From: Salinibacter pepae
GTDB lineage: Bacteria > Bacteroidota > Rhodothermia > Rhodothermales > Salinibacteraceae
Direction: 5' to 3'
Assembly: GCF_947077775.1 (NCBI RefSeq)
Contig: NZ_CAMTTE010000001.1
Coordinates: 372,001 to 436,000, forward strand
DNA length: 64,000 bases
In this document: piece after piece, positions 1 to 64,000 of the stretch
How positions within the stretch are numbered: the first letter of the stretch is position 1
How the letters are laid out: every line of letters starts with the position of its first letter
Notes under the pieces: model-generated
What the model was told of the DNA's origin: nothing
The model's input: only the letters and a program-made list of their open reading frames with translations
Databases searched by the model: none
Translations under genes and position numbers: made by a program

Positions 1-33
1 GCCCTCCAACGACGCATCGGCAACGCGGCGTAG
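1..33 (+). CDS. C-terminal tail of an upstream gene (partial, possibly trpE)
   Basis: The first 33 bases can be read as the last ten codons of a gene cut off by the window edge, ending at a TAG. The tail reads ALQRRIGNAA. A helical, Ala/Arg-rich end of this kind would suit anthranilate synthase component I. TrpE is the one tryptophan gene missing from the cluster that follows, so trpE is a natural guess, but ten residues cannot prove homology. Confidence 0.3.
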   Translation, partial: ALQRRIGNAA

Positions 34-81
34 CACGCCCCCGACGCCTTGTCCCTCCACGCCCTCACGCCCCCTGCCCCG

Positions 82-1116
82 ATGGAAGCCCCCGACTCTG
101 CCTCGCCCCCGGACACCGAACGCCCCGCCGACCCGGTCGTGGTCTCCGGCATCCAGCCGTCCGGCCGCCTGCACCTGGGCAACTACTTTGGGGCCCTTCG
201 CCAACACATTGCTCTGCACCGGCAGCACGACGCCTACTACTTCATCGTGAACTACCACGCGATGACGACGGTGCAGGACGCGGAGCGGCTCCGCGAGCAC
301 ACCTTCAACGTGGCGCTGGACTACCTCGCCCTCGGCTTCGACCCCAACGAGGCGGCCCTCTTCGTGCAGAGCGACGTGCCGGAGGTCACCGAGCTCATGT
401 GGATCTTCTTCAACCTCCTCCCCACGAGCGCCCTCGAGAAAGGAGTGGCCTATAAGGACAAGGTGGAGGCCGGCCTTACGCCGAACGCGGGCCTCTTCAA
501 CTACCCGGTGCTGCAGGCCGCCGACATCCTCGCGTACGGCGGCTCGCTGGTGCCCGTCGGGGCGGACCAGAAGCAGAACCTGGAGATCGCCCGCGACCTG
601 GCCCGTCGCTTTAACAACCGGTTCTGCCCGGAGGACGAGCCGCTCCTCCCCGTCCCTGAGCCCCAGATTCTCGACGACGTGGCCGTGGTCCCCGGCACAG
701 ACGGGCGCAAGATGTCGAAGAGCTACGACAACACCATCGGCATTTTCGACGAGGGCGATGCGCTGGAGGAGAAGGTGATGAACATCGTGACCGACTCCAC
801 CCCCCTCGACGCCCCGAAGGACCCCGCGTCCTGCAACGTCTTCGCCCTGATCACCCTGTTTGCCGACGCGGAGACCCAGCAGGAGATCGCGGATAAGTAC
901 CGGGCCGGCGGGTACGGCTACGGGCACGCCAAGCAGGCGCTCAAAGAACTGATCGAGGAGCACTTCGCCGACGCACGGGCCCGCCGCAACGACCTCGAAC
1001 AGCGCCCGGACTACGTGCGCGACGTGCTCCGGCAGGGCGCGACGGAGGCCCGGGCCCAGGCCGAGCCCCTCCTGGAAAAGGTGCGCGACCGGGTCGGCCT
1101 GGTCCGTACCCACTGA
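82..1116 (+). CDS. trpS: Tryptophanyl-tRNA synthetase
   Basis: Charges tRNA-Trp with tryptophan (class I aminoacyl-tRNA synthetase, cytoplasmic). The N-terminal half carries the HIGH-type signature as PSGRLHLGNYFGA, and the ATP-binding loop is KMSKS within GRKMSKSYDN near residue 220. Length is 344 aa from the ATG at 82, normal for a bacterial TrpS. An in-frame TTG at 49 would add eleven residues (SLHALTPPAP...) that look unstructured, so the ATG is preferred. It heads a run of tryptophan genes on the same strand; trpG follows after 124 bp. Placing the charging enzyme with biosynthesis genes would link tryptophan supply and use, which is an inference. Confidence 0.95.
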   Translation: MEAPDSASPPDTERPADPVVVSGIQPSGRLHLGNYFGALRQHIALHRQHDAYYFIVNYHAMTTVQDAERLREHTFNVALDYLALGFDPNEAALFVQSDVPEVTELMWIFFNLLPTSALEKGVAYKDKVEAGLTPNAGLFNYPVLQAADILAYGGSLVPVGADQKQNLEIARDLARRFNNRFCPEDEPLLPVPEPQILDDVAVVPGTDGRKMSKSYDNTIGIFDEGDALEEKVMNIVTDSTPLDAPKDPASCNVFALITLFADAETQQEIADKYRAGGYGYGHAKQALKELIEEHFADARARRNDLEQRPDYVRDVLRQGATEARAQAEPLLEKVRDRVGLVRTH

Positions 1117-1240
1117 CGGGCGGTGACGGCCCGGCCGTCGTGACGGCTCCCGATGCGCGTCCCGCACGACGACGCGATGATCCCGGCCGTCCCCGCTCCA
1201 AAGACCCATCTGACTTCCCGCTCCCCATTCCGCCCCACCC

Positions 1241-1843
1241 ATGATTCTGGTCATAGACAACTACGACTCGTTCACCTACAACCTCGTCCACCTTGCGGGC
1301 CGCGAGACGGATGATGTGGAGGTGGTCCGCAACGACGACCTTACGGTCGCGGACGTGGCGGCCCGGGACCCGGACGGCATTTTGATTTCGCCAGGCCCGG
1401 GCCATCCGTCGGAGGCCGGCATCACGGAGCCGGTCATCCGGAAGCTCGGCGCGACGACCCCGATCCTGGGCGTCTGCCTCGGGCACCAGGCCATCGGGGA
1501 GGTCTACGGCGGGTCCGTCACCCAGGCCGACGAGCTGATGCACGGCAAGACGAGCCCCGTCCTCCACGAGGGCACGCCGCTCTTCGAGGACGTCGACCCG
1601 TCGTTTGACGCGACCCGGTACCACTCCCTCGTCATCGACCCGGACACCTTCCCCCACGAGGACCTGGAGGTGACGGCCACGACGGAGGAGCACGACACGA
1701 TCATGGCCCTCCGCCACCGCACCCATCCGCTGTACGGCATCCAGTTCCACCCGGAAAGCGTGATGACGCGGGCCGGGCCGACGATCATTGCCAACTGGCT
1801 CTCGATCGCGCTGGACGAGCGGTCCCCCGCCCCCACATCCTAA
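1241..1843 (+). CDS. trpG: Anthranilate synthase glutamine amidotransferase subunit (TrpG/PabA type)
   Basis: Class I glutamine amidotransferase of 200 aa that releases ammonia from glutamine for anthranilate synthase. The N-terminus ILVIDNYDSFTYNL is typical of TrpG/PabA. The nucleophile Cys lies in GVCLGHQAIGE near residue 79, and the catalytic His-Glu pair is in FHPESV near residue 170. Neighbouring trpD and trpC argue for tryptophan synthesis. This family is often shared with folate synthesis. The PabB-PabC fusion at 22834-24705 has no glutaminase domain, so one TrpG serving both pathways is plausible but inferred. Confidence 0.93.
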   Translation: MILVIDNYDSFTYNLVHLAGRETDDVEVVRNDDLTVADVAARDPDGILISPGPGHPSEAGITEPVIRKLGATTPILGVCLGHQAIGEVYGGSVTQADELMHGKTSPVLHEGTPLFEDVDPSFDATRYHSLVIDPDTFPHEDLEVTATTEEHDTIMALRHRTHPLYGIQFHPESVMTRAGPTIIANWLSIALDERSPAPTS

Positions 1844-1888
1844 TCCATCTCAGTCCTTCCACGTCTTTCTCGAAACCCCTTTCTGCCT

Positions 1889-2923
1889 GTGAACACCCTG
1901 CTTCAAACCATCGCCGACGGCGATCCGCTCTCCCGCCCGGAGGCCGAAGAGGCCATGGCCACGATGATGAGCGGTTCTGCGCGGGACGAGCACACCGCCG
2001 CCCTGTTGATGGGCCTGCGCACCCGGGGCGAGACGCTGGACGAGCTGGTCGGGTTCACGAAAACCATGCGGGAGTTTGCCGTCTCGGTGGAGACCGACGA
2101 CCCCCAGACCATCGACCTTTGCGGCACCGGGGGCGACGGGGCCAGCACCTTCAACATCTCCACCACCGCCTCCTTCATTGCGGCGGGCGCCGGGGCGACC
2201 GTGGCCAAGCACGGCAACCGCTCGGTCTCGTCCCAGTCCGGCTCCGCCGACGTCCTGGAGGCCCTCGGCGTACAGATCGACCTCGAAAAGGAGGGCGTGG
2301 AGCACTGCCTCCACGAGGCCGGAATCGCGTTCCTGTTCGCCCCCTTCTTCCACCCCGCCATGCGGCACGTCATGCCGGTGCGCAAGGCGCTCGGGGTCCG
2401 GACCTTCTTCAACATCCTCGGCCCCCTCTGCAACCCGGCCGGCGTCACCCGACAGATCGTGGGCGCCTTCGACACGAGCACGGCCCAGACGATGGTGCGC
2501 ATCCTCGCCGAGCTCGACGCCGACCACGTCGTCACGCTGCACGCCGATGATGGGCTGGACGAGGTCAGCATCTCCGCCTCCACCACGCTCTTCGAGTACG
2601 ACGCCTCCGACCAGAACCCGGTCCCGCGGAGTCACGAGGTGGGGCCGGAGAGCCACGACCTGGATCGGGCCTCCATATCCACCCTCGAAGGCGGTACCGC
2701 TCAGCACAACGCCTCCATCCTCCGCAACATCCTGTCCGGGGAGGACCAAGGGCCCCGCCGCGACGTCGCGCTGTTGAACGCCGCCTATGCGCTCCACGTC
2801 AGCGGCCAGTACGCCGACCTCGACGCCTGCCTGGAGGCCGCCGCGGAGAGCATCGACTCGGGCGCCGCGCTCGACGCCCTCAACACCCTCGCAAGCGTGT
2901 CGAAGAAGGCCAAGTCCGAGTAA
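1889..2923 (+). CDS. trpD: Anthranilate phosphoribosyltransferase
   Basis: Transfers phosphoribosyl from PRPP to anthranilate, the second committed tryptophan step. The protein is 344 aa, as usual. It has the GTGGDG phosphate-binding loop (residues 79-84), the following NISTT segment, and KHGNRSVSSQSGSADVLEALG, all conserved in TrpD. The start is a GTG at 1889, which gives NTLLQTIADGDPLSRPEAEEAM, the expected helical N-terminal domain. It sits 45 bp after trpG and 60 bp before trpC in the same direction, so co-transcription is likely. Confidence 0.95.
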   Translation: MNTLLQTIADGDPLSRPEAEEAMATMMSGSARDEHTAALLMGLRTRGETLDELVGFTKTMREFAVSVETDDPQTIDLCGTGGDGASTFNISTTASFIAAGAGATVAKHGNRSVSSQSGSADVLEALGVQIDLEKEGVEHCLHEAGIAFLFAPFFHPAMRHVMPVRKALGVRTFFNILGPLCNPAGVTRQIVGAFDTSTAQTMVRILAELDADHVVTLHADDGLDEVSISASTTLFEYDASDQNPVPRSHEVGPESHDLDRASISTLEGGTAQHNASILRNILSGEDQGPRRDVALLNAAYALHVSGQYADLDACLEAAAESIDSGAALDALNTLASVSKKAKSE

Positions 2924-2983
2924 GGCGCCGGACGGCCCGCGACGGCACGCACCGCGTCCTTCCCCACACCGCCCCCACTCACC

Positions 2984-3796
2984 GTGAGCATCCTGGACGA
3001 CATTATCGACGACACCCGCGAGCTCGTGGAGCAGCGGAAACAAGAAACCCCAGCCTCGGAGCTCAAGGAGCGTCCGTTCTACGACGAGCGGGAGCCCCTC
3101 TCCCTCGCGGAGGCCCTGAAAGAGCGGGGCCTCTCGTTCATCGCGGAGGTCAAAAAGGCCTCTCCCTCCAAGGGCGTCATCCGGGAGCCGTTCGATCCCG
3201 CCGCCATCGCTCAGCAGTACGCCGAGCACGACGCCGCCGCGATCAGTGTGCTTACGGAGCCGCTCCACTTTGAGGGGGGCCTGGAGCACATGGCCTGGAT
3301 CCGTGCCCACGTGCCCGAGACGCCGCTGCTGCGAAAAGACTTTATCATCGACCCGTACCAGCTGGTGGAGGCGCGGGCCGTGGGGGCCGACGCGGTTTTG
3401 CTCATCGCGACGGCCCTCGACCCCGGCCTGCTCGCCGAGCTGCACGCCGCCGCCACCGAGCTCGGGCTCTCCTGCCTCGTGGAGGTGTACGAGGAGGAGG
3501 ACCTCGACAAGATCGATTGGGAGCAGGTGAGCGTCCTGGGGGTGAACAACCGAGACCTCCACACCTTCGAGGTCGACCTCGACAACTCGCTCCGCATCTT
3601 CGACCAAACCCCGAAGGGGATCGGGCGCGTGGCCGAAAGCGGGCTGAGCGACCCCGAGACGCTCGTGCGCCTCCGCAAGGCCGGCGTCAACGGCGTCCTG
3701 ATCGGCGAGCACCTGATGCGTGCGGAGCATCCCGGCGAGGCGCTCGCTCGGCTCCGCGCCGAGGGCAAGAAGATCGCCGCTCAGCAGGCCGGCTAA
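2984..3796 (+). CDS. trpC: Indole-3-glycerol-phosphate synthase
   Basis: Closes the indole ring, converting CdRP to indole-3-glycerol phosphate. The 270-aa TIM-barrel starts at a GTG and has the hallmark [13 protein letters not shown] (catalytic Lys), then [11 protein letters not shown], the LLIATAL strand, [13 protein letters not shown] and VAESGL near the C-terminus. It is a single-domain enzyme; TrpF is a separate gene 70 bp downstream, unlike the TrpC-TrpF fusion of enterics. All key motifs are intact. Confidence 0.95.
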
Positions 3797-3866
3797 CGAC
3801 CACTGGGCGCCGGCCCCGAGACGGCCATCACTCCATCCGCTTTCCCCAGTCACAGAGCAATGCCCC

Positions 3867-4532
3867 ATGGGAGTTGAGCTAAAAGTTTGCGGCATCACAG
3901 AACTCGAAGACGCACGCTACCTGGCAGGCGCCGGGGCCGACTACCTCGGCTTCGTCCAACACGAGGAGAGCGCCCGCTACGCCCCTCCGGCCCTCGCCAG
4001 CGATATTATCGAATGGGTGCACGGCCCGGCCCCGGTTGGGGTGTTCGTGAACGACGGCGCCGACACGATCAACGAGGCCGTGGACACCGCCGGCTTCGAG
4101 ATTGCCCAGCTCCACGGGCAGGAGCCCGCCCACGTCGTGGAGCGCGTCGACTGCCCCGTGATCAAGGCGATTCACGTGCGGCACGACGCGGCCCCGAACC
4201 AGCTCCGGGCCCTCTTCGAACGCTACGAAGACGGGGTCGAGTATTTTCTGCTGGACACCCACGATTCGAGCGTGTGGGGCGGCACCGGCGAGTCGTTCAA
4301 CTGGCGCCTTGCCCGCGAGCTGGCGGAGGACTATCCGGTCTTCCTGGCCGGTGGGCTCACCGCCGACAACGTGGCCCGGGCGCTCGAAACGATGCGCCCG
4401 TTCGCCGTCGACTTGTCCAGCAGCCTGGAGTCCGCCCCCGGACAGAAGAGCTTCGAGAAGATCGACACGTTCATGGATGCGTTCCAGGCCGCGGCGGCCG
4501 AGTTGGAAGAAGCCGAAACGCATGACCCCTGA
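3867..4532 (+). CDS. trpF: Phosphoribosylanthranilate isomerase
   Basis: Amadori isomerase of tryptophan synthesis (PRA to CdRP). The catalytic Cys is in VKVCGIT-type sequence ([12 protein letters not shown]) at the N-terminus. The catalytic Asp is in the LLDT strand, and the phosphate-binding GGTGESFNW and [11 protein letters not shown] segments follow. The ATG at 3867 puts this Cys at residue 8, as in the family; upstream in-frame codons give a low-complexity Arg/Pro-rich sequence and are rejected. The product is 221 aa. The acidic C-terminal extension [16 protein letters not shown] is unremarkable. Confidence 0.93.
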
Positions 4533-4610
4533 CCCGGACCGCAACGCGAGTGTCGCGTAAGAGAGTATTGGTATTCCCGACCGCTATTCACTCTGCAAGA
4601 GCTGCCCGCC

Positions 4611-5831
4611 ATGTCCTCTCCCGCTACCACGTCTCGCGCGGACACCCTCCCTGATACCGACGGCCACTTCGGCTCGTACGGGGGAGCGTTCGTGCCGGAG
4701 ACCCTAACCCCTGTACTGGAGGAGCTGAAGGCCGCCTACGAGACGTATAAGGACGACCCGGACTTCCAGGCCGACCTCCGTGCCCTCCTCCGTGAATACG
4801 CCGGGCGGCCCACCCCCCTCTCCTACTGCGACCGCCTGACCGAACGGATCGGCGGGGCCCGCATCTATGCGAAGCGGGAGGACCTCTGCCACACCGGGGC
4901 CCACAAAATTAACAACACGCTCGGCCAGATCCTGCTGGCGACGCGCATGGGTAAGGAGCGCATCATCGCCGAAACCGGGGCCGGGCAGCACGGGGTGGCC
5001 ACCGCCACGGTCTGCGCCAAGTTCGGCGTCGACTGCGTGATTTATATGGGGGCGGAGGACATGGAACGCCAGCGCCTCAACGTGGAGCGCATGGAGCTGC
5101 TGGGCGCGGAGGTTCGGGCGGCGACCTCGGGCAGCCAAACCCTGAAGGAGGCCACCAACGAGGCCATCCGGGACTGGGTGTCCAACCCGGACGACACGTT
5201 CTACATCATCGGCTCCGTCGTGGGCCCGCACCCGTACCCCATGATGGTGCGCAACTTTCACCGGGTGATCGGCACCGAGACGCGCCGCCAGCTCCGTGAG
5301 GAGACCGGCCGGGAGACGCCGGACGCCATCGCGGCCTGCGTGGGGGGCGGCTCCAACGCCATCGGCATCTTCCATCCGTTCCTCGACGACCCCGAGGTGC
5401 AACTGCACGGGACAGAGGCGGCGGGCGGCGGCCTCGACGGCGACCACGCGGCCACCCTTGCCGAGGGGTCGCCGGGCGTCCTGCATGGGGCGATGAGCTA
5501 CCTCCTGCAGGACGACACCGGTCAGGTGAGCCTCGCCCACTCGCTTTCCGCCGGCCTCGACTACCCCGGCGTGGGGCCCGAGCACGCCCACCTGCGCGAC
5601 GAGGGGCGCGTCTCCTACCACCCGGTGACCGACGACGAGGCCCTGGACGGGGTGGAGCTTCTCTCCCAAACGGAAGGCATCATTCCGGCGCTCGAGACGG
5701 CGCACGCCGTCGCCCTCCTGCCCGAGCTGGCGCGCACCCTGGCCGAGGAGCGCGGGGAGGACGCCGTGCTCGTCTTTAACTGCTCCGGCCGGGGCGACAA
5801 GGACATGCAGACCATCGCCGCACACCGGTAG
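4611..5831 (+). CDS. trpB: Tryptophan synthase beta chain
   Basis: PLP enzyme that condenses indole with serine. The protein is 406 aa, normal for TrpB1. The PLP lysine lies in [13 protein letters not shown] near residue 100. [11 protein letters not shown] and the phosphate-binding [10 protein letters not shown] are present, as is the C-terminal NCSGRGDKD. The N-terminus [15 protein letters not shown] is the standard opening. It pairs with trpA, 42 bp downstream, to form the alpha2-beta2 complex. The 78-bp gap before it, after trpF, holds no clear promoter. Confidence 0.96.
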
Positions 5832-5873
5832 AAACGAGCATCTCGCCCCCTCGTCTCTCATCCCCCGATCCTC

Positions 5874-6710
5874 ATGTCGCGACTCGACGAGACGTTCGAT
5901 GCCCTCGGCCCCGACGAAAAGGCCATGGGGCTCTTCCTCACGGACGGGTTTCCGAATCCCGACGCGACCGTCCCCCTACTCCACGCGATTGATCGCGGGG
6001 GGGCCGACTTCATTGAGCTGGGCATGCCCTTCAGCGATCCGCTGGCCGAGGGGCGTCCCATTCAGCGAGCCAGCGCCCAGGCCCTCTCCCACGGAGTCAC
6101 GCTGGCCGACACCCTCCAGACCGTCGAGGCATTCCGGGCGGACAGCGAGACGCCCCTCCTGCTGATGGGCTACGTCAACCCGGTCTTCAAGTACGGGATC
6201 GACGCTTTTTGTCGGGACGCGGCGGCGGCCGGCGTCGACGGCCTCATCCTGCCGGACCTGCCCCCGCAGGAGAGCGACGCGCTCTGCGACGCGGCCGCCG
6301 CCCACGGCCTGGAGCTGGTCTTCCTGATTGCCCCCAACACCTCCGACGAGCGGATTCGAGTCGTCGACGAGCGGGCCACGGGCTTCGTCTACGCCGTGAG
6401 CGTGACCGGCCTCACAGGCAGCGACCTGGCCGAGACGCCGAGCGTGGACGAGTATCTGATGCACGCCCGAGACGTTGTGGCTCGGAACCCCCTCCTCGTC
6501 GGCTTTGGCATCAAGACCCACGACGACGCAATGGAGCTGAGCCGGCACACCGACGGCTTCATTGTCGGCTCCGCCCTCATCAACCGCGTTGAGGCCCTTT
6601 GGGACGCCCCGGAGCGGCCGACGGCGGACCGCCTCGACAAGGTGGAGGGGTTTGCCCGCCACCTCAAGTCGGGGACGCCGGTCCCCATCCCTCAACCCAA
6701 CCCGGCATGA
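5874..6710 (+). CDS. trpA: Tryptophan synthase alpha chain with Glu at the catalytic Asp60 position
   Basis: Cleaves indole-3-glycerol phosphate and passes indole to TrpB. The 278-aa TIM barrel has the catalytic Glu in [12 protein letters not shown] (E48, equal to E. coli E49). In the next segment the family has LADG, with Asp60 acting as catalytic base; here the sequence is LAEG, so the residue is Glu59 (codon GAG at 6048-6050). [13 protein letters not shown] and [11 protein letters not shown] near the end are normal. The rest of the fold looks intact, so I call it functional, with an unusual catalytic substitution. Confidence 0.94.
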
Positions 6711-6834
6711 GGCCGGGCGGCGCGCCCGGTCGTCGTCTCAAAACGCGCGTCGGGAATGGAACGGCCCCGGAGCAATCGTTGTGCTTGGTCGTGTGAGGGG
6801 GTGCGTTCCAGTTCACTTCTCCATCTTCCCTCCC

Positions 6835-7983
6835 ATGCGCCGCACTCTTGTCGTTCCCGATGCCCTCCTGCTCGGGACGCTGCTCGCCGGTCTGCTCCTC
6901 TTGTCCGGATGTGAGGGCGACTACCGCCCCCGTGCCGTGGGGCCCATCGGCGAAATCACCGTCGTCATGGACAGCTCGCACTGGACGGGCCCCAGCGGCG
7001 AGGCGCTGCGCGCACACGTCACGCCCTGGGTCGAAACCCTCCCGGTGTCGGAGCGCTCTTTTCAGCTGCGCCACCTGGAGTTGACGGACGAACGCACGTA
7101 CGAGCGCGTTCAGGACCTGAAAAACGTCATCATCGCGGCGCCCCTCAGCGACTCGACGAACGAGACGTCATTTCTGCGGCGGCGTCTTTCGGACGAGGCG
7201 GAGCAGGCCATCCTGGACGGCCAGACCGCCGTCGTCCCCAAGCCGAACTTGTGGCGCCGCAGCCAGCGCATCTACTACGTCGCAGCGGCCAGCCCGGACG
7301 CGCTCGCCGAGACGTTCCAGAGCCAGGGGACGCAGATCCGAGACACGTTCACGGAGGCGACGCTCCAACGCATGGACCGGAATATGTACGAGGACGATCG
7401 CCGGTCGGCGCTCGAGGACACCCTCATGCAGCGCCACGGCTTTGCCGTGAACATGCAGTCGGACTTTCAGATTGCCGTCGACACCACGACCGGATCGGAA
7501 GGGTTCGTCTGGCTGCGGCGTCTTCTCGCCCAGACGCGACGCGAGTTCTTCGTCTACTACGTTGAGGACGTCAGTCCCGACCAGATCACCCCCGAGTGGA
7601 TCTACAACACCCGCGACTCGCTCACGCGTCGCCATCTACGGGGCAACGTCCGGGGGTTTGCAAAGATCGACTACCGGCGCCCCCTGGAGACCGAACAGCG
7701 CTCGTTTCTGGACCGGTACGCGTACGACTCGCGGGGCCTCTGGTACATGGTCGCCCCGTTCGGTGGGGGCAACGAGCTTCGCCCCGTCGGGGGTGGGGGG
7801 CCGTTCGTAAACTACACGTTCTACGACCAGGCCACGGATCGGGTGTACATGCTGGACGGGTCGATCTTTGCCCCCGACAACGACAAGATCGACCTCCTCC
7901 GGCAGATGGAGGTCATGGCCCGTACCTTCCGCACCGCGGAAGGAAGCCGCTCGCCGGATGCGTCGCCGACCGCCGCAAAGTAA
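6835..7983 (+). CDS. DUF4837-like lipoprotein
   Basis: Predicted lipoprotein of 382 aa. It has a hydrophobic signal and a lipobox LLSGC (Cys26), followed by PRAVGPIGEITVVMD, which resembles the start of the DUF4837 domain found in Bacteroidetes relatives. No enzyme motif is visible and the function is unknown. The ATG at 6835 is chosen because it places the signal peptide at the very start; longer in-frame reading gives no sensible N-terminus. It begins 125 bp after trpA, so it may ride on trp transcripts. The next gene overlaps its stop codon (TAATG), so the two are probably translationally coupled. Confidence 0.8.
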   Translation: MRRTLVVPDALLLGTLLAGLLLLSGCEGDYRPRAVGPIGEITVVMDSSHWTGPSGEALRAHVTPWVETLPVSERSFQLRHLELTDERTYERVQDLKNVIIAAPLSDSTNETSFLRRRLSDEAEQAILDGQTAVVPKPNLWRRSQRIYYVAAASPDALAETFQSQGTQIRDTFTEATLQRMDRNMYEDDRRSALEDTLMQRHGFAVNMQSDFQIAVDTTTGSEGFVWLRRLLAQTRREFFVYYVEDVSPDQITPEWIYNTRDSLTRRHLRGNVRGFAKIDYRRPLETEQRSFLDRYAYDSRGLWYMVAPFGGGNELRPVGGGGPFVNYTFYDQATDRVYMLDGSIFAPDNDKIDLLRQMEVMARTFRTAEGSRSPDASPTAAK

Positions 7984-8408
7984 TGCCCACGGTCTCCTCT
8001 CTTCTCCGCTCGGTCCCTCCTCGTCGGTGGGGCATGGTCGGGGCCGCCATCGGTCTCGGATTAATGGTGGGATGCTCGGGGTTCTCGGCCGGCGACACGC
8101 CGCTTCCGGACACCACGTTCACGCGCGTGCTGACGGAGCTACACATGGCCTCCTCGCGCCAATCCCGGGACGTGGCGACGCCTCCGGGCCTTCGAGACTC
8201 GATTCTCGCGCGGTACGACGTGGAGCCGTCCGAATTCGAGGCCACCCTGCGGCACTACACCCGTCGCCCGGATCGCTTCGAGGCGATGTACCAGACCGTG
8301 ATCGATACCCTCCAGGCCCTGCGGCGCCCGGACCGACGCAGGCCTGATTCGCGAAGCATCCCGGACTCTCTTAAGGACCGTTCCCGAAAGGCCTCCGACG
8401 CTCCGTAG
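7983..8408 (+). CDS. DUF4296-like lipoprotein
   Basis: Predicted 141-aa lipoprotein: a hydrophobic stretch, then LMVGC (Cys31) and a short helical domain. The pattern LTELHMASSR..., a central YDVEPSEFEATLRHYTRRPDRFEAMY and a further helix resemble DUF4296, a small helical family of Bacteroidetes lipoproteins. The ATG shares one base with the stop of the preceding lipoprotein gene. The tail is Arg/Asp/Ser-rich and probably disordered. Function is unknown; a shared role with its upstream partner in the periplasm or envelope is inferred only from the overlap. Confidence 0.7.
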   Translation: MPTVSSLLRSVPPRRWGMVGAAIGLGLMVGCSGFSAGDTPLPDTTFTRVLTELHMASSRQSRDVATPPGLRDSILARYDVEPSEFEATLRHYTRRPDRFEAMYQTVIDTLQALRRPDRRRPDSRSIPDSLKDRSRKASDAP

Positions 8409-8422
8409 CCCCGCGCCCCGCC

Positions 8423-10372
8423 TCAGAGCCAGTTTTCTGCCCGCTCCGTGAGGCGCACCGATCCGTCAAGGGGATCCCCCACGGCCAGGTAGTCCTCCTC
8501 GACGAGCCACTCCACGAGCTCGTCGATGCGCCGGGGCGGCACCGGCGGGTCGTCGAACCACTCCTCGCGCGGGGTCGACGCGGCCACCTGCTCCAGGATG
8601 CGGCGAAGGACCGGCTCGTCATCGGGGGTAATGGCCGCGGGCTGATGCCGGCCGAGACACACGTCGCACGCGTCACACTGCTCGTCGGCCTCCTCCCCGA
8701 AGTAGGTGAGCAGGGCCCACCGCCGACACGCTACCGACCGCGTGTACCGGAGCATGTATTGGAGCCGCGTTTCGGCCCGCCGCCGGGCACTCTGGACGGC
8801 CTGGTCGTCCACGGGCAATTTCGAGGCGCGGGGGTGGGCGAGCTCCACCTGAAGGGCCGCCCCCGGCGGTTTCCAACGGAGCACCCCCTGCTCCTCCAGG
8901 TAGCGCAGCCCGGCACGGAGGCGGTCTCGGGACAGGTCTGCCCGGCGCCCGACGGCCCGCAGGTCGAGGGGCCACCACCCCCGAAACGCGTCGGCGTGGA
9001 CGGCCCGCAATAGGGTCCGCACAAACGCGGCCAGCGCCCGGTTGCCTGCCGTGTCGGCGTATTCGCGAACCTCTCGGGCCGACGCCGAGAACCGCAGGAG
9101 GCCGAAATGCTTGCGGCGCGGCAGAACCGTCCACGCCCCCTGCCGGTCGATCAGGTCGACGGCGGTTCGCACCTTCGTCCGCGAAAAGCCGGTCGTTTTC
9201 AGGACAGCGTCGAGACGGACGGCGAGCGGCCCGTCCGGCTCGCTCCCCACCGGGATCTGTCCCACGCTGCAGACCGCGTCGTAGACCGCCCGCACCTCTT
9301 CGGCCGTAGGGTGTGAGGATTCGATCAGGGCCGCCTGCGTGTCGGCGTCGGTGGGCTGGTACAAGAGCACCGCGTGGGCCCGCTTTCCGTCACGCCCGGC
9401 CCGGCCCGCCTCCTGGTAGTAGCTCTCCAGCGACGATGGGGGGGCCATGTGCACCACGAAGCGCACGTCGGGCTTGTCGATGCCCATCCCAAAGGCGTTG
9501 GTCGCCACCATGACCCGCAGGTCGTCGTCGACCCAGGCCTGCTGGCGGTGCTCGCGGGCCTCAGCATCCAGGCCGCCGTGGTACGCCGCCACGGAAACGC
9601 CGTGCGCGTCGAGCCGCTTTCGCCACCGGGCCGCGTCCCGGCGCGTGGGGACGTAGACGATGCCCGTCCCCGGCACCGCGTCGACGACCGCACGGAGGCG
9701 CTCCCACTTCTTGTCGGTGCGGAAGACGGACCACGTGATGTTGGGGCGGTCAAACCCCCGCACCACCTCGACGGCGTCCGGCAGCTCCAACAGATCGAGA
9801 ATGTCTTGACGCACCGCCGGGGTGGCCGTGGCGGTGAGGGCCACGGTGGGGGGCGTTCCCAGTTGCGCCCGGGCGTCGGGGATCTGGAGATAGTCGGGCC
9901 GGAAGTGATGGCCCCATTCGCTCGCGCAGTGGGCCTCGTCAACCGCCATCAGCGACACGTCCAGGCGCTCCGCCCGGGCCTGAAAAACCTCCGTCGCGAA
10001 GCGCTCGGGGGCCATGTAGACAAGATCGTACTGCCCGTGCTCCGCATTCGTCCAGCGCTGCTCCACCTCGTAGCCGGGCAGGGTGCTGTTGATGAACGTG
10101 GCGGCGATGCCCTGGGCCTGAAGCGCCCCCACCTGGTCCTGCATCAGCGCGATGAGCGGCGAGACGACCAGTACGAACCCATCGCCAAGCACGGCGGGGA
10201 GCTGGTAGCACAGCGACTTCCCGCCCCCCGTCGGCATCACGCCCAGTACGTTGCGGCCTTCCAGGAGCGGCTCCAGCACCGCCCTCTGGCCGGGCCGGAA
10301 CGACTCGTGCCCCCACCCGCGCTGCATCGCACGGCGCGCCTCCTCAACCGAATGCGACGTCAGGTCGGCCAT
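8423..10372 (-). CDS. recQ: RecQ-family ATP-dependent DNA helicase
   Basis: Superfamily 2 3'-5' DNA helicase of 649 aa. Motif I is MPTGGGKSLCYQLPA, motif II is the DEAH box in AVDEAHCASEWGHHFRPDY (RecQ signature), and motif VI is QEAGRAGRDG. A zinc-binding segment with CRRWALLTYFGE and CDACDVC lies near the C-terminus. Between helicase core and zinc module is a long winged-helix-like stretch, and I see no clear HRDC domain, so the domain order differs from E. coli RecQ. Two TTG codons precede the ATG at 10372; the ATG is preferred. It is divergent from the glycosyltransferase gene, with a shared 111-bp promoter region. Confidence 0.9.
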   Translation of the reverse strand: MADLTSHSVEEARRAMQRGWGHESFRPGQRAVLEPLLEGRNVLGVMPTGGGKSLCYQLPAVLGDGFVLVVSPLIALMQDQVGALQAQGIAATFINSTLPGYEVEQRWTNAEHGQYDLVYMAPERFATEVFQARAERLDVSLMAVDEAHCASEWGHHFRPDYLQIPDARAQLGTPPTVALTATATPAVRQDILDLLELPDAVEVVRGFDRPNITWSVFRTDKKWERLRAVVDAVPGTGIVYVPTRRDAARWRKRLDAHGVSVAAYHGGLDAEAREHRQQAWVDDDLRVMVATNAFGMGIDKPDVRFVVHMAPPSSLESYYQEAGRAGRDGKRAHAVLLYQPTDADTQAALIESSHPTAEEVRAVYDAVCSVGQIPVGSEPDGPLAVRLDAVLKTTGFSRTKVRTAVDLIDRQGAWTVLPRRKHFGLLRFSASAREVREYADTAGNRALAAFVRTLLRAVHADAFRGWWPLDLRAVGRRADLSRDRLRAGLRYLEEQGVLRWKPPGAALQVELAHPRASKLPVDDQAVQSARRRAETRLQYMLRYTRSVACRRWALLTYFGEEADEQCDACDVCLGRHQPAAITPDDEPVLRRILEQVAASTPREEWFDDPPVPPRRIDELVEWLVEEDYLAVGDPLDGSVRLTERAENWL

Positions 10373-10418
10373 CAACAAGGGGGGCTCAAGTCGAATTCCA
10401 TTTTCCGCGATCAGCTAT

Positions 10419-10426
10419 TATGTTTG
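10419..10426 (+). promoter_or_regulatory. Possible Bacteroidetes-type -7 element
   Basis: The AT-rich middle of the divergent spacer contains TATGTTTG, which fits the TAnnTTTG -7 consensus known for Bacteroidetes primary sigma factors. It lies about 58 bp before the glycosyltransferase start. No clear TTTG -33 element is placed correctly, so this is tentative. The overlapping TATTAT could instead be a weak sigma70 -10. Confidence 0.3.
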
Positions 10427-10483
10427 CCCGCGCACAGCGTTCGTTCTCTTCCCCACGCGGTTCGGCCGCAGGCCGGTTCTCTC

Positions 10484-11527
10484 ATGTCCGCCCCGCCGGT
10501 GTCCATCATCATCGTCACCTGGAACGCGAAGGAGCTGGTGCAGACGTGTCTCCCCTCCGTGGTGGCCACCGACTACCCGAACTTCGAGATTATCCTGGCC
10601 GACAATGCCTCCACGGACGGCACCGCGGCCTGGGTCGCCCGCGAACATCCGGAGGTGAAAATCGTCCGCCACCCCGGCAACTGGCTCTTCTGCCGCGGCA
10701 ACAACGCCGCCCTGCCCCACGCCTCCGGCCGGTTTGTGGTGCTGCTGAACAATGACGTCGAGGTCCCCCCCGGCTGGCTGCACCCGCTCGTGGAAGCGGC
10801 CGCCGGGCGGCCCGATGTCGCCGCCGTGCAGCCCAAGCTGCTTCAGTACGACGACCGCGGCCGGTTCGAGTACGCCGGCGGCGCCGGCGGCTTCCTGGAC
10901 CGCGCGGGCTACCCCTTCACCCGGGGGCGCCTCTTCGAGACCATGGAACGCGACCGGGGGCAGTACGACGATCCGCGCGACGTCTTCTGGGCCACCGGGG
11001 CGGCCCTCCTCCTCCGGCGCTCGGCCCTGGACGAGGTTGGCCCCCTCGACGAGCGGTTCGAGATGCACATGGAGGAGATCGACCTCTGCTGGCGGCTCTG
11101 GCGCCACGGCTACCGGGTCCGCGTGGCCCCGGAGAGCACGGTGTACCACATCGGGGGCGCGTCGCTTCCGCAGTCGTCCCCCCGGAAGACCTACTACAAC
11201 TACCGAAACAGCCTGCTCATGCTCTACAAGAACCTCCCGCCGTCGTCCTGGCGCCAGACCCTGCCGCTCCGGCTGGCCTGTGACGTAGCGGCCCTCGGGC
11301 GCGTGCTCGCACAGGGACGAGGGCGGGAGGCCACGGCCATCCTCCGGGCCTACCGGGACGCCTTCCGCATGCGCCGGCACTGCCACGACACGCGGCCCGC
11401 CCCCGCCGACCCGGTGGTGGTGCCGTTCTACCGCGGCCTCGTGCCCGTCGACTATTTTCTCCGCGGCCGCCGCACCTTCGCTGACCTCCCGCGGTCACGC
11501 TTCGTCCTCCCGGACGACCGCCCCTGA
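10484..11527 (+). CDS. Family 2 glycosyltransferase
   Basis: GT-A fold glycosyltransferase of 347 aa, probably acting on a polysaccharide or lipid-linked glycan at the cytoplasmic face of the membrane. The N-terminal VSIIIVTWNAKELVQ, then DNASTDGT and the metal-binding LNNDVEVPPGW are standard GT2 motifs, with MEEIDLCWRLWRHGYRV later, as in rhamnosyltransferase-like members. No transmembrane segment is obvious. The ATG at 10484 places the first beta strand at the start. The donor sugar cannot be told from sequence. The last 33 bp overlap the convergent EamA gene. Confidence 0.88.
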   Translation: MSAPPVSIIIVTWNAKELVQTCLPSVVATDYPNFEIILADNASTDGTAAWVAREHPEVKIVRHPGNWLFCRGNNAALPHASGRFVVLLNNDVEVPPGWLHPLVEAAAGRPDVAAVQPKLLQYDDRGRFEYAGGAGGFLDRAGYPFTRGRLFETMERDRGQYDDPRDVFWATGAALLLRRSALDEVGPLDERFEMHMEEIDLCWRLWRHGYRVRVAPESTVYHIGGASLPQSSPRKTYYNYRNSLLMLYKNLPPSSWRQTLPLRLACDVAALGRVLAQGRGREATAILRAYRDAFRMRRHCHDTRPAPADPVVVPFYRGLVPVDYFLRGRRTFADLPRSRFVLPDDRP

Positions 11528-12439
11528 GGGGGCCGGGTCGGCGGCCCCCTCGGGCCGCGCCTCGCGCCGCCAGACGACGGCCGCCACCGCGGCCAGGACC
11601 ACCACCATCCCCACGATGGAGGCGGGCGGCGGCACCTCTCCGAACAGGCCGTACGCGAGGAGCGACGCCCCCACCGGCTCCAGGAGCGCCAGCATGCCCA
11701 CGAGGGCGGCCGGCACGCGCTGAAGGGCGTAATTGAAGGACCCGTGCCCCAGCACCTGCGGCCCCAGGGCAAGCCCGACACAAACCGCGTAGAAGGACCA
11801 GGAGTAGCCCGTTAGCGGAACGCCCCGCAGGACGGCGGCCGCCAGGGCCGTCAGCGCCGCCACCGCGTAGAGGGGCGTCACGTACGCCAGCCAGGACACC
11901 TTCTGCCGGACGACCCGCCCAATGAGCAGGTACACGCTCACCAGAAGCGCCCCGCTCAACGCCAGCGCGTTCCCCAGGAGCGCCCCCTGGCCCAGGGCCA
12001 CCGTCCCCGCGTCGGCCCACCCGATCAGCCCCGCCCCTCCGACCGCAACCCCAATGGCAAGGACGGTTCCGCGGCGCAGTCGCTCCCCCAGAACCAGGTA
12101 GCCCAGGGCGGCCAGGATGACCGGGCTCGTCGTCACCAGCACCGACGCGCTGGCCACCGTCGTGTGGTACAGCGACTCAATCCACGCAATGAAGTGCAGC
12201 CCCAGAAAGACGCCGGCCGCGCCCGTCAGCATGACGTCTCGACGCGTCAACCGCCGGAGCTCCGGTGCGGTGCGGGCCGCCGCGACCGGAATCAGCACGG
12301 CCGCCGCCGTCACGGTCCGCCACACCGCAATCGCGAGGCCCGGCACGTCCCCCGCCCAGCGCACCAGAATGGGCGCAAAGGCGAAGCTGAGGACGCCGAG
12401 GCTCAGGACGACGTAGATCCGGCGGGGCCAATCGGACAT
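11495..12439 (-). CDS. EamA/DMT-family membrane transporter
   Basis: Integral membrane protein of 314 aa with about ten predicted hydrophobic helices in two EamA repeats. The first repeat opens with LSFAFAPILVRWAG and the second ends in the typical LEPVGASLLAYGLFGEVPP segment. DMT-family exporters move amino acids, drugs or other small metabolites; the substrate cannot be predicted. The C-terminal tail is cytoplasmic and rich in Arg and Glu. It follows the DUF4293-like gene by 24 bp on the same strand and could be co-transcribed with it. Its 3' end overlaps the glycosyltransferase tail-to-tail. Confidence 0.88.
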   Translation of the reverse strand: MSDWPRRIYVVLSLGVLSFAFAPILVRWAGDVPGLAIAVWRTVTAAAVLIPVAAARTAPELRRLTRRDVMLTGAAGVFLGLHFIAWIESLYHTTVASASVLVTTSPVILAALGYLVLGERLRRGTVLAIGVAVGGAGLIGWADAGTVALGQGALLGNALALSGALLVSVYLLIGRVVRQKVSWLAYVTPLYAVAALTALAAAVLRGVPLTGYSWSFYAVCVGLALGPQVLGHGSFNYALQRVPAALVGMLALLEPVGASLLAYGLFGEVPPPASIVGMVVVLAAVAAVVWRREARPEGAADPAPSGAVVREDEA

Positions 12440-12463
12440 GGGAGAAGCGGGCCAGTGCCGTGG

Positions 12464-12889
12464 CTACCGGATCCGGTCCATCGACTCCACGAGCTCAATG
12501 TCGCTTTCGATGCCCCGGCGCGCCAGCCGAAACAGGACGTATGCAACGATGGGGAGCAGCAGCGCGATCGTGCGGCCCCACAAAATGCCCGTCGGATCGG
12601 TGAAGGTGAGGGTGCCGGTCGCATACAGCCCGCCATACATCACCCCCGCGAGCACGAGGGTGAGCACCTGAAGCCCGTACACGACCGTTCGCTGCGTCTT
12701 GCGCCGCTCGTAGAGAAAAATGGCGCCGAGTGCGGTGGCGGCGGTCCCCACGACGAGCCCGGCGACCGACGGGACGAACCAGGCGTACCGCTGCGCGGCG
12801 GGGTCGCTCCAGGGGACCTCGAAGAGACCCGTGGCCGCCAGTGCCAGGGCACCGAGGAGCAGGTAGACGGTTTGGATGCGTTGGATCAT
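12464..12889 (-). CDS. DUF4293-like four-helix membrane protein
   Basis: Membrane protein of 141 aa with four hydrophobic segments. Its start, MIQRIQTVYLLLGALA, is characteristic of DUF4293 proteins of Bacteroidetes relatives. The function of that family is unknown. The ATG at 12889 gives this canonical start; a GTG six codons upstream is possible but would only add PDLTA. The charged tail RRGIESDIELVESMDRIR is cytoplasmic. It lies 22 bp downstream of the isocitrate dehydrogenase gene and just upstream of the EamA gene, so the three minus-strand genes may form one transcript. Confidence 0.8.
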   Translation of the reverse strand: MIQRIQTVYLLLGALALAATGLFEVPWSDPAAQRYAWFVPSVAGLVVGTAATALGAIFLYERRKTQRTVVYGLQVLTLVLAGVMYGGLYATGTLTFTDPTGILWGRTIALLLPIVAYVLFRLARRGIESDIELVESMDRIR

Positions 12890-12911
12890 GGCGGTCAGGT
12901 CGGGCAATCAG

Positions 12912-13934
12912 TTACGCGTCAACGTTGCTCGCCACTCGGTCCGAGAGGGCGTCGGCGAACTCGGACGTCGAGGCGTCCCCGCCCACGTCCTGCGTCAGCG
13001 TGTCGCCGTCCCGGTACATGGCAAAGAGGGACTGTTCGATCGCCGCGGCCGCCTGGTCCTCGCCAATGTGTTGGAGCATCATCGCGGCCGTCCGGGTCAT
13101 CGCCGTGGGGTTCGCCACGTTCTGGCCCGCAATGTCCGGCGCGCTGCCGTGGACCGCCTCAAAGACCGCCAGCTCGTCCCCGATGTTGGCCCCGGGCGTC
13201 ACCCCCAGCCCCCCGACGAGCCCGGCCGTCAAGTCACTTAGGATGTCGCCGAAGAGGTTCGTCGACACGATGCAGTCGTAGTTCTCCGGGTTGGTGACGA
13301 GCTGCATGCACAGATTGTCGATGATGCTGTCCTCAAACTCGATGTCCGGATACTCCGCCGCCAAATCGCGACCGATGTCCAGGAAGAGCCCCGACGTTTT
13401 CTTGAGAATATTGGCCTTGTGGGCGAGCGTGACGTGCTCGCGGCCGTGGGCCTGCGCGTACTCGAAGCAGAAGCGGATGATGCGCTCGGCCCCCTGCTTG
13501 GTCACCCGGGCAATCGAGTCCGCAATGTCGAGCCGTTCATCGTAGTACTCGATGCCGGAGTAGAGCCCCTCCGTATTTTCGCGGAAGATGATCAGGTCGA
13601 CGTCGTCGAAGGGCGTGTCCAGCCCCTCCAGGCTCGTGGCGGGCCGGACGTTTGAGTACAGGTCCAGGCGCTGACGGAGCTGCACGTTGACACTCGTAAA
13701 CCCTTGTCCCACCGGTGTCGTCACGGGGCCCTTGAGGGCCGTCCCGCGTTCTTGGATGGAGTCGACAATGTCGGGCGGCAACGCGGGGCGCCCTCGTTCG
13801 ACCGCATTCGCTCCAATCACGCGGTGCCGGTCCCAGTCGATGTCTACGCCGGCGGCCTCAATGACTTGGAGGGTCGCCTCGGTAACTTCGGGGCCGATGC
13901 CGTCGCCGGGAAGCAGGGTGAGTTGATGGGCCAT
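12912..13934 (-). CDS. icd: NAD-type isocitrate dehydrogenase (isocitrate/isopropylmalate dehydrogenase family)
   Basis: Beta-decarboxylating dehydrogenase of 340 aa. LPGDGIGPEV opens the protein. The substrate loop TSVNVQLRQRLDLYSNVRP has the Ser and Asn that bind isocitrate, and RENTEGLYSGIEY matches mitochondrial-type NAD-isocitrate dehydrogenases rather than isopropylmalate dehydrogenase (which has an REL-type loop). Near the C-terminus APDIAGQN carries Asp where NADP enzymes have Lys-Tyr, pointing to NAD. The likely role is the TCA cycle step from isocitrate to 2-oxoglutarate. Homoisocitrate or tartrate dehydrogenase is less likely. The upstream terminator separates it from the exbD operon. 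Confidence 0.85.
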   Translation of the reverse strand: MAHQLTLLPGDGIGPEVTEATLQVIEAAGVDIDWDRHRVIGANAVERGRPALPPDIVDSIQERGTALKGPVTTPVGQGFTSVNVQLRQRLDLYSNVRPATSLEGLDTPFDDVDLIIFRENTEGLYSGIEYYDERLDIADSIARVTKQGAERIIRFCFEYAQAHGREHVTLAHKANILKKTSGLFLDIGRDLAAEYPDIEFEDSIIDNLCMQLVTNPENYDCIVSTNLFGDILSDLTAGLVGGLGVTPGANIGDELAVFEAVHGSAPDIAGQNVANPTAMTRTAAMMLQHIGEDQAAAAIEQSLFAMYRDGDTLTQDVGGDASTSEFADALSDRVASNVDA

Positions 13935-14035
13935 AGATGGGGATGTGGTTCGGAATCAGTGAGAAAAGCGGAACTGCAATGTGCCGGCCCGCCGGTCCTC
14001 AACGCAGGGCCGCGAAAGACACGCCGGGCCAAACA

Positions 14036-14065
14036 AAAAAGCCCTGCCGGGAAGCAGAGCTTTTT
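14036..14065 (-). terminator. Rho-independent terminator of the exb operon
   Basis: Read on the minus strand, a stem AAAAAGCTCTGC pairs with GCAGGGCTTTTT around a six-base loop, followed by a run of six T. One position is a G-U/mismatch. It lies about 20 bp after the second exbD stop and 100 bp before the isocitrate dehydrogenase start. The A-run on the other side lets it work in both directions. Confidence 0.75.
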
Positions 14066-14084
14066 GGGGCGAGGGCGCGACTCA

Positions 14085-14546
14085 TCAGGACGGAGGAGGG
14101 CCCTCGCGGTTGGACGAGTAGTTGATGCGGAGCGCGTTCGCCTCTCGGAGCTCCTGCTGCACCTCGTTGACGATCTGCATCTCGGACTCCTGGTCCACCT
14201 TGAGGGACACAATCAGCTGCGGCTGTTCCTGCAACTTGTTGTACATGATCTGGCGGATGGTGCGTCGGTTTTCGATCAAGGCGTCATCGATCTGGATTGC
14301 GGTGTCGCCCTGGTTCTCGCCCCGCTTGAGAGGGCCAATGTGCACCTTCGAGATGAGCCGCTTCTGGTCGATTTTCGTCAAGGCCTCCGCCTGTGGAAGC
14401 TGGGTTCGGACCTTGATGTCCGTCTCTCGGAGCACCGTCGCCACCATGAAGAAGATCAGCAGCATGAAGACGATGTCCGGGAGCGAAGCGGTCGTAAACT
14501 CCGGCTCCGTGCTCGAGCTTCCCCGTTGAAACTTCTGCGACGCCAT
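14085..14546 (-). CDS. exbD: ExbD/TolR-type biopolymer transport protein (second copy)
   Basis: Single-pass membrane protein of 153 aa with a short cytoplasmic N-terminus, one transmembrane helix (residues about 20-40) and a periplasmic domain. The helix LPDIVFMLLIFFMVATVL carries the conserved Asp that takes part in proton-driven ExbB/ExbD motors. It is the last gene of an operon with ExbB, a small membrane protein and another ExbD. No TonB gene is adjacent. Two different ExbD proteins could form a heteromeric stator rod or serve different partners; that is inference. Confidence 0.9.
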   Translation of the reverse strand: MASQKFQRGSSSTEPEFTTASLPDIVFMLLIFFMVATVLRETDIKVRTQLPQAEALTKIDQKRLISKVHIGPLKRGENQGDTAIQIDDALIENRRTIRQIMYNKLQEQPQLIVSLKVDQESEMQIVNEVQQELREANALRINYSSNREGPPPS

Positions 14547-14610
14547 GAGAAGGAGGTATCAGTAAACAAAAACGGATTGGTCGGACGCTCCTGTGCGGCA
14601 GGCGAGTCCC

Positions 14611-15219
14611 CTACTCGCCGGTGTCGGGCTCGGCAATTGAGATCTGAGCGCCGAAGGTGTCCCGAATCTGGTTGTCCTCGTCCGGGCCGAGCTGGTTGTA
14701 GTACTCCCGGTAGCTCGAATAGGTCTGGTCGAGCCCCGCCGACCCGCCATCGGGGCCCGGAAGCCGGTTGGTCCGGGCAATCTGGTCCCAGATCTCGCGG
14801 TACGACATCCACACCTCGTCCAGGACCTCAATGTAGGTGTTGTAGGGCGTCGCGGCGTCGGTCTTGATGGAGATCACCGCGTCGTCCGGGCTGGCGGACA
14901 GGCTCGGGTCCTCTCCGTAGTTCAGCACGTGCTTCTTGACGCGGTCGCGGATCTCGGCCACGCGAGCCCGCTCCTCGTCGACCAGCACGTCTCCGGAGGC
15001 ATTCACCAGAACGTTCATGAGGTTTCGCTCCTTCACCGGGGGGGGCTCCTGCTCCGGCTTTAGCTTCGGCGGCAGGGTCATGCCGATTCCGGTGTCGACG
15101 TTAATGGTCGTGGTCACCAGGAAGAAAATGAGGAGCAGAAAGGCAATGTCCGCCATTCCCGCGGTCGGGATGGACGCTTCTTCTCGGTCGCTGCGCCGCT
15201 TCTCCAGCAGTCCAGGCAT
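14611..15219 (-). CDS. exbD: ExbD/TolR-type biopolymer transport protein (first copy)
   Basis: ExbD family protein of 202 aa, longer than usual (about 140). The transmembrane helix MADIAFLLLIFFLVTTTI has the conserved Asp. It is followed by a Pro-rich linker (LPPKLKPEQEPPPVKERN) and a periplasmic domain with LMNVLVNASGDVLVDEE. The extra C-terminal part, after about residue 140, is rich in Asp, Tyr and Gln and has no match I recognise. It lies 54 bp after the 93-residue membrane protein and 64 bp before the second exbD. Confidence 0.9.
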   Translation of the reverse strand: MPGLLEKRRSDREEASIPTAGMADIAFLLLIFFLVTTTINVDTGIGMTLPPKLKPEQEPPPVKERNLMNVLVNASGDVLVDEERARVAEIRDRVKKHVLNYGEDPSLSASPDDAVISIKTDAATPYNTYIEVLDEVWMSYREIWDQIARTNRLPGPDGGSAGLDQTYSSYREYYNQLGPDEDNQIRDTFGAQISIAEPDTGE

Positions 15220-15273
15220 AATTTTGAGATCACTACCGGTGGACAGTTCAGTGCGTTGTCGGGGGCCGGGCGG

Positions 15274-15555
15274 CTACATCATGAAAAGCTTGCGCAGGCC
15301 CGTTAACAAGAGGCTCAAGGCGGCCAGGCCAAACATGACGACGAGGGTGTATATGCCCGCCTGGACCCACGTTGCCATCGTGGCCCCGAGGACGGCAAGT
15401 AGCACCCCGGGGATGGCGATGATGGCGATGCTAAGGGGCTGCACCTTGCCGTACACGAGGCTGCGGAGGCCGAAGATGCCCATGCCCAACAGGCTGAGCC
15501 CGGCGAGGGCGATGGCGGCCCAGATGGCAATGGGGAGAATTGCATTTTGACTCAT
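15274..15555 (-). CDS. Small three-helix membrane protein in the exb operon
   Basis: Unrecognised 93-aa protein that is almost entirely hydrophobic: three predicted membrane helices (about residues 6-28, 38-60 and 67-88) and a short basic end, LRKLFMM. It sits between exbB and the first exbD, 102 bp after exbB, in the same direction. The position suggests an accessory subunit of the proton channel or of its envelope partner, but no motif supports a specific role. Confidence 0.7.
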   Translation of the reverse strand: MSQNAILPIAIWAAIALAGLSLLGMGIFGLRSLVYGKVQPLSIAIIAIPGVLLAVLGATMATWVQAGIYTLVVMFGLAALSLLLTGLRKLFMM

Positions 15556-15657
15556 AAAAGGACTGTCGGTCTGTCGTTGGAAAAAGAGAGAAGGGGGCCG
15601 GGGAACCAGGCCCCTGCGCCCGCCGGCTCGGGGGCACGCAGGGGGCCGTCCGCGCCG

Positions 15658-16404
15658 CTACTCTTCTCGTTCGCCAACGCTCTCCGGAATCGACTTCTCG
15701 GCCGTGGCGGATTCGCCCCGCTCCAGGGCCACGAGCGCGTCGACCAGCTCGATGGACGCATCCTCCATCTCGGCCACCAACCGGTCAATCTTCGACACGG
15801 CGTAGTTGTAAAAGAATTGAAGGATGACCGCCACGATAAGCCCAAAGGCGGTCGTCAGCAGGGCAATCTTAATGCCGCCGGCCACGAGCCGCGGGGAAAT
15901 GTCTCCGGCCTGCTCGATCGAGTCAAAGGCTTCGATCATGCCGATAACGGTTCCGAGGAAGCCGAGCATCGGGGCGACGCTAATGAAGAGCGAAAGCCAG
16001 ACGAGTCCCCGCTCGAGGAAGCTCATCTCGATGGAGCCGTAGGAGACGACCGCCTCTTCTACGGCGTCGATGCCTTCGTCGGCCCGGAGCAGCCCGGCCT
16101 GAAAGACGGACGCAACGGGGCCACGCGTGCTGGCGCACTCCTCCTCGGCTGCCGGGATCCCCCCCTCGTCGAGGGCCTCCTTCACACGCTGCAGAAACGC
16201 CTGCGTGTTGATGTCGGCCCGGTTCAGCGAAATGATGCGCTCAAACGAGATTGCAAGCCCAATGATGAGGCAAATGAGAACGGGCCACATCCACTCGCCC
16301 CCCTCGTTGAAGCGTTCTACGAGGGCATTGATGGCACCGCTTCCGCCGGACTGTTGGGGCAGCAGAAGCAGAAGGTGAACCGACAATTTATCCAGGATGA
16401 CCAT
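15658..16404 (-). CDS. exbB: ExbB/TolQ/MotA-type proton channel protein
   Basis: Membrane protein of 248 aa with three helices: one near residues 30-55 and two in the second half. The region LERGLVWLSLFISVAPMLGFLGTVIGMIEAFDSIE is the MotA/TolQ/ExbB signature, followed by IALLTTAFGLIVAV. With ExbD it forms a proton-motive-force motor that energises outer membrane processes such as TonB-dependent uptake. It is the first gene of the operon. The strong promoter at 16613-16641 lies about 210 bp upstream. Confidence 0.92.
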   Translation of the reverse strand: MVILDKLSVHLLLLLPQQSGGSGAINALVERFNEGGEWMWPVLICLIIGLAISFERIISLNRADINTQAFLQRVKEALDEGGIPAAEEECASTRGPVASVFQAGLLRADEGIDAVEEAVVSYGSIEMSFLERGLVWLSLFISVAPMLGFLGTVIGMIEAFDSIEQAGDISPRLVAGGIKIALLTTAFGLIVAVILQFFYNYAVSKIDRLVAEMEDASIELVDALVALERGESATAEKSIPESVGEREE

Positions 16405-17004
16405 AAGTGGCTAGTGCTCAGTCGAGTCTATTGGAGGATGAAAGTCAGGGGTGAGGGGTACGAGACTGGGACAAGCCCGGTTGATGGGACCGGCCGGAGC
16501 GGCCCTGAACGCTACACGCCAGCAGGGGGAAGGCCCGTAGAATCAGTCTCTCACAAGCGAATACAACAGCATACGTGCAAGCAGATCCGTAGGCTCTGCT
16601 TCACAATTACCTAGTATACACAGCCCGGCAGAGGTTGTCAAAGGACGAAATTGACGAATTTACGCGCACCCCGGGTTTTTGCGGCTGCTTTTCGTGAACG
16701 AAGTGGGAAGAACACGTTCAGGCAACGTTTACCGACCGTGCCCGACACGCCGAGGCGCGAGTATCGAGATTATCGAAACGCCCCCGTTCTCAAGGGACCC
16801 GCCCGTCCAGGGTTCCTCTCCGTTCCGCCCCTGACGGCCGTGAACACTCCTTCAACAATACCTCGGGGCCCCACGACTTTTGCCCAAATTCACCGGTTCG
16901 TGTAGCGTGACGCGTTCCGTCCCTCATTGGAATCAATTCGGCGGCCCGGTATGTTGCGGACGTGTCCCACTCGCCCCCATGATTCCCTGGACTCCCGTAC
17001 GTTT
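16405..17004. other. 600-bp divergent intergenic region, exbB / polX
   Basis: No convincing gene. A short frame at 16651-16905 has no sensible composition. The part nearest exbB holds a consensus-like sigma70 promoter and a roughly 200-base untranslated leader. The stretch 16640-16700 is unusually AT-rich for this genome and contains AAATT-GACG-AATTT. No riboswitch or terminator was recognised. Confidence 0.6.
16613..16641 (-). promoter_or_regulatory. Consensus-like sigma70 promoter for the exb operon
   Basis: On the minus strand TTGACA (16636-16641) is followed by a 17-base spacer and TATACT (16613-16618). The -35 is perfect and the -10 matches five of six. Predicted initiation near 16606 would give a leader of about 200 bases before the exbB ATG. 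Confidence 0.75.
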
Positions 17005-18681
17005 ATGCGCAACGACGAGGTTGCCCAGATTTTACAGGAAACGGCCGACCTGCTCGAACTCACGGGCGGAAACCCGCACCGGGCCCGGGCCTTCGCCCGG
17101 GCGGCCCGGTCCCTGCAGGACCTCGACGCCCCCGCCGCCGACCAGCTCCGTGAGGACACCCTCGTCGAGGTGTCGGGCATTGGGGACGGCATGGCGGATC
17201 ACATCGGCGACATTGTTCACGGGGGCTCGTTCGCCCTTCGGGACGAGTTGCTCAGTGCCGTCCCGCCCGGCCTCCTGGATGTCTTGCAGGTGAACGGGCT
17301 CGGGACGAAACGAACCCGCCGCCTCTGGACGGAGCTCGACATTGCCTCGCTCGACGAGCTGGAGCACGCCGCGGAGGCCGACCGGATCACCGCCCTCGAC
17401 GGCTTCGGCGCCAAGACGCAGCAGAACATTCTGGAGAACGTGCGCCAGCTCCGGCGCTACGAAGCACAGTGGCGCCTCGCCGACGCCTGGGCGGCAGCCT
17501 ATTCCTTTCTCCAGTCGCTCCGGGGCCTCGACGCGGTCGACCGCGCCGTGCCCGCCGGGGCCCTCCGGCGCCACACCGAAACGATGGAGCGGGCCGACGT
17601 TCTCGTGTCTACGGCCACCGTCCCCTCAGTCGTGGACTGGCTCGACACGCACCTCGACGCCCCGACCCGAGAGGACTCGGTGGTGACGGGCCGCCTCGAC
17701 GAGGGACTGCCGGTCGCGGTCCACCTCACGTCGCCGGACCGGTTCGGAACGGCCTGGTGGCGCACCACCGGCACCGCCGCCCACTGCACTGCGGTGACCG
17801 AACACGCCGACTCCCCCGCCGATCACGCTGACGAAGAGGCCCTCTACCGGGCCGCCGGATTGGCGGTCGTGCCGCCGGCCCTCCGCGAAGGGCAAGGGGA
17901 GGTGCAGGCGGCGGCCGACGATGCGCTGCCGGAGCTGCTCACGACGGAGGACCTCGACGGCTGCCTCCACAACCACTCCACCTACAGCGACGGGGCGCAC
18001 ACCCTGCGCGAGATGGCCCTAGCGGCGCGGGACCGCGGCTATTCGTACTTCGGCATCTGCGACCACAGCCAGTCGCTCCGCATTGCCGACGGCCTCTCGC
18101 CCGAGGAGGTCCGCGATCAACGCGACGCGGTGGACCGGCTCAACGACGAGCATGCGGACGACGAGCCCCCCTTCCGGATTTTCCACGGCATTGAGAGCGA
18201 CATTCTCCGCGACGGATCCCTCGACTACGAGCAGGAGGTCCTCGAGACCTTCGATTTCGTGGTGGGGAGTGTCCACACCGGCTTTAGCATGACGGAGGAG
18301 GAAGCCACCGAGCGCCTCGTCCGCGCCGTCGAAACCCCGCACACCCGCATCCTCGGCCACCCGACGGGCCGCCTCCTCCTGGGCCGGGAGGGGTACCCGA
18401 TCGACCACGAACGTGTGATTGCGGCGTGCGCCGAGCACGACGTGGCGTTGGAGTTGAACGCCAACCCGCACCGGCTCGACCTCGACTGGCGATGGGTTCG
18501 TCACGCCACCGACCAGGGGGTCCTGATCTCGATCAACCCGGACGCCCACGCAACCGCGGAACTCGACTACGTGAAGTGGGGCGTGGCCGTGGGCCGGAAG
18601 GGCTGGCTCACGCCCGACCAGTGCCTCAACGCGAAGTCCCTGGATGCCTTCGTGCAGTGGCTCGATGACACCCGGCCGTAG
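17005..18681 (+). CDS. polX: PolX-family protein: degenerate X-family polymerase domain plus PHP phosphoesterase domain
   Basis: Protein of 558 aa with the bacterial PolX layout: N-terminal HhH domain (about 1-150, including VSGIGDGMADHIGDI and LDGFGAKTQQNIL), X-family polymerase domain (150-310) and C-terminal PHP domain (315-558). The PHP metal ligands look complete: LHNHSTYSDG, ICDHSQ, GIESDI, GSVHTGF, LGHPTGR and NPDAHAT. In the polymerase domain the first and third catalytic Asp appear lost: RADVLV has Arg196 where Asp is expected, and VAVHLTS has His240. The likely surviving activity is a PHP exonuclease or phosphoesterase in DNA repair. The ATG at 17005 gives the family-like start. Confidence 0.88.
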   Translation: MRNDEVAQILQETADLLELTGGNPHRARAFARAARSLQDLDAPAADQLREDTLVEVSGIGDGMADHIGDIVHGGSFALRDELLSAVPPGLLDVLQVNGLGTKRTRRLWTELDIASLDELEHAAEADRITALDGFGAKTQQNILENVRQLRRYEAQWRLADAWAAAYSFLQSLRGLDAVDRAVPAGALRRHTETMERADVLVSTATVPSVVDWLDTHLDAPTREDSVVTGRLDEGLPVAVHLTSPDRFGTAWWRTTGTAAHCTAVTEHADSPADHADEEALYRAAGLAVVPPALREGQGEVQAAADDALPELLTTEDLDGCLHNHSTYSDGAHTLREMALAARDRGYSYFGICDHSQSLRIADGLSPEEVRDQRDAVDRLNDEHADDEPPFRIFHGIESDILRDGSLDYEQEVLETFDFVVGSVHTGFSMTEEEATERLVRAVETPHTRILGHPTGRLLLGREGYPIDHERVIAACAEHDVALELNANPHRLDLDWRWVRHATDQGVLISINPDAHATAELDYVKWGVAVGRKGWLTPDQCLNAKSLDAFVQWLDDTRP

Positions 18682-18719
18682 GGCCCGCTGCTCGTTTCCA
18701 CGTCCCATTCCCCAAGCTC

Positions 18720-20690
18720 GTGTCTCGACGCCTCTACCTTGGGCTCGCGGGGGGGCTCATCGCTGTCGGCGGCGCCGTCCTGTGGTGGGCCCTCAGCGGC
18801 CCGGTCTCGCCCCCACCGGCCGCGCATCCGATCGCGGACCTCCGGGATACCACGACGATCGGCTGGACGGATCGCCATACCGTGACGATCGAAGCCCCCC
18901 ACGCGACCGACGCGCTCACGGCATTGGGCTACGTGCACGGCATGAAGCGGGCCTGGACGCTGACGGTGTGGCATCACACGGCCCTTGGCACGCTCTCCAC
19001 CGCGTTCGGCGACGGCCTCGTGCCCGTCGATCGACATGCGCGTCGGCTCGGCTTCGCGCACCACGCGCGCCGGGCCTACGAGCGGCTCGGCACCGCAACC
19101 CGGGAGCGCCTTCAGGCCTACGCCCGCGGCCTGAACGCGGCCCTCCGGTCTACCCGCGTGCAGCAGCGGGAGCCCTTTCTGCACTTCGACCGCGTCCCGA
19201 AGCGCTGGGCCCCCTGGCACTCGTTGGCCCTCGCACGGCTGGTGGCCTGGACGGGCACCGCCCCGACGGCCGCCCCCACGGCTGCCCCCGATTCCGGCCT
19301 GGCCGACTTTCGGGCCGCCGACCGTCGGCTCCGACGCTGGCTCCGCCTGCATGGGCGGTCGCGCAGCGTGGCGTGGGCCGCCGGTGCACCGGGCGACACG
19401 ACCCGGACCGTTCTCTTCGCCAAGCACGTGCTGGGGGCCACGGCCGATCCGGTGGTGCAGGAGGTCGTCATTCGGCGCCCCGATGCCGCCCCCATGGTCG
19501 CGGCCTCCCTCCCGGGCGCTCCGCTCTTCCCGACCGGCCGCACGAACGGGCGTCGATGGACCTATCTGCTCCACAGCGACGCCACACTCGTCCCGATCGA
19601 GGTTGACTCCGCAGCGGCCCGCTCCCGCCACGAGCGCATCGCGCCGGCCCGGGGCGGCGAGCAGCTGGTTGAGATTCAGCGGCACGGGGCGCGGGTCCGC
19701 GTGGGCCCCATTTCCCCCGACTCGGCCTGGGTGTTGGAGTGGCCCGGCCTCCGCGCCCGCACGGATCTGCCGCGGTGGCTCGCCACGGCCAACCTGGACG
19801 CGCGGCACGACGCCGCCGCGCCGGACTTCCATCTCGTGGAGGGCGAGGGGCTCCAGGTGGACTCGACGGGAGCGTGGTCGGTCCAGGGCCAACCGCCCGT
19901 GGTCGACCGCGGGCCCGCCTCCATCCTCGTCGGTCGGTCCGGCTGGGCCGCCCACCAGGCCGACGTGCTCCGGGCGCAGGCCCGGTCCGGTCCCGCTGCT
20001 CCGGCCCAGTGGAGCGCGAGCGACTCGAGCACCTGGGCGGCCGCCCTCCTTCCGACCCTCGTGCCCGACCTGGCGTCGCTCAACGCCCCCGACTCCACGA
20101 CCATCGACGCCCGCTCCTACCTGCGCAACTGGGACGCCGTCTACGATCCGGCCAGCATCGGGGCGGTCGTCTTTGCGGAGTGGATGCGCGCCTACCGACG
20201 CGAGATTGGCCGTCGCCCAACCCCAACCGATTCGGTCTTCTTTGCGGGGCCGCGCCGGCGCCGAACATTTCGCGCGGCCGTCGACTCGCTCACGCGTCGC
20301 TACGGCACCGACGTGCGACAGTGGCGGTGGGAGCGCGCTGCCTCCGAGCGCCGCTTCTTTCCCGTATGGGCGGTCGACAGTCTCGTCGCGGAGGACGTGT
20401 CCGCACTGAGCAGCACCCGATTCGCGCCGCTGGACCGTCCCGGCCGGGGCCACGCCTCCACCCTTTCCGGGGGGCCGTCTCGGATCAACCCGCTTCCCCT
20501 CGGGCCCGCCCCAACGCACTGGGACGGGTGGATGCAGGGCCCCCGCGGCGGCCTCACGGTGCGGCGCCTGCGGTTCGAGCCCTCACGGTTCTTTGCCCGC
20601 TCCCTCCTGTCCCGTGACCGTCCCCCGCCCGTCTCGGTCCAGCGGGCCCCGGTCAAGAACACGACCCGTCTCGTGCCCCCATCCCCGTAG
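18720..20690 (+). CDS. Penicillin acylase-like (Ntn hydrolase) protein
   Basis: Protein of 656 aa with an uncleaved-looking N-terminal hydrophobic segment (residues 5-25). ALGYVHGMKRAW and the LQAYARGLNA region match the alpha part of penicillin acylase/acyl-homoserine lactone acylases. The expected autocatalytic Ser, which becomes the N-terminus of the beta chain, is Ser216 in SRSVAWAAG (family form SNAWAVSG). LPGAPLFPTGRTNGRRW and LRNWDAVYDPASIG support the fold. Sequence around the Ser is unusual, so substrate and activity are uncertain; a fatty or aromatic amide is most likely. The GTG start is 38 bp after polX. Confidence 0.75.
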   Translation: MSRRLYLGLAGGLIAVGGAVLWWALSGPVSPPPAAHPIADLRDTTTIGWTDRHTVTIEAPHATDALTALGYVHGMKRAWTLTVWHHTALGTLSTAFGDGLVPVDRHARRLGFAHHARRAYERLGTATRERLQAYARGLNAALRSTRVQQREPFLHFDRVPKRWAPWHSLALARLVAWTGTAPTAAPTAAPDSGLADFRAADRRLRRWLRLHGRSRSVAWAAGAPGDTTRTVLFAKHVLGATADPVVQEVVIRRPDAAPMVAASLPGAPLFPTGRTNGRRWTYLLHSDATLVPIEVDSAAARSRHERIAPARGGEQLVEIQRHGARVRVGPISPDSAWVLEWPGLRARTDLPRWLATANLDARHDAAAPDFHLVEGEGLQVDSTGAWSVQGQPPVVDRGPASILVGRSGWAAHQADVLRAQARSGPAAPAQWSASDSSTWAAALLPTLVPDLASLNAPDSTTIDARSYLRNWDAVYDPASIGAVVFAEWMRAYRREIGRRPTPTDSVFFAGPRRRRTFRAAVDSLTRRYGTDVRQWRWERAASERRFFPVWAVDSLVAEDVSALSSTRFAPLDRPGRGHASTLSGGPSRINPLPLGPAPTHWDGWMQGPRGGLTVRRLRFEPSRFFARSLLSRDRPPPVSVQRAPVKNTTRLVPPSP

Positions 20691-20718
20691 CCCTCGTGGA
20701 CCATCGGGGCCGCGAGGG
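20691..20718. terminator. Possible terminator hairpin between convergent genes
   Basis: CCCTCGTGG (20691-20699) can pair with CCGCGAGGG (20710-20718) with one mismatch, in the 34-bp gap between two convergent genes. There is no clear T run, so the call rests on position and symmetry. Confidence 0.35.
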
Positions 20719-20724
20719 ACGGGG

Positions 20725-22710
20725 CTACGCCTCCTGAACCTGCCGCCGTATTTCTTCGGGGACGCTCGGGTCGCGGAGGGTGGTGGTGTCGCCGAGGTCC
20801 TTCCCGTTGGAGATGTTTTCGAGGAGGCGACGCATAATCTTGCCGGAGCGCGTCTTGGGGAGATCCCCGACGAAGATGACGTTTCCCGGGCGGGCAAAGG
20901 CCCCGATCTCTTTCTCAACGGCGGCGACGATGTCCTGCCGGAGCTCGTCGGACGCCGCCACCCCGTCGCGGGGCGTGACGTACACGTCGGGCACGTTTCC
21001 CTTCTGGTCGTCCTGCCGCGCGGCCACTGCGGCCTCGGCCACCTCGGACACCTGGGCCACGGCCGACTCCAGCTCCATGGTGCCGAGCCGGTGCCCGGCC
21101 ACGTTCATCACGTCGTCGAGGCGTCCCAGGACGCGGAAGTAGCCGTCCTGGGCGTGCACGGCCCCGTCCCCGGCCTCGTAGACCCAGTCGCGCCAGTCGT
21201 CGGAGTCAACGTCCGAGAAGCGGCGCCAGTACTCGTTGATGAAGCGCTGGTCGTCGCCGTACACGGTCTGCAGCATGCCCGGCCAGGGGCGCTCGATCAC
21301 CAAGTTGCCGGCCTGCCCGCTCGCGGCCTCCACAGGGGTGCCGTTGTTGTCGTAGATGGCCGGCTGGATGCCGGGGCACGGACGCCCGGCCGAGCCGGGC
21401 TTCATGTCCTGTAGGGCCGGCAGATTGGTGATGAGATGGCCCCCCGTCTCCGTCTGCCACCACGTGTCGACGATGACGGCGTCCTCGTTTCCGATGTGCG
21501 TGTAGTACCAGAGCCACGCCTCCGGCTGAATCGGCTCTCCGACCGTCGTCATGTGGCGGAAGTTGAAGTCGTAGGACGCCGGGTGCTCCTTCCCCCACTT
21601 CATGTACATCCGCACCGCCGTGGGGGAGGTGTGGAAGATGTCGACGTCGTGCCGCTCGGCAATTTCCCAGGTGACGCCCTTGTGCGGATGGTCGGGCGCG
21701 CCCTCCCGCATCACGCTCGTCGTGCCCAGGGCGAGCGGGCCGTAGACAATGTAGGAGTGGCCGGTAATCCATCCGATGTCGGCGGCACACCAGTAGGTGT
21801 CATTGGGCTTGATGTCGAGAACGTACTTCGACGTGCCCGCCACATAGCTGAGGTAGCCGCCGGTCCGGTGCTGGGCCCCCTTCGGCTTGCCGGTGGTGCC
21901 GGACGTGTACATCAGGAAGAGGATGTCTTCGGCGTCGCGCGACACCGGCTCCACCCGTGCCCGCTCGTTGTTGGCGAGGAGCTCGGACATGAGGATGTCG
22001 CGTCCCTCCTCCAGGTCGGCCTCGGGGTGAAGGGTTCCCTCGTGGCGCTCCCACACCAGCACCGTGTCGATGTCGGTGTCCGCCTCCTCCACGGCGGTGT
22101 CGGCCTTCTCCTTGTGGTGCAAGAACTCGCCCCGCCGGTAGTAGCCGTCGATCGTGACGATGACGTCGGAGTCGGCATCGGTGGCGCGCTGGGCGAGGGC
22201 GCTGGCCGAGAAGCCGCCAAAGACGACCGAGTGCGGCGCGCCGATGCGGGCACAGGCGAGCATGGTGATGGGCAGCGCGGGCACCATCGGAAGGTGGAGC
22301 GTGACCACATCGTCCTCCTGGACGCCCACGTCGCGGAGTGAGGCCGCCATCTTGTTGACTTCCCGGTAGAGATCCCGGTACGTCAGCGTGCGTCGGGTGC
22401 CGTCCTCGCCTTCCCAGATGAAGGCCGCCTGGTTGGGCCGTTCGTGGAGGTGACGGTCCACGCAGTTGTAGCAGGCGTTGAGCTCGCCGCCCGCAAACCA
22501 CTCGAAGAAGGGCGGGTCGGACCCGTCGAAGGCCTCGTCCCACCGGGTGTCCCAGTCCAGAAGGTCGGCGTACTCCTCAAACCCTTCGGGAAAGTCGTCG
22601 AACCGATCGTAGATCGCCGGGTCCGACACGTTGGCCTGCCCCACGAACGCGGAGGAGGGCCGGAGATACTCTTGGTCGGAGAGTCGGGCTTCGAGGGCGG
22701 CGTCGGCCAT
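20725..22710 (-). CDS. acs: Acetyl-CoA synthetase
   Basis: AMP-forming ligase of 661 aa that activates acetate to acetyl-CoA. The ATP loop is YTSGTTGKPKGAQH near residue 265; TWWQTETGG and the C-terminal catalytic Lys in KTRSGKIMRR are present. That Lys is the usual target of reversible acetylation. Length and N-terminal ACAS segment agree with acetate-specific Acs rather than propionyl- or acyl-CoA ligases. The ATG at 22710 is preferred; a TTG at 22719 would add three residues. The 123-bp upstream gap to the PabB-PabC gene holds a weak palindrome near 22817. Confidence 0.95.
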   Translation of the reverse strand: MADAALEARLSDQEYLRPSSAFVGQANVSDPAIYDRFDDFPEGFEEYADLLDWDTRWDEAFDGSDPPFFEWFAGGELNACYNCVDRHLHERPNQAAFIWEGEDGTRRTLTYRDLYREVNKMAASLRDVGVQEDDVVTLHLPMVPALPITMLACARIGAPHSVVFGGFSASALAQRATDADSDVIVTIDGYYRRGEFLHHKEKADTAVEEADTDIDTVLVWERHEGTLHPEADLEEGRDILMSELLANNERARVEPVSRDAEDILFLMYTSGTTGKPKGAQHRTGGYLSYVAGTSKYVLDIKPNDTYWCAADIGWITGHSYIVYGPLALGTTSVMREGAPDHPHKGVTWEIAERHDVDIFHTSPTAVRMYMKWGKEHPASYDFNFRHMTTVGEPIQPEAWLWYYTHIGNEDAVIVDTWWQTETGGHLITNLPALQDMKPGSAGRPCPGIQPAIYDNNGTPVEAASGQAGNLVIERPWPGMLQTVYGDDQRFINEYWRRFSDVDSDDWRDWVYEAGDGAVHAQDGYFRVLGRLDDVMNVAGHRLGTMELESAVAQVSEVAEAAVAARQDDQKGNVPDVYVTPRDGVAASDELRQDIVAAVEKEIGAFARPGNVIFVGDLPKTRSGKIMRRLLENISNGKDLGDTTTLRDPSVPEEIRRQVQEA

Positions 22711-22816
22711 GACAGGCAAATGGATGGTGTGCAGAGCGGCGAAGTGCGGGGGCGCCCCATCCGGAAGGGCTTTGATTTTTCGGAGGGTTGCCCACTTCCA
22801 CTGGGGCTACCTTAGG

Positions 22817-22834
22817 AATTTGGGGGCCCAATTT
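22817..22834 (-). terminator. Possible terminator after pabBC
   Basis: AATTTGGG and CCCAATTT flank a two-base loop, 7 of 8 pairs, at the very end of the PabB-PabC gene on the minus strand. No T run follows, so it is a weak candidate. Confidence 0.3.
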
Positions 22835-24705
22835 CAACTCGGAGCGGGGACCTCGGCGGCCACCGCAAGCTCCGCCTCGCACCAGCCCCGCACTGCGTTG
22901 CAGCAGTACAGGGCGTCCGCCTCTCGAAGGTCCTGAAGGCGCAAGGGGCGCTCCGCAGCCTCCAGACGCGTCTCCAATACGTAGTCCCGATACACGCCCG
23001 CCAGGAGGCCGGCCTCCACCGGCGGGGTCCACAGTGCATCGCCCCGCTGAACGAACACGTTGCTGTAGGCGCCCTCGGTCACCTGCCCGTCCTGATTCAG
23101 GAGAATCGCCTCGTCGAACCCCTCGTCGCGGGCCCTGCGGAGGGCGCGCTCGTACAGGCCGCGCCGCGTGGTCTTGTGGAAGAACAGCGGGTCGGAGCGG
23201 TCCACCCGCTCCTCCGCAATGGTCAGCCGCCACGGCACGCCCGACGCCCCCTGGATCGGGGTGGTCTGAACCGCGATGCGGCCCCAGCGGTCGAGCGTCG
23301 CTCGAACCTTGGCGTGCGGTTCGTTCTCGTTTCCAGCCACCGCCCGCCGCACGCGGCGCCGAAGCCGCGCCTCGTCGAAAGGGAACGAGAAGTAGTCGGC
23401 CGAACGGGCGAGACGTGCCACGTGGCGGTCGAGAAATTCAATCTGCCCGTCGTCGGCACGCATCGTTTCGATGAGCTTCAGGTCCTCGTCGGGGGCCGTC
23501 GTCGATGTCGTCTGCACGGACCGGTCCTGCGTCAGAAAATCGCCCTTCAGCTTACACTCGTCGTATTCGGCCGCCGGGTCGGAGTCCCATACGATGCCGC
23601 TGCCAATGCCCATGGTGCCGTCGCCCCCGTCGAGGACGGCGGTGCGGATGGCCACGCTGAAGACGGCCTCGTCCGGGCCCGCCATGCCGACAGCCCCACA
23701 GTAGACGCCGCGGGGATCCGATTCCAGGGTTCGGATGGTCCGCATGGCGCGGCGCTTGGGGGCCCCGGTGATGGAGCCGCACGGAAACAGCGCGCGGAGC
23801 ACCTCGGCGAGGCCCGTCTTGTCTCGGAGGCGCCCCTCGACGGTGGACGTCATCTGCGTGACCGTCCGGTACGGCTCCGTGTCGTAGAGGGACGGCACCG
23901 TGACCGTGCCCGGGCGGCAGCACACCGACAGGTCGTTGCGGAGCAGGTCGACAATCATCAGGTTCTCCGCCCGGTTTTTCGGGTCGGCGGCAAGCTCGTC
24001 CCGCAGGGCTTGGTCCTCTTCCAGGGTGCGGCCGCGCCGGATGGTGCCCTTCATGGGCCGGGTCACCAGCCGGTCGCACTCGCGCCGAAAAAACAGTTCG
24101 GGCGACAGGGACAGGATCTGTCGGTCGCCGCAGTGCAGGTACGCGGCGTACGGGACGGGCTGACGGGCCCGCAGGCGACGGTAGAGGCCCCGCGGGTCGC
24201 CCTCCAGGCGAAAGCGGAGCGGCGCCGTGTAGTTGATCTGATACACGTTCCCCTTTCCGATCTGGCGCCGGACCGCCCGAATGTCCTCGATGTAGTCCGA
24301 CTCCGCGACGCCGAGCCGAAGGTCCTCCACGGCAGGACGCCCGTCGAGGGTTCGCAGGCCCGCCTCCACGTCCGCCGGCGCGAGGCGGCACGGCGCATCG
24401 TAGACGCCAAACCACGCCAGGGGGGAGTCGGCCCGGTCCGGTACGTCAAGGTCGACGAACGGATAGCCGGCCTCGTACGAGAGATACCCCGCAACGTAGT
24501 GGCCGCGGGCGGTTTCCCGCTGGAGCGTTTCGACCAGCCCCTTCACGGCCGCCGCGGTCGACGCGGTGTGGACGCGTTTCGGGGCCGTGAAGCCGTAGCT
24601 CCACTGGTTTTCGGCGTCGGGCCGGGCCGAGTCGAGCAGGACGGTTCCCGGGCGGGCGAGGGACTGAGGGTCAAACACGAGGTGCTGGAGGGATCCGTGG
24701 GGCAA
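22834..24705 (-). CDS. pabBC: Fused aminodeoxychorismate synthase component I and aminodeoxychorismate lyase (PabB-PabC)
   Basis: Bifunctional 623-aa enzyme making p-aminobenzoate for folate. Residues 1-370 are the chorismate-binding PabB domain: RPMKGTIRRG with the PabB-type Lys, NLMIVDLLRND, GSITGAPKRRAM and the GIGSGIVWDSDP end. Residues 390-623 are a fold-type IV PLP lyase (PabC): the PLP Lys is in FFHKTTRRGLYE, and TEGAYSNVFV carries the expected Glu. No glutaminase domain is present, so ammonia must come from a partner, plausibly the TrpG at 1241-1843. The start is uncertain: TTG at 24705 is the longest, with GTG nine codons later as an alternative. Confidence 0.9.
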   Translation of the reverse strand: MPHGSLQHLVFDPQSLARPGTVLLDSARPDAENQWSYGFTAPKRVHTASTAAAVKGLVETLQRETARGHYVAGYLSYEAGYPFVDLDVPDRADSPLAWFGVYDAPCRLAPADVEAGLRTLDGRPAVEDLRLGVAESDYIEDIRAVRRQIGKGNVYQINYTAPLRFRLEGDPRGLYRRLRARQPVPYAAYLHCGDRQILSLSPELFFRRECDRLVTRPMKGTIRRGRTLEEDQALRDELAADPKNRAENLMIVDLLRNDLSVCCRPGTVTVPSLYDTEPYRTVTQMTSTVEGRLRDKTGLAEVLRALFPCGSITGAPKRRAMRTIRTLESDPRGVYCGAVGMAGPDEAVFSVAIRTAVLDGGDGTMGIGSGIVWDSDPAAEYDECKLKGDFLTQDRSVQTTSTTAPDEDLKLIETMRADDGQIEFLDRHVARLARSADYFSFPFDEARLRRRVRRAVAGNENEPHAKVRATLDRWGRIAVQTTPIQGASGVPWRLTIAEERVDRSDPLFFHKTTRRGLYERALRRARDEGFDEAILLNQDGQVTEGAYSNVFVQRGDALWTPPVEAGLLAGVYRDYVLETRLEAAERPLRLQDLREADALYCCNAVRGWCEAELAVAAEVPAPS

Positions 24706-24816
24706 CGCCTGTCAACCTAAGGTACGTTCCCCCCAGTGCTTCGTTGCCCCACCGACGCCTTCGTCCGCAACGATCCTCAAACACCAGCTCGCCTCCGTTC
24801 TGTCCGCCATCGGGTC

Positions 24817-25839
24817 CTAAATCGAAATGACGACCTTTCCAAAGTGAGCCTGATCGGCCTGATACTGATACGCCTCCTGCGCCGCCTCCATCGCGAAGGT
24901 CCGGTCCACGACCGGCCGGATGTCGTTGGCCGCAATCGCGGCGTTCATGGCCGCAAACGAATCCCGCGGGTGGTCGATCGACCCAACGTAGATGCCGTGG
25001 AGGTGCCCCCGGCGCTGCATGAGCATTTGCGGGTTCGGGTTCTCGTCCGCATCGGTGAGCACCCCGATCAGTCCAATCTTGCCCTCCGGCGCAACGGCCT
25101 GGAAGGAGCGGCCCAGCGTGCCGGTGCCCCCCACCTCCACCACGCAGTCCGCCCCCTCCCCGTTGGTCCGCTCCAGAACGGGCTCGTGCCAGTCGGGCGT
25201 GCGCTCGTAGTTGATGGTCTCGTCGGCCCCGAGGGCGCGGGCACGCCCCAACTTGTCGTCGCTCGACGAGGTGATGAACGTACGGGCGCCGGCCGCCTTG
25301 GCAAACTGGAGGGCAAAGATGGACACCCCGCCCGTCCCCAGCATCAGAACCGTCTGACCGGGCTGAACGGGCGTGCCCGCCCCAAAGAGGGCGTGCCAGG
25401 CCGTGTGGGCCGCGCACGGCAACGTGGCGGCCTCCTCGAAGGAAAGGGAGGCGGGCACGGGCAAGAGGCCGCTTTCGTGGAAGACCTGGAACTCCGACAA
25501 GGTGCCGTCGAGCGGAGCGCCGAGGGCCTGCCGGGGGGCCGAGGACGGAGCCTCGGGCGGCACCTGCGAGAAGGTATTCACCACCCGGTCGCCCTCGTCG
25601 AAGCGCGTCACGCCCTCCCCTACGGCCTCCACGATTCCGGCCCCGTCTGAGAGCGGGATGACGGGCGCGTCCCGCTGGGCCGGATACGTCCCCCAGGCAA
25701 TTGACAGGTCCCGGTAGTTGATGGACGCGGCCCGGAGTCGCACGCGCACCTGCCCCGGGCCGGGCGTCGGGCGCGGACGCTCCGTGGGCTCCAGGGCGTC
25801 GAAGGCGTCGCCGGTGGGATCGAGTTCAACGGCATTCAT
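24817..25839 (-). CDS. MDR-superfamily NAD(P)H-dependent alcohol/quinone oxidoreductase
   Basis: Medium-chain dehydrogenase/reductase of 340 aa. The N-terminal GroES-like part contains NYRDLSIAWGTYP and PLSDGAGIVEAVGEGV; the Rossmann part has MLGTGGVSIFALQFAKAAGA. The residues that bind catalytic zinc in alcohol dehydrogenases are not evident, so a zinc-free quinone/enone reductase is more likely than an alcohol dehydrogenase. The ATG at 25839 gives the normal start; upstream in-frame sequence has no dehydrogenase character. It is divergent from an old yellow enzyme gene, and the shared 290-bp region holds an operator-like palindrome, so joint control of electrophile reduction is plausible. 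Confidence 0.85.
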   Translation of the reverse strand: MNAVELDPTGDAFDALEPTERPRPTPGPGQVRVRLRAASINYRDLSIAWGTYPAQRDAPVIPLSDGAGIVEAVGEGVTRFDEGDRVVNTFSQVPPEAPSSAPRQALGAPLDGTLSEFQVFHESGLLPVPASLSFEEAATLPCAAHTAWHALFGAGTPVQPGQTVLMLGTGGVSIFALQFAKAAGARTFITSSSDDKLGRARALGADETINYERTPDWHEPVLERTNGEGADCVVEVGGTGTLGRSFQAVAPEGKIGLIGVLTDADENPNPQMLMQRRGHLHGIYVGSIDHPRDSFAAMNAAIAANDIRPVVDRTFAMEAAQEAYQYQADQAHFGKVVISI

Positions 25840-25986
25840 ACGGGAAACTGTACCTAGAAGGAGAAAGCCGAGTGCGGGCGAAGCGGAAACCCATCGCGAC
25901 ACCGTCCGGCCCACACTGCTCGGCGCGGACACTGAACGGGGCACGATTGGAGTTTTGCTCAGCAATGACACACGCAATGAAGGGCT

Positions 25987-26006
25987 TCTGGAATGATCGT
26001 TCCAGA
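25987..26006. promoter_or_regulatory. Operator-like palindrome between MDR reductase and old yellow enzyme genes
   Basis: TCTGGAA and TTCCAGA form perfect 7-bp arms around TGATCG, itself nearly symmetric (18 of 20 positions). It lies 148 bp from the MDR start and 124 bp from the OYE start. A TTGACT hexamer follows directly at 26007. A weaker copy, TGGAA-n6-TTTCA, lies at 26058-26073. Confidence 0.55.
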
Positions 26007-26129
26007 TTGACTACATCTTTGTCCATGCGGAGACCCTGCGAAATCGCCCGCACGAACTGGAACGTGCGTTTCAAAATTGGAGTACAGGTCCTCGATATTA
26101 CACTCACATGCACCAATCCTCTTTTCCTC

Positions 26130-27281
26130 GTGGCTTCTTCCCTCTTCGACGACGTGGACCTCGGCCCCCTTCCCCTCCCGCACCGCGTGGCGATGGCGCC
26201 GCTCACCCGCAACCGGGCGGCGGCGGGCAACGTGCCCACCGAGATGAACGCCACGTACTACCGGCAGCGCGCCGATGCCGCCTTCATCGTAAGTGAGGCC
26301 ACCCAGGTGGCGCCGAAGGGCCAGGGCTACCCGCGCACGCCCGGCATCCATTCCGACGAACAGGTCGAGGGCTGGAAAAAAGTGACCGACGCGGTCCACG
26401 AGGCCGGCGGGCGCATCTTCCTGCAGCTCTGGCACGTGGGGCGCATCTCGCACTCCCTGTACCACGACGGCGAGAAGCCGGTGGCCCCGTCCCCCATTCC
26501 GGCCGAGGGGGAGGTCATCACGCCGGAGTTGGAGATGACATCATTCGAGACGCCGCGTGCCCTGGAGACGGAGGAGGTGACCGAAGTGGTGGAGCAGTAC
26601 CGCCGGGGTGCCGAGAATGCTCAGCGGGCCGGGTTCGACGGCGTAGAAATTCACGGTGCGAATGGGTACCTCATCGATCAATTCCTTCGCTCCGGCACCA
26701 ACGACCGCACTGATCGCTACGGCGGCTCGCTCGACAACCGCCTGCGCTTTCTGCGTGAGGTGATGGCCGCCGTGACGGACGTGTGGACGTCGGACCGGGT
26801 GGGCGTCCGCCTCTCGCCCCTCGCCCCCATTCACGGCATCTACGACGACACGCCGGAGGCCACCTTCCGCGGGGCGGCGGCGACCGCCAACGACCACGAC
26901 CTCGCCTATGTCCACCTGGTGGAGCCGGACGCCCCCAAGCCGCCCGTGGCCGGCGACGGAGACGCGGCCGATGTCTTCGGCGCAATCCGGGAGGCCTTCG
27001 ACGGGGCCCTCGTCGCCAACGGCAACTACGACACCGACACGGCCACCGACGCCATCGAGCGGGGGTACGCGGACCTCGTCGCATTCGGGCGCGCGTTCCT
27101 CGCCAACCCCGACCTGCCCCGGCGCCTGAAAGAAGGCCTGCCCATCAATGTCCCCGACGAGGACACCTTCTACAACGGCGACGAGCACGGGTACACGGAC
27201 TACCCGACCTGGGAGGAGCTCCAGAACGGCGTCTCGTTCGACACCCTCGACGCCCTCGCCGAGCTCAAGCCGCGTGGATAA
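26130..27281 (+). CDS. Old yellow enzyme-family alkene (ene) reductase
   Basis: FMN-dependent NAD(P)H:flavin oxidoreductase of 383 aa that reduces activated C=C bonds such as enones, nitroolefins or maleimides. PLPHRVAMAPLTRNRA at the start, LQLWHVGRISH, the active-site EIHGANGYLIDQFLRSGTNDR (His/Asn pair and Tyr proton donor) and VAFGRAFLANPDLP (FMN phosphate site) are all standard. The start is taken at GTG 26130, since upstream sequence is AT-richer and non-coding in character. Pirin follows 43 bp later on the same strand. Confidence 0.9.
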   Translation: MASSLFDDVDLGPLPLPHRVAMAPLTRNRAAAGNVPTEMNATYYRQRADAAFIVSEATQVAPKGQGYPRTPGIHSDEQVEGWKKVTDAVHEAGGRIFLQLWHVGRISHSLYHDGEKPVAPSPIPAEGEVITPELEMTSFETPRALETEEVTEVVEQYRRGAENAQRAGFDGVEIHGANGYLIDQFLRSGTNDRTDRYGGSLDNRLRFLREVMAAVTDVWTSDRVGVRLSPLAPIHGIYDDTPEATFRGAAATANDHDLAYVHLVEPDAPKPPVAGDGDAADVFGAIREAFDGALVANGNYDTDTATDAIERGYADLVAFGRAFLANPDLPRRLKEGLPINVPDEDTFYNGDEHGYTDYPTWEELQNGVSFDTLDALAELKPRG

Positions 27282-27324
27282 AGGGCATTTCCCCCGGCCC
27301 TTCGAACCCGCCCCCACTACGACC

Positions 27325-28092
27325 ATGCCTACACGCTCTGGTCCCGACACGCCCACGATCCGCCTGCGCCGAAGCGACGAGCGCGGCTTCGAGGACATGG
27401 GCTGGACCGACAACTGGATGACCTTCTCGTTTGCAGACTACTACGATCCGGACTGGATGCACTTCGGGCCGCTCCGCGTGATGGTGGAGAATCACATCCA
27501 GCCCCACGAGGGGTTCTCCGCCCACCCGCACCGCGACGCGGAAATCGTGACGTACGTCGCGTCCGGCACGCTCACGCACGGCGACGATCAGGGCCACGAG
27601 GCCGGCATCTCGGCCGGCGAGATGCAACTCATCAGTGCGGGGAGCGAGGGCATGGTCCACTCCGAGGAGAACCACCACGACGTGGTGGAGCACAACTACC
27701 AGATGTGGCTCATCCCCGACCGGGCCGGGACCGACTTCGCCTACCACGAGCGCGGATTCTCGCCCGAGGAGCGCGAGGGCCAGTTCCGGTGCTACGTGGC
27801 CCCCTACACCGCCGAGGAGGCCGGCCCCGACGGCCCGATGCCCGTCAACACCGACGCTTACATCTACGCCGGGCTGTTCGGCGCGGGCGACCAGACGGAG
27901 CACGCGCTGGCCGACGGGCGGGGGGCGTGGGTCCAGGTCGTCGAGGGCGAGGTGGAGGTCGCCGGCGTCACTCTCCAGAGCGGCGACGGCGCCGGCATCG
28001 CCGAACCCGATGCGCTCCACTTTGCGTTCGGTGCGGAAACCGAGGCGCTCCTCTTCGACCTGGGCATGGACGTGCCCCTCCTCTGGACGTGA
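27325..28092 (+). CDS. Pirin-family bicupin protein
   Basis: Cupin protein of 255 aa. The N-terminal cupin has the metal ligands in PHEGFSAHPHRDAEIVTYVASGTLTHGD (His residues) and a later Glu in MVHSEENHH, as in pirins. Bacterial pirins have been shown to act as iron-containing quercetin dioxygenases or to bind regulators; substrate here is unknown. It lies 43 bp after the ene reductase gene and is probably co-transcribed with it, which fits a role in redox or xenobiotic metabolism. The ATG at 27325 gives the standard start. Confidence 0.88.
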   Translation: MPTRSGPDTPTIRLRRSDERGFEDMGWTDNWMTFSFADYYDPDWMHFGPLRVMVENHIQPHEGFSAHPHRDAEIVTYVASGTLTHGDDQGHEAGISAGEMQLISAGSEGMVHSEENHHDVVEHNYQMWLIPDRAGTDFAYHERGFSPEEREGQFRCYVAPYTAEEAGPDGPMPVNTDAYIYAGLFGAGDQTEHALADGRGAWVQVVEGEVEVAGVTLQSGDGAGIAEPDALHFAFGAETEALLFDLGMDVPLLWT

Positions 28093-28133
28093 GCCGGGGG
28101 CCCTGGGCCGGCCTCTCGCCCGGCAATGAAGCC

Positions 28134-31100
28134 CTACATATTCCGCCGGTACTCGCCGCCGACCTCGAAGAGCGCCTCGGTGATCTGCCCGAGGGAGCAG
28201 TACTTGACCGCCTCCATCAGCACCTCGAACGTGTTTTCGTCTTCGCGGGCCGCCGCCTTGAGTGCCGCGAGGGCCGCCTCGTTCTTGTCGGCGTAGCGCT
28301 CCTGAAACGCCTTCAGGTTATGGAGCTGGTGCTGCTTCTCGTCGTCGGACGAGCGCATGAGGTCGACCTCTTCGGTCCCCGACGCGTCGTCGTCCTCGTC
28401 GCGCAGGAAGGTGTTGACGCCCACCACCGGGCGGTCGCCGGAGTGCTTCGACTCCTCCAGCTTCATCGACTCCTGCTGGATCTTGCCGCGCTGGTACATC
28501 GACTCCATTGCCCCGAGCACGCCGCCGCGGTTGTTCAGGCGCTCGAACTCGTGCAGCACCGCCTCCTCCACCAGGTCCGTCAGCTCCTCGATGATGTACG
28601 ACCCCTGGAGCGGGTTTTCGTTTTTCGTCATGCCCAGCTCCTTGTTGATGATGAGCTGGATCGCGATGGCGCGCCGCACGCTCTCCTCCGTCGGCGTCGT
28701 GATGGCCTCGTCGTAGGCGTTGGTGTGGAGCGAGTTGCAGTTGTCGTAGACGGCCATGAGCGCCTGCAGCGTGGTGCGGATGTCGTTGAACTGAATCTCC
28801 TCCGCGTGCAGGCTGCGGCCGGAGGTCTGGATGTGGTACTTGAGCTTCTGGCTGCGCTCGTTGGCGCCGTAGAGCTCCTTCATCGCCACCGCCCAGATGC
28901 GCCGCGCCACCCGCCCGATGACGCTGTACTCCGGGTCCATCCCGTTCGAGAAGAAGAACGAGAGGTTTTGGGCAAAATCGTCGATGTCCATCCCGCGGCT
29001 CAGGTAGTACTCCACGTACGTGAAGCCGTTGGCCAGGGTAAAGGCCAGCTGCGTGATCGGGTTGGCGCCGGCCTCGGCGATGTGGTAGCCGGAGATGGAG
29101 ACGGAGTAGTAGTTGCGGACGTCCCAGTCGATGAAGTACTGCTGGATGTCGCCCATCAGCCGGAGGGCGAAGTCCGTGGAGAAGATGCAGGTGTTCTGGG
29201 CCTGGTCCTCCTTCAGGATGTCGGCCTGCACCGTGCCCCGGACCGTGTGGAGGGTGTCGGCCTTGATCTCCTCGTACGTCTCGCGGTCGAGCACGCCCCA
29301 CTCCACGAGCTCTTCGCCGCTGGTGCCGAGCAGGCCCAGCCCACTGCCGTCGTGGGTTTCCGGCAGCTCGTCCTCCCGGCCGTCCGGCCCGTACGGCACG
29401 TACTCGGGGCGGTCGTCGCCCAGGTGGTCGTCGATCGCCGCCTCTACTTCCTCCCACCGGCCCTCCTCGCGCAGGTGCTTCTCCACCTGCTGGTCGATGG
29501 CCGCGTTGAAGAACATGGCCATCAGCATCGGCGCCGGGCCGTTGATGGTCATCGACACGCTCGTCTTGCGGTCGCACAGGTCGAAGCCCGAGAAGAGCTT
29601 CTTCATGTCGTCGAGCGTGCAGATGGACACCCCGGCGTTGCCGACCTTGCCGTAGATGTCGGGGCGCTCGGCGGGGTCGCGGCCGTAGAGGGTCACGCTG
29701 TCGAAGGCCGTGGAGAGGCGGTTCGCCTCGTCCCCCTGCGAGACGAGGTGGAAGCGGCGGTTCGTGCGCTCGGGCGACCCTTCGCCCGCAAACTGACGGG
29801 TCGGCATCTCCCCCTCCCGCTTGAACGGAAAGACGCCCGCCGTGAAGGGGAAGTAGCCGGGCAGGTTCTCGGTGAGGGCAAACTCCAGCCGCTCCCCCGG
29901 GGCGTCGGTCTGCGGCAGGGCGACGCGCGGGATTTGGGTGCCGCTCAGGCTCTCGCGGTAGAGCGGCACCGTAAAGTCGCGGCCCCGCACCGTGTAGGTG
30001 AACTCGTCCTGCCGGTACTCGTCGGCCAGGTCGTCCCAGTTCTTCAGGATCTCCTTGCACCGCTTGTCGAGCTTGTCCCACCAGTGGGCCTCCATCTCGT
30101 CGAGCCGGCCGGCAATCTGGTCCTGGTCCTCCGGCGCCCAGTCGTCCACCTGCTGGCGCGCGCCCTTCGCCTCCCCCCACTTCCGGGCGTACGCCACCTG
30201 CCGCTCCACCCAGTCGTGGTACGCGTCGCAGGTTTCCGCAATCTCGCCGAGGTAGCGCTGCCGGTCCGGCGGGATGATGGCCACCTCGGACGGGTCCGGC
30301 TCGGGCACCTCGTCCGCGTCGTACGTGCCCGACTCGCGCTCGAAGTCGAAGCTTGCGTTCAGGCGGTCGAGCAGGCCGAGGTAGAGGCGCGTAACCCCGG
30401 GGTCCCCGAAGCGCGAGGCCATCGTCGGGTAGACCGGCATCGCCTCGGGGTCCTCATCGAACCGCATCCGGTTGCGCTGCACCTGCTTCCGCACGTCGCG
30501 CAGGGCGTCCTCCGACCCCCGCTTCTCAAACTTGTTGATCGCCACGAAGTCGGCGAGGTCCAGCATGCCGATCTTCTCCAGCTGCGTCGGCGCGCCGAAG
30601 TCGTGGGTCATCACGTAGAGCGTCAGGTTCGTGAGGTCCACGATCTCCGTGTCGCTCTGCCCAATTCCCGCCGTCTCCACGAGAATCAGGTCGAAGTCTG
30701 CCGCCTGGCACACCCCGATCGCCTCCTTCAGGGCCTCCGTGGTGGTGCGGTTCGCCGCCCGCGTCGCGAAGGACCGCATGTAGACCCGGTCCGCGTTCGT
30801 CCCGTAGATTGCGTTCATGCGGATGCGGTCGCCCAGCAGCGCCCCGCCGGTGCGTCGCCGCGTCGGGTCCACCGACAGGACGGCCAGCTCCAGGTCCTCG
30901 TGGTCGTTCAGAAACCGCCGCACGAGCTCGTCGGTCAGCGTCGACTTCCCAGCGCCCCCAGTCCCGGTAATGCCCAGCGTCGGCGCCTGCGCGCCCCCCA
31001 CGCTCAGATCGTCCGCGCTCAGCGATTCCGTGTGGCCGTCTCCCCGAGGCTCCCCCTCCGCCGGGGACGCCTCCCTGTCGTCCTCCTCCCCCGACGCCCC

Positions 31101-31652
31101 TACGACCACCGCCGCCCGCTCCGGCTCCGGCGCCTCCACGCGGGTCAGGTTGCGGGCCACGGTTCGCGGGTCCCGCATCGGGACGTCGTCCGGCACGTGA
31201 AACTCGGCGTCCACGACCGGGAAGTCGCACGCCTCCACCATGTCGTTGATCATCCCCTGAAGCCCCATGTCCATCCCCTCGTCCGGCGAGTAGATGTGGG
31301 CGATGCCGTAGTCCTCCAGCTCTTCTTTCTCCTCGGCCACGATGACCCCTCCGCCGCCGCCGTACACGCGCACGTGCCCCGCGCCCCGCTCCTCAAGCAG
31401 GTCGTGCATGTACTTGAAGTACTCCATGTGCCCCCCCTGGTAGCTCGACACGGCAATGCCCTGCGCGTCTTCCTCGATGGCCGTGTCCACGATCTCCTGC
31501 ACCGAGCGGTTGTGGCCGAGGTGGATCACCTCCGCGCCCGTCTGCTGCAGGATGCGGCGCATGATGTTGATCGCCGCGTCGTGCCCGTCGAACAGACTCG
31601 TGGCGGTGACGAACCGAACCGGATGGGTGGGCTGATAGCGGTCGACGTCCAT
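28134..31652 (-). CDS. icmF: Fused B12-dependent isobutyryl-CoA mutase (IcmF type)
   Basis: Single chain of 1172 aa: B12-binding domain (about 1-150, with [18 protein letters not shown]), a MeaB-like G-protein chaperone (about 225-480, P-loop GTGGAGKST), then the (beta/alpha)8 mutase. This order is the hallmark of IcmF, which interconverts isobutyryl- and n-butyryl-CoA. Where methylmalonyl-CoA mutase has Tyr89 and Arg207, this protein has Phe608 (GVFPFKREG) and Gln819 (EDQAQNTC), the isobutyryl-type pair. Residues about 728-795 form an insertion not expected in the family. The ATG at 31652 is chosen because upstream frame is non-coding in character. Confidence 0.9.
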
Positions 31653-31959
31653 GGGGACAAAGGCGTTGTGAGCGAAATCCGAGGAAGGGGATGAGGGGGC
31701 CAGGAAGCGCTTCCGTAAGGGACTACGGGCAAGGCAAAGACACGTTGCACACATCTTCCCCGTTCCGCGAAGCACCCGCATCCGTGCGCCGTCTCCCAAT
31801 CACGAGTCGAATGCACAGGCGAGATCCGTGCCCCCTCGTTCTCAGCCGTGGATCCCCGTCTCCGGGAACCCCTTCGCCCCTGCGTCGTCCGTGCAACGAG
31901 ACGTCGTCCGACGCGTCTCGCATCGCATCTCCTATCTCGACCAAGTCTCTCGTCGTCCC
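31653..31959. other. 307-bp divergent region, icmF / NAD(P)-binding protein
   Basis: No gene seen. It holds the palindrome at 31703-31714 close to icmF. The in-frame extension of the downstream gene into this region has no plausible protein character. No clear -35/-10 pair was found on either strand. Confidence 0.5.
31703..31714. promoter_or_regulatory. Operator-like palindrome upstream of icmF
   Basis: GGAAGCGCTTCC is a perfect 12-bp palindrome with central CG, 51 bp before the icmF start. The shape resembles LacI-family operators (and the core of the Gram-positive cre site). Assignment to a regulator family is inference. Confidence 0.45.
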
Positions 31960-32745
31960 GTGGCCAAACTCGTCGTTCCCGGCGGCAATGGGTTCATCGG
32001 CACCGCAATCTGCCGCGTCGCCGTGCAAAACGGGCACGAGGTGGCCGCCTTCGGGCGCACCGGCCGGCCCGCCCTCACTCCCGCCCGGCACCCTTGGGTT
32101 CAGGACGTGGAGTGGCGCGCGGCCGACGTGTTCGCCCCGGACACCTGGCAGGACCTGCTCGACGGCGCCGACGCGGTGGTCCACACCATCGCCACCCTCC
32201 GCGAGCACCCCGATCGCAGCGTCACGTTCGACCGCGTGAACGCGGAGTCGGCGCTCCGTGCGGCCGAGGCGGCGGTCGCGGCCGACGTCGACGCCATTGT
32301 CTTTCTGTCGGTGCGCGACAAGCCGCCCCTCGTTCCCTACGCGTTCCTGTCGGCCAAGCGCCGGGCCGAGCGGGCCCTTCGCGAAGACCACCCTTCGCTC
32401 CGGACCGTGACGCTCCGCCCCAATCTCGTCTACGGAGCCCGCAAGACGGGCACGCCGACGCTCGCCGCCGTCCTCCATCAGGCCCAGGGCATGCGGCCCC
32501 ACCCGTACGCCACGGCCGAGGGCCGGCCGCTGCCCGTTGAGTTCGTGGCGGCGGCCGCCGTCCAGGCCGCCGTGACCCCCACGGTGGAGGGCACCCTCAC
32601 GGTGCCCCAGATCGACGACATCGGGCGCACGAGCGGGCTCGTCGACCCAAACGCCGCATCCACGCCCTCCCTCACGCCCCTGGTGGTGGGCCTGGGCGGC
32701 ACCGCTCTGGGGGCCTGGCTCCTCCGCCGGTGGCGGGCCTCGTAG
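31960..32745 (+). CDS. NAD(P)-binding epimerase/NDUFA9-like protein
   Basis: Extended short-chain dehydrogenase-like protein of 261 aa. The Rossmann loop is VPGGNGFIGTAICR at the start, followed by HEVAAFGRTGRP. The pattern DAVVHTIATL and YAFLSAKRRAERAL carries a Ser/Lys pair but not the full Tyr-x-x-x-Lys of active epimerases, as in atypical SDR (NmrA/NDUFA9-like) proteins. A C-terminal hydrophobic helix (LVVGLGGTALGAWLLRR) may anchor it to the membrane. The GTG at 31960 puts the glycine loop at the start. Function is unknown; a quinone- or sugar-linked role is possible. Confidence 0.7.
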   Translation: MAKLVVPGGNGFIGTAICRVAVQNGHEVAAFGRTGRPALTPARHPWVQDVEWRAADVFAPDTWQDLLDGADAVVHTIATLREHPDRSVTFDRVNAESALRAAEAAVAADVDAIVFLSVRDKPPLVPYAFLSAKRRAERALREDHPSLRTVTLRPNLVYGARKTGTPTLAAVLHQAQGMRPHPYATAEGRPLPVEFVAAAAVQAAVTPTVEGTLTVPQIDDIGRTSGLVDPNAASTPSLTPLVVGLGGTALGAWLLRRWRAS

Positions 32746-32802
32746 CGTCTTTAGTCGCCCCCCGGAATGGCGCCCCAGCACACAGTCCGATCCCCGCAGC
32801 CG

Positions 32803-33330
32803 CTACGGGGCGGGCGCTGCGTCGGAGATCGGCGGCGGCGTCTCCGTCGACTCCGCACCGAGCGCGAGAATGATGCGCCGCTCCAGCGTGCGCTTCAGGT
32901 GGAGGATGTCTTCCTCCTCCCCCTGGTCGATGTACATGGTGTGGATGTAGAGGTACTCCCGGTCCTCCGACACGTCGAGGCTCAGCGTGCCCGGCGTCAG
33001 CGAGATGAGGTTTGCGAAGAGCGTGATCCCCAGGTCCGACCGCACGGACAGCGGCACGGCGAGGATGCCCGCCCGCATGTGATAGCCCGGTGTGATCGTC
33101 TCCCAGGCCACCCGGACGCTCGAGTTGATGAGCTCCTTCACGAAGAAGCCCGCCAGGGACGCCTTGTGCCAGATGCGCTGGTCGTAGCTGGCCTCCCCGA
33201 GCAGGGGCCGCAACAGCCGAAGCACCCCGTAGGCGAGGACGAAGCCGAGCGCAAAGTTAGCGAGCGTGAACGCGCCCTGTACGGCCGTCCACACCAGGGC
33301 GAGGACCAGCGTCAGCAGCAGATTTTTCAT
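32803..33330 (-). CDS. mrpE: Mrp Na+/H+ antiporter subunit E
   Basis: MnhE/MrpE family membrane protein of 175 aa, last gene of the mrp operon. Two N-terminal helices (LLLTLVLALVWTAVQG and ALGFVLAYGVLRLL) precede a cytoplasmic domain with LISLTPGTLSLDVSEDREYLYIHTMY, the family signature. The ATG at 33330 gives the standard N-terminus MKNLLL. It overlaps the end of mrpD by 74 bp, so translation of the two is probably coupled. The tail is acidic and Pro/Ala-rich. Confidence 0.9.
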   Translation of the reverse strand: MKNLLLTLVLALVWTAVQGAFTLANFALGFVLAYGVLRLLRPLLGEASYDQRIWHKASLAGFFVKELINSSVRVAWETITPGYHMRAGILAVPLSVRSDLGITLFANLISLTPGTLSLDVSEDREYLYIHTMYIDQGEEEDILHLKRTLERRIILALGAESTETPPPISDAAPAP

Positions 33331-34825
33331 GGTTGAGCACCGCTTCGACGTATTCAGAGGAATTGTAGAGCTCGTCCGCCGAGCGCTCGGCGAGGTCGTA
33401 CACCGGCCCGGCAAAGACACTAATCATGATTGTGAGGGCCGCAAGCCCGGCAATCGGCACGTACATGACGCGCGTGCCCAAGCCCATCGACGACACCGCG
33501 TCCGCCAGGTCGCCCCCGCCCCCCGGAAGAAAGGCCTTCACCCAGATCTTCGTCATCGAGAACATCGTAAAGAGCCCCACGGCGACGGCCACCGCCACAA
33601 TCCAGTAGGCCCCCGTCTCAATGCCCGCGATCGTCAGGATCAGTTTTGCCCAAAAGCCGGAGAGCGGCGGGAAGCCGGCCAGCGAGAACGCCGGGATGAT
33701 GAAGAGGGCCGCCAGCCAGGGATGATACGCGTAGAGGCCGTCGAGCGACTTGAGGCTAAAGGAGCCCCGCAGGCGCTTCGCCACCCCACTGACGAGGAAC
33801 AGGTTCGCCTTCACGATGATGTGGTGGACGATGTAGAACACCCCGCCGAGGATGGCCAGCGGCGTGTACAGCGCGAGCCCCATGATCATGTAGCCGATCT
33901 GGCTGACGATGTGGAAGGAGAGCACGCGCCGGAAGTCGTTTTGCACGGCGGCCCCGAGCACGCCCGTCACCATCGTGAGCCCCGCCCCCCACAGCAGAAG
34001 CGTATGGGTGTAGCCCACGTCCTGGGTGAAGAGCAGCGTGAAGACCCGAAAGAGCGCGTACACGCCCACCTTGGTCAGCAGGCCCGCGAAGAAGGCCGAG
34101 ACCGACGCGGGCGGCGTGTGGTAGGAGGCCGGCAGCCAGAAGAAGAGCGGAAAGAGCGCCGCCTTGATGCCGAAGGAGATCAGGAACAGCATCGCCACCA
34201 CCGTCACCAGCCCCGGCTGGCCGACCTCGGACAGGGCCAGCGAAAGCTCGGCCATGTTGAGCGTGCCCGTCATCCCGTACACCAGCCCCACGCCGGACAG
34301 GAAGAGGAGCGACGACACCAGGTTGATCACGACGTACTTGACCGCCCCGGCGAGCTGCTCGTCCGTGTTGCCCAGCACGATCAGCACGAACGAGGAGATC
34401 AGCATGACCTCGAACCACACGTAGAGGTTGAAGAGGTCCCCCGTTAGAAAGGCCCCGTTGATGCCGATCATGAGCAGGTTGAAGAACGGGTAGAACCCAA
34501 ATCGCACCCGCGTCTCGTCGACGTCCGGCACCGCGTAGACGGCCACGGCCAGGCCAATGATGGCGGACACGATGAGCATGACCACGCTCAGGTGGTCCAC
34601 CACAAACACGATCCCGAACGGCACGGGCCAGTCCCCAATCGTCGTGACCTGAATGCCCTGCTCCGTGATCCGGGACAGGAGCCCCAGCGACGCCGCCAGG
34701 ATGCCCCCCATGCTGACGATGTTGATGCCCTTCTGCACCGTGGGCCATCGGGCAAACAAGAGCGCCGCCACCGCCGCCACGAACGGGATGATCAGCGGCA
34801 GGATGATCAGAAGATGGGCGGACAT
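33257..34825 (-). CDS. mrpD: Mrp Na+/H+ antiporter subunit D
   Basis: Complex I NuoN/NuoM-like proton-translocating subunit of 522 aa with about 14 helices. FVDHLSVVMLIVSAIIGLA-type and FFWLPASYHTPPASVSAFFAGLLTKVGVYALFRV (with the conserved Lys) match MrpD. The last 30 residues, HEKSAADAGPRPGVDGRTGRVHAR, form a hydrophilic tail that is encoded within the mrpE overlap. Together with MrpA it carries the ion path. Preceded by mrpC, 43 bp upstream. Confidence 0.92.
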   Translation of the reverse strand: MSAHLLIILPLIIPFVAAVAALLFARWPTVQKGINIVSMGGILAASLGLLSRITEQGIQVTTIGDWPVPFGIVFVVDHLSVVMLIVSAIIGLAVAVYAVPDVDETRVRFGFYPFFNLLMIGINGAFLTGDLFNLYVWFEVMLISSFVLIVLGNTDEQLAGAVKYVVINLVSSLLFLSGVGLVYGMTGTLNMAELSLALSEVGQPGLVTVVAMLFLISFGIKAALFPLFFWLPASYHTPPASVSAFFAGLLTKVGVYALFRVFTLLFTQDVGYTHTLLLWGAGLTMVTGVLGAAVQNDFRRVLSFHIVSQIGYMIMGLALYTPLAILGGVFYIVHHIIVKANLFLVSGVAKRLRGSFSLKSLDGLYAYHPWLAALFIIPAFSLAGFPPLSGFWAKLILTIAGIETGAYWIVAVAVAVGLFTMFSMTKIWVKAFLPGGGGDLADAVSSMGLGTRVMYVPIAGLAALTIMISVFAGPVYDLAERSADELYNSSEYVEAVLNHEKSAADAGPRPGVDGRTGRVHAR

Positions 34826-34868
34826 GAACCAGAGCGGTCAGTTCAACAGGCAGAAGGGGTCGCAGGCG

Positions 34869-35225
34869 CTATCGGTCGCCGAGGGTCGCCTCAATGATGG
34901 AGTCGGCGTCGGCCGACCCGCTGGACTCGTGCAGCCGGTAGACGAGCACGAGCGAAAAGGCCAGCAGCCCAAACCCGATCACGATGGCCGTCAGGATGAG
35001 GGCCTGGGAGAGCGGATTCGCAATGACCTCGGGCGGGTACTTCTCGCCGGCCGGAATGAGCGGCGACGCGGCCCGCGTCACCCGCCCCATCGCGAAGATC
35101 AGCAGGTGAATGCCGTTCGAGAGGACGACCACGCCGATAATCTTTCGCACCAGGTCGCGCTGCAGCAGCAGGTAGACGCTGATGGCGACCATCGCGCCGG
35201 TGACGAGGGCAAGGAGGGTTTCCAT
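34869..35225 (-). CDS. mrpC: Mrp Na+/H+ antiporter subunit C
   Basis: NuoK-like membrane subunit of 118 aa with three helices. LLQRDLVRKIIGVVVLSNGIHLLIF contains the conserved features of MnhC, and IANPLSQALILTAIVIGFGLLAFSL is the typical third helix. The extension after RLHES is short and acidic. It lies between mrpB and mrpD and needs the other subunits to form the antiporter. Confidence 0.93.
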   Translation of the reverse strand: METLLALVTGAMVAISVYLLLQRDLVRKIIGVVVLSNGIHLLIFAMGRVTRAASPLIPAGEKYPPEVIANPLSQALILTAIVIGFGLLAFSLVLVYRLHESSGSADADSIIEATLGDR

Positions 35226-35270
35226 CGAAAGCCGCGTGTGGCTTGTGAGAGAACCAGTCGCTCGGCGCGC

Positions 35271-35705
35271 CTACTCGGAGGCGGCCGACTGCGGAAAGAG
35301 CCCCGGATTGTGCTCCTCCAGCTCGTAGACGATCATGAGGGTCAAGCCGATCACCAGTAGATAGACCCCCACGTCGAAGAGCACGGGGGTGCCGACCTTC
35401 AACGGCCACTTCACCCACAGCCCTTCGAGCAGGGCCCCGCCCATGAACAGCGGGAGCACCCCGCTCAGCACCGCAATGCCCAGCCCCACGGCCATCAGCC
35501 GCGGGGGCGTGGCCCGCAGGGACTTGCGGGAGGCCGCCGTCCCGTAGGCAATCGCATAGAGGGAAAACGAAATGCCAGCCACGAGCCCCCCGATGAAGCC
35601 CCCGCCGGTCTCGTTGTGCCCGCGAAGGAGCAGAAAGATCGAAAACAGAAGGATCAGCGGCACGAGGAGGCGCGCCGCGGTGCGCAAAATGACGGAAAAC
35701 CTCAC
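35271..35705 (-). CDS. mrpB: Mrp Na+/H+ antiporter subunit B
   Basis: MnhB/MrpB family protein of 144 aa with four helices. [27 protein letters not shown] is the family signature, and [19 protein letters not shown] follows. The start is a GTG at 35705 that overlaps the mrpA stop by four bases, so translation coupling is likely. Confidence 0.92.
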
Positions 35706-38086
35706 GGTACCTGTTGGGTCTGTTCAGCCTGTTCGATCGGCGCGGATGCGTCCTCGGGAGGGGGATTCTCCTCGGCGTTGGGGTCCGGCGCCGTTCCCAT
35801 GCGCAGAAGGGCGTAGATGCCGAAGCCCGCGACCAGCAGCACCGTGATCTCCCCGAGCGTGTCCAGGGCCCGGAAGTCGACCAGGATGGTGTTGACGATG
35901 TTATGCCCCTCCCCCTCGACGTACGTGTTCTGCGCGTAGTAGTCCCCCATCGGGTTCTCGAAGGGCAGCTTGAGGACGGCCAGGATCAGCCCCGACACGA
36001 CGACCCCCATCCCGGCCGCCACGGCGCCGTTCGTGACCTTCTGCCCCATCGTGAGCGTCTCCTTCACGTCCGAAACGGCGGTCAGGATGAGCACGACGAG
36101 GATGACCGTCAGCGTCTCGATGAGGAACTGGGTCTTGGCCAGGTCCGGCGCGCCGAAGGCCAGAAAGAGCAGGGCAATGCTGAAGCCGGAGACGCCGAGC
36201 GACGTGATGAGGCCGATGCGCGACCGGAAGAAGAGGGTCCCGAACGCCCCGACCACCGACAGGATCGCCAGCACCCACTCGTGGCCCGCCACCCCGGCCA
36301 CCGAAATCGGCCCGCCGAAGAACCCGTAGTGGTAGAAAGCGCCCCCCACGAGCGCGATGGTCGTCCCCAAGACAATCGTGAGGTAGCGGCGCAGAACCCC
36401 GCTCTGCAGCACATTTGTCTGCCACCGCCCCACGCTCAGGAGCCCGTCGACGACATTGTCGTACCCGTGGTCGAGGCCCGTCCCGAGCCAGCGCTCAAAC
36501 TGCTGGAACGCCACGTTGGTGCGGAGGCCGGTCCAGGCCAGGTACGTTCCCACGCCCGCCGCGACGGTCACGGCGCTAAGCCCCAGTTCGAGCGTGACGC
36601 CGTGCCAGAGGGCGAGGTGCGGCGCAATGGAGGCGCCCAGCACCGCCCCGGCCGACGGGCCGAGGACCGCAGCGTCGAGCAGCCACGGCGCCAGGCCGAG
36701 CCCCACACTGAAGACCGCCAGGACGACCGGCCCGAACCAGAGCCCGGCGGCGGGCCGGTGGGCATGCTCCGTCACGTCGTTCACCTCGCCGGAGAACGGC
36801 CGAATCACCAGCAGGCCGGCGGACGCAACCAGCGCCACGTTCGCCAGCACCGAGGCCACCGTAACCGCCACCGCGGCCGGGTCAAAGTGGGTCGCCGCTT
36901 TGTAGATCAACTCCTTCCCCACGAACCCGAAGAACGGCGGAATGCCGGCCATCGACAGGGCGGCCAGGGCGGCCGCCGCCCCGGTCACGGGCATCCGGGT
37001 CCACAGGCCGCGCAGTTTCGTAATGTCGCGGACGTGCACCTCGTGGTCGATTGCCCCCGCCACCATGAAGAGGGCCGCCTTGTAGAAGGCATGCACCAGA
37101 ACAAAGACCATGCAGGCCTCCACGGCGACCTCGGTCCCCAGCCCCAGCAGCATCGTCAGGAGCCCGAGGGCCATGATGGTGGTGTAGGCCAGGATCGCCT
37201 TCATGTCGGTGTACTGCAGGGCGAGCCAGGCGCTGAGGACCATCGTCAGGGCCCCGATCCCGCCCACGACCCACATCCAGAGGTCGGTCCCCGACAGCAC
37301 GGGGTGGAAGCGGGCCATCACGTAGATGCCGGCCTTCACCATCGTCGCGGAGTGGAGGTAGGCGCTTACCGGCGTGGGCGCCTCCATCGCGTTGGGGAGC
37401 CAGAAGTAGAAGGGAAACTGGGCCGACTTCGTGAACGCCCCGGCCAGCACCAGCAGGACAATGGGCAGGTAGAAGCTGTGCTGGCGAATCACGTCGCCGG
37501 ACTCTAGGATGGCGGAGATCTGAAAGGTGCCCGTCGCCTGCTGCATGAGGATGAACCCGACGAGCAGCGCGAGCCCGCCGGCCTTGGTGACCAGCAGCGC
37601 CTGCCAGGCCGCCCGCCGCGAGGGCGCCTCGTCGTGGTTGAAGCCGATCAGGACGAACGAGGCGAAGCTCGTCAGCTCGAAGAAAATGTAGAACGTGATC
37701 AGGTTGTCCGCCAACACCAGCCCCACCATGGCGGCCATAAACATCGACAGGTAGCTAAAGAAGCGGCCCAGATGGTGGTGCCCCTTCAGGTAGCCCCCGG
37801 CATAGACAAAGATCAGGGTCCCGATGCCGGTGATGAGGAGCGCGAAAAAGAGGCTCAGCCCATCGACGTAAAACGACAGGTTGACGTTCAGTCCCGGCAC
37901 CCAGGCGTAGGACACCCGGAGCGTCTCCCCCGCCGCCACGCGCCCCACGAGGGTCGCCAGCGTCCCCGTGATGGCGGCCGGCAGCAGCCCGTAGACCCAC
38001 CCCGTGGCCCGCCCTGTAAGCGGTGTCAGCCAGGGAGAGGCGAGGGCGAGCACAAAGCCCGAGAAGACGGCAAACAGAATTGCCAT
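35702..38086 (-). CDS. mrpA: Mrp Na+/H+ antiporter subunit A
   Basis: Largest Mrp subunit, 794 aa, NuoL-like with a C-terminal extension resembling MrpB. Key segments include [51 protein letters not shown] (conserved Lys and His), and the C-terminal [25 protein letters not shown] domain. About 20 membrane helices are expected. It exchanges Na+ for H+ with the other six subunits and supports growth at high salt and pH. The end YEVERG-like region is acidic and Pro-rich, usual for this proteome. Confidence 0.94.
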
Positions 38087-38151
38087 GATGCGTGGCGGTC
38101 GACCGAAAAAACGAGGCGATCAGAGCCCCTCTGAGGCGCGGTTCCCAGCGC

Positions 38152-38556
38152 TCAAGACGGGGAGCCCGAGGCGTCAGCCCCGTCCTCCGGGGCACCGGTT
38201 GAGAACAGCGCCTCCCCCCGGTGGTCCAGCATGCGGTCCACGACTGTTCCGTCCCAGATGGAAACCCCCAGTTCCTCCCGGGCAAAATAGGAGGCCCGCC
38301 CGATCATGTGGGCGGCCACCGGGGCCGTGAGGAGCAAGAACAGCACCAGGGCGAAAGCGCGCGTGAAGATGCCGAGGTCCGGATGAAAGACCACGAGGCC
38401 GGCCGCGTTCAGCGCTACGCCCAAGGTCCCGGCCTTGGTGGAGGCATGGAGCCGCATGTAGACGTCCGGCAGCCGCAGCACCCCGAGCCCGGCGACAAAC
38501 ACGAACAGGGTGCCCGTGGTCATCAGAAAAATGCCAACAATCTGCTGGGCGAGCAT
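38152..38556 (-). CDS. mrpG: Mrp Na+/H+ antiporter subunit G
   Basis: MnhG/MrpG family protein of 134 aa with three helices. TTGTLFVFVAGLGVLRLPDVYMRLHASTKAGTLG is the family signature. The C-terminal 40 residues are hydrophilic and acidic, longer than in many homologues. The gene lies 41 bp after mrpF and 65 bp before mrpA. Confidence 0.92.
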   Translation of the reverse strand: MLAQQIVGIFLMTTGTLFVFVAGLGVLRLPDVYMRLHASTKAGTLGVALNAAGLVVFHPDLGIFTRAFALVLFLLLTAPVAAHMIGRASYFAREELGVSIWDGTVVDRMLDHRGEALFSTGAPEDGADASGSPS

Positions 38557-38597
38557 GGCAGAATTTGAATATTGGGGGGCGGGACCGGCCCGACGTG

Positions 38598-38909
38598 TTA
38601 TTCTGACTTCTGAGCCGGCGTGTCCTCCGCAACCGAGAAGTACTCAATATACCGGGCAAACGCGACCGTCCCGAGGAAGGCCACCAGGGCCAGTACCAGC
38701 GACACGTCCAGAAAGGCAGGTTGCCCCTCGAGAACAGCGTACACGAGCATGAACGCGACGGCCTGGTAGGCGATGAGGTCCAACGAGACCACCCGGTCTG
38801 GCAGGGCCGGGCCTCGCAGCAGACGAACCACCGTCATCACGAGCGAGAGGGCAATCGCGATTAGACAGGCGGACGCAAACCAGGCCGGAGCGCCGCTAAG
38901 CTCTACCAT
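38598..38909 (-). CDS. mrpF: Mrp Na+/H+ antiporter subunit F
   Basis: MnhF/MrpF family protein of 103 aa with three helices; RLLRGPALPDRVVSLDLIAYQAVAFMLVYA is diagnostic. It is the first gene of the operon, giving the order F-G-A-B-C-D-E rather than the A-to-G order of Bacillus. The palindrome at 38988-39001 sits upstream. Confidence 0.92.
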   Translation of the reverse strand: MVELSGAPAWFASACLIAIALSLVMTVVRLLRGPALPDRVVSLDLIAYQAVAFMLVYAVLEGQPAFLDVSLVLALVAFLGTVAFARYIEYFSVAEDTPAQKSE

Positions 38910-38987
38910 AACACCGGGCCCAACTCTTGCAGATGACGACGACGCCGCGCCCCATTGCGCTCATGCGCGGTGGCGATAGGAGCGCCC

Positions 38988-39001
38988 CTGTAATTTTACA
39001 G
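38988..39001. promoter_or_regulatory. Palindrome upstream of the mrp operon
   Basis: CTGTAA-TT-TTACAG, perfect 6-bp arms, 79 bp before the mrpF ATG. Read on the minus strand it includes TAAAAT, a fair -10 hexamer, so a repressor bound here would cover the promoter. No good -35 was found. Confidence 0.45.
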
Positions 39002-39195
39002 TTTTCAGAGTAAGTGCTGGCTCGTGAAGTCTCATCTCATTCACCGAGACCTCATGGTTCCGCGGGCCCGGCGCCACCGCGAGCCCCCACTCGACCGCCC
39101 CAATTTTTCATCCATGAAGGATGAACGGACGCCCCGGGCTCGTGTACGTACGGTGGCATCCGCATCACAGTCTTTCCCGAACACCTCGCCCAACA

Positions 39196-39483
39196 ATGCC
39201 CGACGATACGCTTTACGAATTCGAGCGAAACCTGTCGCGTGCGGACGTGGCCACCTACCTCCGCACCATTGCCGACGAGCTGGACGACTCCGGAGAGCTC
39301 GACTTTTCGTCCGACGAGCAGTCCACGACCGTCCGGGTTCCCGACCACGTGGAATTCGAAGTGGAACTCGAACGCGAATCGAACGACCGGGATTCCTCCG
39401 AGATCAGCCTCGAGCTGGAGATTGAATGGTACGAGACCCGGGACGGAAGCATCGCGGGCCCCGGGTCCCTGGACACGGAGTAG
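39196..39483 (+). CDS. Amphi-Trp domain protein
   Basis: Small acidic protein of 95 aa, about one third Asp plus Glu. The layout fits the amphi-Trp domain: an N-terminal YEFERNLSRADVATYLRTIADELDDSGELDF, a central VRVPDHVEFEVELE strand and a final LELEIEWYE with the typical Trp. This domain is best known from haloarchaea; its function is unknown. It appears to stand alone, with 285 bp before it (shared with the mrp operon) and DUF2911 after it. Horizontal transfer between halophiles is a possible explanation. Confidence 0.75.
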   Translation: MPDDTLYEFERNLSRADVATYLRTIADELDDSGELDFSSDEQSTTVRVPDHVEFEVELERESNDRDSSEISLELEIEWYETRDGSIAGPGSLDTE

Positions 39484-39565
39484 CCGTCTAATTGCGAGTA
39501 GGGCCGGCGAGGCCGCTCCGGTCCCTCAACGTCCGACATTCTCTTAACGACGCCCCACGCACCCC

Positions 39566-40126
39566 GTGTCCCTCCCGTTCTCTCGCCTGCTCCCCCTTCT
39601 CTTCTCTGTCGGCCTTCTCGGCCTCACGGCAACCGCCCCGGCGACCGCCCAGGAACGGGGCAACGAGGAGCCCCGCACCAGCCCCAACGCGGCAGTCTCT
39701 CAGACCATCGGCACCACCGAAGTCCGCCTCACATACGGCCGGCCACAGGCAAACGACCGGACCATTTTCGGCGAACTGGTGCCGTACGGTGAGGTCTGGC
39801 GCACCGGCGCGAACGAGGCCACGACGATCGCTGTCTCGTCGGATGTCACCGTCGAGGGCAAACCGCTGCCCGCCGGGACCTACTCGCTCTACACCATTCC
39901 GGGCCCCGACTCTTGGACAATCATCTTCAACAACGTGGCGAACCAGTGGGGCACGCAGTACAACCAGAACGAGGATGCCCTACGGGTGGACGTAACGTCC
40001 GGATCCGCCCCTCAGCACGAGATGATGACGTTCGTGTTCGAGGAGGTTACCAACACCTCCGGCACGTGTGTCCTCTACTGGGCCGAGGCACGCGTACCGT
40101 TCGAGATTCAGGTCGCCGAGAACTGA
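39566..40126 (+). CDS. Secreted DUF2911-family protein
   Basis: Exported protein of 186 aa with a clear signal peptide (LLPLLFSVGLLGLTATAPATA, cleavage near residue 28). VRLTYGRPQANDRTIFGELVPYGEVWRTGANEATTI and LPAGTYSLYTIPG match DUF2911, found in Bacteroidetes relatives as a periplasmic beta-rich domain of unknown function. The GTG at 39566 begins the signal peptide. No enzyme residues are recognised. Confidence 0.88.
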   Translation: MSLPFSRLLPLLFSVGLLGLTATAPATAQERGNEEPRTSPNAAVSQTIGTTEVRLTYGRPQANDRTIFGELVPYGEVWRTGANEATTIAVSSDVTVEGKPLPAGTYSLYTIPGPDSWTIIFNNVANQWGTQYNQNEDALRVDVTSGSAPQHEMMTFVFEEVTNTSGTCVLYWAEARVPFEIQVAEN

Positions 40127-40158
40127 CGCGCCCCGCCCCCTCATTCCGACCCCGCACG

Positions 40159-40217
40159 ACTTGCTCCACCCGACCTGCTCCACCCGACCTGCTCCACCCG
40201 ACCTGCTCCACCCGACC
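40159..40217. repeat. Tandem repeat, four 14-bp units
   Basis: Four consecutive copies of ACCTGCTCCACCCG, the first with one change, plus three bases of a fifth. The array lies between the DUF2911 stop and the next ATG (40228), so it is likely in a leader. Period 14 is not a multiple of three. Copy number may vary between strains. Confidence 0.85.
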
Positions 40218-40227
40218 GGTTCGCCCC

Positions 40228-40575
40228 ATGCCCGACGACGCTCACGACGAAATCACGTTCGTCTACGAAGACGCCGACACGGTCCCCACCATCGCCGCGA
40301 CGGGGGCACACGGCGGCCCGGCCCCGGACGGCGCCTCCGTGGTGGCCAACCTGTACGTGGAGCGCAGCAGCATTCCCCACCACGTGAGTCACCAGATCGA
40401 CGAGACCGGCCAGGTCGACCTCAGCGAGCGCAGCGAGCAGGTCACACGCGGGGAACTGACGCGCGAGGTGCAGGCGTCCCTCGTCATGACGCCCGAGCAC
40501 GCCATGCAGCTCGGGCGGTGGCTCCAGAGAAATGCCCGCCAGGCCATGGAGCAGCGGGAGCAGACCTTCAGCTAA
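40228..40575 (+). CDS. Small acidic protein, possibly DUF3467-like
   Basis: Protein of 115 aa, not firmly recognised. The C-terminal half, with VQASLVMTPEHAMQLGRWLQRNARQAMEQ, resembles the end of DUF3467, a small family whose members have IIMTPQHAKRLLKAL-type helices. An earlier segment, VVANLYVERSSIPHHVSHQID, would be the beta part. The function is unknown. The ATG at 40228 lies 11 bp after the tandem repeat. There is no signal peptide and no Cys, so it is probably cytoplasmic. Confidence 0.6.
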   Translation: MPDDAHDEITFVYEDADTVPTIAATGAHGGPAPDGASVVANLYVERSSIPHHVSHQIDETGQVDLSERSEQVTRGELTREVQASLVMTPEHAMQLGRWLQRNARQAMEQREQTFS

Positions 40576-40642
40576 CCGTGCAGTCCTGCCGGCAGGGCCG
40601 CCCTCCGTCAGGTCGCGTTTTACGAGTTGCCCCCATTGCCTC

Positions 40643-40912
40643 ATGGAGCGCTGCCCTTCCTGTGGTGCCCGCCGTGAGCCGTCGGACGACTACTGCCCCG
40701 TCTGTGGCGAGACGCTCACGCAGGTTCACCTCTCCGAGGCCACGGGCCCGCCGTGGCACGAAAAGACCGGGTGGCTCGGCCTCCTCGTCCTCGTATGCTG
40801 GCCCGCGGCCCTCTACGGGGTGTACAAACGGGAGACGTGGACGCGCCCCGGAGACCTCCTGCTCCTTGGGGGCTGCGTGGGAATGGCCGTCGCGTGGGGG
40901 CTACTGCTCTGA
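40643..40912 (+). CDS. Zinc-ribbon membrane protein
   Basis: Short protein of 89 aa. Two CxxC pairs, MERCPSCGARR and YCPVCGETL, form a zinc ribbon at residues 4-25, followed by a linker and two hydrophobic segments (about 42-60 and 70-89). Proteins of this layout are common and poorly characterised; an anchor or sensor role is guesswork. The start at ATG 40643 puts the ribbon at the N-terminus. Confidence 0.7.
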   Translation: MERCPSCGARREPSDDYCPVCGETLTQVHLSEATGPPWHEKTGWLGLLVLVCWPAALYGVYKRETWTRPGDLLLLGGCVGMAVAWGLLL

Positions 40913-40957
40913 GGCCGACGGCCCGTCGACCGCGTGGGGACGGATCATGTCCGTGCG

Positions 40958-43264
40958 TCATTTCGGGCCGGGCCCCGGCTTCGTCGCAATCGGGGCGCCC
41001 AGCAGGGCGTCCGGGATGCCGAACGCATTGACGAGGGCCTCCGCCTGGGGACGCACCTCATCGCAGAGGTCGTTCACGGCGCCCCGGATGGCCTTTGCCT
41101 TGGACCCGCTCACGTAACCGGCCTCCAGAAACCAGTCCAGATCAGCCTCGATGCGGGACAGTGCAAACAGGCGACGGAGCGTCGTGAGCGTACCGCGGAG
41201 GGCCGCGTCCTCGACGTCCTCGACCGCATCCGCGAAGCGCTCCAGGATCATCCGTTCGGCGTCCGCCCGGGCGCACTGCACGAGGTGATCCTGCACGTCC
41301 ACGAACGCATCGAACGGCTCCATCCCATCGTCGATGCGGCGCTGGAGGCGCCGGCCGACGTTCTGAAGCTGTTTCTCGGCCCGGTACGTGAGCGCGCTCT
41401 GCTGAAAGGTGAGGGCCCGCAGGTGCTCATCGTCGGTCTTGCGCGTGACGACCGGGTTGAGCTCCTGCACCTGCGTGGCCACCTCGTCGGCCACGAAGCG
41501 CGCCATCCCCCACACGTTCATGTCCCGAAATTCCCGCTGGAAGTCCGAGAGCAGCCCCTTGGCCACCTGCAGCATGAGCACGGTATTATCGCCCTCGAAT
41601 GTCGTGAAGACGTCCGTATCGGCCCGGAGGCGCCCGATGCGGGTGTCGGCCCGGTAGCCCTGGCCGCCGCACGCCTCGCGCGCTTCCTGGAGGGTGGCGC
41701 TGGTGTGCCACGTGGCGTACGCCTTCAGCGCGTTGGCCTCCGCCTCAATGGCCTCCAGCGACTCGCCGCGCCCGGTCCGCGCAAACCGCGCCGTAAGGTC
41801 GTCGAGCGCAACGTGGAGGGCGTAGGTCGTGGCCAGGCGCGGGAGAAGCCGCCGCTTGTGGGTGCGATAGTCGAGCAGAGGCACCTCCGGTTCGTCCTTC
41901 GGCCCAAACTGGCGGCGCCGGTTGCCGTAGCGGACGGCAATCGTAAGGCCCGACTTCGCCGCGCTCAGCCCCGCCCGCGCCACGCTGATGCGCCCCCCGA
42001 TCAGGGTGCTCAGCATGGTGAAGAAGCGCTTCCCGGAACTGGGAATTGGACTGTCGTAGGTGCCGTCCGGGGCGACCTGGGCGTACCGGTCGAGCAGGTT
42101 CGCCCGCGGGATGCGCACCTGGTCGAACCAGAGGCGCCCGTTGTCGACGCCGTTGAGGCCGACCTTTTCGCCACAGTCCTCGATCCGGACGCGCGGCTTC
42201 GGGGTCCCGTCGTCGGCCCGTATGGGGACGAGGAAGGCGTGGACCCCGTGCTCTTCCCCGTCGGTCCGGAGCTGCGCGAAGACGGTCGCCACCTGCCCGT
42301 GCGCCGCGGCGTTGCCGATCCACTCCTTCCGGGCGCCGTCGTGCGGCGTGTTGATCACAAACTCTTCGGTCGTGGGGTCGTAGCGGGCCGTCGTCTCCAG
42401 CTCCCGTACGTTCGAGCCGTGCCCCCACTCCGACATGGCGAAGCAGCCGGGCAGGTCGAGGGTGCCCACCCGGTCCAGGTACTCCTCGTGATGCCGCTCC
42501 GTACCGAGGTGATGAATGCTGCCCCCGAACAGGCCAAACTGCACGCCAAACTTGACGACCAGGCTCAGGTCGTGGTAGGCGAGCGTCTCGAAGGCGACGA
42601 TGAACTTTTCCATGTCGCCCCCCCCGCCGTACGCGTCGGGATAGGCCAGCGCCCCGAGCCCCTGGTCGGCCAGGTGCTCGCACCAGTGAAGGACCTGCTC
42701 CCGGTAGCCCTCCGTGCCCAGGCCGTCTTGGTACTCGAACACCGGATCCTGAAGCAGGGTGCGGATGTCCTCGCGCAGCTCCGCGTGGGGGCCGTCGAGG
42801 AGGCGCCGCATGGCGTCCGTGTCGAAGGGCGCCTCCGGCTCCACGGGCGACGGCTCGGGCCGCTCCCCGAGAAGGTCGCGCACGACCTCCTCCCCGTCAA
42901 TGTCAAGGGCCGCCTCGATGTCTTCCAGGGCCCGTCGGGAGGCCTCCGGCAGCGCCGTGCCGTCCCCGCCCACGTTCGCGAGGGCCATTCCGAGCTCCGC
43001 GAGGGAGGACCGGGTCGTCACTGCCGCATCCCCGGCCCCGTCCCGCAGCGTGCGAATCCACCGGAAGTACTGTGTGGGCGTGGGGGGCGACTGGGGGTCG
43101 AGGTGGTCGCAAATCGCCTCACGGGTGGAGGCATCGAGCCACGCCTGCGTGCGAAGGTGGCTCCGGATCGTCTCCGCCTCCGACGGCGTGAGCACCCCGT
43201 CGGCCCAGGCCACGTACAGCAGTGGCAGGACGGCGCGGACCCGTGGTGAGTCGGTATCGAGCAT
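40958..43264 (-). CDS. Acyl-CoA dehydrogenase/oxidase with N-terminal TerB-like domain
   Basis: Protein of 768 aa. Residues 1-110 look like a TerB-type helical domain (VLPLLYVAWADGVLTPSEAETIRSHL). A linker follows, then a full acyl-CoA dehydrogenase of the long acyl-CoA oxidase type: FAMSEWGHGSNVRELET (FAD/substrate loop), CGGQGYRADTRIGRLRADTDVFTTFEGDNTVL with the catalytic Glu in the FEGDN segment. It oxidises the alpha-beta bond of acyl-CoA with FAD. The role of the N-terminal domain is unknown. The ATG at 43264 lies 65 bp after hemE in the same direction; extending upstream would overlap hemE. Confidence 0.85.
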   Translation of the reverse strand: MLDTDSPRVRAVLPLLYVAWADGVLTPSEAETIRSHLRTQAWLDASTREAICDHLDPQSPPTPTQYFRWIRTLRDGAGDAAVTTRSSLAELGMALANVGGDGTALPEASRRALEDIEAALDIDGEEVVRDLLGERPEPSPVEPEAPFDTDAMRRLLDGPHAELREDIRTLLQDPVFEYQDGLGTEGYREQVLHWCEHLADQGLGALAYPDAYGGGGDMEKFIVAFETLAYHDLSLVVKFGVQFGLFGGSIHHLGTERHHEEYLDRVGTLDLPGCFAMSEWGHGSNVRELETTARYDPTTEEFVINTPHDGARKEWIGNAAAHGQVATVFAQLRTDGEEHGVHAFLVPIRADDGTPKPRVRIEDCGEKVGLNGVDNGRLWFDQVRIPRANLLDRYAQVAPDGTYDSPIPSSGKRFFTMLSTLIGGRISVARAGLSAAKSGLTIAVRYGNRRRQFGPKDEPEVPLLDYRTHKRRLLPRLATTYALHVALDDLTARFARTGRGESLEAIEAEANALKAYATWHTSATLQEAREACGGQGYRADTRIGRLRADTDVFTTFEGDNTVLMLQVAKGLLSDFQREFRDMNVWGMARFVADEVATQVQELNPVVTRKTDDEHLRALTFQQSALTYRAEKQLQNVGRRLQRRIDDGMEPFDAFVDVQDHLVQCARADAERMILERFADAVEDVEDAALRGTLTTLRRLFALSRIEADLDWFLEAGYVSGSKAKAIRGAVNDLCDEVRPQAEALVNAFGIPDALLGAPIATKPGPGPK

Positions 43265-43329
43265 GGCAGCAGAGTGGGTACGTGAAACGGAACGTGAGCG
43301 GCGCGATCCCGACCTCACCCCGCCCGTCG

Positions 43330-44394
43330 TCAAACGGTCCGCATGCGCCGGGAGTGTTCGTGGACGGCGTCGACGAAGGCGCGGGCGTGCTCGGGATCGT
43401 GGTCCGGCAGCATGCCGTGCCCCAGATTGCCAATGTGATGGTGCGGCCCGAAGCCCGCCAGCATGTGCTGCACCTCGCGCCGCAGAACGTCGGGCGGGGC
43501 ATACAGCGCGCAGGGGTCGAGGTTGCCCTGCAGGACGGCCCGGTCCCCGACCGTATCGCGGGCGGCGTCTGGGTCCATCGTGGAGTCCAGGCTGATCACG
43601 TCGTAGTCCGTGTCCGCCAGCGCGTCGAGGGCGTAGTGGGCCCCCTTCGCAAAGATGACTAGCGGCACGTCGGGATGCGCCGCCTTCACCCGCGTGGCGA
43701 TCTCGGCGAGGTACGGCAGGCAGAACGTGCGGAAATTCTCGGGGGTGTGGAGGCCCGCCCACGAGTCAAACACCTGAAGCACCTGCGCCCCGGCGTCCAC
43801 CTGCCGAATCAGGTACTCGACGATCACATCCGTCGTGCGTTGGAGCAGGGCCTTGCTGGCGTCGGGGTGGCGGTAGAGCCAGCGCCGGGCGGCCCGGTAG
43901 GACTTGCTGCCGCCCCCCTCCACCATGTACGCCATGAGGGTCCACGGCGCCCCCGAGAAGCCAATCAGCGGCACCCGTCCGGCCAATTTGTGCCGCGTCA
44001 CCGTCAGGGCCTCGAACACGTGACCGAGGGCCGACTCCACGTCCGGCTCCACGAGGCGCTCCATCTCGTCGGGCGTCGTGAGGGGCTTGGGGAAGGTCGG
44101 CCCTTGTCCCGACACCATCTTGACCGTGAGCCCCATCGCTTCCGGCACCACCATGATGTCGCAGAAGAGAATCGCCGCGTCGAGGGCAAAGCGCTCCACC
44201 GGCTGGATGGTCACCTCCGCCGCGAGTTCGGGCGTCTCCACCACCTCAAAAAAACTGTGCTCCTTCCGGACCGCCTGGTACTCGGGCAGGTACCGGCCGG
44301 CCTGCCGCATCATCCACACGGGCGTGCAGTCGGTGGGCTCCCCGCGGGCGGTGCGGAGAAGGCGGTCGTTGTCGAGGGGCGGAAAGGAGGCCAT
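43330..44394 (-). CDS. hemE: Uroporphyrinogen III decarboxylase
   Basis: Heme pathway enzyme of 354 aa that converts uroporphyrinogen III to coproporphyrinogen III. TPVWMMRQAGRYLPEY with the conserved Arg residues, AAILFCDIMVVPEAMG with the catalytic Asp, and GFSGAPWTLMAYM are all family hallmarks. The C-terminal HIGNLGHGMLPDHDPEHARAFVDAVH is also standard. Length is normal. It lies upstream of the acyl-CoA dehydrogenase gene, with no functional link apparent. Confidence 0.96.
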   Translation of the reverse strand: MASFPPLDNDRLLRTARGEPTDCTPVWMMRQAGRYLPEYQAVRKEHSFFEVVETPELAAEVTIQPVERFALDAAILFCDIMVVPEAMGLTVKMVSGQGPTFPKPLTTPDEMERLVEPDVESALGHVFEALTVTRHKLAGRVPLIGFSGAPWTLMAYMVEGGGSKSYRAARRWLYRHPDASKALLQRTTDVIVEYLIRQVDAGAQVLQVFDSWAGLHTPENFRTFCLPYLAEIATRVKAAHPDVPLVIFAKGAHYALDALADTDYDVISLDSTMDPDAARDTVGDRAVLQGNLDPCALYAPPDVLRREVQHMLAGFGPHHHIGNLGHGMLPDHDPEHARAFVDAVHEHSRRMRTV

Positions 44395-44484
44395 ATACGC
44401 GACTGTGGGTCCAACGGAATGAACAGGTATTGAGCAGATCGGCCCGGTGCCGCTCCCGACGTGCCCGGCGGGCCCCGAGAACGC

Positions 44485-45354
44485 CTACCGGGTGAGGTGC
44501 GTCTGGAGAAAGTCGGTCGTGCGCGTCCAGGCCCGCTCGGCGGCCGCCCGCTCGTAGCTCTCCCCCGACGGGTTCGCGAAGGCGTGGCCGGCGTCGTACT
44601 CGTGGTACGCGAGCGATGTCCCGGCGCCTTCCATCCGGTCCCGAAATTTCCGGGCCGCGTCGATCGGGACGGCCTGGTCCTGCGTGCCGAAGTGGGCGAG
44701 GATCGGCGTCTCCAGCGCCTGCAGGGCCTCCCCGGAGAGGGGCTCCGGGGTGCCGTAGTAGGCCACGGCCGCGTCGAAGGCGGACGCCTCGTCCGCCAGG
44801 GTTCGGTATGTCATGCCCCCGCCGAAGCACCACCCCAGCAGGGCGGTCCGGGGCGCGTCGGCCTCCGAGGACAGGTGGGCCCGCCCGTCCCGTACGTTCT
44901 CGACAAGCCGCGACGGCTCCTTCATCGCTCGCCCCATCAATGCCTGTGCGGAGTCTGGCGTTTCGGCCACGGCGTCGCCGTACAGGTCCACCGCCAGGGC
45001 GCGGTACCCCTCGCCGGCCAGTCGTCGCGTCGCGGCCCGCACGTTGTCGTTCAGGCCCCACCACTCGTGAATCACCACGATGCCGGGGAGGGCGTCGCCC
45101 CCGCGCGCCGACCGCACCGAGTCCACGTCGGCGGGCGCGGCCAGATACCCGGTCCGGGCCGTCCCGTTCTGTTGCCCGTAGGTGACCGTACGCCCTTCCA
45201 CCGGAATCTTGGGGGCCTGGGCGGCCTCGGTGGCCGTGGGCGTGTCGCCCTCGTGCTCCTCCGCCATGCGCTCGGCCTCGGAGCCGCTGTCGGAGCCACA
45301 GCCGGCGAGCAGGGGGAGCGTACACAGGATAAGGACGAAACCAGCGACGCGCAT
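44485..45354 (-). CDS. Dienelactone hydrolase-family lipoprotein
   Basis: Predicted lipoprotein of 289 aa: signal with lipobox LLAGC (Cys19), an acidic linker, then an alpha/beta hydrolase of the dienelactone hydrolase family. The triad is visible as Cys in LLGWCFGGG, Asp in GTQDQAVPI and His in DAGHAFANP. Location outside the cytoplasm suggests action on an ester or lactone in the periplasm. Actual substrate unknown. It is separate from hemE (90 bp away) and divergent from the next gene. Confidence 0.88.
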   Translation of the reverse strand: MRVAGFVLILCTLPLLAGCGSDSGSEAERMAEEHEGDTPTATEAAQAPKIPVEGRTVTYGQQNGTARTGYLAAPADVDSVRSARGGDALPGIVVIHEWWGLNDNVRAATRRLAGEGYRALAVDLYGDAVAETPDSAQALMGRAMKEPSRLVENVRDGRAHLSSEADAPRTALLGWCFGGGMTYRTLADEASAFDAAVAYYGTPEPLSGEALQALETPILAHFGTQDQAVPIDAARKFRDRMEGAGTSLAYHEYDAGHAFANPSGESYERAAAERAWTRTTDFLQTHLTR

Positions 45355-45555
45355 GGACAGAGGGGCGTTTTGGGGAAGGGGAGGAGGGCGGGCGGAGGCC
45401 CGCGGGCAGTCCAGGAGGTGCGTCGGCTTCGGGCCGGCCCCCCACCGCCACCGCGGGTCGTCTGCAGGGGCTCAAAACCAGGTGATGTCTGAACCATTGC
45501 CGACCCGGAAGGTTCGGGGGACGAACGGATTCCTACGCCTTACCTTCGCGGTCTC

Positions 45556-46209
45556 GTGTCCGCCTCCTCCCTCTCGTACACCGGCGAAGTTGGCCGGAAG
45601 GCCCTCCACCTTCTCGCCCTCTCCATTCCGTTTGGGGCGTGGGCGGTCGGAATGCCCACGGCACTATATCTCCTGGCTCCGGCCGCGCTCGTGGCCGGGG
45701 CCGCCGACGTGGCCCGGGCCTATTCGACGTCCCTCAACGCAATCATCCGGGGGATCTTCGGGGCCCTGATGCGGGCGGAGGAGCTGCCCGCACCGAGGAC
45801 GGGGGTCCAGTTCAACGGGGCCACGTGCGTGCTGGTGGGCGCCGCCGCAATGGTGGCGCTGTTCCCCCTCCGGATCGCGGTGCCGGTGCTGGCGATGGCC
45901 ATGCTGGCGGACGCCGCCGCCGCATTGGTGGGCCGCCGGTGGGGCCGCCACACGTGGGGGGCCCTCTCGGCGACCGTGGAGGGCACCACCGCGTTCGTCG
46001 TCACGGGCCTGGGCGTGATGGCCTTCTTCTCCTCCGTCGCCCTCGGCCCGGCCGCCGGCGGCGTGCTGGTGGGGGCCGGCATTGAGGCCCTCCCGCTGCC
46101 CGTCAACGACAACATCCGCGTGCCCGTGGCGGCGGCGGCGACGGTGGTCGTTGGCGAGGCGCTCGTCCTGGGCCGTTCCGTTTCGCTCCTCCCCGTGCTC
46201 TCGCTGTAG
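45556..46209 (+). CDS. Dolichol/diacylglycerol kinase-like (CTP-dependent) membrane protein
   Basis: Membrane protein of 217 aa with about six helices, of the SEC59/DGK1/VTE5 group that uses CTP to phosphorylate polyprenols, diacylglycerol or phytol. GEVGRKALHLLALS, MLADAAAALVGRRWGRH, ATVEGTTAF and the conserved IEALPLPVNDNIRVP match the family. The GTG at 45556 gives the typical start. Phytol or retinyl-type substrate is an open option. A lipase lies 80 bp downstream, consistent with lipid turnover, but that link is inference. Confidence 0.82.
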   Translation: MSASSLSYTGEVGRKALHLLALSIPFGAWAVGMPTALYLLAPAALVAGAADVARAYSTSLNAIIRGIFGALMRAEELPAPRTGVQFNGATCVLVGAAAMVALFPLRIAVPVLAMAMLADAAAALVGRRWGRHTWGALSATVEGTTAFVVTGLGVMAFFSSVALGPAAGGVLVGAGIEALPLPVNDNIRVPVAAAATVVVGEALVLGRSVSLLPVLSL

Positions 46210-46288
46210 GCCCGTCGGGCCCATGAACCCGCCCGGTTCGGTTCGGGTACCATCCAGGCAGCGGCTTTTCCGAGCATCGCCCTCCCCC

Positions 46289-47161
46289 ATGCCCGACGAC
46301 CCGGACCCCACGATTCCGGCCTCCGCCCTGCGGCGCCTTACCGGCCTGGAGCCCTTTCCCCAGCCCGAGCTGATTCCGCTCCAGACCCCGGTCGTGCTCA
46401 TGCACGGCTTCGGCGTGGGGGCCTCCTTCCGGCGGGGCGGGCACCTGCACAAGGAGGCCCTCCACCTGCGGTCGCGGGGCGTGCGGGCGGTGGCGCCCAA
46501 CGTCTCCCCCTACAACACCGTCCGCGCCCGGACCGCCACCTGGAACGACCGCCTGCGGCGCGTCCTCGACGAGACCGACGCCGACCGCCTGCTGCTCATC
46601 GCCCACTCGATGGGCGGCCTCGATGCCCGCTACCTGATCTCGGCCCTGGGCTGGCACGAGGTGGTCGACGTCCTCGTGACGGTCGCCACCCCCCACCGCG
46701 GCTCCTCCGTGGCCTCCCTCGTGCTCGACCAGCCCGAGCTGGTGCGCGACTGGCTCGCGGACATGGCCGACTGGGTGGGGACCCACATTCTGGAGGACGG
46801 GTCGGCGAACCTCCGACAGGCCCTCACGGAGCTGACGCCCGAACACATGGAAAACACGTTCAATCCCGAGGTCCCCAATCACCCGGACGTCGACTACTGG
46901 TCCTACGGCTGCCGGGCCGGCAAAGGAACCGCCATTCCCATTGCCCCCATCTTCCGCTACCTCAACCGCTACCTGTACGAGGAAGAAGGGGAAAACGACG
47001 GCATCGTGAGCGTCGAGAGCGCCCGCTGGGGCGACTACCAGGGCACCGTCGACGCCGATCACGCCCGGCAGGTGGGCCTCTCGTCAGGCCTCGCCGCCGA
47101 CTTCGACTCGAACGCCTTCTACACCGCCATCGTCCAGAATTTAGCCGACGACGGGTGGTAG
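46289..47161 (+). CDS. Alpha/beta-hydrolase lipase
   Basis: Protein of 290 aa similar to bacterial triacylglycerol lipases. VVLMHGFGVGASF (oxyanion loop), LLIAHSMGGLDARYL with the nucleophile Ser, and DGIVSVESARWG plus DADHARQVG near the end, with the catalytic Asp and His. No signal peptide is seen, so it may act inside the cell or leave by another route. Start at ATG 46289, which gives PDDPDPTIPASALRRL. The gene lies between a lipid kinase-like protein and an HD hydrolase on the same strand. Confidence 0.85.
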   Translation: MPDDPDPTIPASALRRLTGLEPFPQPELIPLQTPVVLMHGFGVGASFRRGGHLHKEALHLRSRGVRAVAPNVSPYNTVRARTATWNDRLRRVLDETDADRLLLIAHSMGGLDARYLISALGWHEVVDVLVTVATPHRGSSVASLVLDQPELVRDWLADMADWVGTHILEDGSANLRQALTELTPEHMENTFNPEVPNHPDVDYWSYGCRAGKGTAIPIAPIFRYLNRYLYEEEGENDGIVSVESARWGDYQGTVDADHARQVGLSSGLAADFDSNAFYTAIVQNLADDGW

Positions 47162-47217
47162 AGGAGGGGCGCCCCCCCTCCCAGTGACGCTCTTCTGCAC
47201 CTTTCTGCCCTCCCCTC

Positions 47218-48531
47218 GTGTCCTCCAACCAGCGCTTTAAGCTCTTCTCGGACCCGGTCCACGGGTTCATCTCTGTGCCAAAGAACGTGATCATGGACCT
47301 CGTCCAGACGCCGGAGGTCCAGCGGCTGCGCCGGATCCGTCAGCTCGGCGTCGGGCACCTCGTCTTTCCGGGCGCCGAGCACACCCGCTTCAACCATGCG
47401 CTGGGGGCGATGGCCCTCATGCAGGACGCCCTCGCCAACCTGACCGAGAAGGGCACGCCCGTGCGCCCGGAGGAGCAGACCGCCGCCCTGGCCGTAGCCC
47501 TGCTGCACGACGTGGGGCACGGCGCCTTCTCCCACACCCTCGAACACGAGCTCATCGAAGACTTTTCGCACGAAGACATGAGCCGGGTTCTCCTGACGGA
47601 CCTCAACGAGCGCATGGACGGCGCGCTCGACCTGGCCCTCGCCATGTTCGACGACACCTACGACCGCCCCTTCTTCCACCAGCTGGTCTCGAGCCAGCTC
47701 GACATGGACCGGCTCGACTACCTCCGGCGCGACTCCTTCTACACCGGCGTGGCGGAGGGGGAGGTGGGGGTCCAGCGCCTGCTCAAGACCATGCGCGTGC
47801 ATCCCCTCTCGGGCGGGGCCGACGCGGAGGTCATGATCGAGGCGAAGGGCATCTACGCCGTCGAAAACTTTCTCATCTCCCGCCGGCTCATGTACTGGCA
47901 GGCCTATCTCCACAAGACCGTGCTGGCCGGCGACGAGCTGCTCCGGGGCATCCTGCGCCGCGCACAGACCCACCTCGACGCCGGGCCCGCGCCCGACTGG
48001 CTGCAGCGGGGATCGCGCGCGCTGCTTTTCTTTCTCGACCACGACGTCCACGCCGACGCGATCGAGACCCCCGAGGTCCGCGACCACTACCTGCAGCTCG
48101 ACGACACGGACGTCCTCTTCAGCCTCAAGCAGTGGATGCGAGGCCCCGACCCGGTGTTGGCCGACCTGTGCCACCGCTTCGTCAACCGGGTCTTCCTGCG
48201 CGTCCGCTTCCTTTCTGAACGTCCGGACGAGGCGCAGGTCGACGCCTGGCGCGCCGACGTGGCGGACTGGCTCGTGGACGAGGACCTCGTGCCCCGCTCC
48301 GAGGCCCGGGCGGCCGCCCGGCACTACCTCACCCTCAACGTGTCGCGCCACACCGCCTACGACAGCGACGAGGAGCTGATCGGCATCCTGGGGCGGGACG
48401 GCACCGCCCGCGAGCTCTCCGAGATGGCCGACACCACCACCATCTCGGACCTCACGGGCTTCGTGGAGAAGCCCTACGTGTGCTTCCCGAAGCCGGTCGA
48501 CCTGGACCTGGACACAGCCTCTGAGGGGTGA
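47218..48531 (+). CDS. HD-domain phosphohydrolase
   Basis: Protein of 437 aa with the HD metal-binding motif: HTRFNHALGAM, then ALLHDVGHGAFSHTLEH. SQLDMDRLDYLRRDSFYTG is conserved in the YdhJ/SAMHD1-like branch that acts on nucleotides or related phosphates. The start is a GTG at 47218. A dNTPase role is possible, but the family is diverse and no biochemical assignment is safe. It begins 57 bp after the lipase. Confidence 0.85.
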   Translation: MSSNQRFKLFSDPVHGFISVPKNVIMDLVQTPEVQRLRRIRQLGVGHLVFPGAEHTRFNHALGAMALMQDALANLTEKGTPVRPEEQTAALAVALLHDVGHGAFSHTLEHELIEDFSHEDMSRVLLTDLNERMDGALDLALAMFDDTYDRPFFHQLVSSQLDMDRLDYLRRDSFYTGVAEGEVGVQRLLKTMRVHPLSGGADAEVMIEAKGIYAVENFLISRRLMYWQAYLHKTVLAGDELLRGILRRAQTHLDAGPAPDWLQRGSRALLFFLDHDVHADAIETPEVRDHYLQLDDTDVLFSLKQWMRGPDPVLADLCHRFVNRVFLRVRFLSERPDEAQVDAWRADVADWLVDEDLVPRSEARAAARHYLTLNVSRHTAYDSDEELIGILGRDGTARELSEMADTTTISDLTGFVEKPYVCFPKPVDLDLDTASEG

Positions 48532-48820
48532 CCGTGGCTTCCGCGCCGGCGGACGGGCGGATCGCCTCTCCCGCACGGGCCTGAAGACCGGCCTGGGGGT
48601 TCTCAGGAGGGACCCGTGGTTTGTGAATGGCCCAGAGAAGCACGTCCGGGCGATTGATCGCACGAATCCGCCCACTCATCGCGCGCCCGGCATCTCGGAC
48701 CCGAACTGCGCCGTAAAGCCCCCCGCAACCGAGGATGGACACGGCCTGTCCACCGCGGTTGTGCGACGGCCCATCGCCGCACTCGCTTGGTTCGTTTCAT
48801 TCAGGGTTCCATCCATCGCG

Positions 48821-49345
48821 ATGAATACCTTTCCCGCCTTCGAACGTCAGGTGTCCGCCCACGAGGATCAGGTCTACCGGTTCGCCCGCTCGATGCTCAA
48901 CGACGACGCCACCGCCCAGGACGTGACGCAGGAGGTGCTGGTGACGCTCTGGGAGCACCAGGACGAGCTCGACGCGGACGGGGTCATCGCCTGGCTCATG
49001 CGCGTGACCCGGAACGCCTGCATCGACCGGCTTCGGGCCCGGCAGCGGCGGCGCAAGACCGTCCGGCACGACCCCGACGGCGTGGAGCGGGCCCCGAGCC
49101 CGGACCGGACGCCCGACCGCCACGCCGAGGCGGCCGACCTCCACGGCCACGTGCTCGACGCCCTGGACCGGGTCGATGATCCGTACCGGCGGGTGGTGGC
49201 CCTCCGTGAACTGCAGGGCCTCAAGTACAAGGAGATTGCCGAGGCCCTCGACATGCCGCTCAATACGGTCAAGGTCTACCTGCACCGGGGCCGCAAAAAG
49301 CTACGTGCTGAGCTCGACCGCGCCCTCGATCCGGTTCCCGCCTAG
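48821..49345 (+). CDS. ECF-type RNA polymerase sigma factor
   Basis: Sigma-70 family protein of 174 aa. Region 2 is visible in YRFARSMLNDDATAQDVTQEVLVTLW, and region 4 in LRELQGLKYKEIAEALDMPLNTVKVYLHRGRKKLR. The acidic linker between them is typical. No anti-sigma factor is adjacent. Tryptophanase begins 94 bp downstream on the same strand and is a possible target, but there is no direct evidence. The ATG at 48821 fits the family start. Confidence 0.9.
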   Translation: MNTFPAFERQVSAHEDQVYRFARSMLNDDATAQDVTQEVLVTLWEHQDELDADGVIAWLMRVTRNACIDRLRARQRRRKTVRHDPDGVERAPSPDRTPDRHAEAADLHGHVLDALDRVDDPYRRVVALRELQGLKYKEIAEALDMPLNTVKVYLHRGRKKLRAELDRALDPVPA

Positions 49346-49389
49346 CGTTCGCCTCCTTGGTGTGCGTCCCGCATTGTCCTTGGGCGGCG

Positions 49390-49420
49390 GAGTTGATAAT
49401 TTACGAGTCCGTTTCAACTC
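49390..49420. promoter_or_regulatory. Inverted repeat upstream of tnaA
   Basis: GAGTTGA and TCAACTC are perfect 7-bp arms separated by 17 bases that contain TAATTTAC. They end 19 bp before the tnaA ATG. It could be an operator or an RNA stem-loop. Confidence 0.4.
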
Positions 49421-49439
49421 TAGAATCTCTCAGCCCGCC

Positions 49440-50858
49440 ATGGAGATGGACACGATCATCGAGCCGTTCCGCATCAAGTCGGTCGAACCCATTCAGCTCA
49501 CCTCTCGGGCCGAGCGGGAGCGAATGATCCGGGACGCGCACTACAACCTCTTCAACCTGCACGCCGACGACGTCATCATCGACCTGCTGACCGACTCGGG
49601 CACCTCTGCGATGAGTGCGGCGCAGTGGGCCGGCCTGATGCAGGGCGACGAGAGCTACGCGGGGTCGCCCTCCTACTTCCGGTTCGAGGAGGCGGTGAAG
49701 GACCTGATGCCGTTCGAGCACGTGATCCCGACCCACCAAGGCCGGGCCGCCGAGCGCATTCTGATGGGCATCGTGGCGGGCCCCGACGCCAAAATTCCCA
49801 GCAATACGCACTTCGACACCACCCGCGCCAACATCGAGGCCACGGGCGCCGAGGCGGTCGACCTCGTCGTCGACGCGGGGCACGTCCCGGACGCGGAGCA
49901 TCCGTTCAAGGGCAACATTGATCTCGATCGGCTGGAGGCGCTGCTGGACGCGGACGCAGACCGGGTGCCCATCGTCATGCTCACGGTCACCAACAACACC
50001 GGCGGCGGCCAGCCGGTCTCGATCGCCAACATCCGCGGCGCGAAGGCCCTGTGTGACGCGCACGGCGTGCCGCTCGTCCTCGACGCCTGTCGCTTCGCGG
50101 AAAACGCCTACTTCATCAAGCAGCGCGAGGACGGGTACGGCGACCGTTCGGTCAAGGCGATCGTCCGGGAGATGTTTTCGCACGCGGACGGCATGACGAT
50201 GAGCGCCAAGAAGGACGCGCTGGTCAACATTGGCGGCTGGCTGGCCCTCGACGACGACGCGTGGGCCCGGAAGGCCCGCAATCAACTAATCCTCACGGAG
50301 GGCTTTCCGACCTACGGGGGATTGGCGGGACGCGACCTGGAGGCCATTGCCGTGGGGCTGCAGGAGATCGTCGACGAGGACTACCTGGAGTACCGCATGG
50401 CCTCGACCCGCTACCTCGGCGAGGCCCTCACCGAGCTGGGCGTGCCAATCGTGAAGCCGGTCGGCGGGCACGCCGTCTACATCGACGCGAAGTCGCTTCT
50501 CCCCCACATCCCGCCGCTGGACTACCCGGCCCAGTCCCTCGCCGTGGCGCTGTACGTGACGGGCGGGATCCGCGGGGTCGAGATCGGCTCGGTCATGTTC
50601 GGCCGGCAGCCCGACGGCAGCGAGGAGCCGGCGGACCAGGAGCTCTTGCGCCTCGCCATCCCCCGCCGCGTCTACACCCAAAGCCACGTCGATTACGTAA
50701 TCGAGTGCTTCGAGGCACTGGTGGGCCGCAAGGACGCCCTCTGCGGCTACGAGATCACCGAAGAGCCCCCTCAGCTCCGGCACTTCACGGCCCATCTCCG
50801 CCCGAAGGCGCCCGAAGCGGTCCACCACGAGACCGACGGTCCCGTGGAGGCCTCATAG
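49440..50858 (+). CDS. tnaA: Tryptophanase
   Basis: PLP-dependent beta-eliminating lyase of 472 aa that splits tryptophan into indole, pyruvate and ammonia. IDLLTDSGTSAMS, PTHQGRAAERIL, FDTTRAN, and the PLP Lys in MTMSAKKDALVNIGG are family hallmarks. The Asp in FDTTRAN fits tryptophanase (E. coli Asp137), whereas tyrosine phenol-lyase has Thr there. The start at ATG 49440 is preferred; another Met is two codons later. Having tnaA near a trp operon implies that synthesis and breakdown are controlled separately. Confidence 0.9.
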   Translation: MEMDTIIEPFRIKSVEPIQLTSRAERERMIRDAHYNLFNLHADDVIIDLLTDSGTSAMSAAQWAGLMQGDESYAGSPSYFRFEEAVKDLMPFEHVIPTHQGRAAERILMGIVAGPDAKIPSNTHFDTTRANIEATGAEAVDLVVDAGHVPDAEHPFKGNIDLDRLEALLDADADRVPIVMLTVTNNTGGGQPVSIANIRGAKALCDAHGVPLVLDACRFAENAYFIKQREDGYGDRSVKAIVREMFSHADGMTMSAKKDALVNIGGWLALDDDAWARKARNQLILTEGFPTYGGLAGRDLEAIAVGLQEIVDEDYLEYRMASTRYLGEALTELGVPIVKPVGGHAVYIDAKSLLPHIPPLDYPAQSLAVALYVTGGIRGVEIGSVMFGRQPDGSEEPADQELLRLAIPRRVYTQSHVDYVIECFEALVGRKDALCGYEITEEPPQLRHFTAHLRPKAPEAVHHETDGPVEAS

Positions 50859-50865
50859 CCCGCCG

Positions 50866-51954
50866 CTACCGGTACCCGGCCAGCCGCCGCCGCGTGCGGC
50901 CGAGGGCGGGCGGCACCTCCTCCGGCGGCGTCAACTCCCCTCGGAGGTTGTTCTGCACGAGGCGGCGCACCTCGTCGGGCGCGTGGTCCTGCTCGAAGAG
51001 GTAATACAGCTTGGCCAGCGCCGCCTCCGTCGTCATGTCGTAGCCGCTCACCACGCCCGCGTCCGCCAGGGCCTGGCCGGTGGCGTAGAGGTCGAGGTCC
51101 GCCGTGCCCCGGAGCGGCTGCGTCACCGCCACGATGACGACGCCCCGCGCCGTCGCCTCGCGCAGGGCTTCCAGAAACGCGTCGTTCTGGGCCGGCGCAT
51201 TGCCCGCCCCGAAGCACTCCAGCACCACGCCCTGCACCGGCGGGGCCAGCACGTTTTCCAGGGACGCCACCCCGAGGCCCGGAAAGAGCCGGAACGCCGA
51301 GACGGTCGCCGCCCCGAGTTCCGTCACGGCGGGGGGACGGGGCGGCCGGTGCGGGGCCGGCACCCGCTCCCACTCCACGTCCAGGTCGATGCCCGCCGTG
51401 CCCACGGCCGGGAAGTTCGGGGAGTCGAAGGCCGCAAACGAGTCCGCGTTCACCTTCGTCACGCGGGTGCCCCGGTAGAGGCGGTTGTGGAAGAACACGT
51501 GCACCCCGCCCAGCCGGTCGGGGTAGGTGCCCAGGAGCAACAGGGACGTGAGCAGGTTGCCCTGCGCGTCGCTGCGTGTCTCGTCGAGGGGCAGCTGCGC
51601 GCCCGTGAGGAGCACCGGTTTGTCGAGCGGGTGCAGCATGAACGACAGCGCCGAGGCGGTAAACGCCATCGTGTCCGTGCCGTGGACGACCAGAAAGCCG
51701 TCGTACGCCTCGAAGCGATCCCGAATGGCCTCCGCGATGCGGAGCCAGTCGGCCGGCTCCATGTTTGCGCTGTCGAGCAGCGGATCGAACGCGTGCACGT
51801 CGTAGGCCGGGAGGTCTTCCGACTGAAACGAGAGGCGCTCCTCCATGAGGGCTTCGAGGGTGCCGGACCCCGGCACGTATCCCTCCTCGCTTTCCACCAT
51901 GCCCAGGGTGCCCCCGGTGTACACCACCAGAATGCGGGGCGAAGACGCGGCCAT
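50866..51954 (-). CDS. ansA: L-asparaginase (type I-like)
   Basis: Hydrolyses asparagine to aspartate and ammonia. The protein is 362 aa. The first nucleophile Thr is in LVVYTGGTLGM, and the second Thr-Asp pair is in VVHGTDTMAFTASALSFML. ATGQALADAGVVSGYDMTTEAALAKLYYL is the conserved C-terminal part. No signal peptide, so cytoplasmic type. The ATG at 51954 is preferred to a longer start at 52044. It lies tail-to-tail with tnaA (7 bp apart). Confidence 0.92.
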   Translation of the reverse strand: MAASSPRILVVYTGGTLGMVESEEGYVPGSGTLEALMEERLSFQSEDLPAYDVHAFDPLLDSANMEPADWLRIAEAIRDRFEAYDGFLVVHGTDTMAFTASALSFMLHPLDKPVLLTGAQLPLDETRSDAQGNLLTSLLLLGTYPDRLGGVHVFFHNRLYRGTRVTKVNADSFAAFDSPNFPAVGTAGIDLDVEWERVPAPHRPPRPPAVTELGAATVSAFRLFPGLGVASLENVLAPPVQGVVLECFGAGNAPAQNDAFLEALREATARGVVIVAVTQPLRGTADLDLYATGQALADAGVVSGYDMTTEAALAKLYYLFEQDHAPDEVRRLVQNNLRGELTPPEEVPPALGRTRRRLAGYR

Positions 51955-52108
51955 CAAACCAATGTCGCAATTCAAGTAAAAACGCTCGGGCGAAAGGCCT
52001 CCGCCAAGACAGCCCGACGGATCAGCCTCCTCCCTCCCAGGCACGGTCGCGCCGCCCCCACATGCAGGCCTGTCGATCCGTGAACCGGAGCCGTGCCCCC
52101 ATCATCCA

Positions 52109-52708
52109 TCACCCTTCGTCGAGAATGTAAATGTCGGACAGGTTGCGCGCGAGCTGGCCGTAGTCGAGCCCGTAGCCGATGACGAAGAGGTCCGGAATGC
52201 GGAAGCCGACGTAGTCGAGCGTGAGGTCCGGCTCCGTCGCCGTGGGCTTGTGGAGCAGGGTCGACACGCGAAGGGAGGCCGGGTTGTACTCCGCAAGGCG
52301 GCGCTTCATGAACTCCATCGACAGCCCCGTGTCCACGATGTCCTCCACCACGAGCACGTCGCGGCCCTCCAGCTCCGCGTCGACGCTTTTGAGCTCCCGC
52401 ACCTCCCCGCTCGACACCTTCTCGTCCCCGTACGAGGAGAGCTTGATGAAATCGATCTCGCAGTCGGTGTCGATGGCCCGCATCAGGTCCGCGGTGTACA
52501 TGAACGCTCCGTTCAGGACGCTCACGAGGATGGGCGTGGTGGTGGCGTAGTCGCGGGCGATGGTTTGTCCCATCTCCGCAACCCGCTTCTTAATCCGCTC
52601 GGCCGACAGGTATCGGCGGAAGCGTTCTCCCTGTACGGTCACGGCGGCGTCGGTGGGCTGGACGGGGGTCTCCAAGAGGTCGCGCGTAGCGGGCATGTTT
52701 GAGGCCAT
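52109..52708 (-). CDS. hpt: Hypoxanthine phosphoribosyltransferase
   Basis: Purine salvage enzyme of 199 aa that makes IMP or GMP from hypoxanthine or guanine and PRPP. The PRPP loop is VLVVEDIVDTGLSMEFM near residue 115. VLNGAFMYTADLMRAI and the C-terminal VGFRIPDLFVIGYGLDYGQLARNL are standard. It follows tilS, 62 bp upstream, a common bacterial pair (tilS-hpt). Confidence 0.94.
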   Translation of the reverse strand: MASNMPATRDLLETPVQPTDAAVTVQGERFRRYLSAERIKKRVAEMGQTIARDYATTTPILVSVLNGAFMYTADLMRAIDTDCEIDFIKLSSYGDEKVSSGEVRELKSVDAELEGRDVLVVEDIVDTGLSMEFMKRRLAEYNPASLRVSTLLHKPTATEPDLTLDYVGFRIPDLFVIGYGLDYGQLARNLSDIYILDEG

Positions 52709-52770
52709 CGGTGGAAAGAAAGTGAGGCGCGAGAACGACGATTGAAGCTAGGCGGCGGCTCCGAAGAGTG

Positions 52771-54177
52771 TCAATGGTCCGAGGGTTTTTCACGTGGTCG
52801 TAGGACGAGTCGGGCCACGCGGTCGGTGTCGGGCCGCACGCGGACCCGATGAGCGAGCCGGTGCCCCACCACCCAGGCAATGCGGTCGCCCCGGCACAGC
52901 ACGGAGACGTGCGTTCGTCGGTGGGGCGGCACGCGGGCCTCGGTAAGCACGTCACTCACAAGTTTCGTGCCGTCCAGCCCCAGCGGCCGGAGGCGGTCGC
53001 CCTCCGCCCAGGGACGCACCGTGAGCGCCGTCCCCAGCCGGTCCGCATCCGCGTAGGCGACGTGCGGCGGGCCGGAGGCCAGCGACGCGGGCCGCCCGTC
53101 ACACAGCTCCACCCGGAGGCGGCCCTGCGGAATCGCTACGGGCGTCCCCCAGTCGATGGGCGTAGGCGAGAGCGGATCGGGCATGGCGGCGTCGGGGACG
53201 AAGCGCAGCCGCCCGCGCTCCCGCCAGACAGTGCCTGCCCCCAGCTCCATGCGCCGGCCCACCTGCGCCTCGACGAGGGCCTCCAGTTCCTCGGCCACCG
53301 CCCGGGAGTAAGGGGCTGTGGGCAGCGCGCGACGCAGCGCCTCCAAGAGGAGGCGACGGCGCCAGACGGGCGGGGCCTCGCGCAGGGCCTCCACGGACAG
53401 GGCCCCGCCCGCCTCGTGATCGGTGTACGCCCGGCCCATCCGCCGCGTTAGGGCGGGCCGGAGGGCCTGGTCGACGTACTCCTGCATGAGGGCCGCCGAC
53501 CGGGCCAGGGCGTCGGTCGCGCCCTCAAAGTGCGCTTCCAGCCGGGGAAGGATCTCGGTCCGGATCACCCCCCGGTCGTAGTCGTGGCGCTGGTTGGTCG
53601 GATCGGTCCGCCACGGGAGCCCCATCGACTCGGCGTAGGATTCGATCGCGTCCCGTCGGGCGTCCAGCAGGGGCCGAACGAGAGAGACGGACGGGTCGGC
53701 CTCCAGGGGACGGGCCGGCCGCATCCCGGCCCCCCCCTCCGGCCCGCTGCCCCGGACGAGATTGAGGAGGAGCGTTTCGGCCTGGTCGTCGCGGTGGTGG
53801 CCGGTCGCCACGACGGGCGCCCCGATCTCCGCGGCCTCCGCCGCCAGGGCGTCGTAGCGCAGTCGGCGCGCGGCCGCCTGGAGCGACTCGTCCTCGGATG
53901 CGGCGCGGGCCTTCGCGTCGAGGGCCACCACGGAGAGCGGCACCGGCGGCGACTGTTCGTGGCACCACCGGCGCACCAGGTCCTCGTCCCCGTCGGCCCC
54001 CGCCCGCAGCCCGTAGTTGACGTGCAGCGCGTGCACGTCGATGCCCAGGCGGCGCAGGACAGAGAGGCACGTCATCGAGTCCACACCGCCGCTTGCCGCC
54101 ACCAGCACCGGGCCTTCGTCCAGCAGGGCGTGCCGATCACTGAACGCTGCGACCGTGTCGACGAGCGGGTGGGGCAT
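52771..54177 (-). CDS. tilS: tRNA(Ile)-lysidine synthase
   Basis: Modifies C34 of tRNA-Ile(CAU) to lysidine. Protein of 468 aa; the ATP-pyrophosphatase P-loop is VAASGGVDSMTC and the signature HHRDDQAETLLLNLVRGSG follows. The C-terminal TilS domain is present (LRPLGLDGTKLVSDVLTEARVP). The ATG at 54177 opens with PHPLVDTVAAFSDRHALL, the expected start. It lies 31 bp after mutL on the same strand. Confidence 0.93.
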   Translation of the reverse strand: MPHPLVDTVAAFSDRHALLDEGPVLVAASGGVDSMTCLSVLRRLGIDVHALHVNYGLRAGADGDEDLVRRWCHEQSPPVPLSVVALDAKARAASEDESLQAAARRLRYDALAAEAAEIGAPVVATGHHRDDQAETLLLNLVRGSGPEGGAGMRPARPLEADPSVSLVRPLLDARRDAIESYAESMGLPWRTDPTNQRHDYDRGVIRTEILPRLEAHFEGATDALARSAALMQEYVDQALRPALTRRMGRAYTDHEAGGALSVEALREAPPVWRRRLLLEALRRALPTAPYSRAVAEELEALVEAQVGRRMELGAGTVWRERGRLRFVPDAAMPDPLSPTPIDWGTPVAIPQGRLRVELCDGRPASLASGPPHVAYADADRLGTALTVRPWAEGDRLRPLGLDGTKLVSDVLTEARVPPHRRTHVSVLCRGDRIAWVVGHRLAHRVRVRPDTDRVARLVLRPREKPSDH

Positions 54178-54208
54178 CGGGGAAGCAGACGCGTGGGGGA
54201 GAAGCCGC

Positions 54209-56203
54209 CTAGCGCCCGAAGCGGTCGGCCAGCTCCTCCATCGAGAGCTTGACGATCGTGGGCGTGCCGGTGGGGTCGGCGTAGGGCATTTCGCAGTCGA
54301 ACAAGTCGTCAAGGAGGGCCCGGCGCTCTTCTTCCGACAGCGGCTGTCCCCGGTCCACGGCACTCCGTTGGGCCATCGTCTTCGCGAGGTGCTCGCGGCG
54401 CTCGTCCTCGACCGCGTCCTGGGCGGACCGGTATTGCTCCAGGAGCTCTTCCAGGATCGTGTCCTCGTTGCCGTCCGGCACGTCGGCCGGCACCCCCCGC
54501 ACCGAGACGGTACGCCCGCTGAGGCGCTCCAGCTCAAACCCGAGGGCGTCGAGGTCGTCCCGCAGTTCGTCCAGCAGCTCGATCTCGGCGGGGGACAGGT
54601 CGACGGTGTGCGGAAAGAGCAGGCGCTGCGACGCGCCCTGCTGGTCGCGGAGGTGGGCCCGGGCCCGCTCGTAGAGCACGCGGAGGTGGGCCGCCCGCTG
54701 GTCGACGAGCATCATACCGGTCTCGGTCGGCGTCACGACGTAGGTGTCGTGCAGCCCCCATACCGGACGCCGGCCCGACCGCTCCGCTCCGTCGGCGGCA
54801 GACGTTGAAGACGACTCCCCCTCCCGATGGGGGGGCGATGCCGGAGCGTCCCCCGATGAGGACTCGTCGCCCCCATCCGGCCGGCGGTAGAGAGCGTCGG
54901 ACTGGTCCCCGGGCGACACCGACGGATTTTCGGGCCTGGGCGTCGGAGACTGGGGAGGCGGCCCGGACGACGAGCGCCCCGACGAGTCGGTCGCGTCCCC
55001 GGACGACCGTTGCGGCTGAAAGGAAGTCGGCGTGGGCCGGGGGGACGAGGTCCCGTCCCCCGACACCGACGACGCGGCGTGCTCTTCACCCTCCGGTCTG
55101 CCGGGCTCAGGGCCGGGGCTGTCTTCTCCATTGTCGGTCTCGTCGTCCCCGTCGTCCATCTGCGGCGACACGTGCACCCGGCCCAGCGCCCGCCGCACTG
55201 CGCTCCGCAGGAATCCGTAGATGCCGCTCTGGTCGTCGAACTTGACCTCTTCCTTCTGCGGGTGCACGTTGACGTCCACCCGCTCCGGGTTCATCGCCAG
55301 GAAGAGCGCAAAGAACGGGAACGCCCCGTCCGGGACCAGCTCGCCGTACGCCTTCTTGACCGCGTGGCTCAGGTACCGGTCCGTCACGGCCCGGCCGTTC
55401 ACGAACAGAAACTGCTCGCCCCGCGTCTTGCGGCGGAACGACGGCGCCCCGACGAACCCGCGCAGCCGGAGGTCGCTCGATTCGTCCACGACCGCCACCA
55501 GCTCGTCCTCGTGGTCGCCGCCGAAGAGGCCGAGAATGCGGGCGCGGGTGGCGGCGTGCCAGTCGCTGTCCGGCGCCGCGGGCAGGTCGTAGTGCTCGTG
55601 GCCGTCGTGCTCCAGCCGGACCGCCGTGTCGGGGTTGGCGAGGGCCAGCGACTGGACGGTTTGCGTGAGGTGCTTCAGCTCGGTGGCCGGGGTCTTCAGA
55701 AAATTGCGCCGGGCCGGCACGTTGAAGAAGAGGTTGCGGACCGCCACCGAGGTTCCGTTCGGGATCGCGCAGGGGCGCTTCTCCACCTGCTCTCCCCCCT
55801 CCACCCGAACCAAGGTCCCCGCGTCGTCCTCCACCCGCTTCGTCTTGAGCGTCACCTGCGCGACGGCGGCGATCGACGCAAGGGCCTCCCCCCGAAAGCC
55901 GAGCGTTCGGATGCGCTCCAGGTCGTCCACCGAGCGGAGCTTACTGGTGGCGTGTCGCTCGAAGCAGCGCGCCGCGTCCCCCGGCCCCATGCCACACCCG
56001 TCGTCGAGGACCTGCACGAGGGTGCTGCCCGCGTCTTTCAGGAGCACCTCGATCGACGACGCCCCCGCGTCGAGGGCGTTTTCGATCAGCTCCTTCGCCA
56101 CCGAGGCGGGCCGCTGCACCACCTCGCCCGCCGCAATCTGGTTGGCGAGGCGGTCGGACATCACCTCAATGAGGCCCCCGGACGGGGAGGACTCGTCGGA
56201 CAC
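54209..56203 (-). CDS. mutL: DNA mismatch repair protein MutL
   Basis: GHKL ATPase of 664 aa that couples mismatch recognition to repair. ELIENALDAGASSIEV, DDGCGMGP and LGFRGEALASIA are the ATP motifs. Residues about 345-460 form a disordered linker rich in Ser, Pro and Asp. In the C-terminal domain the endonuclease motif DQHAxxExxxxE reads DQRAAHLRVLYE and the CPHGRP motif is absent, so it is probably not an endonuclease. The GTG at 56203 is needed to include the first strand (GLIEVMSDRLANQIAAGEVV). Confidence 0.93.
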   Translation of the reverse strand: MSDESSPSGGLIEVMSDRLANQIAAGEVVQRPASVAKELIENALDAGASSIEVLLKDAGSTLVQVLDDGCGMGPGDAARCFERHATSKLRSVDDLERIRTLGFRGEALASIAAVAQVTLKTKRVEDDAGTLVRVEGGEQVEKRPCAIPNGTSVAVRNLFFNVPARRNFLKTPATELKHLTQTVQSLALANPDTAVRLEHDGHEHYDLPAAPDSDWHAATRARILGLFGGDHEDELVAVVDESSDLRLRGFVGAPSFRRKTRGEQFLFVNGRAVTDRYLSHAVKKAYGELVPDGAFPFFALFLAMNPERVDVNVHPQKEEVKFDDQSGIYGFLRSAVRRALGRVHVSPQMDDGDDETDNGEDSPGPEPGRPEGEEHAASSVSGDGTSSPRPTPTSFQPQRSSGDATDSSGRSSSGPPPQSPTPRPENPSVSPGDQSDALYRRPDGGDESSSGDAPASPPHREGESSSTSAADGAERSGRRPVWGLHDTYVVTPTETGMMLVDQRAAHLRVLYERARAHLRDQQGASQRLLFPHTVDLSPAEIELLDELRDDLDALGFELERLSGRTVSVRGVPADVPDGNEDTILEELLEQYRSAQDAVEDERREHLAKTMAQRSAVDRGQPLSEEERRALLDDLFDCEMPYADPTGTPTIVKLSMEELADRFGR

Positions 56204-56225
56204 GGCACGGACGGGCTGCGAAAAT

Positions 56226-56426
56226 TTACAGCGAGTAGTAGAGGAGCAGCGTGAGAAACAGGAGGGCCAGGAAGAACAGCAGGCTGAGCGGGCTGCGCTG
56301 TGCCTCCTGGGCACGGCGGGACTGCATCCGCCGTCGGATGTCGCGGTCGTCGTCCTCCTCGGGATTGTGGTGGCGAGGTTGGTAGTCGAACGACCGGGGC
56401 CCGCGCCCGGCACTGAACAGACCCAT
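56226..56426 (-). CDS. Small single-helix membrane protein
   Basis: Unrecognised 66-aa protein. The first 45 residues are charged and hydrophilic (RHHNPEEDDDRDIRRRMQSRR) and the last 18 are a hydrophobic helix, LSLLFFLALLFLTLLLYYSL, so it is probably a tail-anchored or single-pass protein. It lies 22 bp upstream of mutL on the same strand, in an operon-like row. No function can be suggested. Confidence 0.55.
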   Translation of the reverse strand: MGLFSAGRGPRSFDYQPRHHNPEEDDDRDIRRRMQSRRAQEAQRSPLSLLFFLALLFLTLLLYYSL

Positions 56427-56593
56427 GGTCGCGTCGGCTGGGTGTCGAAAGCCTGTGCACCGGACCGAACAGGGCGGTCGGAGCCGTCGTTCCCAACATG
56501 CGGCGTGCGGCGGCCCTCAGCAGCGGCCCTCAGAGGCCCTCAGCCCTTCTCGTCCCTCGACGCATCGTCCCTGTCTCCGGTGCCCCCCGCACG

Positions 56594-57412
56594 CTACACC
56601 AGGCCCGCAACCAGATGAAGGTAGAGCACGCTGAGCGGGGCCGCCACGGCCATCGCGTCGAACCGATCCAGCATGCCGCCGTGGCCCGGCAGGAGCCGGC
56701 TCGAATCGTCGACCGCCACCGAGCGCTTGAGCTTGCTCTCCAGCAGGTCGCCGAGCTGGCTCACCCCGCCCCCAATCCCGATCAGCGCGGCCACGTGGCC
56801 CCACGCAAGGAGGTCCACGGCGGTCAGCTTGAGCACGACGCCCACGACCAGGGCCGCCCCCAGGCCCCCAAGCGTGCCCTCCCACGTCTTGTTCGGGGAG
56901 ATGGCGGGGGCGAGGGGGCGCCGGCCGACGCTCTTGCCGACGTAGTAGGCCGCCACGTCCGTCGCCCACACCACCACAAGGACAAACAGGACCAGCCAGA
57001 ACGCCTCCCCGTCGCCGACGGCCGCACTCTGGGTCTCGCGGAGCCAGATTAAACTTCCGAGCAGGCCCGTCGGGTACACAGCGCCCGCAAGCGTCACCGC
57101 AAAGCTCACCAGGAACTGTTCCTGCGGCACCAGCAGCGGCGCGGCCACGACGAAGAGGAGCAGCACCGCCGTCCCGACGGGCCAGAGGGACGGGCGCAGG
57201 AACGTAGCCACGAGGAGGATGCCGACGAGAGCCCCCCAGGTCTGTTGCGGCCATGCGCCGCCCTGCTGGGCCATCCGGTACAGCTCCCGCTGGCCCAGCA
57301 CCCCGATGCCTGCGACGAGGCCCGCAAACCACCAGCCCCCCAGATATGCCAGTCCCAGCACGACCGGTGCCGCCAGCAGGGCCGTGACGATCCGGCGGAG
57401 GTTATTGCTCAC
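56594..57412 (-). CDS. cdsA: Phosphatidate cytidylyltransferase
   Basis: Integral membrane enzyme of 272 aa that makes CDP-diacylglycerol from phosphatidate and CTP, the branch point of phospholipid synthesis. The signature SPNKTWEGTLGG and the C-terminal LKRSVAVDDSSRLLPGHGGMLDRFDA are diagnostic. About eight helices are expected. The GTG at 57412 starts the standard N-terminus. The DUF2007-like gene lies 47 bp upstream. Confidence 0.93.
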   Translation of the reverse strand: MSNNLRRIVTALLAAPVVLGLAYLGGWWFAGLVAGIGVLGQRELYRMAQQGGAWPQQTWGALVGILLVATFLRPSLWPVGTAVLLLFVVAAPLLVPQEQFLVSFAVTLAGAVYPTGLLGSLIWLRETQSAAVGDGEAFWLVLFVLVVVWATDVAAYYVGKSVGRRPLAPAISPNKTWEGTLGGLGAALVVGVVLKLTAVDLLAWGHVAALIGIGGGVSQLGDLLESKLKRSVAVDDSSRLLPGHGGMLDRFDAMAVAAPLSVLYLHLVAGLV

Positions 57413-57459
57413 GAAGACGCGGTCTGGTCAATCCACTCCATGGCGTCGGTGCCCCTCTC

Positions 57460-57840
57460 TTACGCAGACGGATCGTCGGCAGCGTCCTCCGCGTCGTCTT
57501 CGGGCGGCCCCAGGTCCATGTGCTCGTGGCCGGAGTCGAGCTTCGAGTCCTGGTCGGGGGTGTTGGCCGGCGGGGCGTCGGGGTCGGCCCCGAGCGCTGC
57601 CGCCTCCAACTCCTCGTCCGTGAGTTGCTCCTCCAGCAGCGACACCGCCTTGTCGGCCTGCTCCGGCGGCACCATCACGTGCACCGACGCGAGGTCGCCC
57701 ACGGTGAGGTTGAAGGCGTGGTCGCGCTGGGTCAGTACGACGGCGGGGATGCCGCTGTCGTCGAGCCGATCCCGAACGAGATCGGCCTCGTAGTCGGTGC
57801 TGGTCCGAAAAACACTCGCCCAGTCCTCGTGCGAACTCAT
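57460..57840 (-). CDS. DUF2007-like protein
   Basis: Protein of 126 aa. The first 75 residues (VFRTSTDYEADLVRDRLDDSGIPAVVLTQRDHAFNLTVGDLASVHVMVPPEQADKA) have the ferredoxin-like pattern of DUF2007, sometimes called putative signal-transducing domain. The C-terminal third is a disordered acidic tail. Function unknown. It sits between a CPBP protease and cdsA on the same strand, 15 bp after the former. Confidence 0.75.
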   Translation of the reverse strand: MSSHEDWASVFRTSTDYEADLVRDRLDDSGIPAVVLTQRDHAFNLTVGDLASVHVMVPPEQADKAVSLLEEQLTDEELEAAALGADPDAPPANTPDQDSKLDSGHEHMDLGPPEDDAEDAADDPSA

Positions 57841-57855
57841 GGGGGGTGGAACCGG

Positions 57856-58860
57856 TCAGTGAGAAGAGCGCTCCGTCCCGCCCTGGGCATCTCGAATGCG
57901 TGCAGCAAAGGGATGCATAACATAGAGAACACTCCCCACAATCACGAACCCAAGCCCCACCAGGGACCACGGCATGGAGGTCTGTTCGAGCGCGCGGACC
58001 GAGTAGTCGGGATGCGTCTCTGCGTACCGGGCCCCGACGACGGCCATGCCGTTGTGGGCGATGTGCACCAGCACGGCCGGCACGAGGCTGCCCGTGCGCC
58101 ACACGAGGTAGGCCATGTACAGCCCGAGCACCGTGAGCGGAAGGGCCTGGGATGGGCGAAGGTGGTACAGCCCAAAAAGCCCCCCCGCCAGAAGAATCCC
58201 CCCGGCCGGCCCGGCGGCCCGCTCGAACTGCCGCTGGGCGTAGCCCCGAAACAGCAGCTCCTCGCACACCCCGGGGACGAGCGCCAGCATCGTGATGTTG
58301 AACACGAGCCCCAGGTCGCTCTGCAGCACACTCCGGATCATCTCCAGCTGCGACTGCTCCATCACCCGAACGGACTCCGGCAGCGGCAGCGCCCGGTTCA
58401 CCTCGGCGAGCCACTGCGTCACAGGCTGCAACCCTACGATCCCGACCAGGGCCAGCGCCAGAAGCCGCCCGTCCACGCCCCGCAGGCGCAGGTACGCCGC
58501 CCACTCGGAGGAGTGCAGGCGCGCCGCCAGCAGCGCCGGCACCGCCAGCCCCAGCGCCTGCCCGATGCTGTTGCTGACCAGCAGCTCCTGCGTGTAGGAC
58601 GCCATCAGGCGATCCGGATTCTGGAACGCCCCCATCGACACCCCGCCCTCCGCCATCGCGATCTGGGCGAGGAGCGCGATTGGGGTGAGGAGAAACTGAA
58701 ACAGCAGAAACGCGGCCCCCAGCCCCAGCAGGCCCGTTACGAAGCTCAGGGTGGGTCGCCCCACCGATGCCCGCTCCAGCGGGCCATTCAGCGGAAGGCG
58801 CCCCCGTCGGGTCCACAGATCGATCAGGATACCGCCGGGAGCAGAGGAGGAAGACGCCAC
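57856..58860 (-). CDS. CPBP-family intramembrane metalloprotease
   Basis: Membrane protein of 334 aa with about eight helices. The active-site motifs of CPBP (Abi/Rce1-like) proteases are present: CEELLFRGYAQRQFE (EExxxR), FGLYHLRPSQ and HIAHNGMAVV. Such enzymes cleave or process membrane proteins or prenylated peptides; here the substrate is unknown. The GTG at 58860 gives the first helix after about 40 residues. It is the first gene of the minus-strand run leading to tilS. Confidence 0.87.
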   Translation of the reverse strand: MASSSSAPGGILIDLWTRRGRLPLNGPLERASVGRPTLSFVTGLLGLGAAFLLFQFLLTPIALLAQIAMAEGGVSMGAFQNPDRLMASYTQELLVSNSIGQALGLAVPALLAARLHSSEWAAYLRLRGVDGRLLALALVGIVGLQPVTQWLAEVNRALPLPESVRVMEQSQLEMIRSVLQSDLGLVFNITMLALVPGVCEELLFRGYAQRQFERAAGPAGGILLAGGLFGLYHLRPSQALPLTVLGLYMAYLVWRTGSLVPAVLVHIAHNGMAVVGARYAETHPDYSVRALEQTSMPWSLVGLGFVIVGSVLYVMHPFAARIRDAQGGTERSSH

Positions 58861-58996
58861 AGCGCGGAAGACCCAAGACGAGAAACAAGTGAGGCAGTTT
58901 GAAAGTGCGGCCTCCCCTCCTGTTTGCCCCTTTGCCGTTTCTTCGCAGGAACACTTTGGGGCGTCTCGCGAACACTGTAGTGGTGCTTTTGAACTT

Positions 58997-59070
58997 GCGC
59001 TCGTAGCTCAGTCGGACAGAGCATCGGTTTCCGGTACCGAAGGCCGGGGGTTCGAATCCTCCCGAGCGCA
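58997..59070 (+). tRNA. tRNA-Arg (anticodon CCG)
   Basis: 74-base cloverleaf. The acceptor stem is GCGCTCG/CGAGCGC with discriminator A at 59070. The D arm is GCTCAGTCGGACAGAGC. The anticodon stem TCGGT/ACCGA holds the loop TTCCGGT with CCG, which reads CGG (Arg). The T arm loop is TTCGAAT with stem GGGGG/CCTCC (one G-U). CCA is not encoded. Confidence 0.95.
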
Positions 59071-59093
59071 CATCGTCATAGGCAGCTCCCCTC

Positions 59094-59128
59094 GCCGATT
59101 TTGGGCCCTGGCGCCCAAGATCGGCTTT
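59094..59128 (+). terminator. Terminator after tRNA-Arg
   Basis: GCCGATTTTGGGC (59094-59106) pairs with GCCCAAGATCGGC (59113-59125), 12 of 13 pairs, with a six-base loop and a following TTT then CTGTTG. It starts 24 bp after the tRNA end and fits a factor-independent terminator. Confidence 0.75.
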
Positions 59129-59230
59129 CTGTTGTAGATGCATTTCTGGCCTGCGAAGCCCCAGAGGCGAAGACCTGAGCCCCGAGAAAAGACTCGCGTT
59201 GTCCGCTCCCCCATCGCTCGCGACCGGGGC

Positions 59231-60001
59231 CTACGATCGACCTTCGCCGTCCGCCCCGATTGACTCCAGGGCCCGGAGCGCCTCGGTGGGCACGGCAAAG
59301 ATAACGGTGTTCGAATCGTCGCTGCTAAGGCTGTTGAGGGTTTGCAGGGTGCGGAGGTGGAGCGCCCCCTCTTCGTCGTTGAGCGTGTTCGCCGCGTCGG
59401 CCATGTTTTGGGCCGCCTCCAGCTCCCCCTCTGCCTGGATCGTCACGGCGCGGCGCTCGCGCTCGGCCTCGGCCTGCCGGGCAATCACCCGTTTCATGTT
59501 CTCCGCCAGGATGATGTCCTTCAGCTCAACGGACTGCACCTCGATGCCCCACGGGTCGGTGGCCTCGTCAATGATCTCGCGGATCTGCTGGGAGATGCGC
59601 TCCCGCTCGGCCAAGAGGGCATCGAGGTCCACCTCCCCGACGATATTGCGCATGGTGGTCTGCGCCAGCTGCTGCGTGGCGTACATGTACTCTTCGACCT
59701 CTAGGATCGCCTTCTCCGCGTCGCGCACCTGGTAGTAGATGACGGCGTCGATCTCGACAGTCACGTTGTCGCGGGTGATGCTCTCCTGCCGCGGCACGTC
59801 GACCGCCTTCACGCGCATGTCGACCCGTTCCCACGACTGGATCAGCGGGATGACCGTCCCGAGGCCCGGCTCCATCACCTTCACAAACTGGCCGAGCATG
59901 AACTTGACGCCCCGCTCGTACTCCTTCACGACCTTGAAGGTGCGCACGACGAGGACGACCGCCACCAGAGCGACGGCGGCCAGCAGATAAAACGAGAGCA
60001 T
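59231..60001 (-). CDS. Slipin/stomatin-family membrane protein
   Basis: SPFH protein of 256 aa: one N-terminal membrane helix (LLAAVALVAVVLVVRTF), then the band-7 domain with KVVKEYERGVKFMLGQFVKVMEPGL, VDVPRQESITRDNVTVEIDAVIYY and the conserved RNIVGEVDLDALLAERE. The coiled-coil part includes ARQAEAERERRAVTIQAEGEL. Slipins organise membrane microdomains and often pair with an NfeD protease, but no nfeD gene is adjacent. The ATG at 60001 is preferred over TTG 60040. Confidence 0.92.
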   Translation of the reverse strand: MLSFYLLAAVALVAVVLVVRTFKVVKEYERGVKFMLGQFVKVMEPGLGTVIPLIQSWERVDMRVKAVDVPRQESITRDNVTVEIDAVIYYQVRDAEKAILEVEEYMYATQQLAQTTMRNIVGEVDLDALLAERERISQQIREIIDEATDPWGIEVQSVELKDIILAENMKRVIARQAEAERERRAVTIQAEGELEAAQNMADAANTLNDEEGALHLRTLQTLNSLSSDDSNTVIFAVPTEALRALESIGADGEGRS

Positions 60002-60072
60002 GAAATTCGGGGCATTGGGGAAAGGCAAGTTGGCATGCAAGACACTAACGCCTCCCTCGCCCGATTGATGAC

Positions 60073-60087
60073 GGGAATTTCATTCCC
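60073..60087. promoter_or_regulatory. GGGAAT-TTC-ATTCCC palindrome
   Basis: Perfect 6-bp arms around three bases, 72 bp upstream of the slipin ATG. The right arm is shared with the longer inverted repeat. A related half-site cluster lies at 60178-60196. Confidence 0.45.
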
Positions 60088-60177
60088 CTCACATTCTCAA
60101 TCGGCGCTCCGGAGCGGACTGGGGCACGCGCCTGCCCGCAGGTCAAGAGCAGGTGAGGGGAATGGCAGAAATCAGTT

Positions 60178-60196
60178 ATTCCTGGGAATGCATTCC
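60178..60196. promoter_or_regulatory. Alternating ATTCC/GGAAT/ATTCC half-sites
   Basis: ATTCC-TG-GGAAT-GC-ATTCC: three half-sites in alternating orientation, of which GGAATGCATTCC is a perfect 12-bp palindrome. It lies about 118 bp upstream of the MATE start. Confidence 0.45.
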
Positions 60197-60313
60197 TGCT
60201 CCGGCGGGCTCGCCCGAACAAGCCCTCGGCTCGGTGAGTGCCTACGTTCACGACACTCCAGGCAAATGGGTGTCGGTCCCGTCCACGCTGTTGTTCTGCT
60301 CCACTTCGCCTCT

Positions 60314-61744
60314 GTGCCAAATCCCATCCGCGCCACCGTCGAGGGCATCGGGCGCCTCCTCGTGCATCTGCACCTCATCACGGCGTCGCGGGCGCAGCGC
60401 ATTGCGGACCTGGCCTGGCCCCGCATCCTGACGGGCCTGGCGCGCATGTCGAAGGCGACCGCCGACGTGGCGATGGTGGGCGTGGCCGTGGGGCCGGCCG
60501 CCATTGCGGGCGTCGGCTACGGGGTGCCGTACTGGACCATGACGTACATGCTCGGCGGGGGCATCGCGGGCGGCACGATTAGCCTCGTCTCGCAGCGGTA
60601 CGGGGCGGGGCGCGAAGGCGAGATCGATCGGGCGGTGAAGACGAGCATCGGGGCCGCGCTCCTGGTCACCCTCCCGCTGGTCGTCGTCTTCTGGACCCTG
60701 CCGGGGCCGCTCATCCGCCTCATCGGGACGGGCGAGGCGGCCATCCAGTACGGCACGCGGTACCTGCGCGTCGCGAGCCTGGCGATGCCGTTCGCGGCCC
60801 TCAACCTGATCGGCAGCCGCACCCTCATCGGGACCGACGACGCGTGGACGCCCATGATCGTGCGGGCCGGGGGCGCGGTGATCAACGTGGCCGTAAACGC
60901 GGTGCTCATCTTCATCTTCGACCTCGGCGTCGTGGGGGCGGCGCTCGGGACCGTGATCGGGAGCATCGGCAGTGTGGGCATCCTTGGGTGGGGGCTCACC
61001 GCCGGCCGCCTGCCCTTCGTGGGGGCCCTGCCGGTGCAGGTCGACTGGTCGGCGCCCTACTGGGATGCCGCCGACGCCCGTCACCTGGCCCGCATCTCGA
61101 CGCCCCTGGCCCTGCGGAAGGTGGCGCAGAACGGCGGGCAGTTTCCCCTGCTCGCCATCGTGGGCCTCTACGGGCCCAACATGGTGGCCGCCTTTGTGGT
61201 TGCGCTTCGCGTGCGGGCCCTCATGAACACACCCGGCTGGGGCTTCGGGCTGGCCTCCAGCAGCCTCGTCGGCCAGTCGCTCGGCGCAGGCAACGAACAG
61301 GACGCCGACGGCTACGCCCGCGACACCCTCCGCTTCACCGTCGCGACCTACGCCCTGGTGGGGGCCGCCGTGTTCGTGGTGGCCGACCCGGTCAGTGCCC
61401 TCTTCGTGGACGACGGCGCCGTGCGGGCCACCACGACGGCCCTCATCCGGGCGGCCTGCGTGAGTGTGCTGCTCTGGGGGGTCATGAACGGCGCCCTGGG
61501 GCCGCTCCGCGCCAGCGGCGATACCACATGGCCCTTCTACGGCCAGCTGCTGGGGCTCTTCGTCTTCGCCCTCCCCCTCGCCTACCTCGGGGCCGTCACG
61601 TCGCTCGGCATCTGGGGGCTCTACGGCACCCTGTTCGCCGAGACGGCCGTGCCCGCCGCCGTCATTTACTACCGCTTCCGGACGCAGAAGTGGAAACGCA
61701 TCAGCCGGCAAAACCGGGAGGCCGCGATGGGACAGGCGTCGTAA
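60314..61744 (+). CDS. MATE-family efflux transporter
   Basis: Multidrug and toxin extrusion-type transporter of 476 aa with about 12 helices. RIADLAWPRILTGLARMSKATADVAMVG and GTISLVSQRYGAGREGEIDRAVKTS fit the first half, and TPGWGFGLASSSLVGQSLGAGNEQDADGYA the second, showing the expected internal duplication. Transport is driven by Na+ or H+. The GTG at 60314 begins the conserved cytoplasmic N-terminus; further upstream frame is not protein-like. Substrates cannot be predicted. Confidence 0.88.
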   Translation: MPNPIRATVEGIGRLLVHLHLITASRAQRIADLAWPRILTGLARMSKATADVAMVGVAVGPAAIAGVGYGVPYWTMTYMLGGGIAGGTISLVSQRYGAGREGEIDRAVKTSIGAALLVTLPLVVVFWTLPGPLIRLIGTGEAAIQYGTRYLRVASLAMPFAALNLIGSRTLIGTDDAWTPMIVRAGGAVINVAVNAVLIFIFDLGVVGAALGTVIGSIGSVGILGWGLTAGRLPFVGALPVQVDWSAPYWDAADARHLARISTPLALRKVAQNGGQFPLLAIVGLYGPNMVAAFVVALRVRALMNTPGWGFGLASSSLVGQSLGAGNEQDADGYARDTLRFTVATYALVGAAVFVVADPVSALFVDDGAVRATTTALIRAACVSVLLWGVMNGALGPLRASGDTTWPFYGQLLGLFVFALPLAYLGAVTSLGIWGLYGTLFAETAVPAAVIYYRFRTQKWKRISRQNREAAMGQAS

Positions 61745-61839
61745 CGCGCCACAAGCCAACCTCCGCCCTTCCTCAGAAACGGAGCGTGAAGACGGGCCCG
61801 TCACCCGCCGCGGAAGGACCGCCGGTCGCAACCTCCCCG

Positions 61840-62058
61840 ATGGGATGTCGTCTACTCAGGCCCGTGCCCCCAAGCATTATCCACTACCTGATCATTTCCG
61901 ACCGCCAGATCTGGCTTATCGCCGCCAGCCTCATCGCCGTCGACCTGCTCGTGTTCATGATCCCCATCGTTCCCGTACTGGCGGCGTACGTCCTCGTCGC
62001 ACGCCCGTCCTGGTTTAAAGACTTTATCGACGAGGTGTACGACCAGCCGGGGCCTTAG
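61840..62058 (+). CDS. Small hydrophobic protein of unknown function
   Basis: Short protein of 72 aa with one long or two close hydrophobic stretches (IIHYLIISDRQIWLIAASLIAVDLLVFMIPIVPVLAAYVLVARPSW is hydrophobic over about 40 residues; only the pattern is cited) and a polar end, FIDEVYDQPGP. Start could be ATG 61840 or GTG 61864. It lies 95 bp after the MATE gene on the same strand. No family was recognised. Confidence 0.5.
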   Translation: MGCRLLRPVPPSIIHYLIISDRQIWLIAASLIAVDLLVFMIPIVPVLAAYVLVARPSWFKDFIDEVYDQPGP

Positions 62059-62077
62059 CAAGGCCCATAGCTCGCCA

Positions 62078-62106
62078 TTGGAAATTGCACTGCTGGATTT
62101 TTTATT
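62078..62106 (+). promoter_or_regulatory. Possible promoter of the DJ-1/PfpI gene
   Basis: TTGGAA (62078-62083), 17-base spacer and TTTATT (62101-62106), each matching four of six sigma70 positions, inside an AT-rich stretch 50 bp before the ATG. A TATACT at 62147-62152 sits too near the ATG unless the message is leaderless. Confidence 0.35.
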
Positions 62107-62155
62107 GCAATAACAGAACCTCTTCGCCAGACCACGTTCCAATCTCTATACTCTC

Positions 62156-62680
62156 ATGTCTCTGAACAACCACCGCGTCGCCGTTCTCCTCGATCGTTCA
62201 TTTGAGGACCTCGAATTCTGGGTCCCCACGATGCGGCTCCGCGAAGAAGGCGCCGAGGTCGTGGTCGCCGGCCGGGAGGCCGACGCCTCGTTCACCGGCA
62301 AACACGGACTCACGGCCACGACGGACGTGGCCGCCGGCACGCTGGACCCCGACCGTCTGGACGGGGTCGTCGTCCCGGGCGGCTGGGCCCCCGACAAGCT
62401 CCGCCGCGACGACGGGGTGCAACACCTCATTCGCGAAATGGACGCCCGAGAAAAGATTGTGGCCCAAATCTGTCACGCCGGCCTCGTGGGCATCTCCGCC
62501 GGCATCGTGGACGGCCGCCGGGCCACCGGAAGCACGGGCATCAAGGACGACCTTGTAAACGCCGGGGCCGAGTGGGTGGACGAGGCGGCCTTCCAGGAGG
62601 ACCACCTCGTCTGGGGACGCGTCGTGAAGGACATTCCGGCCTTCTGCCGGACCCTCGTGCAGGCCCTCCAAGACGCGTAG
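62156..62680 (+). CDS. DJ-1/PfpI-family protein
   Basis: Class I glutamine-amidotransferase-like protein of 174 aa. VAVLLDRSFEDLEFWVP carries the acidic residue expected near the active site, GVVVPGGWAPDKLRRD is standard and the nucleophile Cys is in VAQICHAGLVGISAGIV. Family members act as deglycases, chaperones or cysteine peptidases in stress response; the exact activity here is not known. It is convergent with sodA across a hairpin terminator. Confidence 0.88.
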   Translation: MSLNNHRVAVLLDRSFEDLEFWVPTMRLREEGAEVVVAGREADASFTGKHGLTATTDVAAGTLDPDRLDGVVVPGGWAPDKLRRDDGVQHLIREMDAREKIVAQICHAGLVGISAGIVDGRRATGSTGIKDDLVNAGAEWVDEAAFQEDHLVWGRVVKDIPAFCRTLVQALQDA

Positions 62681-62737
62681 GCGGGCCGCTTCGGCGGCCT
62701 GCCGCCCCAATGCCTTCCCCCTGCCCCAACGACGAAA

Positions 62738-62767
62738 AGGGATGGCCGGGCCACCGGCCATCCCTTC
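62738..62767. terminator. Bidirectional terminator hairpin between PfpI and SOD genes
   Basis: AAGGGATGGCCGG and CCGGCCATCCCTT form a perfect 13-bp stem with a four-base loop. It lies 57 bp after the PfpI stop and 54 bp after the sodA stop. T runs are short on both sides, but position and stem strength argue for termination. Confidence 0.7.
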
Positions 62768-62821
62768 AGAACCCCTTTAGGCAATTCGGATCGGCCTTCT
62801 TAGGCCCACCGAAAGCCAGGA

Positions 62822-63439
62822 CTACGCCGCCACAATCTCGTCGTAGTTCTGGCCGACGGCGTCCCAGTCGACGACGTTCCACCACTCGTCGACGTAGGTG
62901 CCACGCTCGTTCTGGTAGTTGAGGTAGTAGGAGTGCTCCCACACGTCAATCCCGAGGATGGGCGTGTGTCCCTCCAACAGGGGGTTGTCCTGGTTGGGCG
63001 TGCTGGTCACGGTCACGTCGCCGTTGGGCTGCGCGACGAGCCATCCCCAGCCGCTGCCAAACTGCCCGGTCGCCGCGTCGGCAAAGGCGTCCTTGAAGTC
63101 CTCATAGGAGCCAAAGGCGTCGTGGATGGCGTCCGCCAGGTCTCCATCGGGCGTGCCGCCGCCGTCCGGGGACATGACGTTCCAGAAGAGGCGGTGGTTG
63201 TAAAAGCCGCCCCCGTTCTGGCGCACCGGCGTCTGAACGTCCGCCGGGAGCGTGTCGAGGCCAGCAAGGAGCTCTTCAATCGAGTGCTCCTGGAGGTCGT
63301 CGTGCCCCTCCAGCGCGTTGTTCAGCTTTCGCGTATAGCCGGCGTGGTGCTTGTCGTGGTGGATCCGCATCGTCTGCTCGTCGATGTGCGGCTCCAGGGC
63401 GTCGTAGTCGTACGGCAGGTCAGGAAGGTCAAAAGCCAT
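62822..63439 (-). CDS. sodA: Superoxide dismutase (Mn/Fe family, Mn-like)
   Basis: Protein of 205 aa. Metal ligands: His in [12 protein letters not shown], His in FYNHRLFWN, Asp and His in [15 protein letters not shown]. Residues that separate Mn from Fe enzymes suggest Mn: Gly rather than Gln before YNH, and Gln in TPNQDNPL. Cambialistic use is possible. No signal peptide. Two palindromes lie upstream, at 63492-63505 and 63567-63578. Confidence 0.94.
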
Positions 63440-63491
63440 AAGCCGTTGTCTAATTTGTTGGTGAATACGCCGAAGCTTTTCACTGTGCTAT

Positions 63492-63505
63492 CGTTTGAAC
63501 AAACG
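63492..63505. promoter_or_regulatory. Palindrome upstream of sodA
   Basis: CGTTTG-AA-CAAACG, perfect 6-bp arms, 53 bp upstream of the sodA ATG, in the likely promoter zone. Confidence 0.4.
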
Positions 63506-63566
63506 CCCTCATCTGGATCTTTGTTTTGGCTTCCCAGAGAGTTCGCCCGCCTCAACAATCTGGTCG

Positions 63567-63578
63567 TTTTCCGGAAAA
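63567..63578. promoter_or_regulatory. Second palindrome upstream of sodA
   Basis: TTTTCCGGAAAA, a perfect 12-bp palindrome, 128 bp upstream of sodA and 25 bp after the end of the next gene. It could be an operator, or part of the 3' region of that gene. Confidence 0.35.
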
Positions 63579-63602
63579 TCTCCTGTTGTCCGGGGCGTTC
63601 TC

Positions 63603-63893
63603 TTAGCCAAGAAGGGCCCGCAGGAGAACCGTTCCGGCCCACAGGAAAAAGACGGCGTAGAGGACCCCACTGGCCCGGTTCCACCACTTCGCAGCCCGTG
63701 CGCGGCCCCGCTGGGTCAGCACGCGGCCGTACGCCGTGCAGCCGCCGGCCCCCCCGAGCAGTCCCAGCCAGGCGGCGTTTCGGTACTGCCCGGCCAGAAG
63801 CATGACGCCAATCCCAAAGACGAGCCCGGCGTATAGCGCCGCGATGGCCGTCCAGTTGAGATTCGATTCCGAAGCGGGGGGCGAAGCAGACAC
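63603..63893 (-). CDS. Small membrane protein of unknown function
   Basis: Protein of 96 aa with three hydrophobic helices (about residues 16-34, 39-56 and 74-94) separated by a basic loop (TQRGRARAAKWWNR). This resembles LysE-like or DUF-type small membrane proteins but I recognise no family. The start is GTG at 63893. It precedes sodA by 163 bp on the same strand; the rest of the window after 63893 shows no gene. Confidence 0.6.
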   Translation of the reverse strand: MSASPPASESNLNWTAIAALYAGLVFGIGVMLLAGQYRNAAWLGLLGGAGGCTAYGRVLTQRGRARAAKWWNRASGVLYAVFFLWAGTVLLRALLG

Positions 63894-64000
63894 AACGAGC
63901 AGCGTGCTACGGGAAAGAACGTGGGGCGGGGCCCCCGGAGGAGAGGCGTCCTACGCCCTCGATGGTTCCTCAACGATTTGTCGCGACGTTCCGTCCACGG

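Follow-up and report, generated by a model that had tools for sequence, protein, structure and literature searches.

The polX locus and its product

The window, a 64,000-nucleotide stretch of a Salinibacter pepae contig, carries a gene for a noncanonical family X DNA polymerase (PolX), whose features are listed in Table 1. PolX of T. thermophilus is co-linear with residues 1–555 of the Salinibacter protein (E 5.9e-93) and PolX of D. radiodurans matches it with E 8e-81. The nearest named relative is PolX of S. altiplanensis (85% identity), which is identical to PolX of one same-genus genome. The protein is the single PolX of a 3.63-Mb genome that is 99.97% complete. A Pfam scan (E ≤ 0.001) matched the HHH_8, HHH_5 and PHP families, and the Pfam palm and thumb families gave no match at E 0.001. 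The NCBIfam PolX equivalog model NF006375 scores 422.2 bits, below its curated cut-off of 426, and the NCBIfam model NF005928, related to the PolX-like PHP proteins that have no polymerase region, matches the PHP part. An AlphaFold2 model of the protein (36 sequences) reached a mean pLDDT of 92.5 and a pTM of 0.80. Among solved folds, Thermus PolX 3au6_A comes closest to it (Z 46.2; 542 residues aligned at an rmsd of 4.3), followed by D. radiodurans 2w9m_B (Z 40.9) with an rmsd of 15.3, which indicates that the domains are placed differently in the model and in the D. radiodurans structure.

The adjacency of polX and the penicillin-amidase family gene recurs in 10/10 related loci (L002–L011), in which PolX identity runs from 85% down to 51%, and the two genes may form a two-gene unit. 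Upstream of polX lie exbB and two exbD genes in divergent orientation, an arrangement seen in 9/10 related loci; the tenth, L009, starts too near polX to show it. An acetyl-CoA synthetase gene is also among the neighbours. No operon with repair genes was found among these neighbours.

Table 1 Features of the polX locus (positions in the window)
Feature	Position	Strand	Remarks
Noncanonical PolX gene	17005..18681	+	558 aa; ATG in register with the start of Thermus PolX
N-terminal 8 kDa domain (about residues 1–80)	17005..17244	+	Pfam HHH_8, PF14716, E 1.1e-18
Thumb with helix-hairpin-helix motifs (about residues 81–175)	17245..17529	+	Pfam HHH_5, PF14520, E 1.2e-10
Degenerate palm (about residues 176–244)	17530..17736	+	From alignment and column drift; no Pfam palm match
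R196 at first catalytic Asp position	17590..17592	+	
D198, second catalytic Asp, retained	17596..17598	+	
A238 at third catalytic Asp position	17716..17718	+	Previously placed at H240, 17722–17724
Shortened fingers (about residues 245–287)	17737..17865	+	43 aa (58 in Thermus)
PHP nuclease domain (about residues 316–555)	17950..18669	+	All nine ligands
PHP ligand codon starts	17968, 17974, 18064, 18193, 18274, 18358, 18451, 18541, 18547	+	
Penicillin-amidase family gene	18720..20690	+	38 bp downstream of polX, same strand

Two of three catalytic aspartates are replaced

The polymerase signature motif of the Salinibacter protein reads GALRRHTETMERAD. We determined the catalytic triad from a MAFFT alignment of 138 PolX sequences (the Salinibacter protein, Thermus, Deinococcus and 135 others); partially matching loci (five), duplicates (seven) and two short loci (L057, L064) had been removed. 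The Thermus aspartates D198, D200 and D243, numbered by the chain letters of the structure, align to R196, D198 and A238. The original prediction that two of the three polymerase aspartates are missing is thus borne out in its main part, with the first and third gone and the second kept. Its assignment of Arg196 to the first position agrees with the column of Thermus D198; its assignment of His240 to the third does not hold, the true site being Ala238, two residues earlier. Column 240 carries Arg in 30/32 canonical sequences and His in 37/106 altered ones and is therefore not a metal site; the alignment rules out H240 in this function, the column being mostly Arg in canonical PolX. The Salinibacter protein thus does not have the full set of three acidic palm metal ligands that marks a canonical family X polymerase.

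The changes extend beyond the triad. Ala186 replaces the Ser of the GSxRR motif, which is present in 32/32 canonical sequences, and the TGS motif of the fingers reads TGT at residues 255–257. By our own boundaries, the fingers fall short of the 58–67 aa found in the 32 canonical sequences; the palm counts 70 aa compared with 73 in Thermus and 73–81 in the canonical set, with boundaries that differ from those of PMC9226535. Gly185 and Arg189 of GSxRR are each kept in 104/106 altered sequences, and this retention suggests a structural role for the two residues.

The triad R196/D198/A238 (RDA) is also found in two same-genus genomes with protein identities of 98% and 85%, so it is not a sequencing accident; two more genomes of the genus (67% identity) have the triads QDR and RDR. 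R196 and H240 had been proposed for a check of conservation across the group, and neither is conserved: the 106 altered sequences contain 63 different triads. Because the triad varies this widely, R196 and H240 probably carry no special function, and a special role for R196 was ruled out on the same count. In counts that ignore kinship, an acid (Asp or Glu) occupies triad site 2 in 83/106 altered sequences, and a basic residue is found at site 1 or 3 in 76/106. The pattern, which might reflect charge compensation, looks as if a positive side chain stood in for the metal.

The PHP domain is kept while the palm drifts

All nine PHP ligands (H322, H324, H354, E397, H424, H452, E483, D513 and H515) are found in the Salinibacter protein, as the original prediction of an intact PHP domain had stated. 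The corresponding HHHEHHEDH motif occurs in 137/138 aligned PolX and, with 21 further loci, in 158/159, the sole exception being Thermus, whose first ligand position is occupied by Q. A survey from 2026 reports that, among PolX in general, conservation is stronger at the PHP sites than at the polymerase sites.

Mean column entropies in the 106 altered sequences amount to 2.79 bits for the palm, 2.68 for the fingers and 1.26 for the PHP domain; the values for the 32 canonical sequences are 1.39, 1.33 and 1.20 bits. Since the altered and canonical sets differ in breadth, the ratio within each set is the meaningful measure, and the palm/PHP ratio is 2.2 in the altered set compared with 1.2 in the canonical one. 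Pairwise dN/dS values against S. altiplanensis are 0.34 for the palm and 0.07 for the PHP domain, and the relative with 98% identity gives 0.10 and 0.07 for these domains, within a set of 12 pairs, several of which are saturated in dS and one of which, the very close L005–L006, shows no palm change. The palm is relaxed, though not free of constraint, and the PHP domain is tightly kept.

The protein belongs to a published noncanonical class

Noncanonical (altered) PolX are a published class, described in PMC9226535, of which the Deinococcus members are reported there to be polymerase-dead and to act as strong Mn2+-dependent exonucleases through the PHP site. The traits given for the class are (i) replacement of one to three triad acids, (ii) changed dNTP-binding residues, (iii) a deletion in the fingers and (iv) the PHP motif HHHEHHEDH; a deletion in the palm is described for many, not all, members. 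The main cluster of the class in that work names Bacteroidetes, Deinococcus-Thermus and Rhodothermaeota and includes a Rhodothermaeota protein. With the triad R196/D198/A238, Ala186 and TGT, shortened fingers and HHHEHHEDH, the Salinibacter protein shows these traits, and it is a new member of the published class; the functional guess itself is not new.

In a tree computed from the 8 kDa, thumb and PHP columns for 108/138 rows (the 30 dropped rows being mostly close relatives), the Salinibacter protein (L001) falls among the altered rows, in line with the grouping with altered Bacteroidetes PolX given for the class. With palm and fingers columns left out, the altered/canonical label needs three changes in all on this tree, which was built by a quick method, with the root not inferred and with long, unsure branches for Thermus and Deinococcus. 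It agrees with the one main altered cluster of PMC9226535.

Deinococcus radiodurans PolX (2w9m) shares with the Salinibacter protein the domain order, an altered triad, shortened fingers and the intact HHHEHHEDH motif; the triad letters are AEE in D. radiodurans and RDA in Salinibacter. D. radiodurans is reported to possess the ExoIII-family enzyme DrXth, whereas the Salinibacter genome has no Ku, Xth or Nfo match. Thermus thermophilus PolX (3au2/3au6) has the full-length fold in common with the Salinibacter protein, as given by the Z score to 3au6_A. Compared with canonical PolX, for which PHP-borne AP endonuclease and 3′-5′ exonuclease activities are known from T. thermophilus and B. subtilis, the Salinibacter protein is without two catalytic Asp and the Ser of GSxRR, and its fingers are 15 aa shorter. 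Proteins of the M. tuberculosis Rv3856c type, which consist of PHP and no polymerase region and have been proposed elsewhere as AP endonuclease analogues, likewise have a PolX-type PHP domain; unlike these, the Salinibacter protein retains the polymerase core fold.

PolX was matched in 131/296 genomes of the phylum, or 126 after removal of five weak rows (G109, G132, G196, G224, G288). All aligned PolX of the order, within Rhodothermia, have altered triads, save a second copy in G301. This genome (83% complete, 4% contamination) holds an altered GDR copy (L163) and a canonical DDD copy (L237); G323 has a second PolX with 40% identity. Among other families of the same class, 20 sampled PolX are canonical DDD (L099–L118), and a further two, both of family f12, have altered triads. 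Stand-alone proteins of the 8 kDa domain and thumb HhH motifs occur in 10/60 order genomes (L149, L150 and eight more), with open frames of about 210–460 aa and 26–39% identity, and all ten genomes also carry PolX.

Distribution of Ku, Xth and Nfo relative to PolX

Ku had no Pfam match in the 99.97%-complete Salinibacter genome, with a profile that was positive in 1/14 control genomes, and the ATP-dependent ligase domain, positive in 6/14 controls, had none in this genome either. At E 0.001, the same genome gave no match to ExoIII (Xth, TIGR00633; positive in 9/14 controls) or EndoIV (Nfo, TIGR00587; positive in 10/14). Nfo was absent by the TIGR00587 profile from all 60 order genomes searched, and Xth exceeded the cut-off in 23/60. 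Ku is present in 8/60 order genomes, namely in 7/16 without PolX and in 1/44 with PolX (Fisher p 2e-4, not kinship-corrected), the single Ku in a PolX-bearing genome being a partial match over 92 positions. Family f51 has no PolX and has Ku in all six sampled genomes (G296, G300, G306, G312, G316, G320), a pattern that runs opposite to the published positive link between PolX and non-homologous end joining (NHEJ).

Xth shows a similar split in the order, with 15/16 PolX-less genomes carrying it versus 8/44 with PolX (Fisher p 1.2e-7, not kinship-corrected; the partial PolX matches G304, G322 and G324 scored as PolX present). Across the phylum, neither Xth nor Nfo exceeds the cut-off in 22/296 genomes, and PolX is found in 20 of these 22 compared with 106/274 others (Fisher p 1.4e-6), in a count that excluded 18 matches below the Xth cut-off and 2 below that of Nfo. 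The 20 PolX-bearing genomes span ten families; their PolX are altered in 17 cases and canonical in three (G004, G078, G097). Six of the 20 contain a weak sub-cut-off match to the Xth profile, which probably stems from further proteins of the nuclease superfamily to which Xth belongs.

The association can be divided by rank. Within the order, PolX is present in 13/13 genomes without Xth and Nfo versus 6/17 (p 3e-4), and in the phylum outside the class in 5/7 versus 58/215 (Fisher p 0.02). The class outside the order gives no discrimination, because all 44 genomes there have PolX; Xth is kept in 35 of them. With Xth in 35/44 PolX genomes of the rest of the class and 8/44 of the order, the two enzymes are frequently found together. 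In the phylum set, G284 and G288 are without Xth, Nfo or full PolX; in the order, G306 lacks both PolX and Xth.

When mapped on an rpoB tree of the 56/60 order genomes that had an rpoB match, the distribution of PolX takes 5 changes and that of Xth 7. Well-supported branches provide 3–4 independent pairs, in about 2 of which the other trait is opposite; it hardly ever goes the same way, the rest show no difference, and the sign test gives a median p of 0.5. Kinship weakens the complementarity of PolX and Xth, and the independent events are too few for significance. We found no earlier report of a PolX–Xth/Nfo complementarity in the literature searched, which leaves subscription papers mostly outside, so that one may exist elsewhere; the terms xth, nfo and exonuclease III have 0 occurrences in PMC9226535 and in PMC12926913.

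Proposed function and competing explanations

The best overall explanation, which we hold to be probable, is a noncanonical PolX with a dead polymerase site and a PHP-based nuclease acting in base excision repair. That the protein is a polymerase-dead PHP nuclease is very likely in its own right: two triad acids and dNTP-site residues are lost, the fingers are shortened, the PHP ligands are intact, and purifying selection is concentrated on the PHP domain in a genome without Xth, Nfo or Ku matches. The original prediction, loss of polymerization and function as a PHP nuclease, agrees with the triad, the dNTP site, the fingers, the palm drift and the PHP ligands, with the activity itself predicted; its PHP exonuclease reading also fits the biochemistry reported for the same class in Deinococcus (PMC9226535). 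Because D198 is kept, some residual metal binding may persist.

We infer the activities from relatives that have been characterized; the role in the cell is our proposal. The PHP metal site would be the working part, as a Mn2+-dependent 3′-5′ exonuclease, AP endonuclease and 3′-end cleaner, and the 8 kDa and HhH domains would place PolX on DNA. B. subtilis and Thermus PolX are reported to have Mn2+-dependent AP endonuclease activity in their PHP domains. In the cell, PolX would serve base excision repair instead of ExoIII and EndoIV, and not NHEJ.

A role in NHEJ, in which a polymerase-dead 3′-5′ exonuclease trims ends for Ku/LigD end joining, has been proposed for the class from co-occurrence, as NHEJ genes are reported to be enriched in genomes with altered PolX (PMC9226535). 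For this genome we consider it very unlikely and rejected it: there is no match to the Pfam Ku model and none to an ATP-dependent ligase domain, and Ku in the order follows the opposite pattern (1/44 PolX genomes, the 92-position partial match, vs 7/16 without PolX). It is slightly harder still to credit that PolX still polymerizes, by pairing D198 with other residues or by arranging the metals differently, as could be argued from the retention of D198, the Asp or Glu at its position in 83/106 altered sequences and the activity once reported for the D. radiodurans AEE enzyme, as quoted in PMC9226535. Carefully purified Deinococcus enzymes are described in the same paper as being without polymerase activity, and in the Salinibacter protein site 1 is basic, site 3 is Ala, and the dNTP site and fingers are altered. 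The drifting palm would also be expected of a decaying pseudogene, an explanation that we regard as next to impossible, given that the reading frame is still open and none of the nine PHP ligands is missing, that dN/dS against two same-genus relatives lies well below 1 in every domain, and that synteny is kept in related loci; purifying selection contradicts it.

The question of whether a PHP nuclease of this kind is central to the cell is much closer. It is quite conceivable, though somewhat short of an even chance, that PolX plays a minor, redundant part as a 3′-5′ exonuclease or 3′-end cleaner, AP sites in Salinibacter being dealt with by AP lyases, TatD or nucleotide excision and its co-occurrence with missing Xth being due to shared ancestry. 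The few independent events on the rpoB tree are in keeping with redundancy, as is the AP endonuclease activity reported for TatD in bacteria; the PHP domain, on the other hand, is the most constrained part of PolX, and the direction of the association repeats outside the order and class (5/7 vs 58/215, Fisher p 0.02). That the polymerase-dead PHP nuclease is the main AP endonuclease or 3′-end cleaner of the Salinibacter cell is, in our assessment, evenly balanced. We put forward tentatively, and with some doubt, that in Salinibacter and its relatives polymerase-dead PolX replaced ExoIII/EndoIV in this main role, its retention permitting the loss of Xth.

As a protein, the Salinibacter PolX is one more member of a published class, and it is the role that would matter. 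Published work ties the class to Ku/LigD end joining, yet neither Ku nor either of the two standard AP endonuclease families has a match in this genome. Should the AP endonuclease of this cell be the PHP domain of a dead polymerase, this would answer why such PolX are kept, and would explain why the PHP site was preserved while the polymerase was discarded in a genome without NHEJ genes; a polymerase would have ceded its function to a proofreading-type domain of its own. Salinibacter would then offer a natural system in which the PHP repair role is unmasked by ExoIII or EndoIV. In D. radiodurans, a mutant in both polX and xth is reported to show greater sensitivity to H2O2, which supports an overlap of PolX and Xth in vivo.
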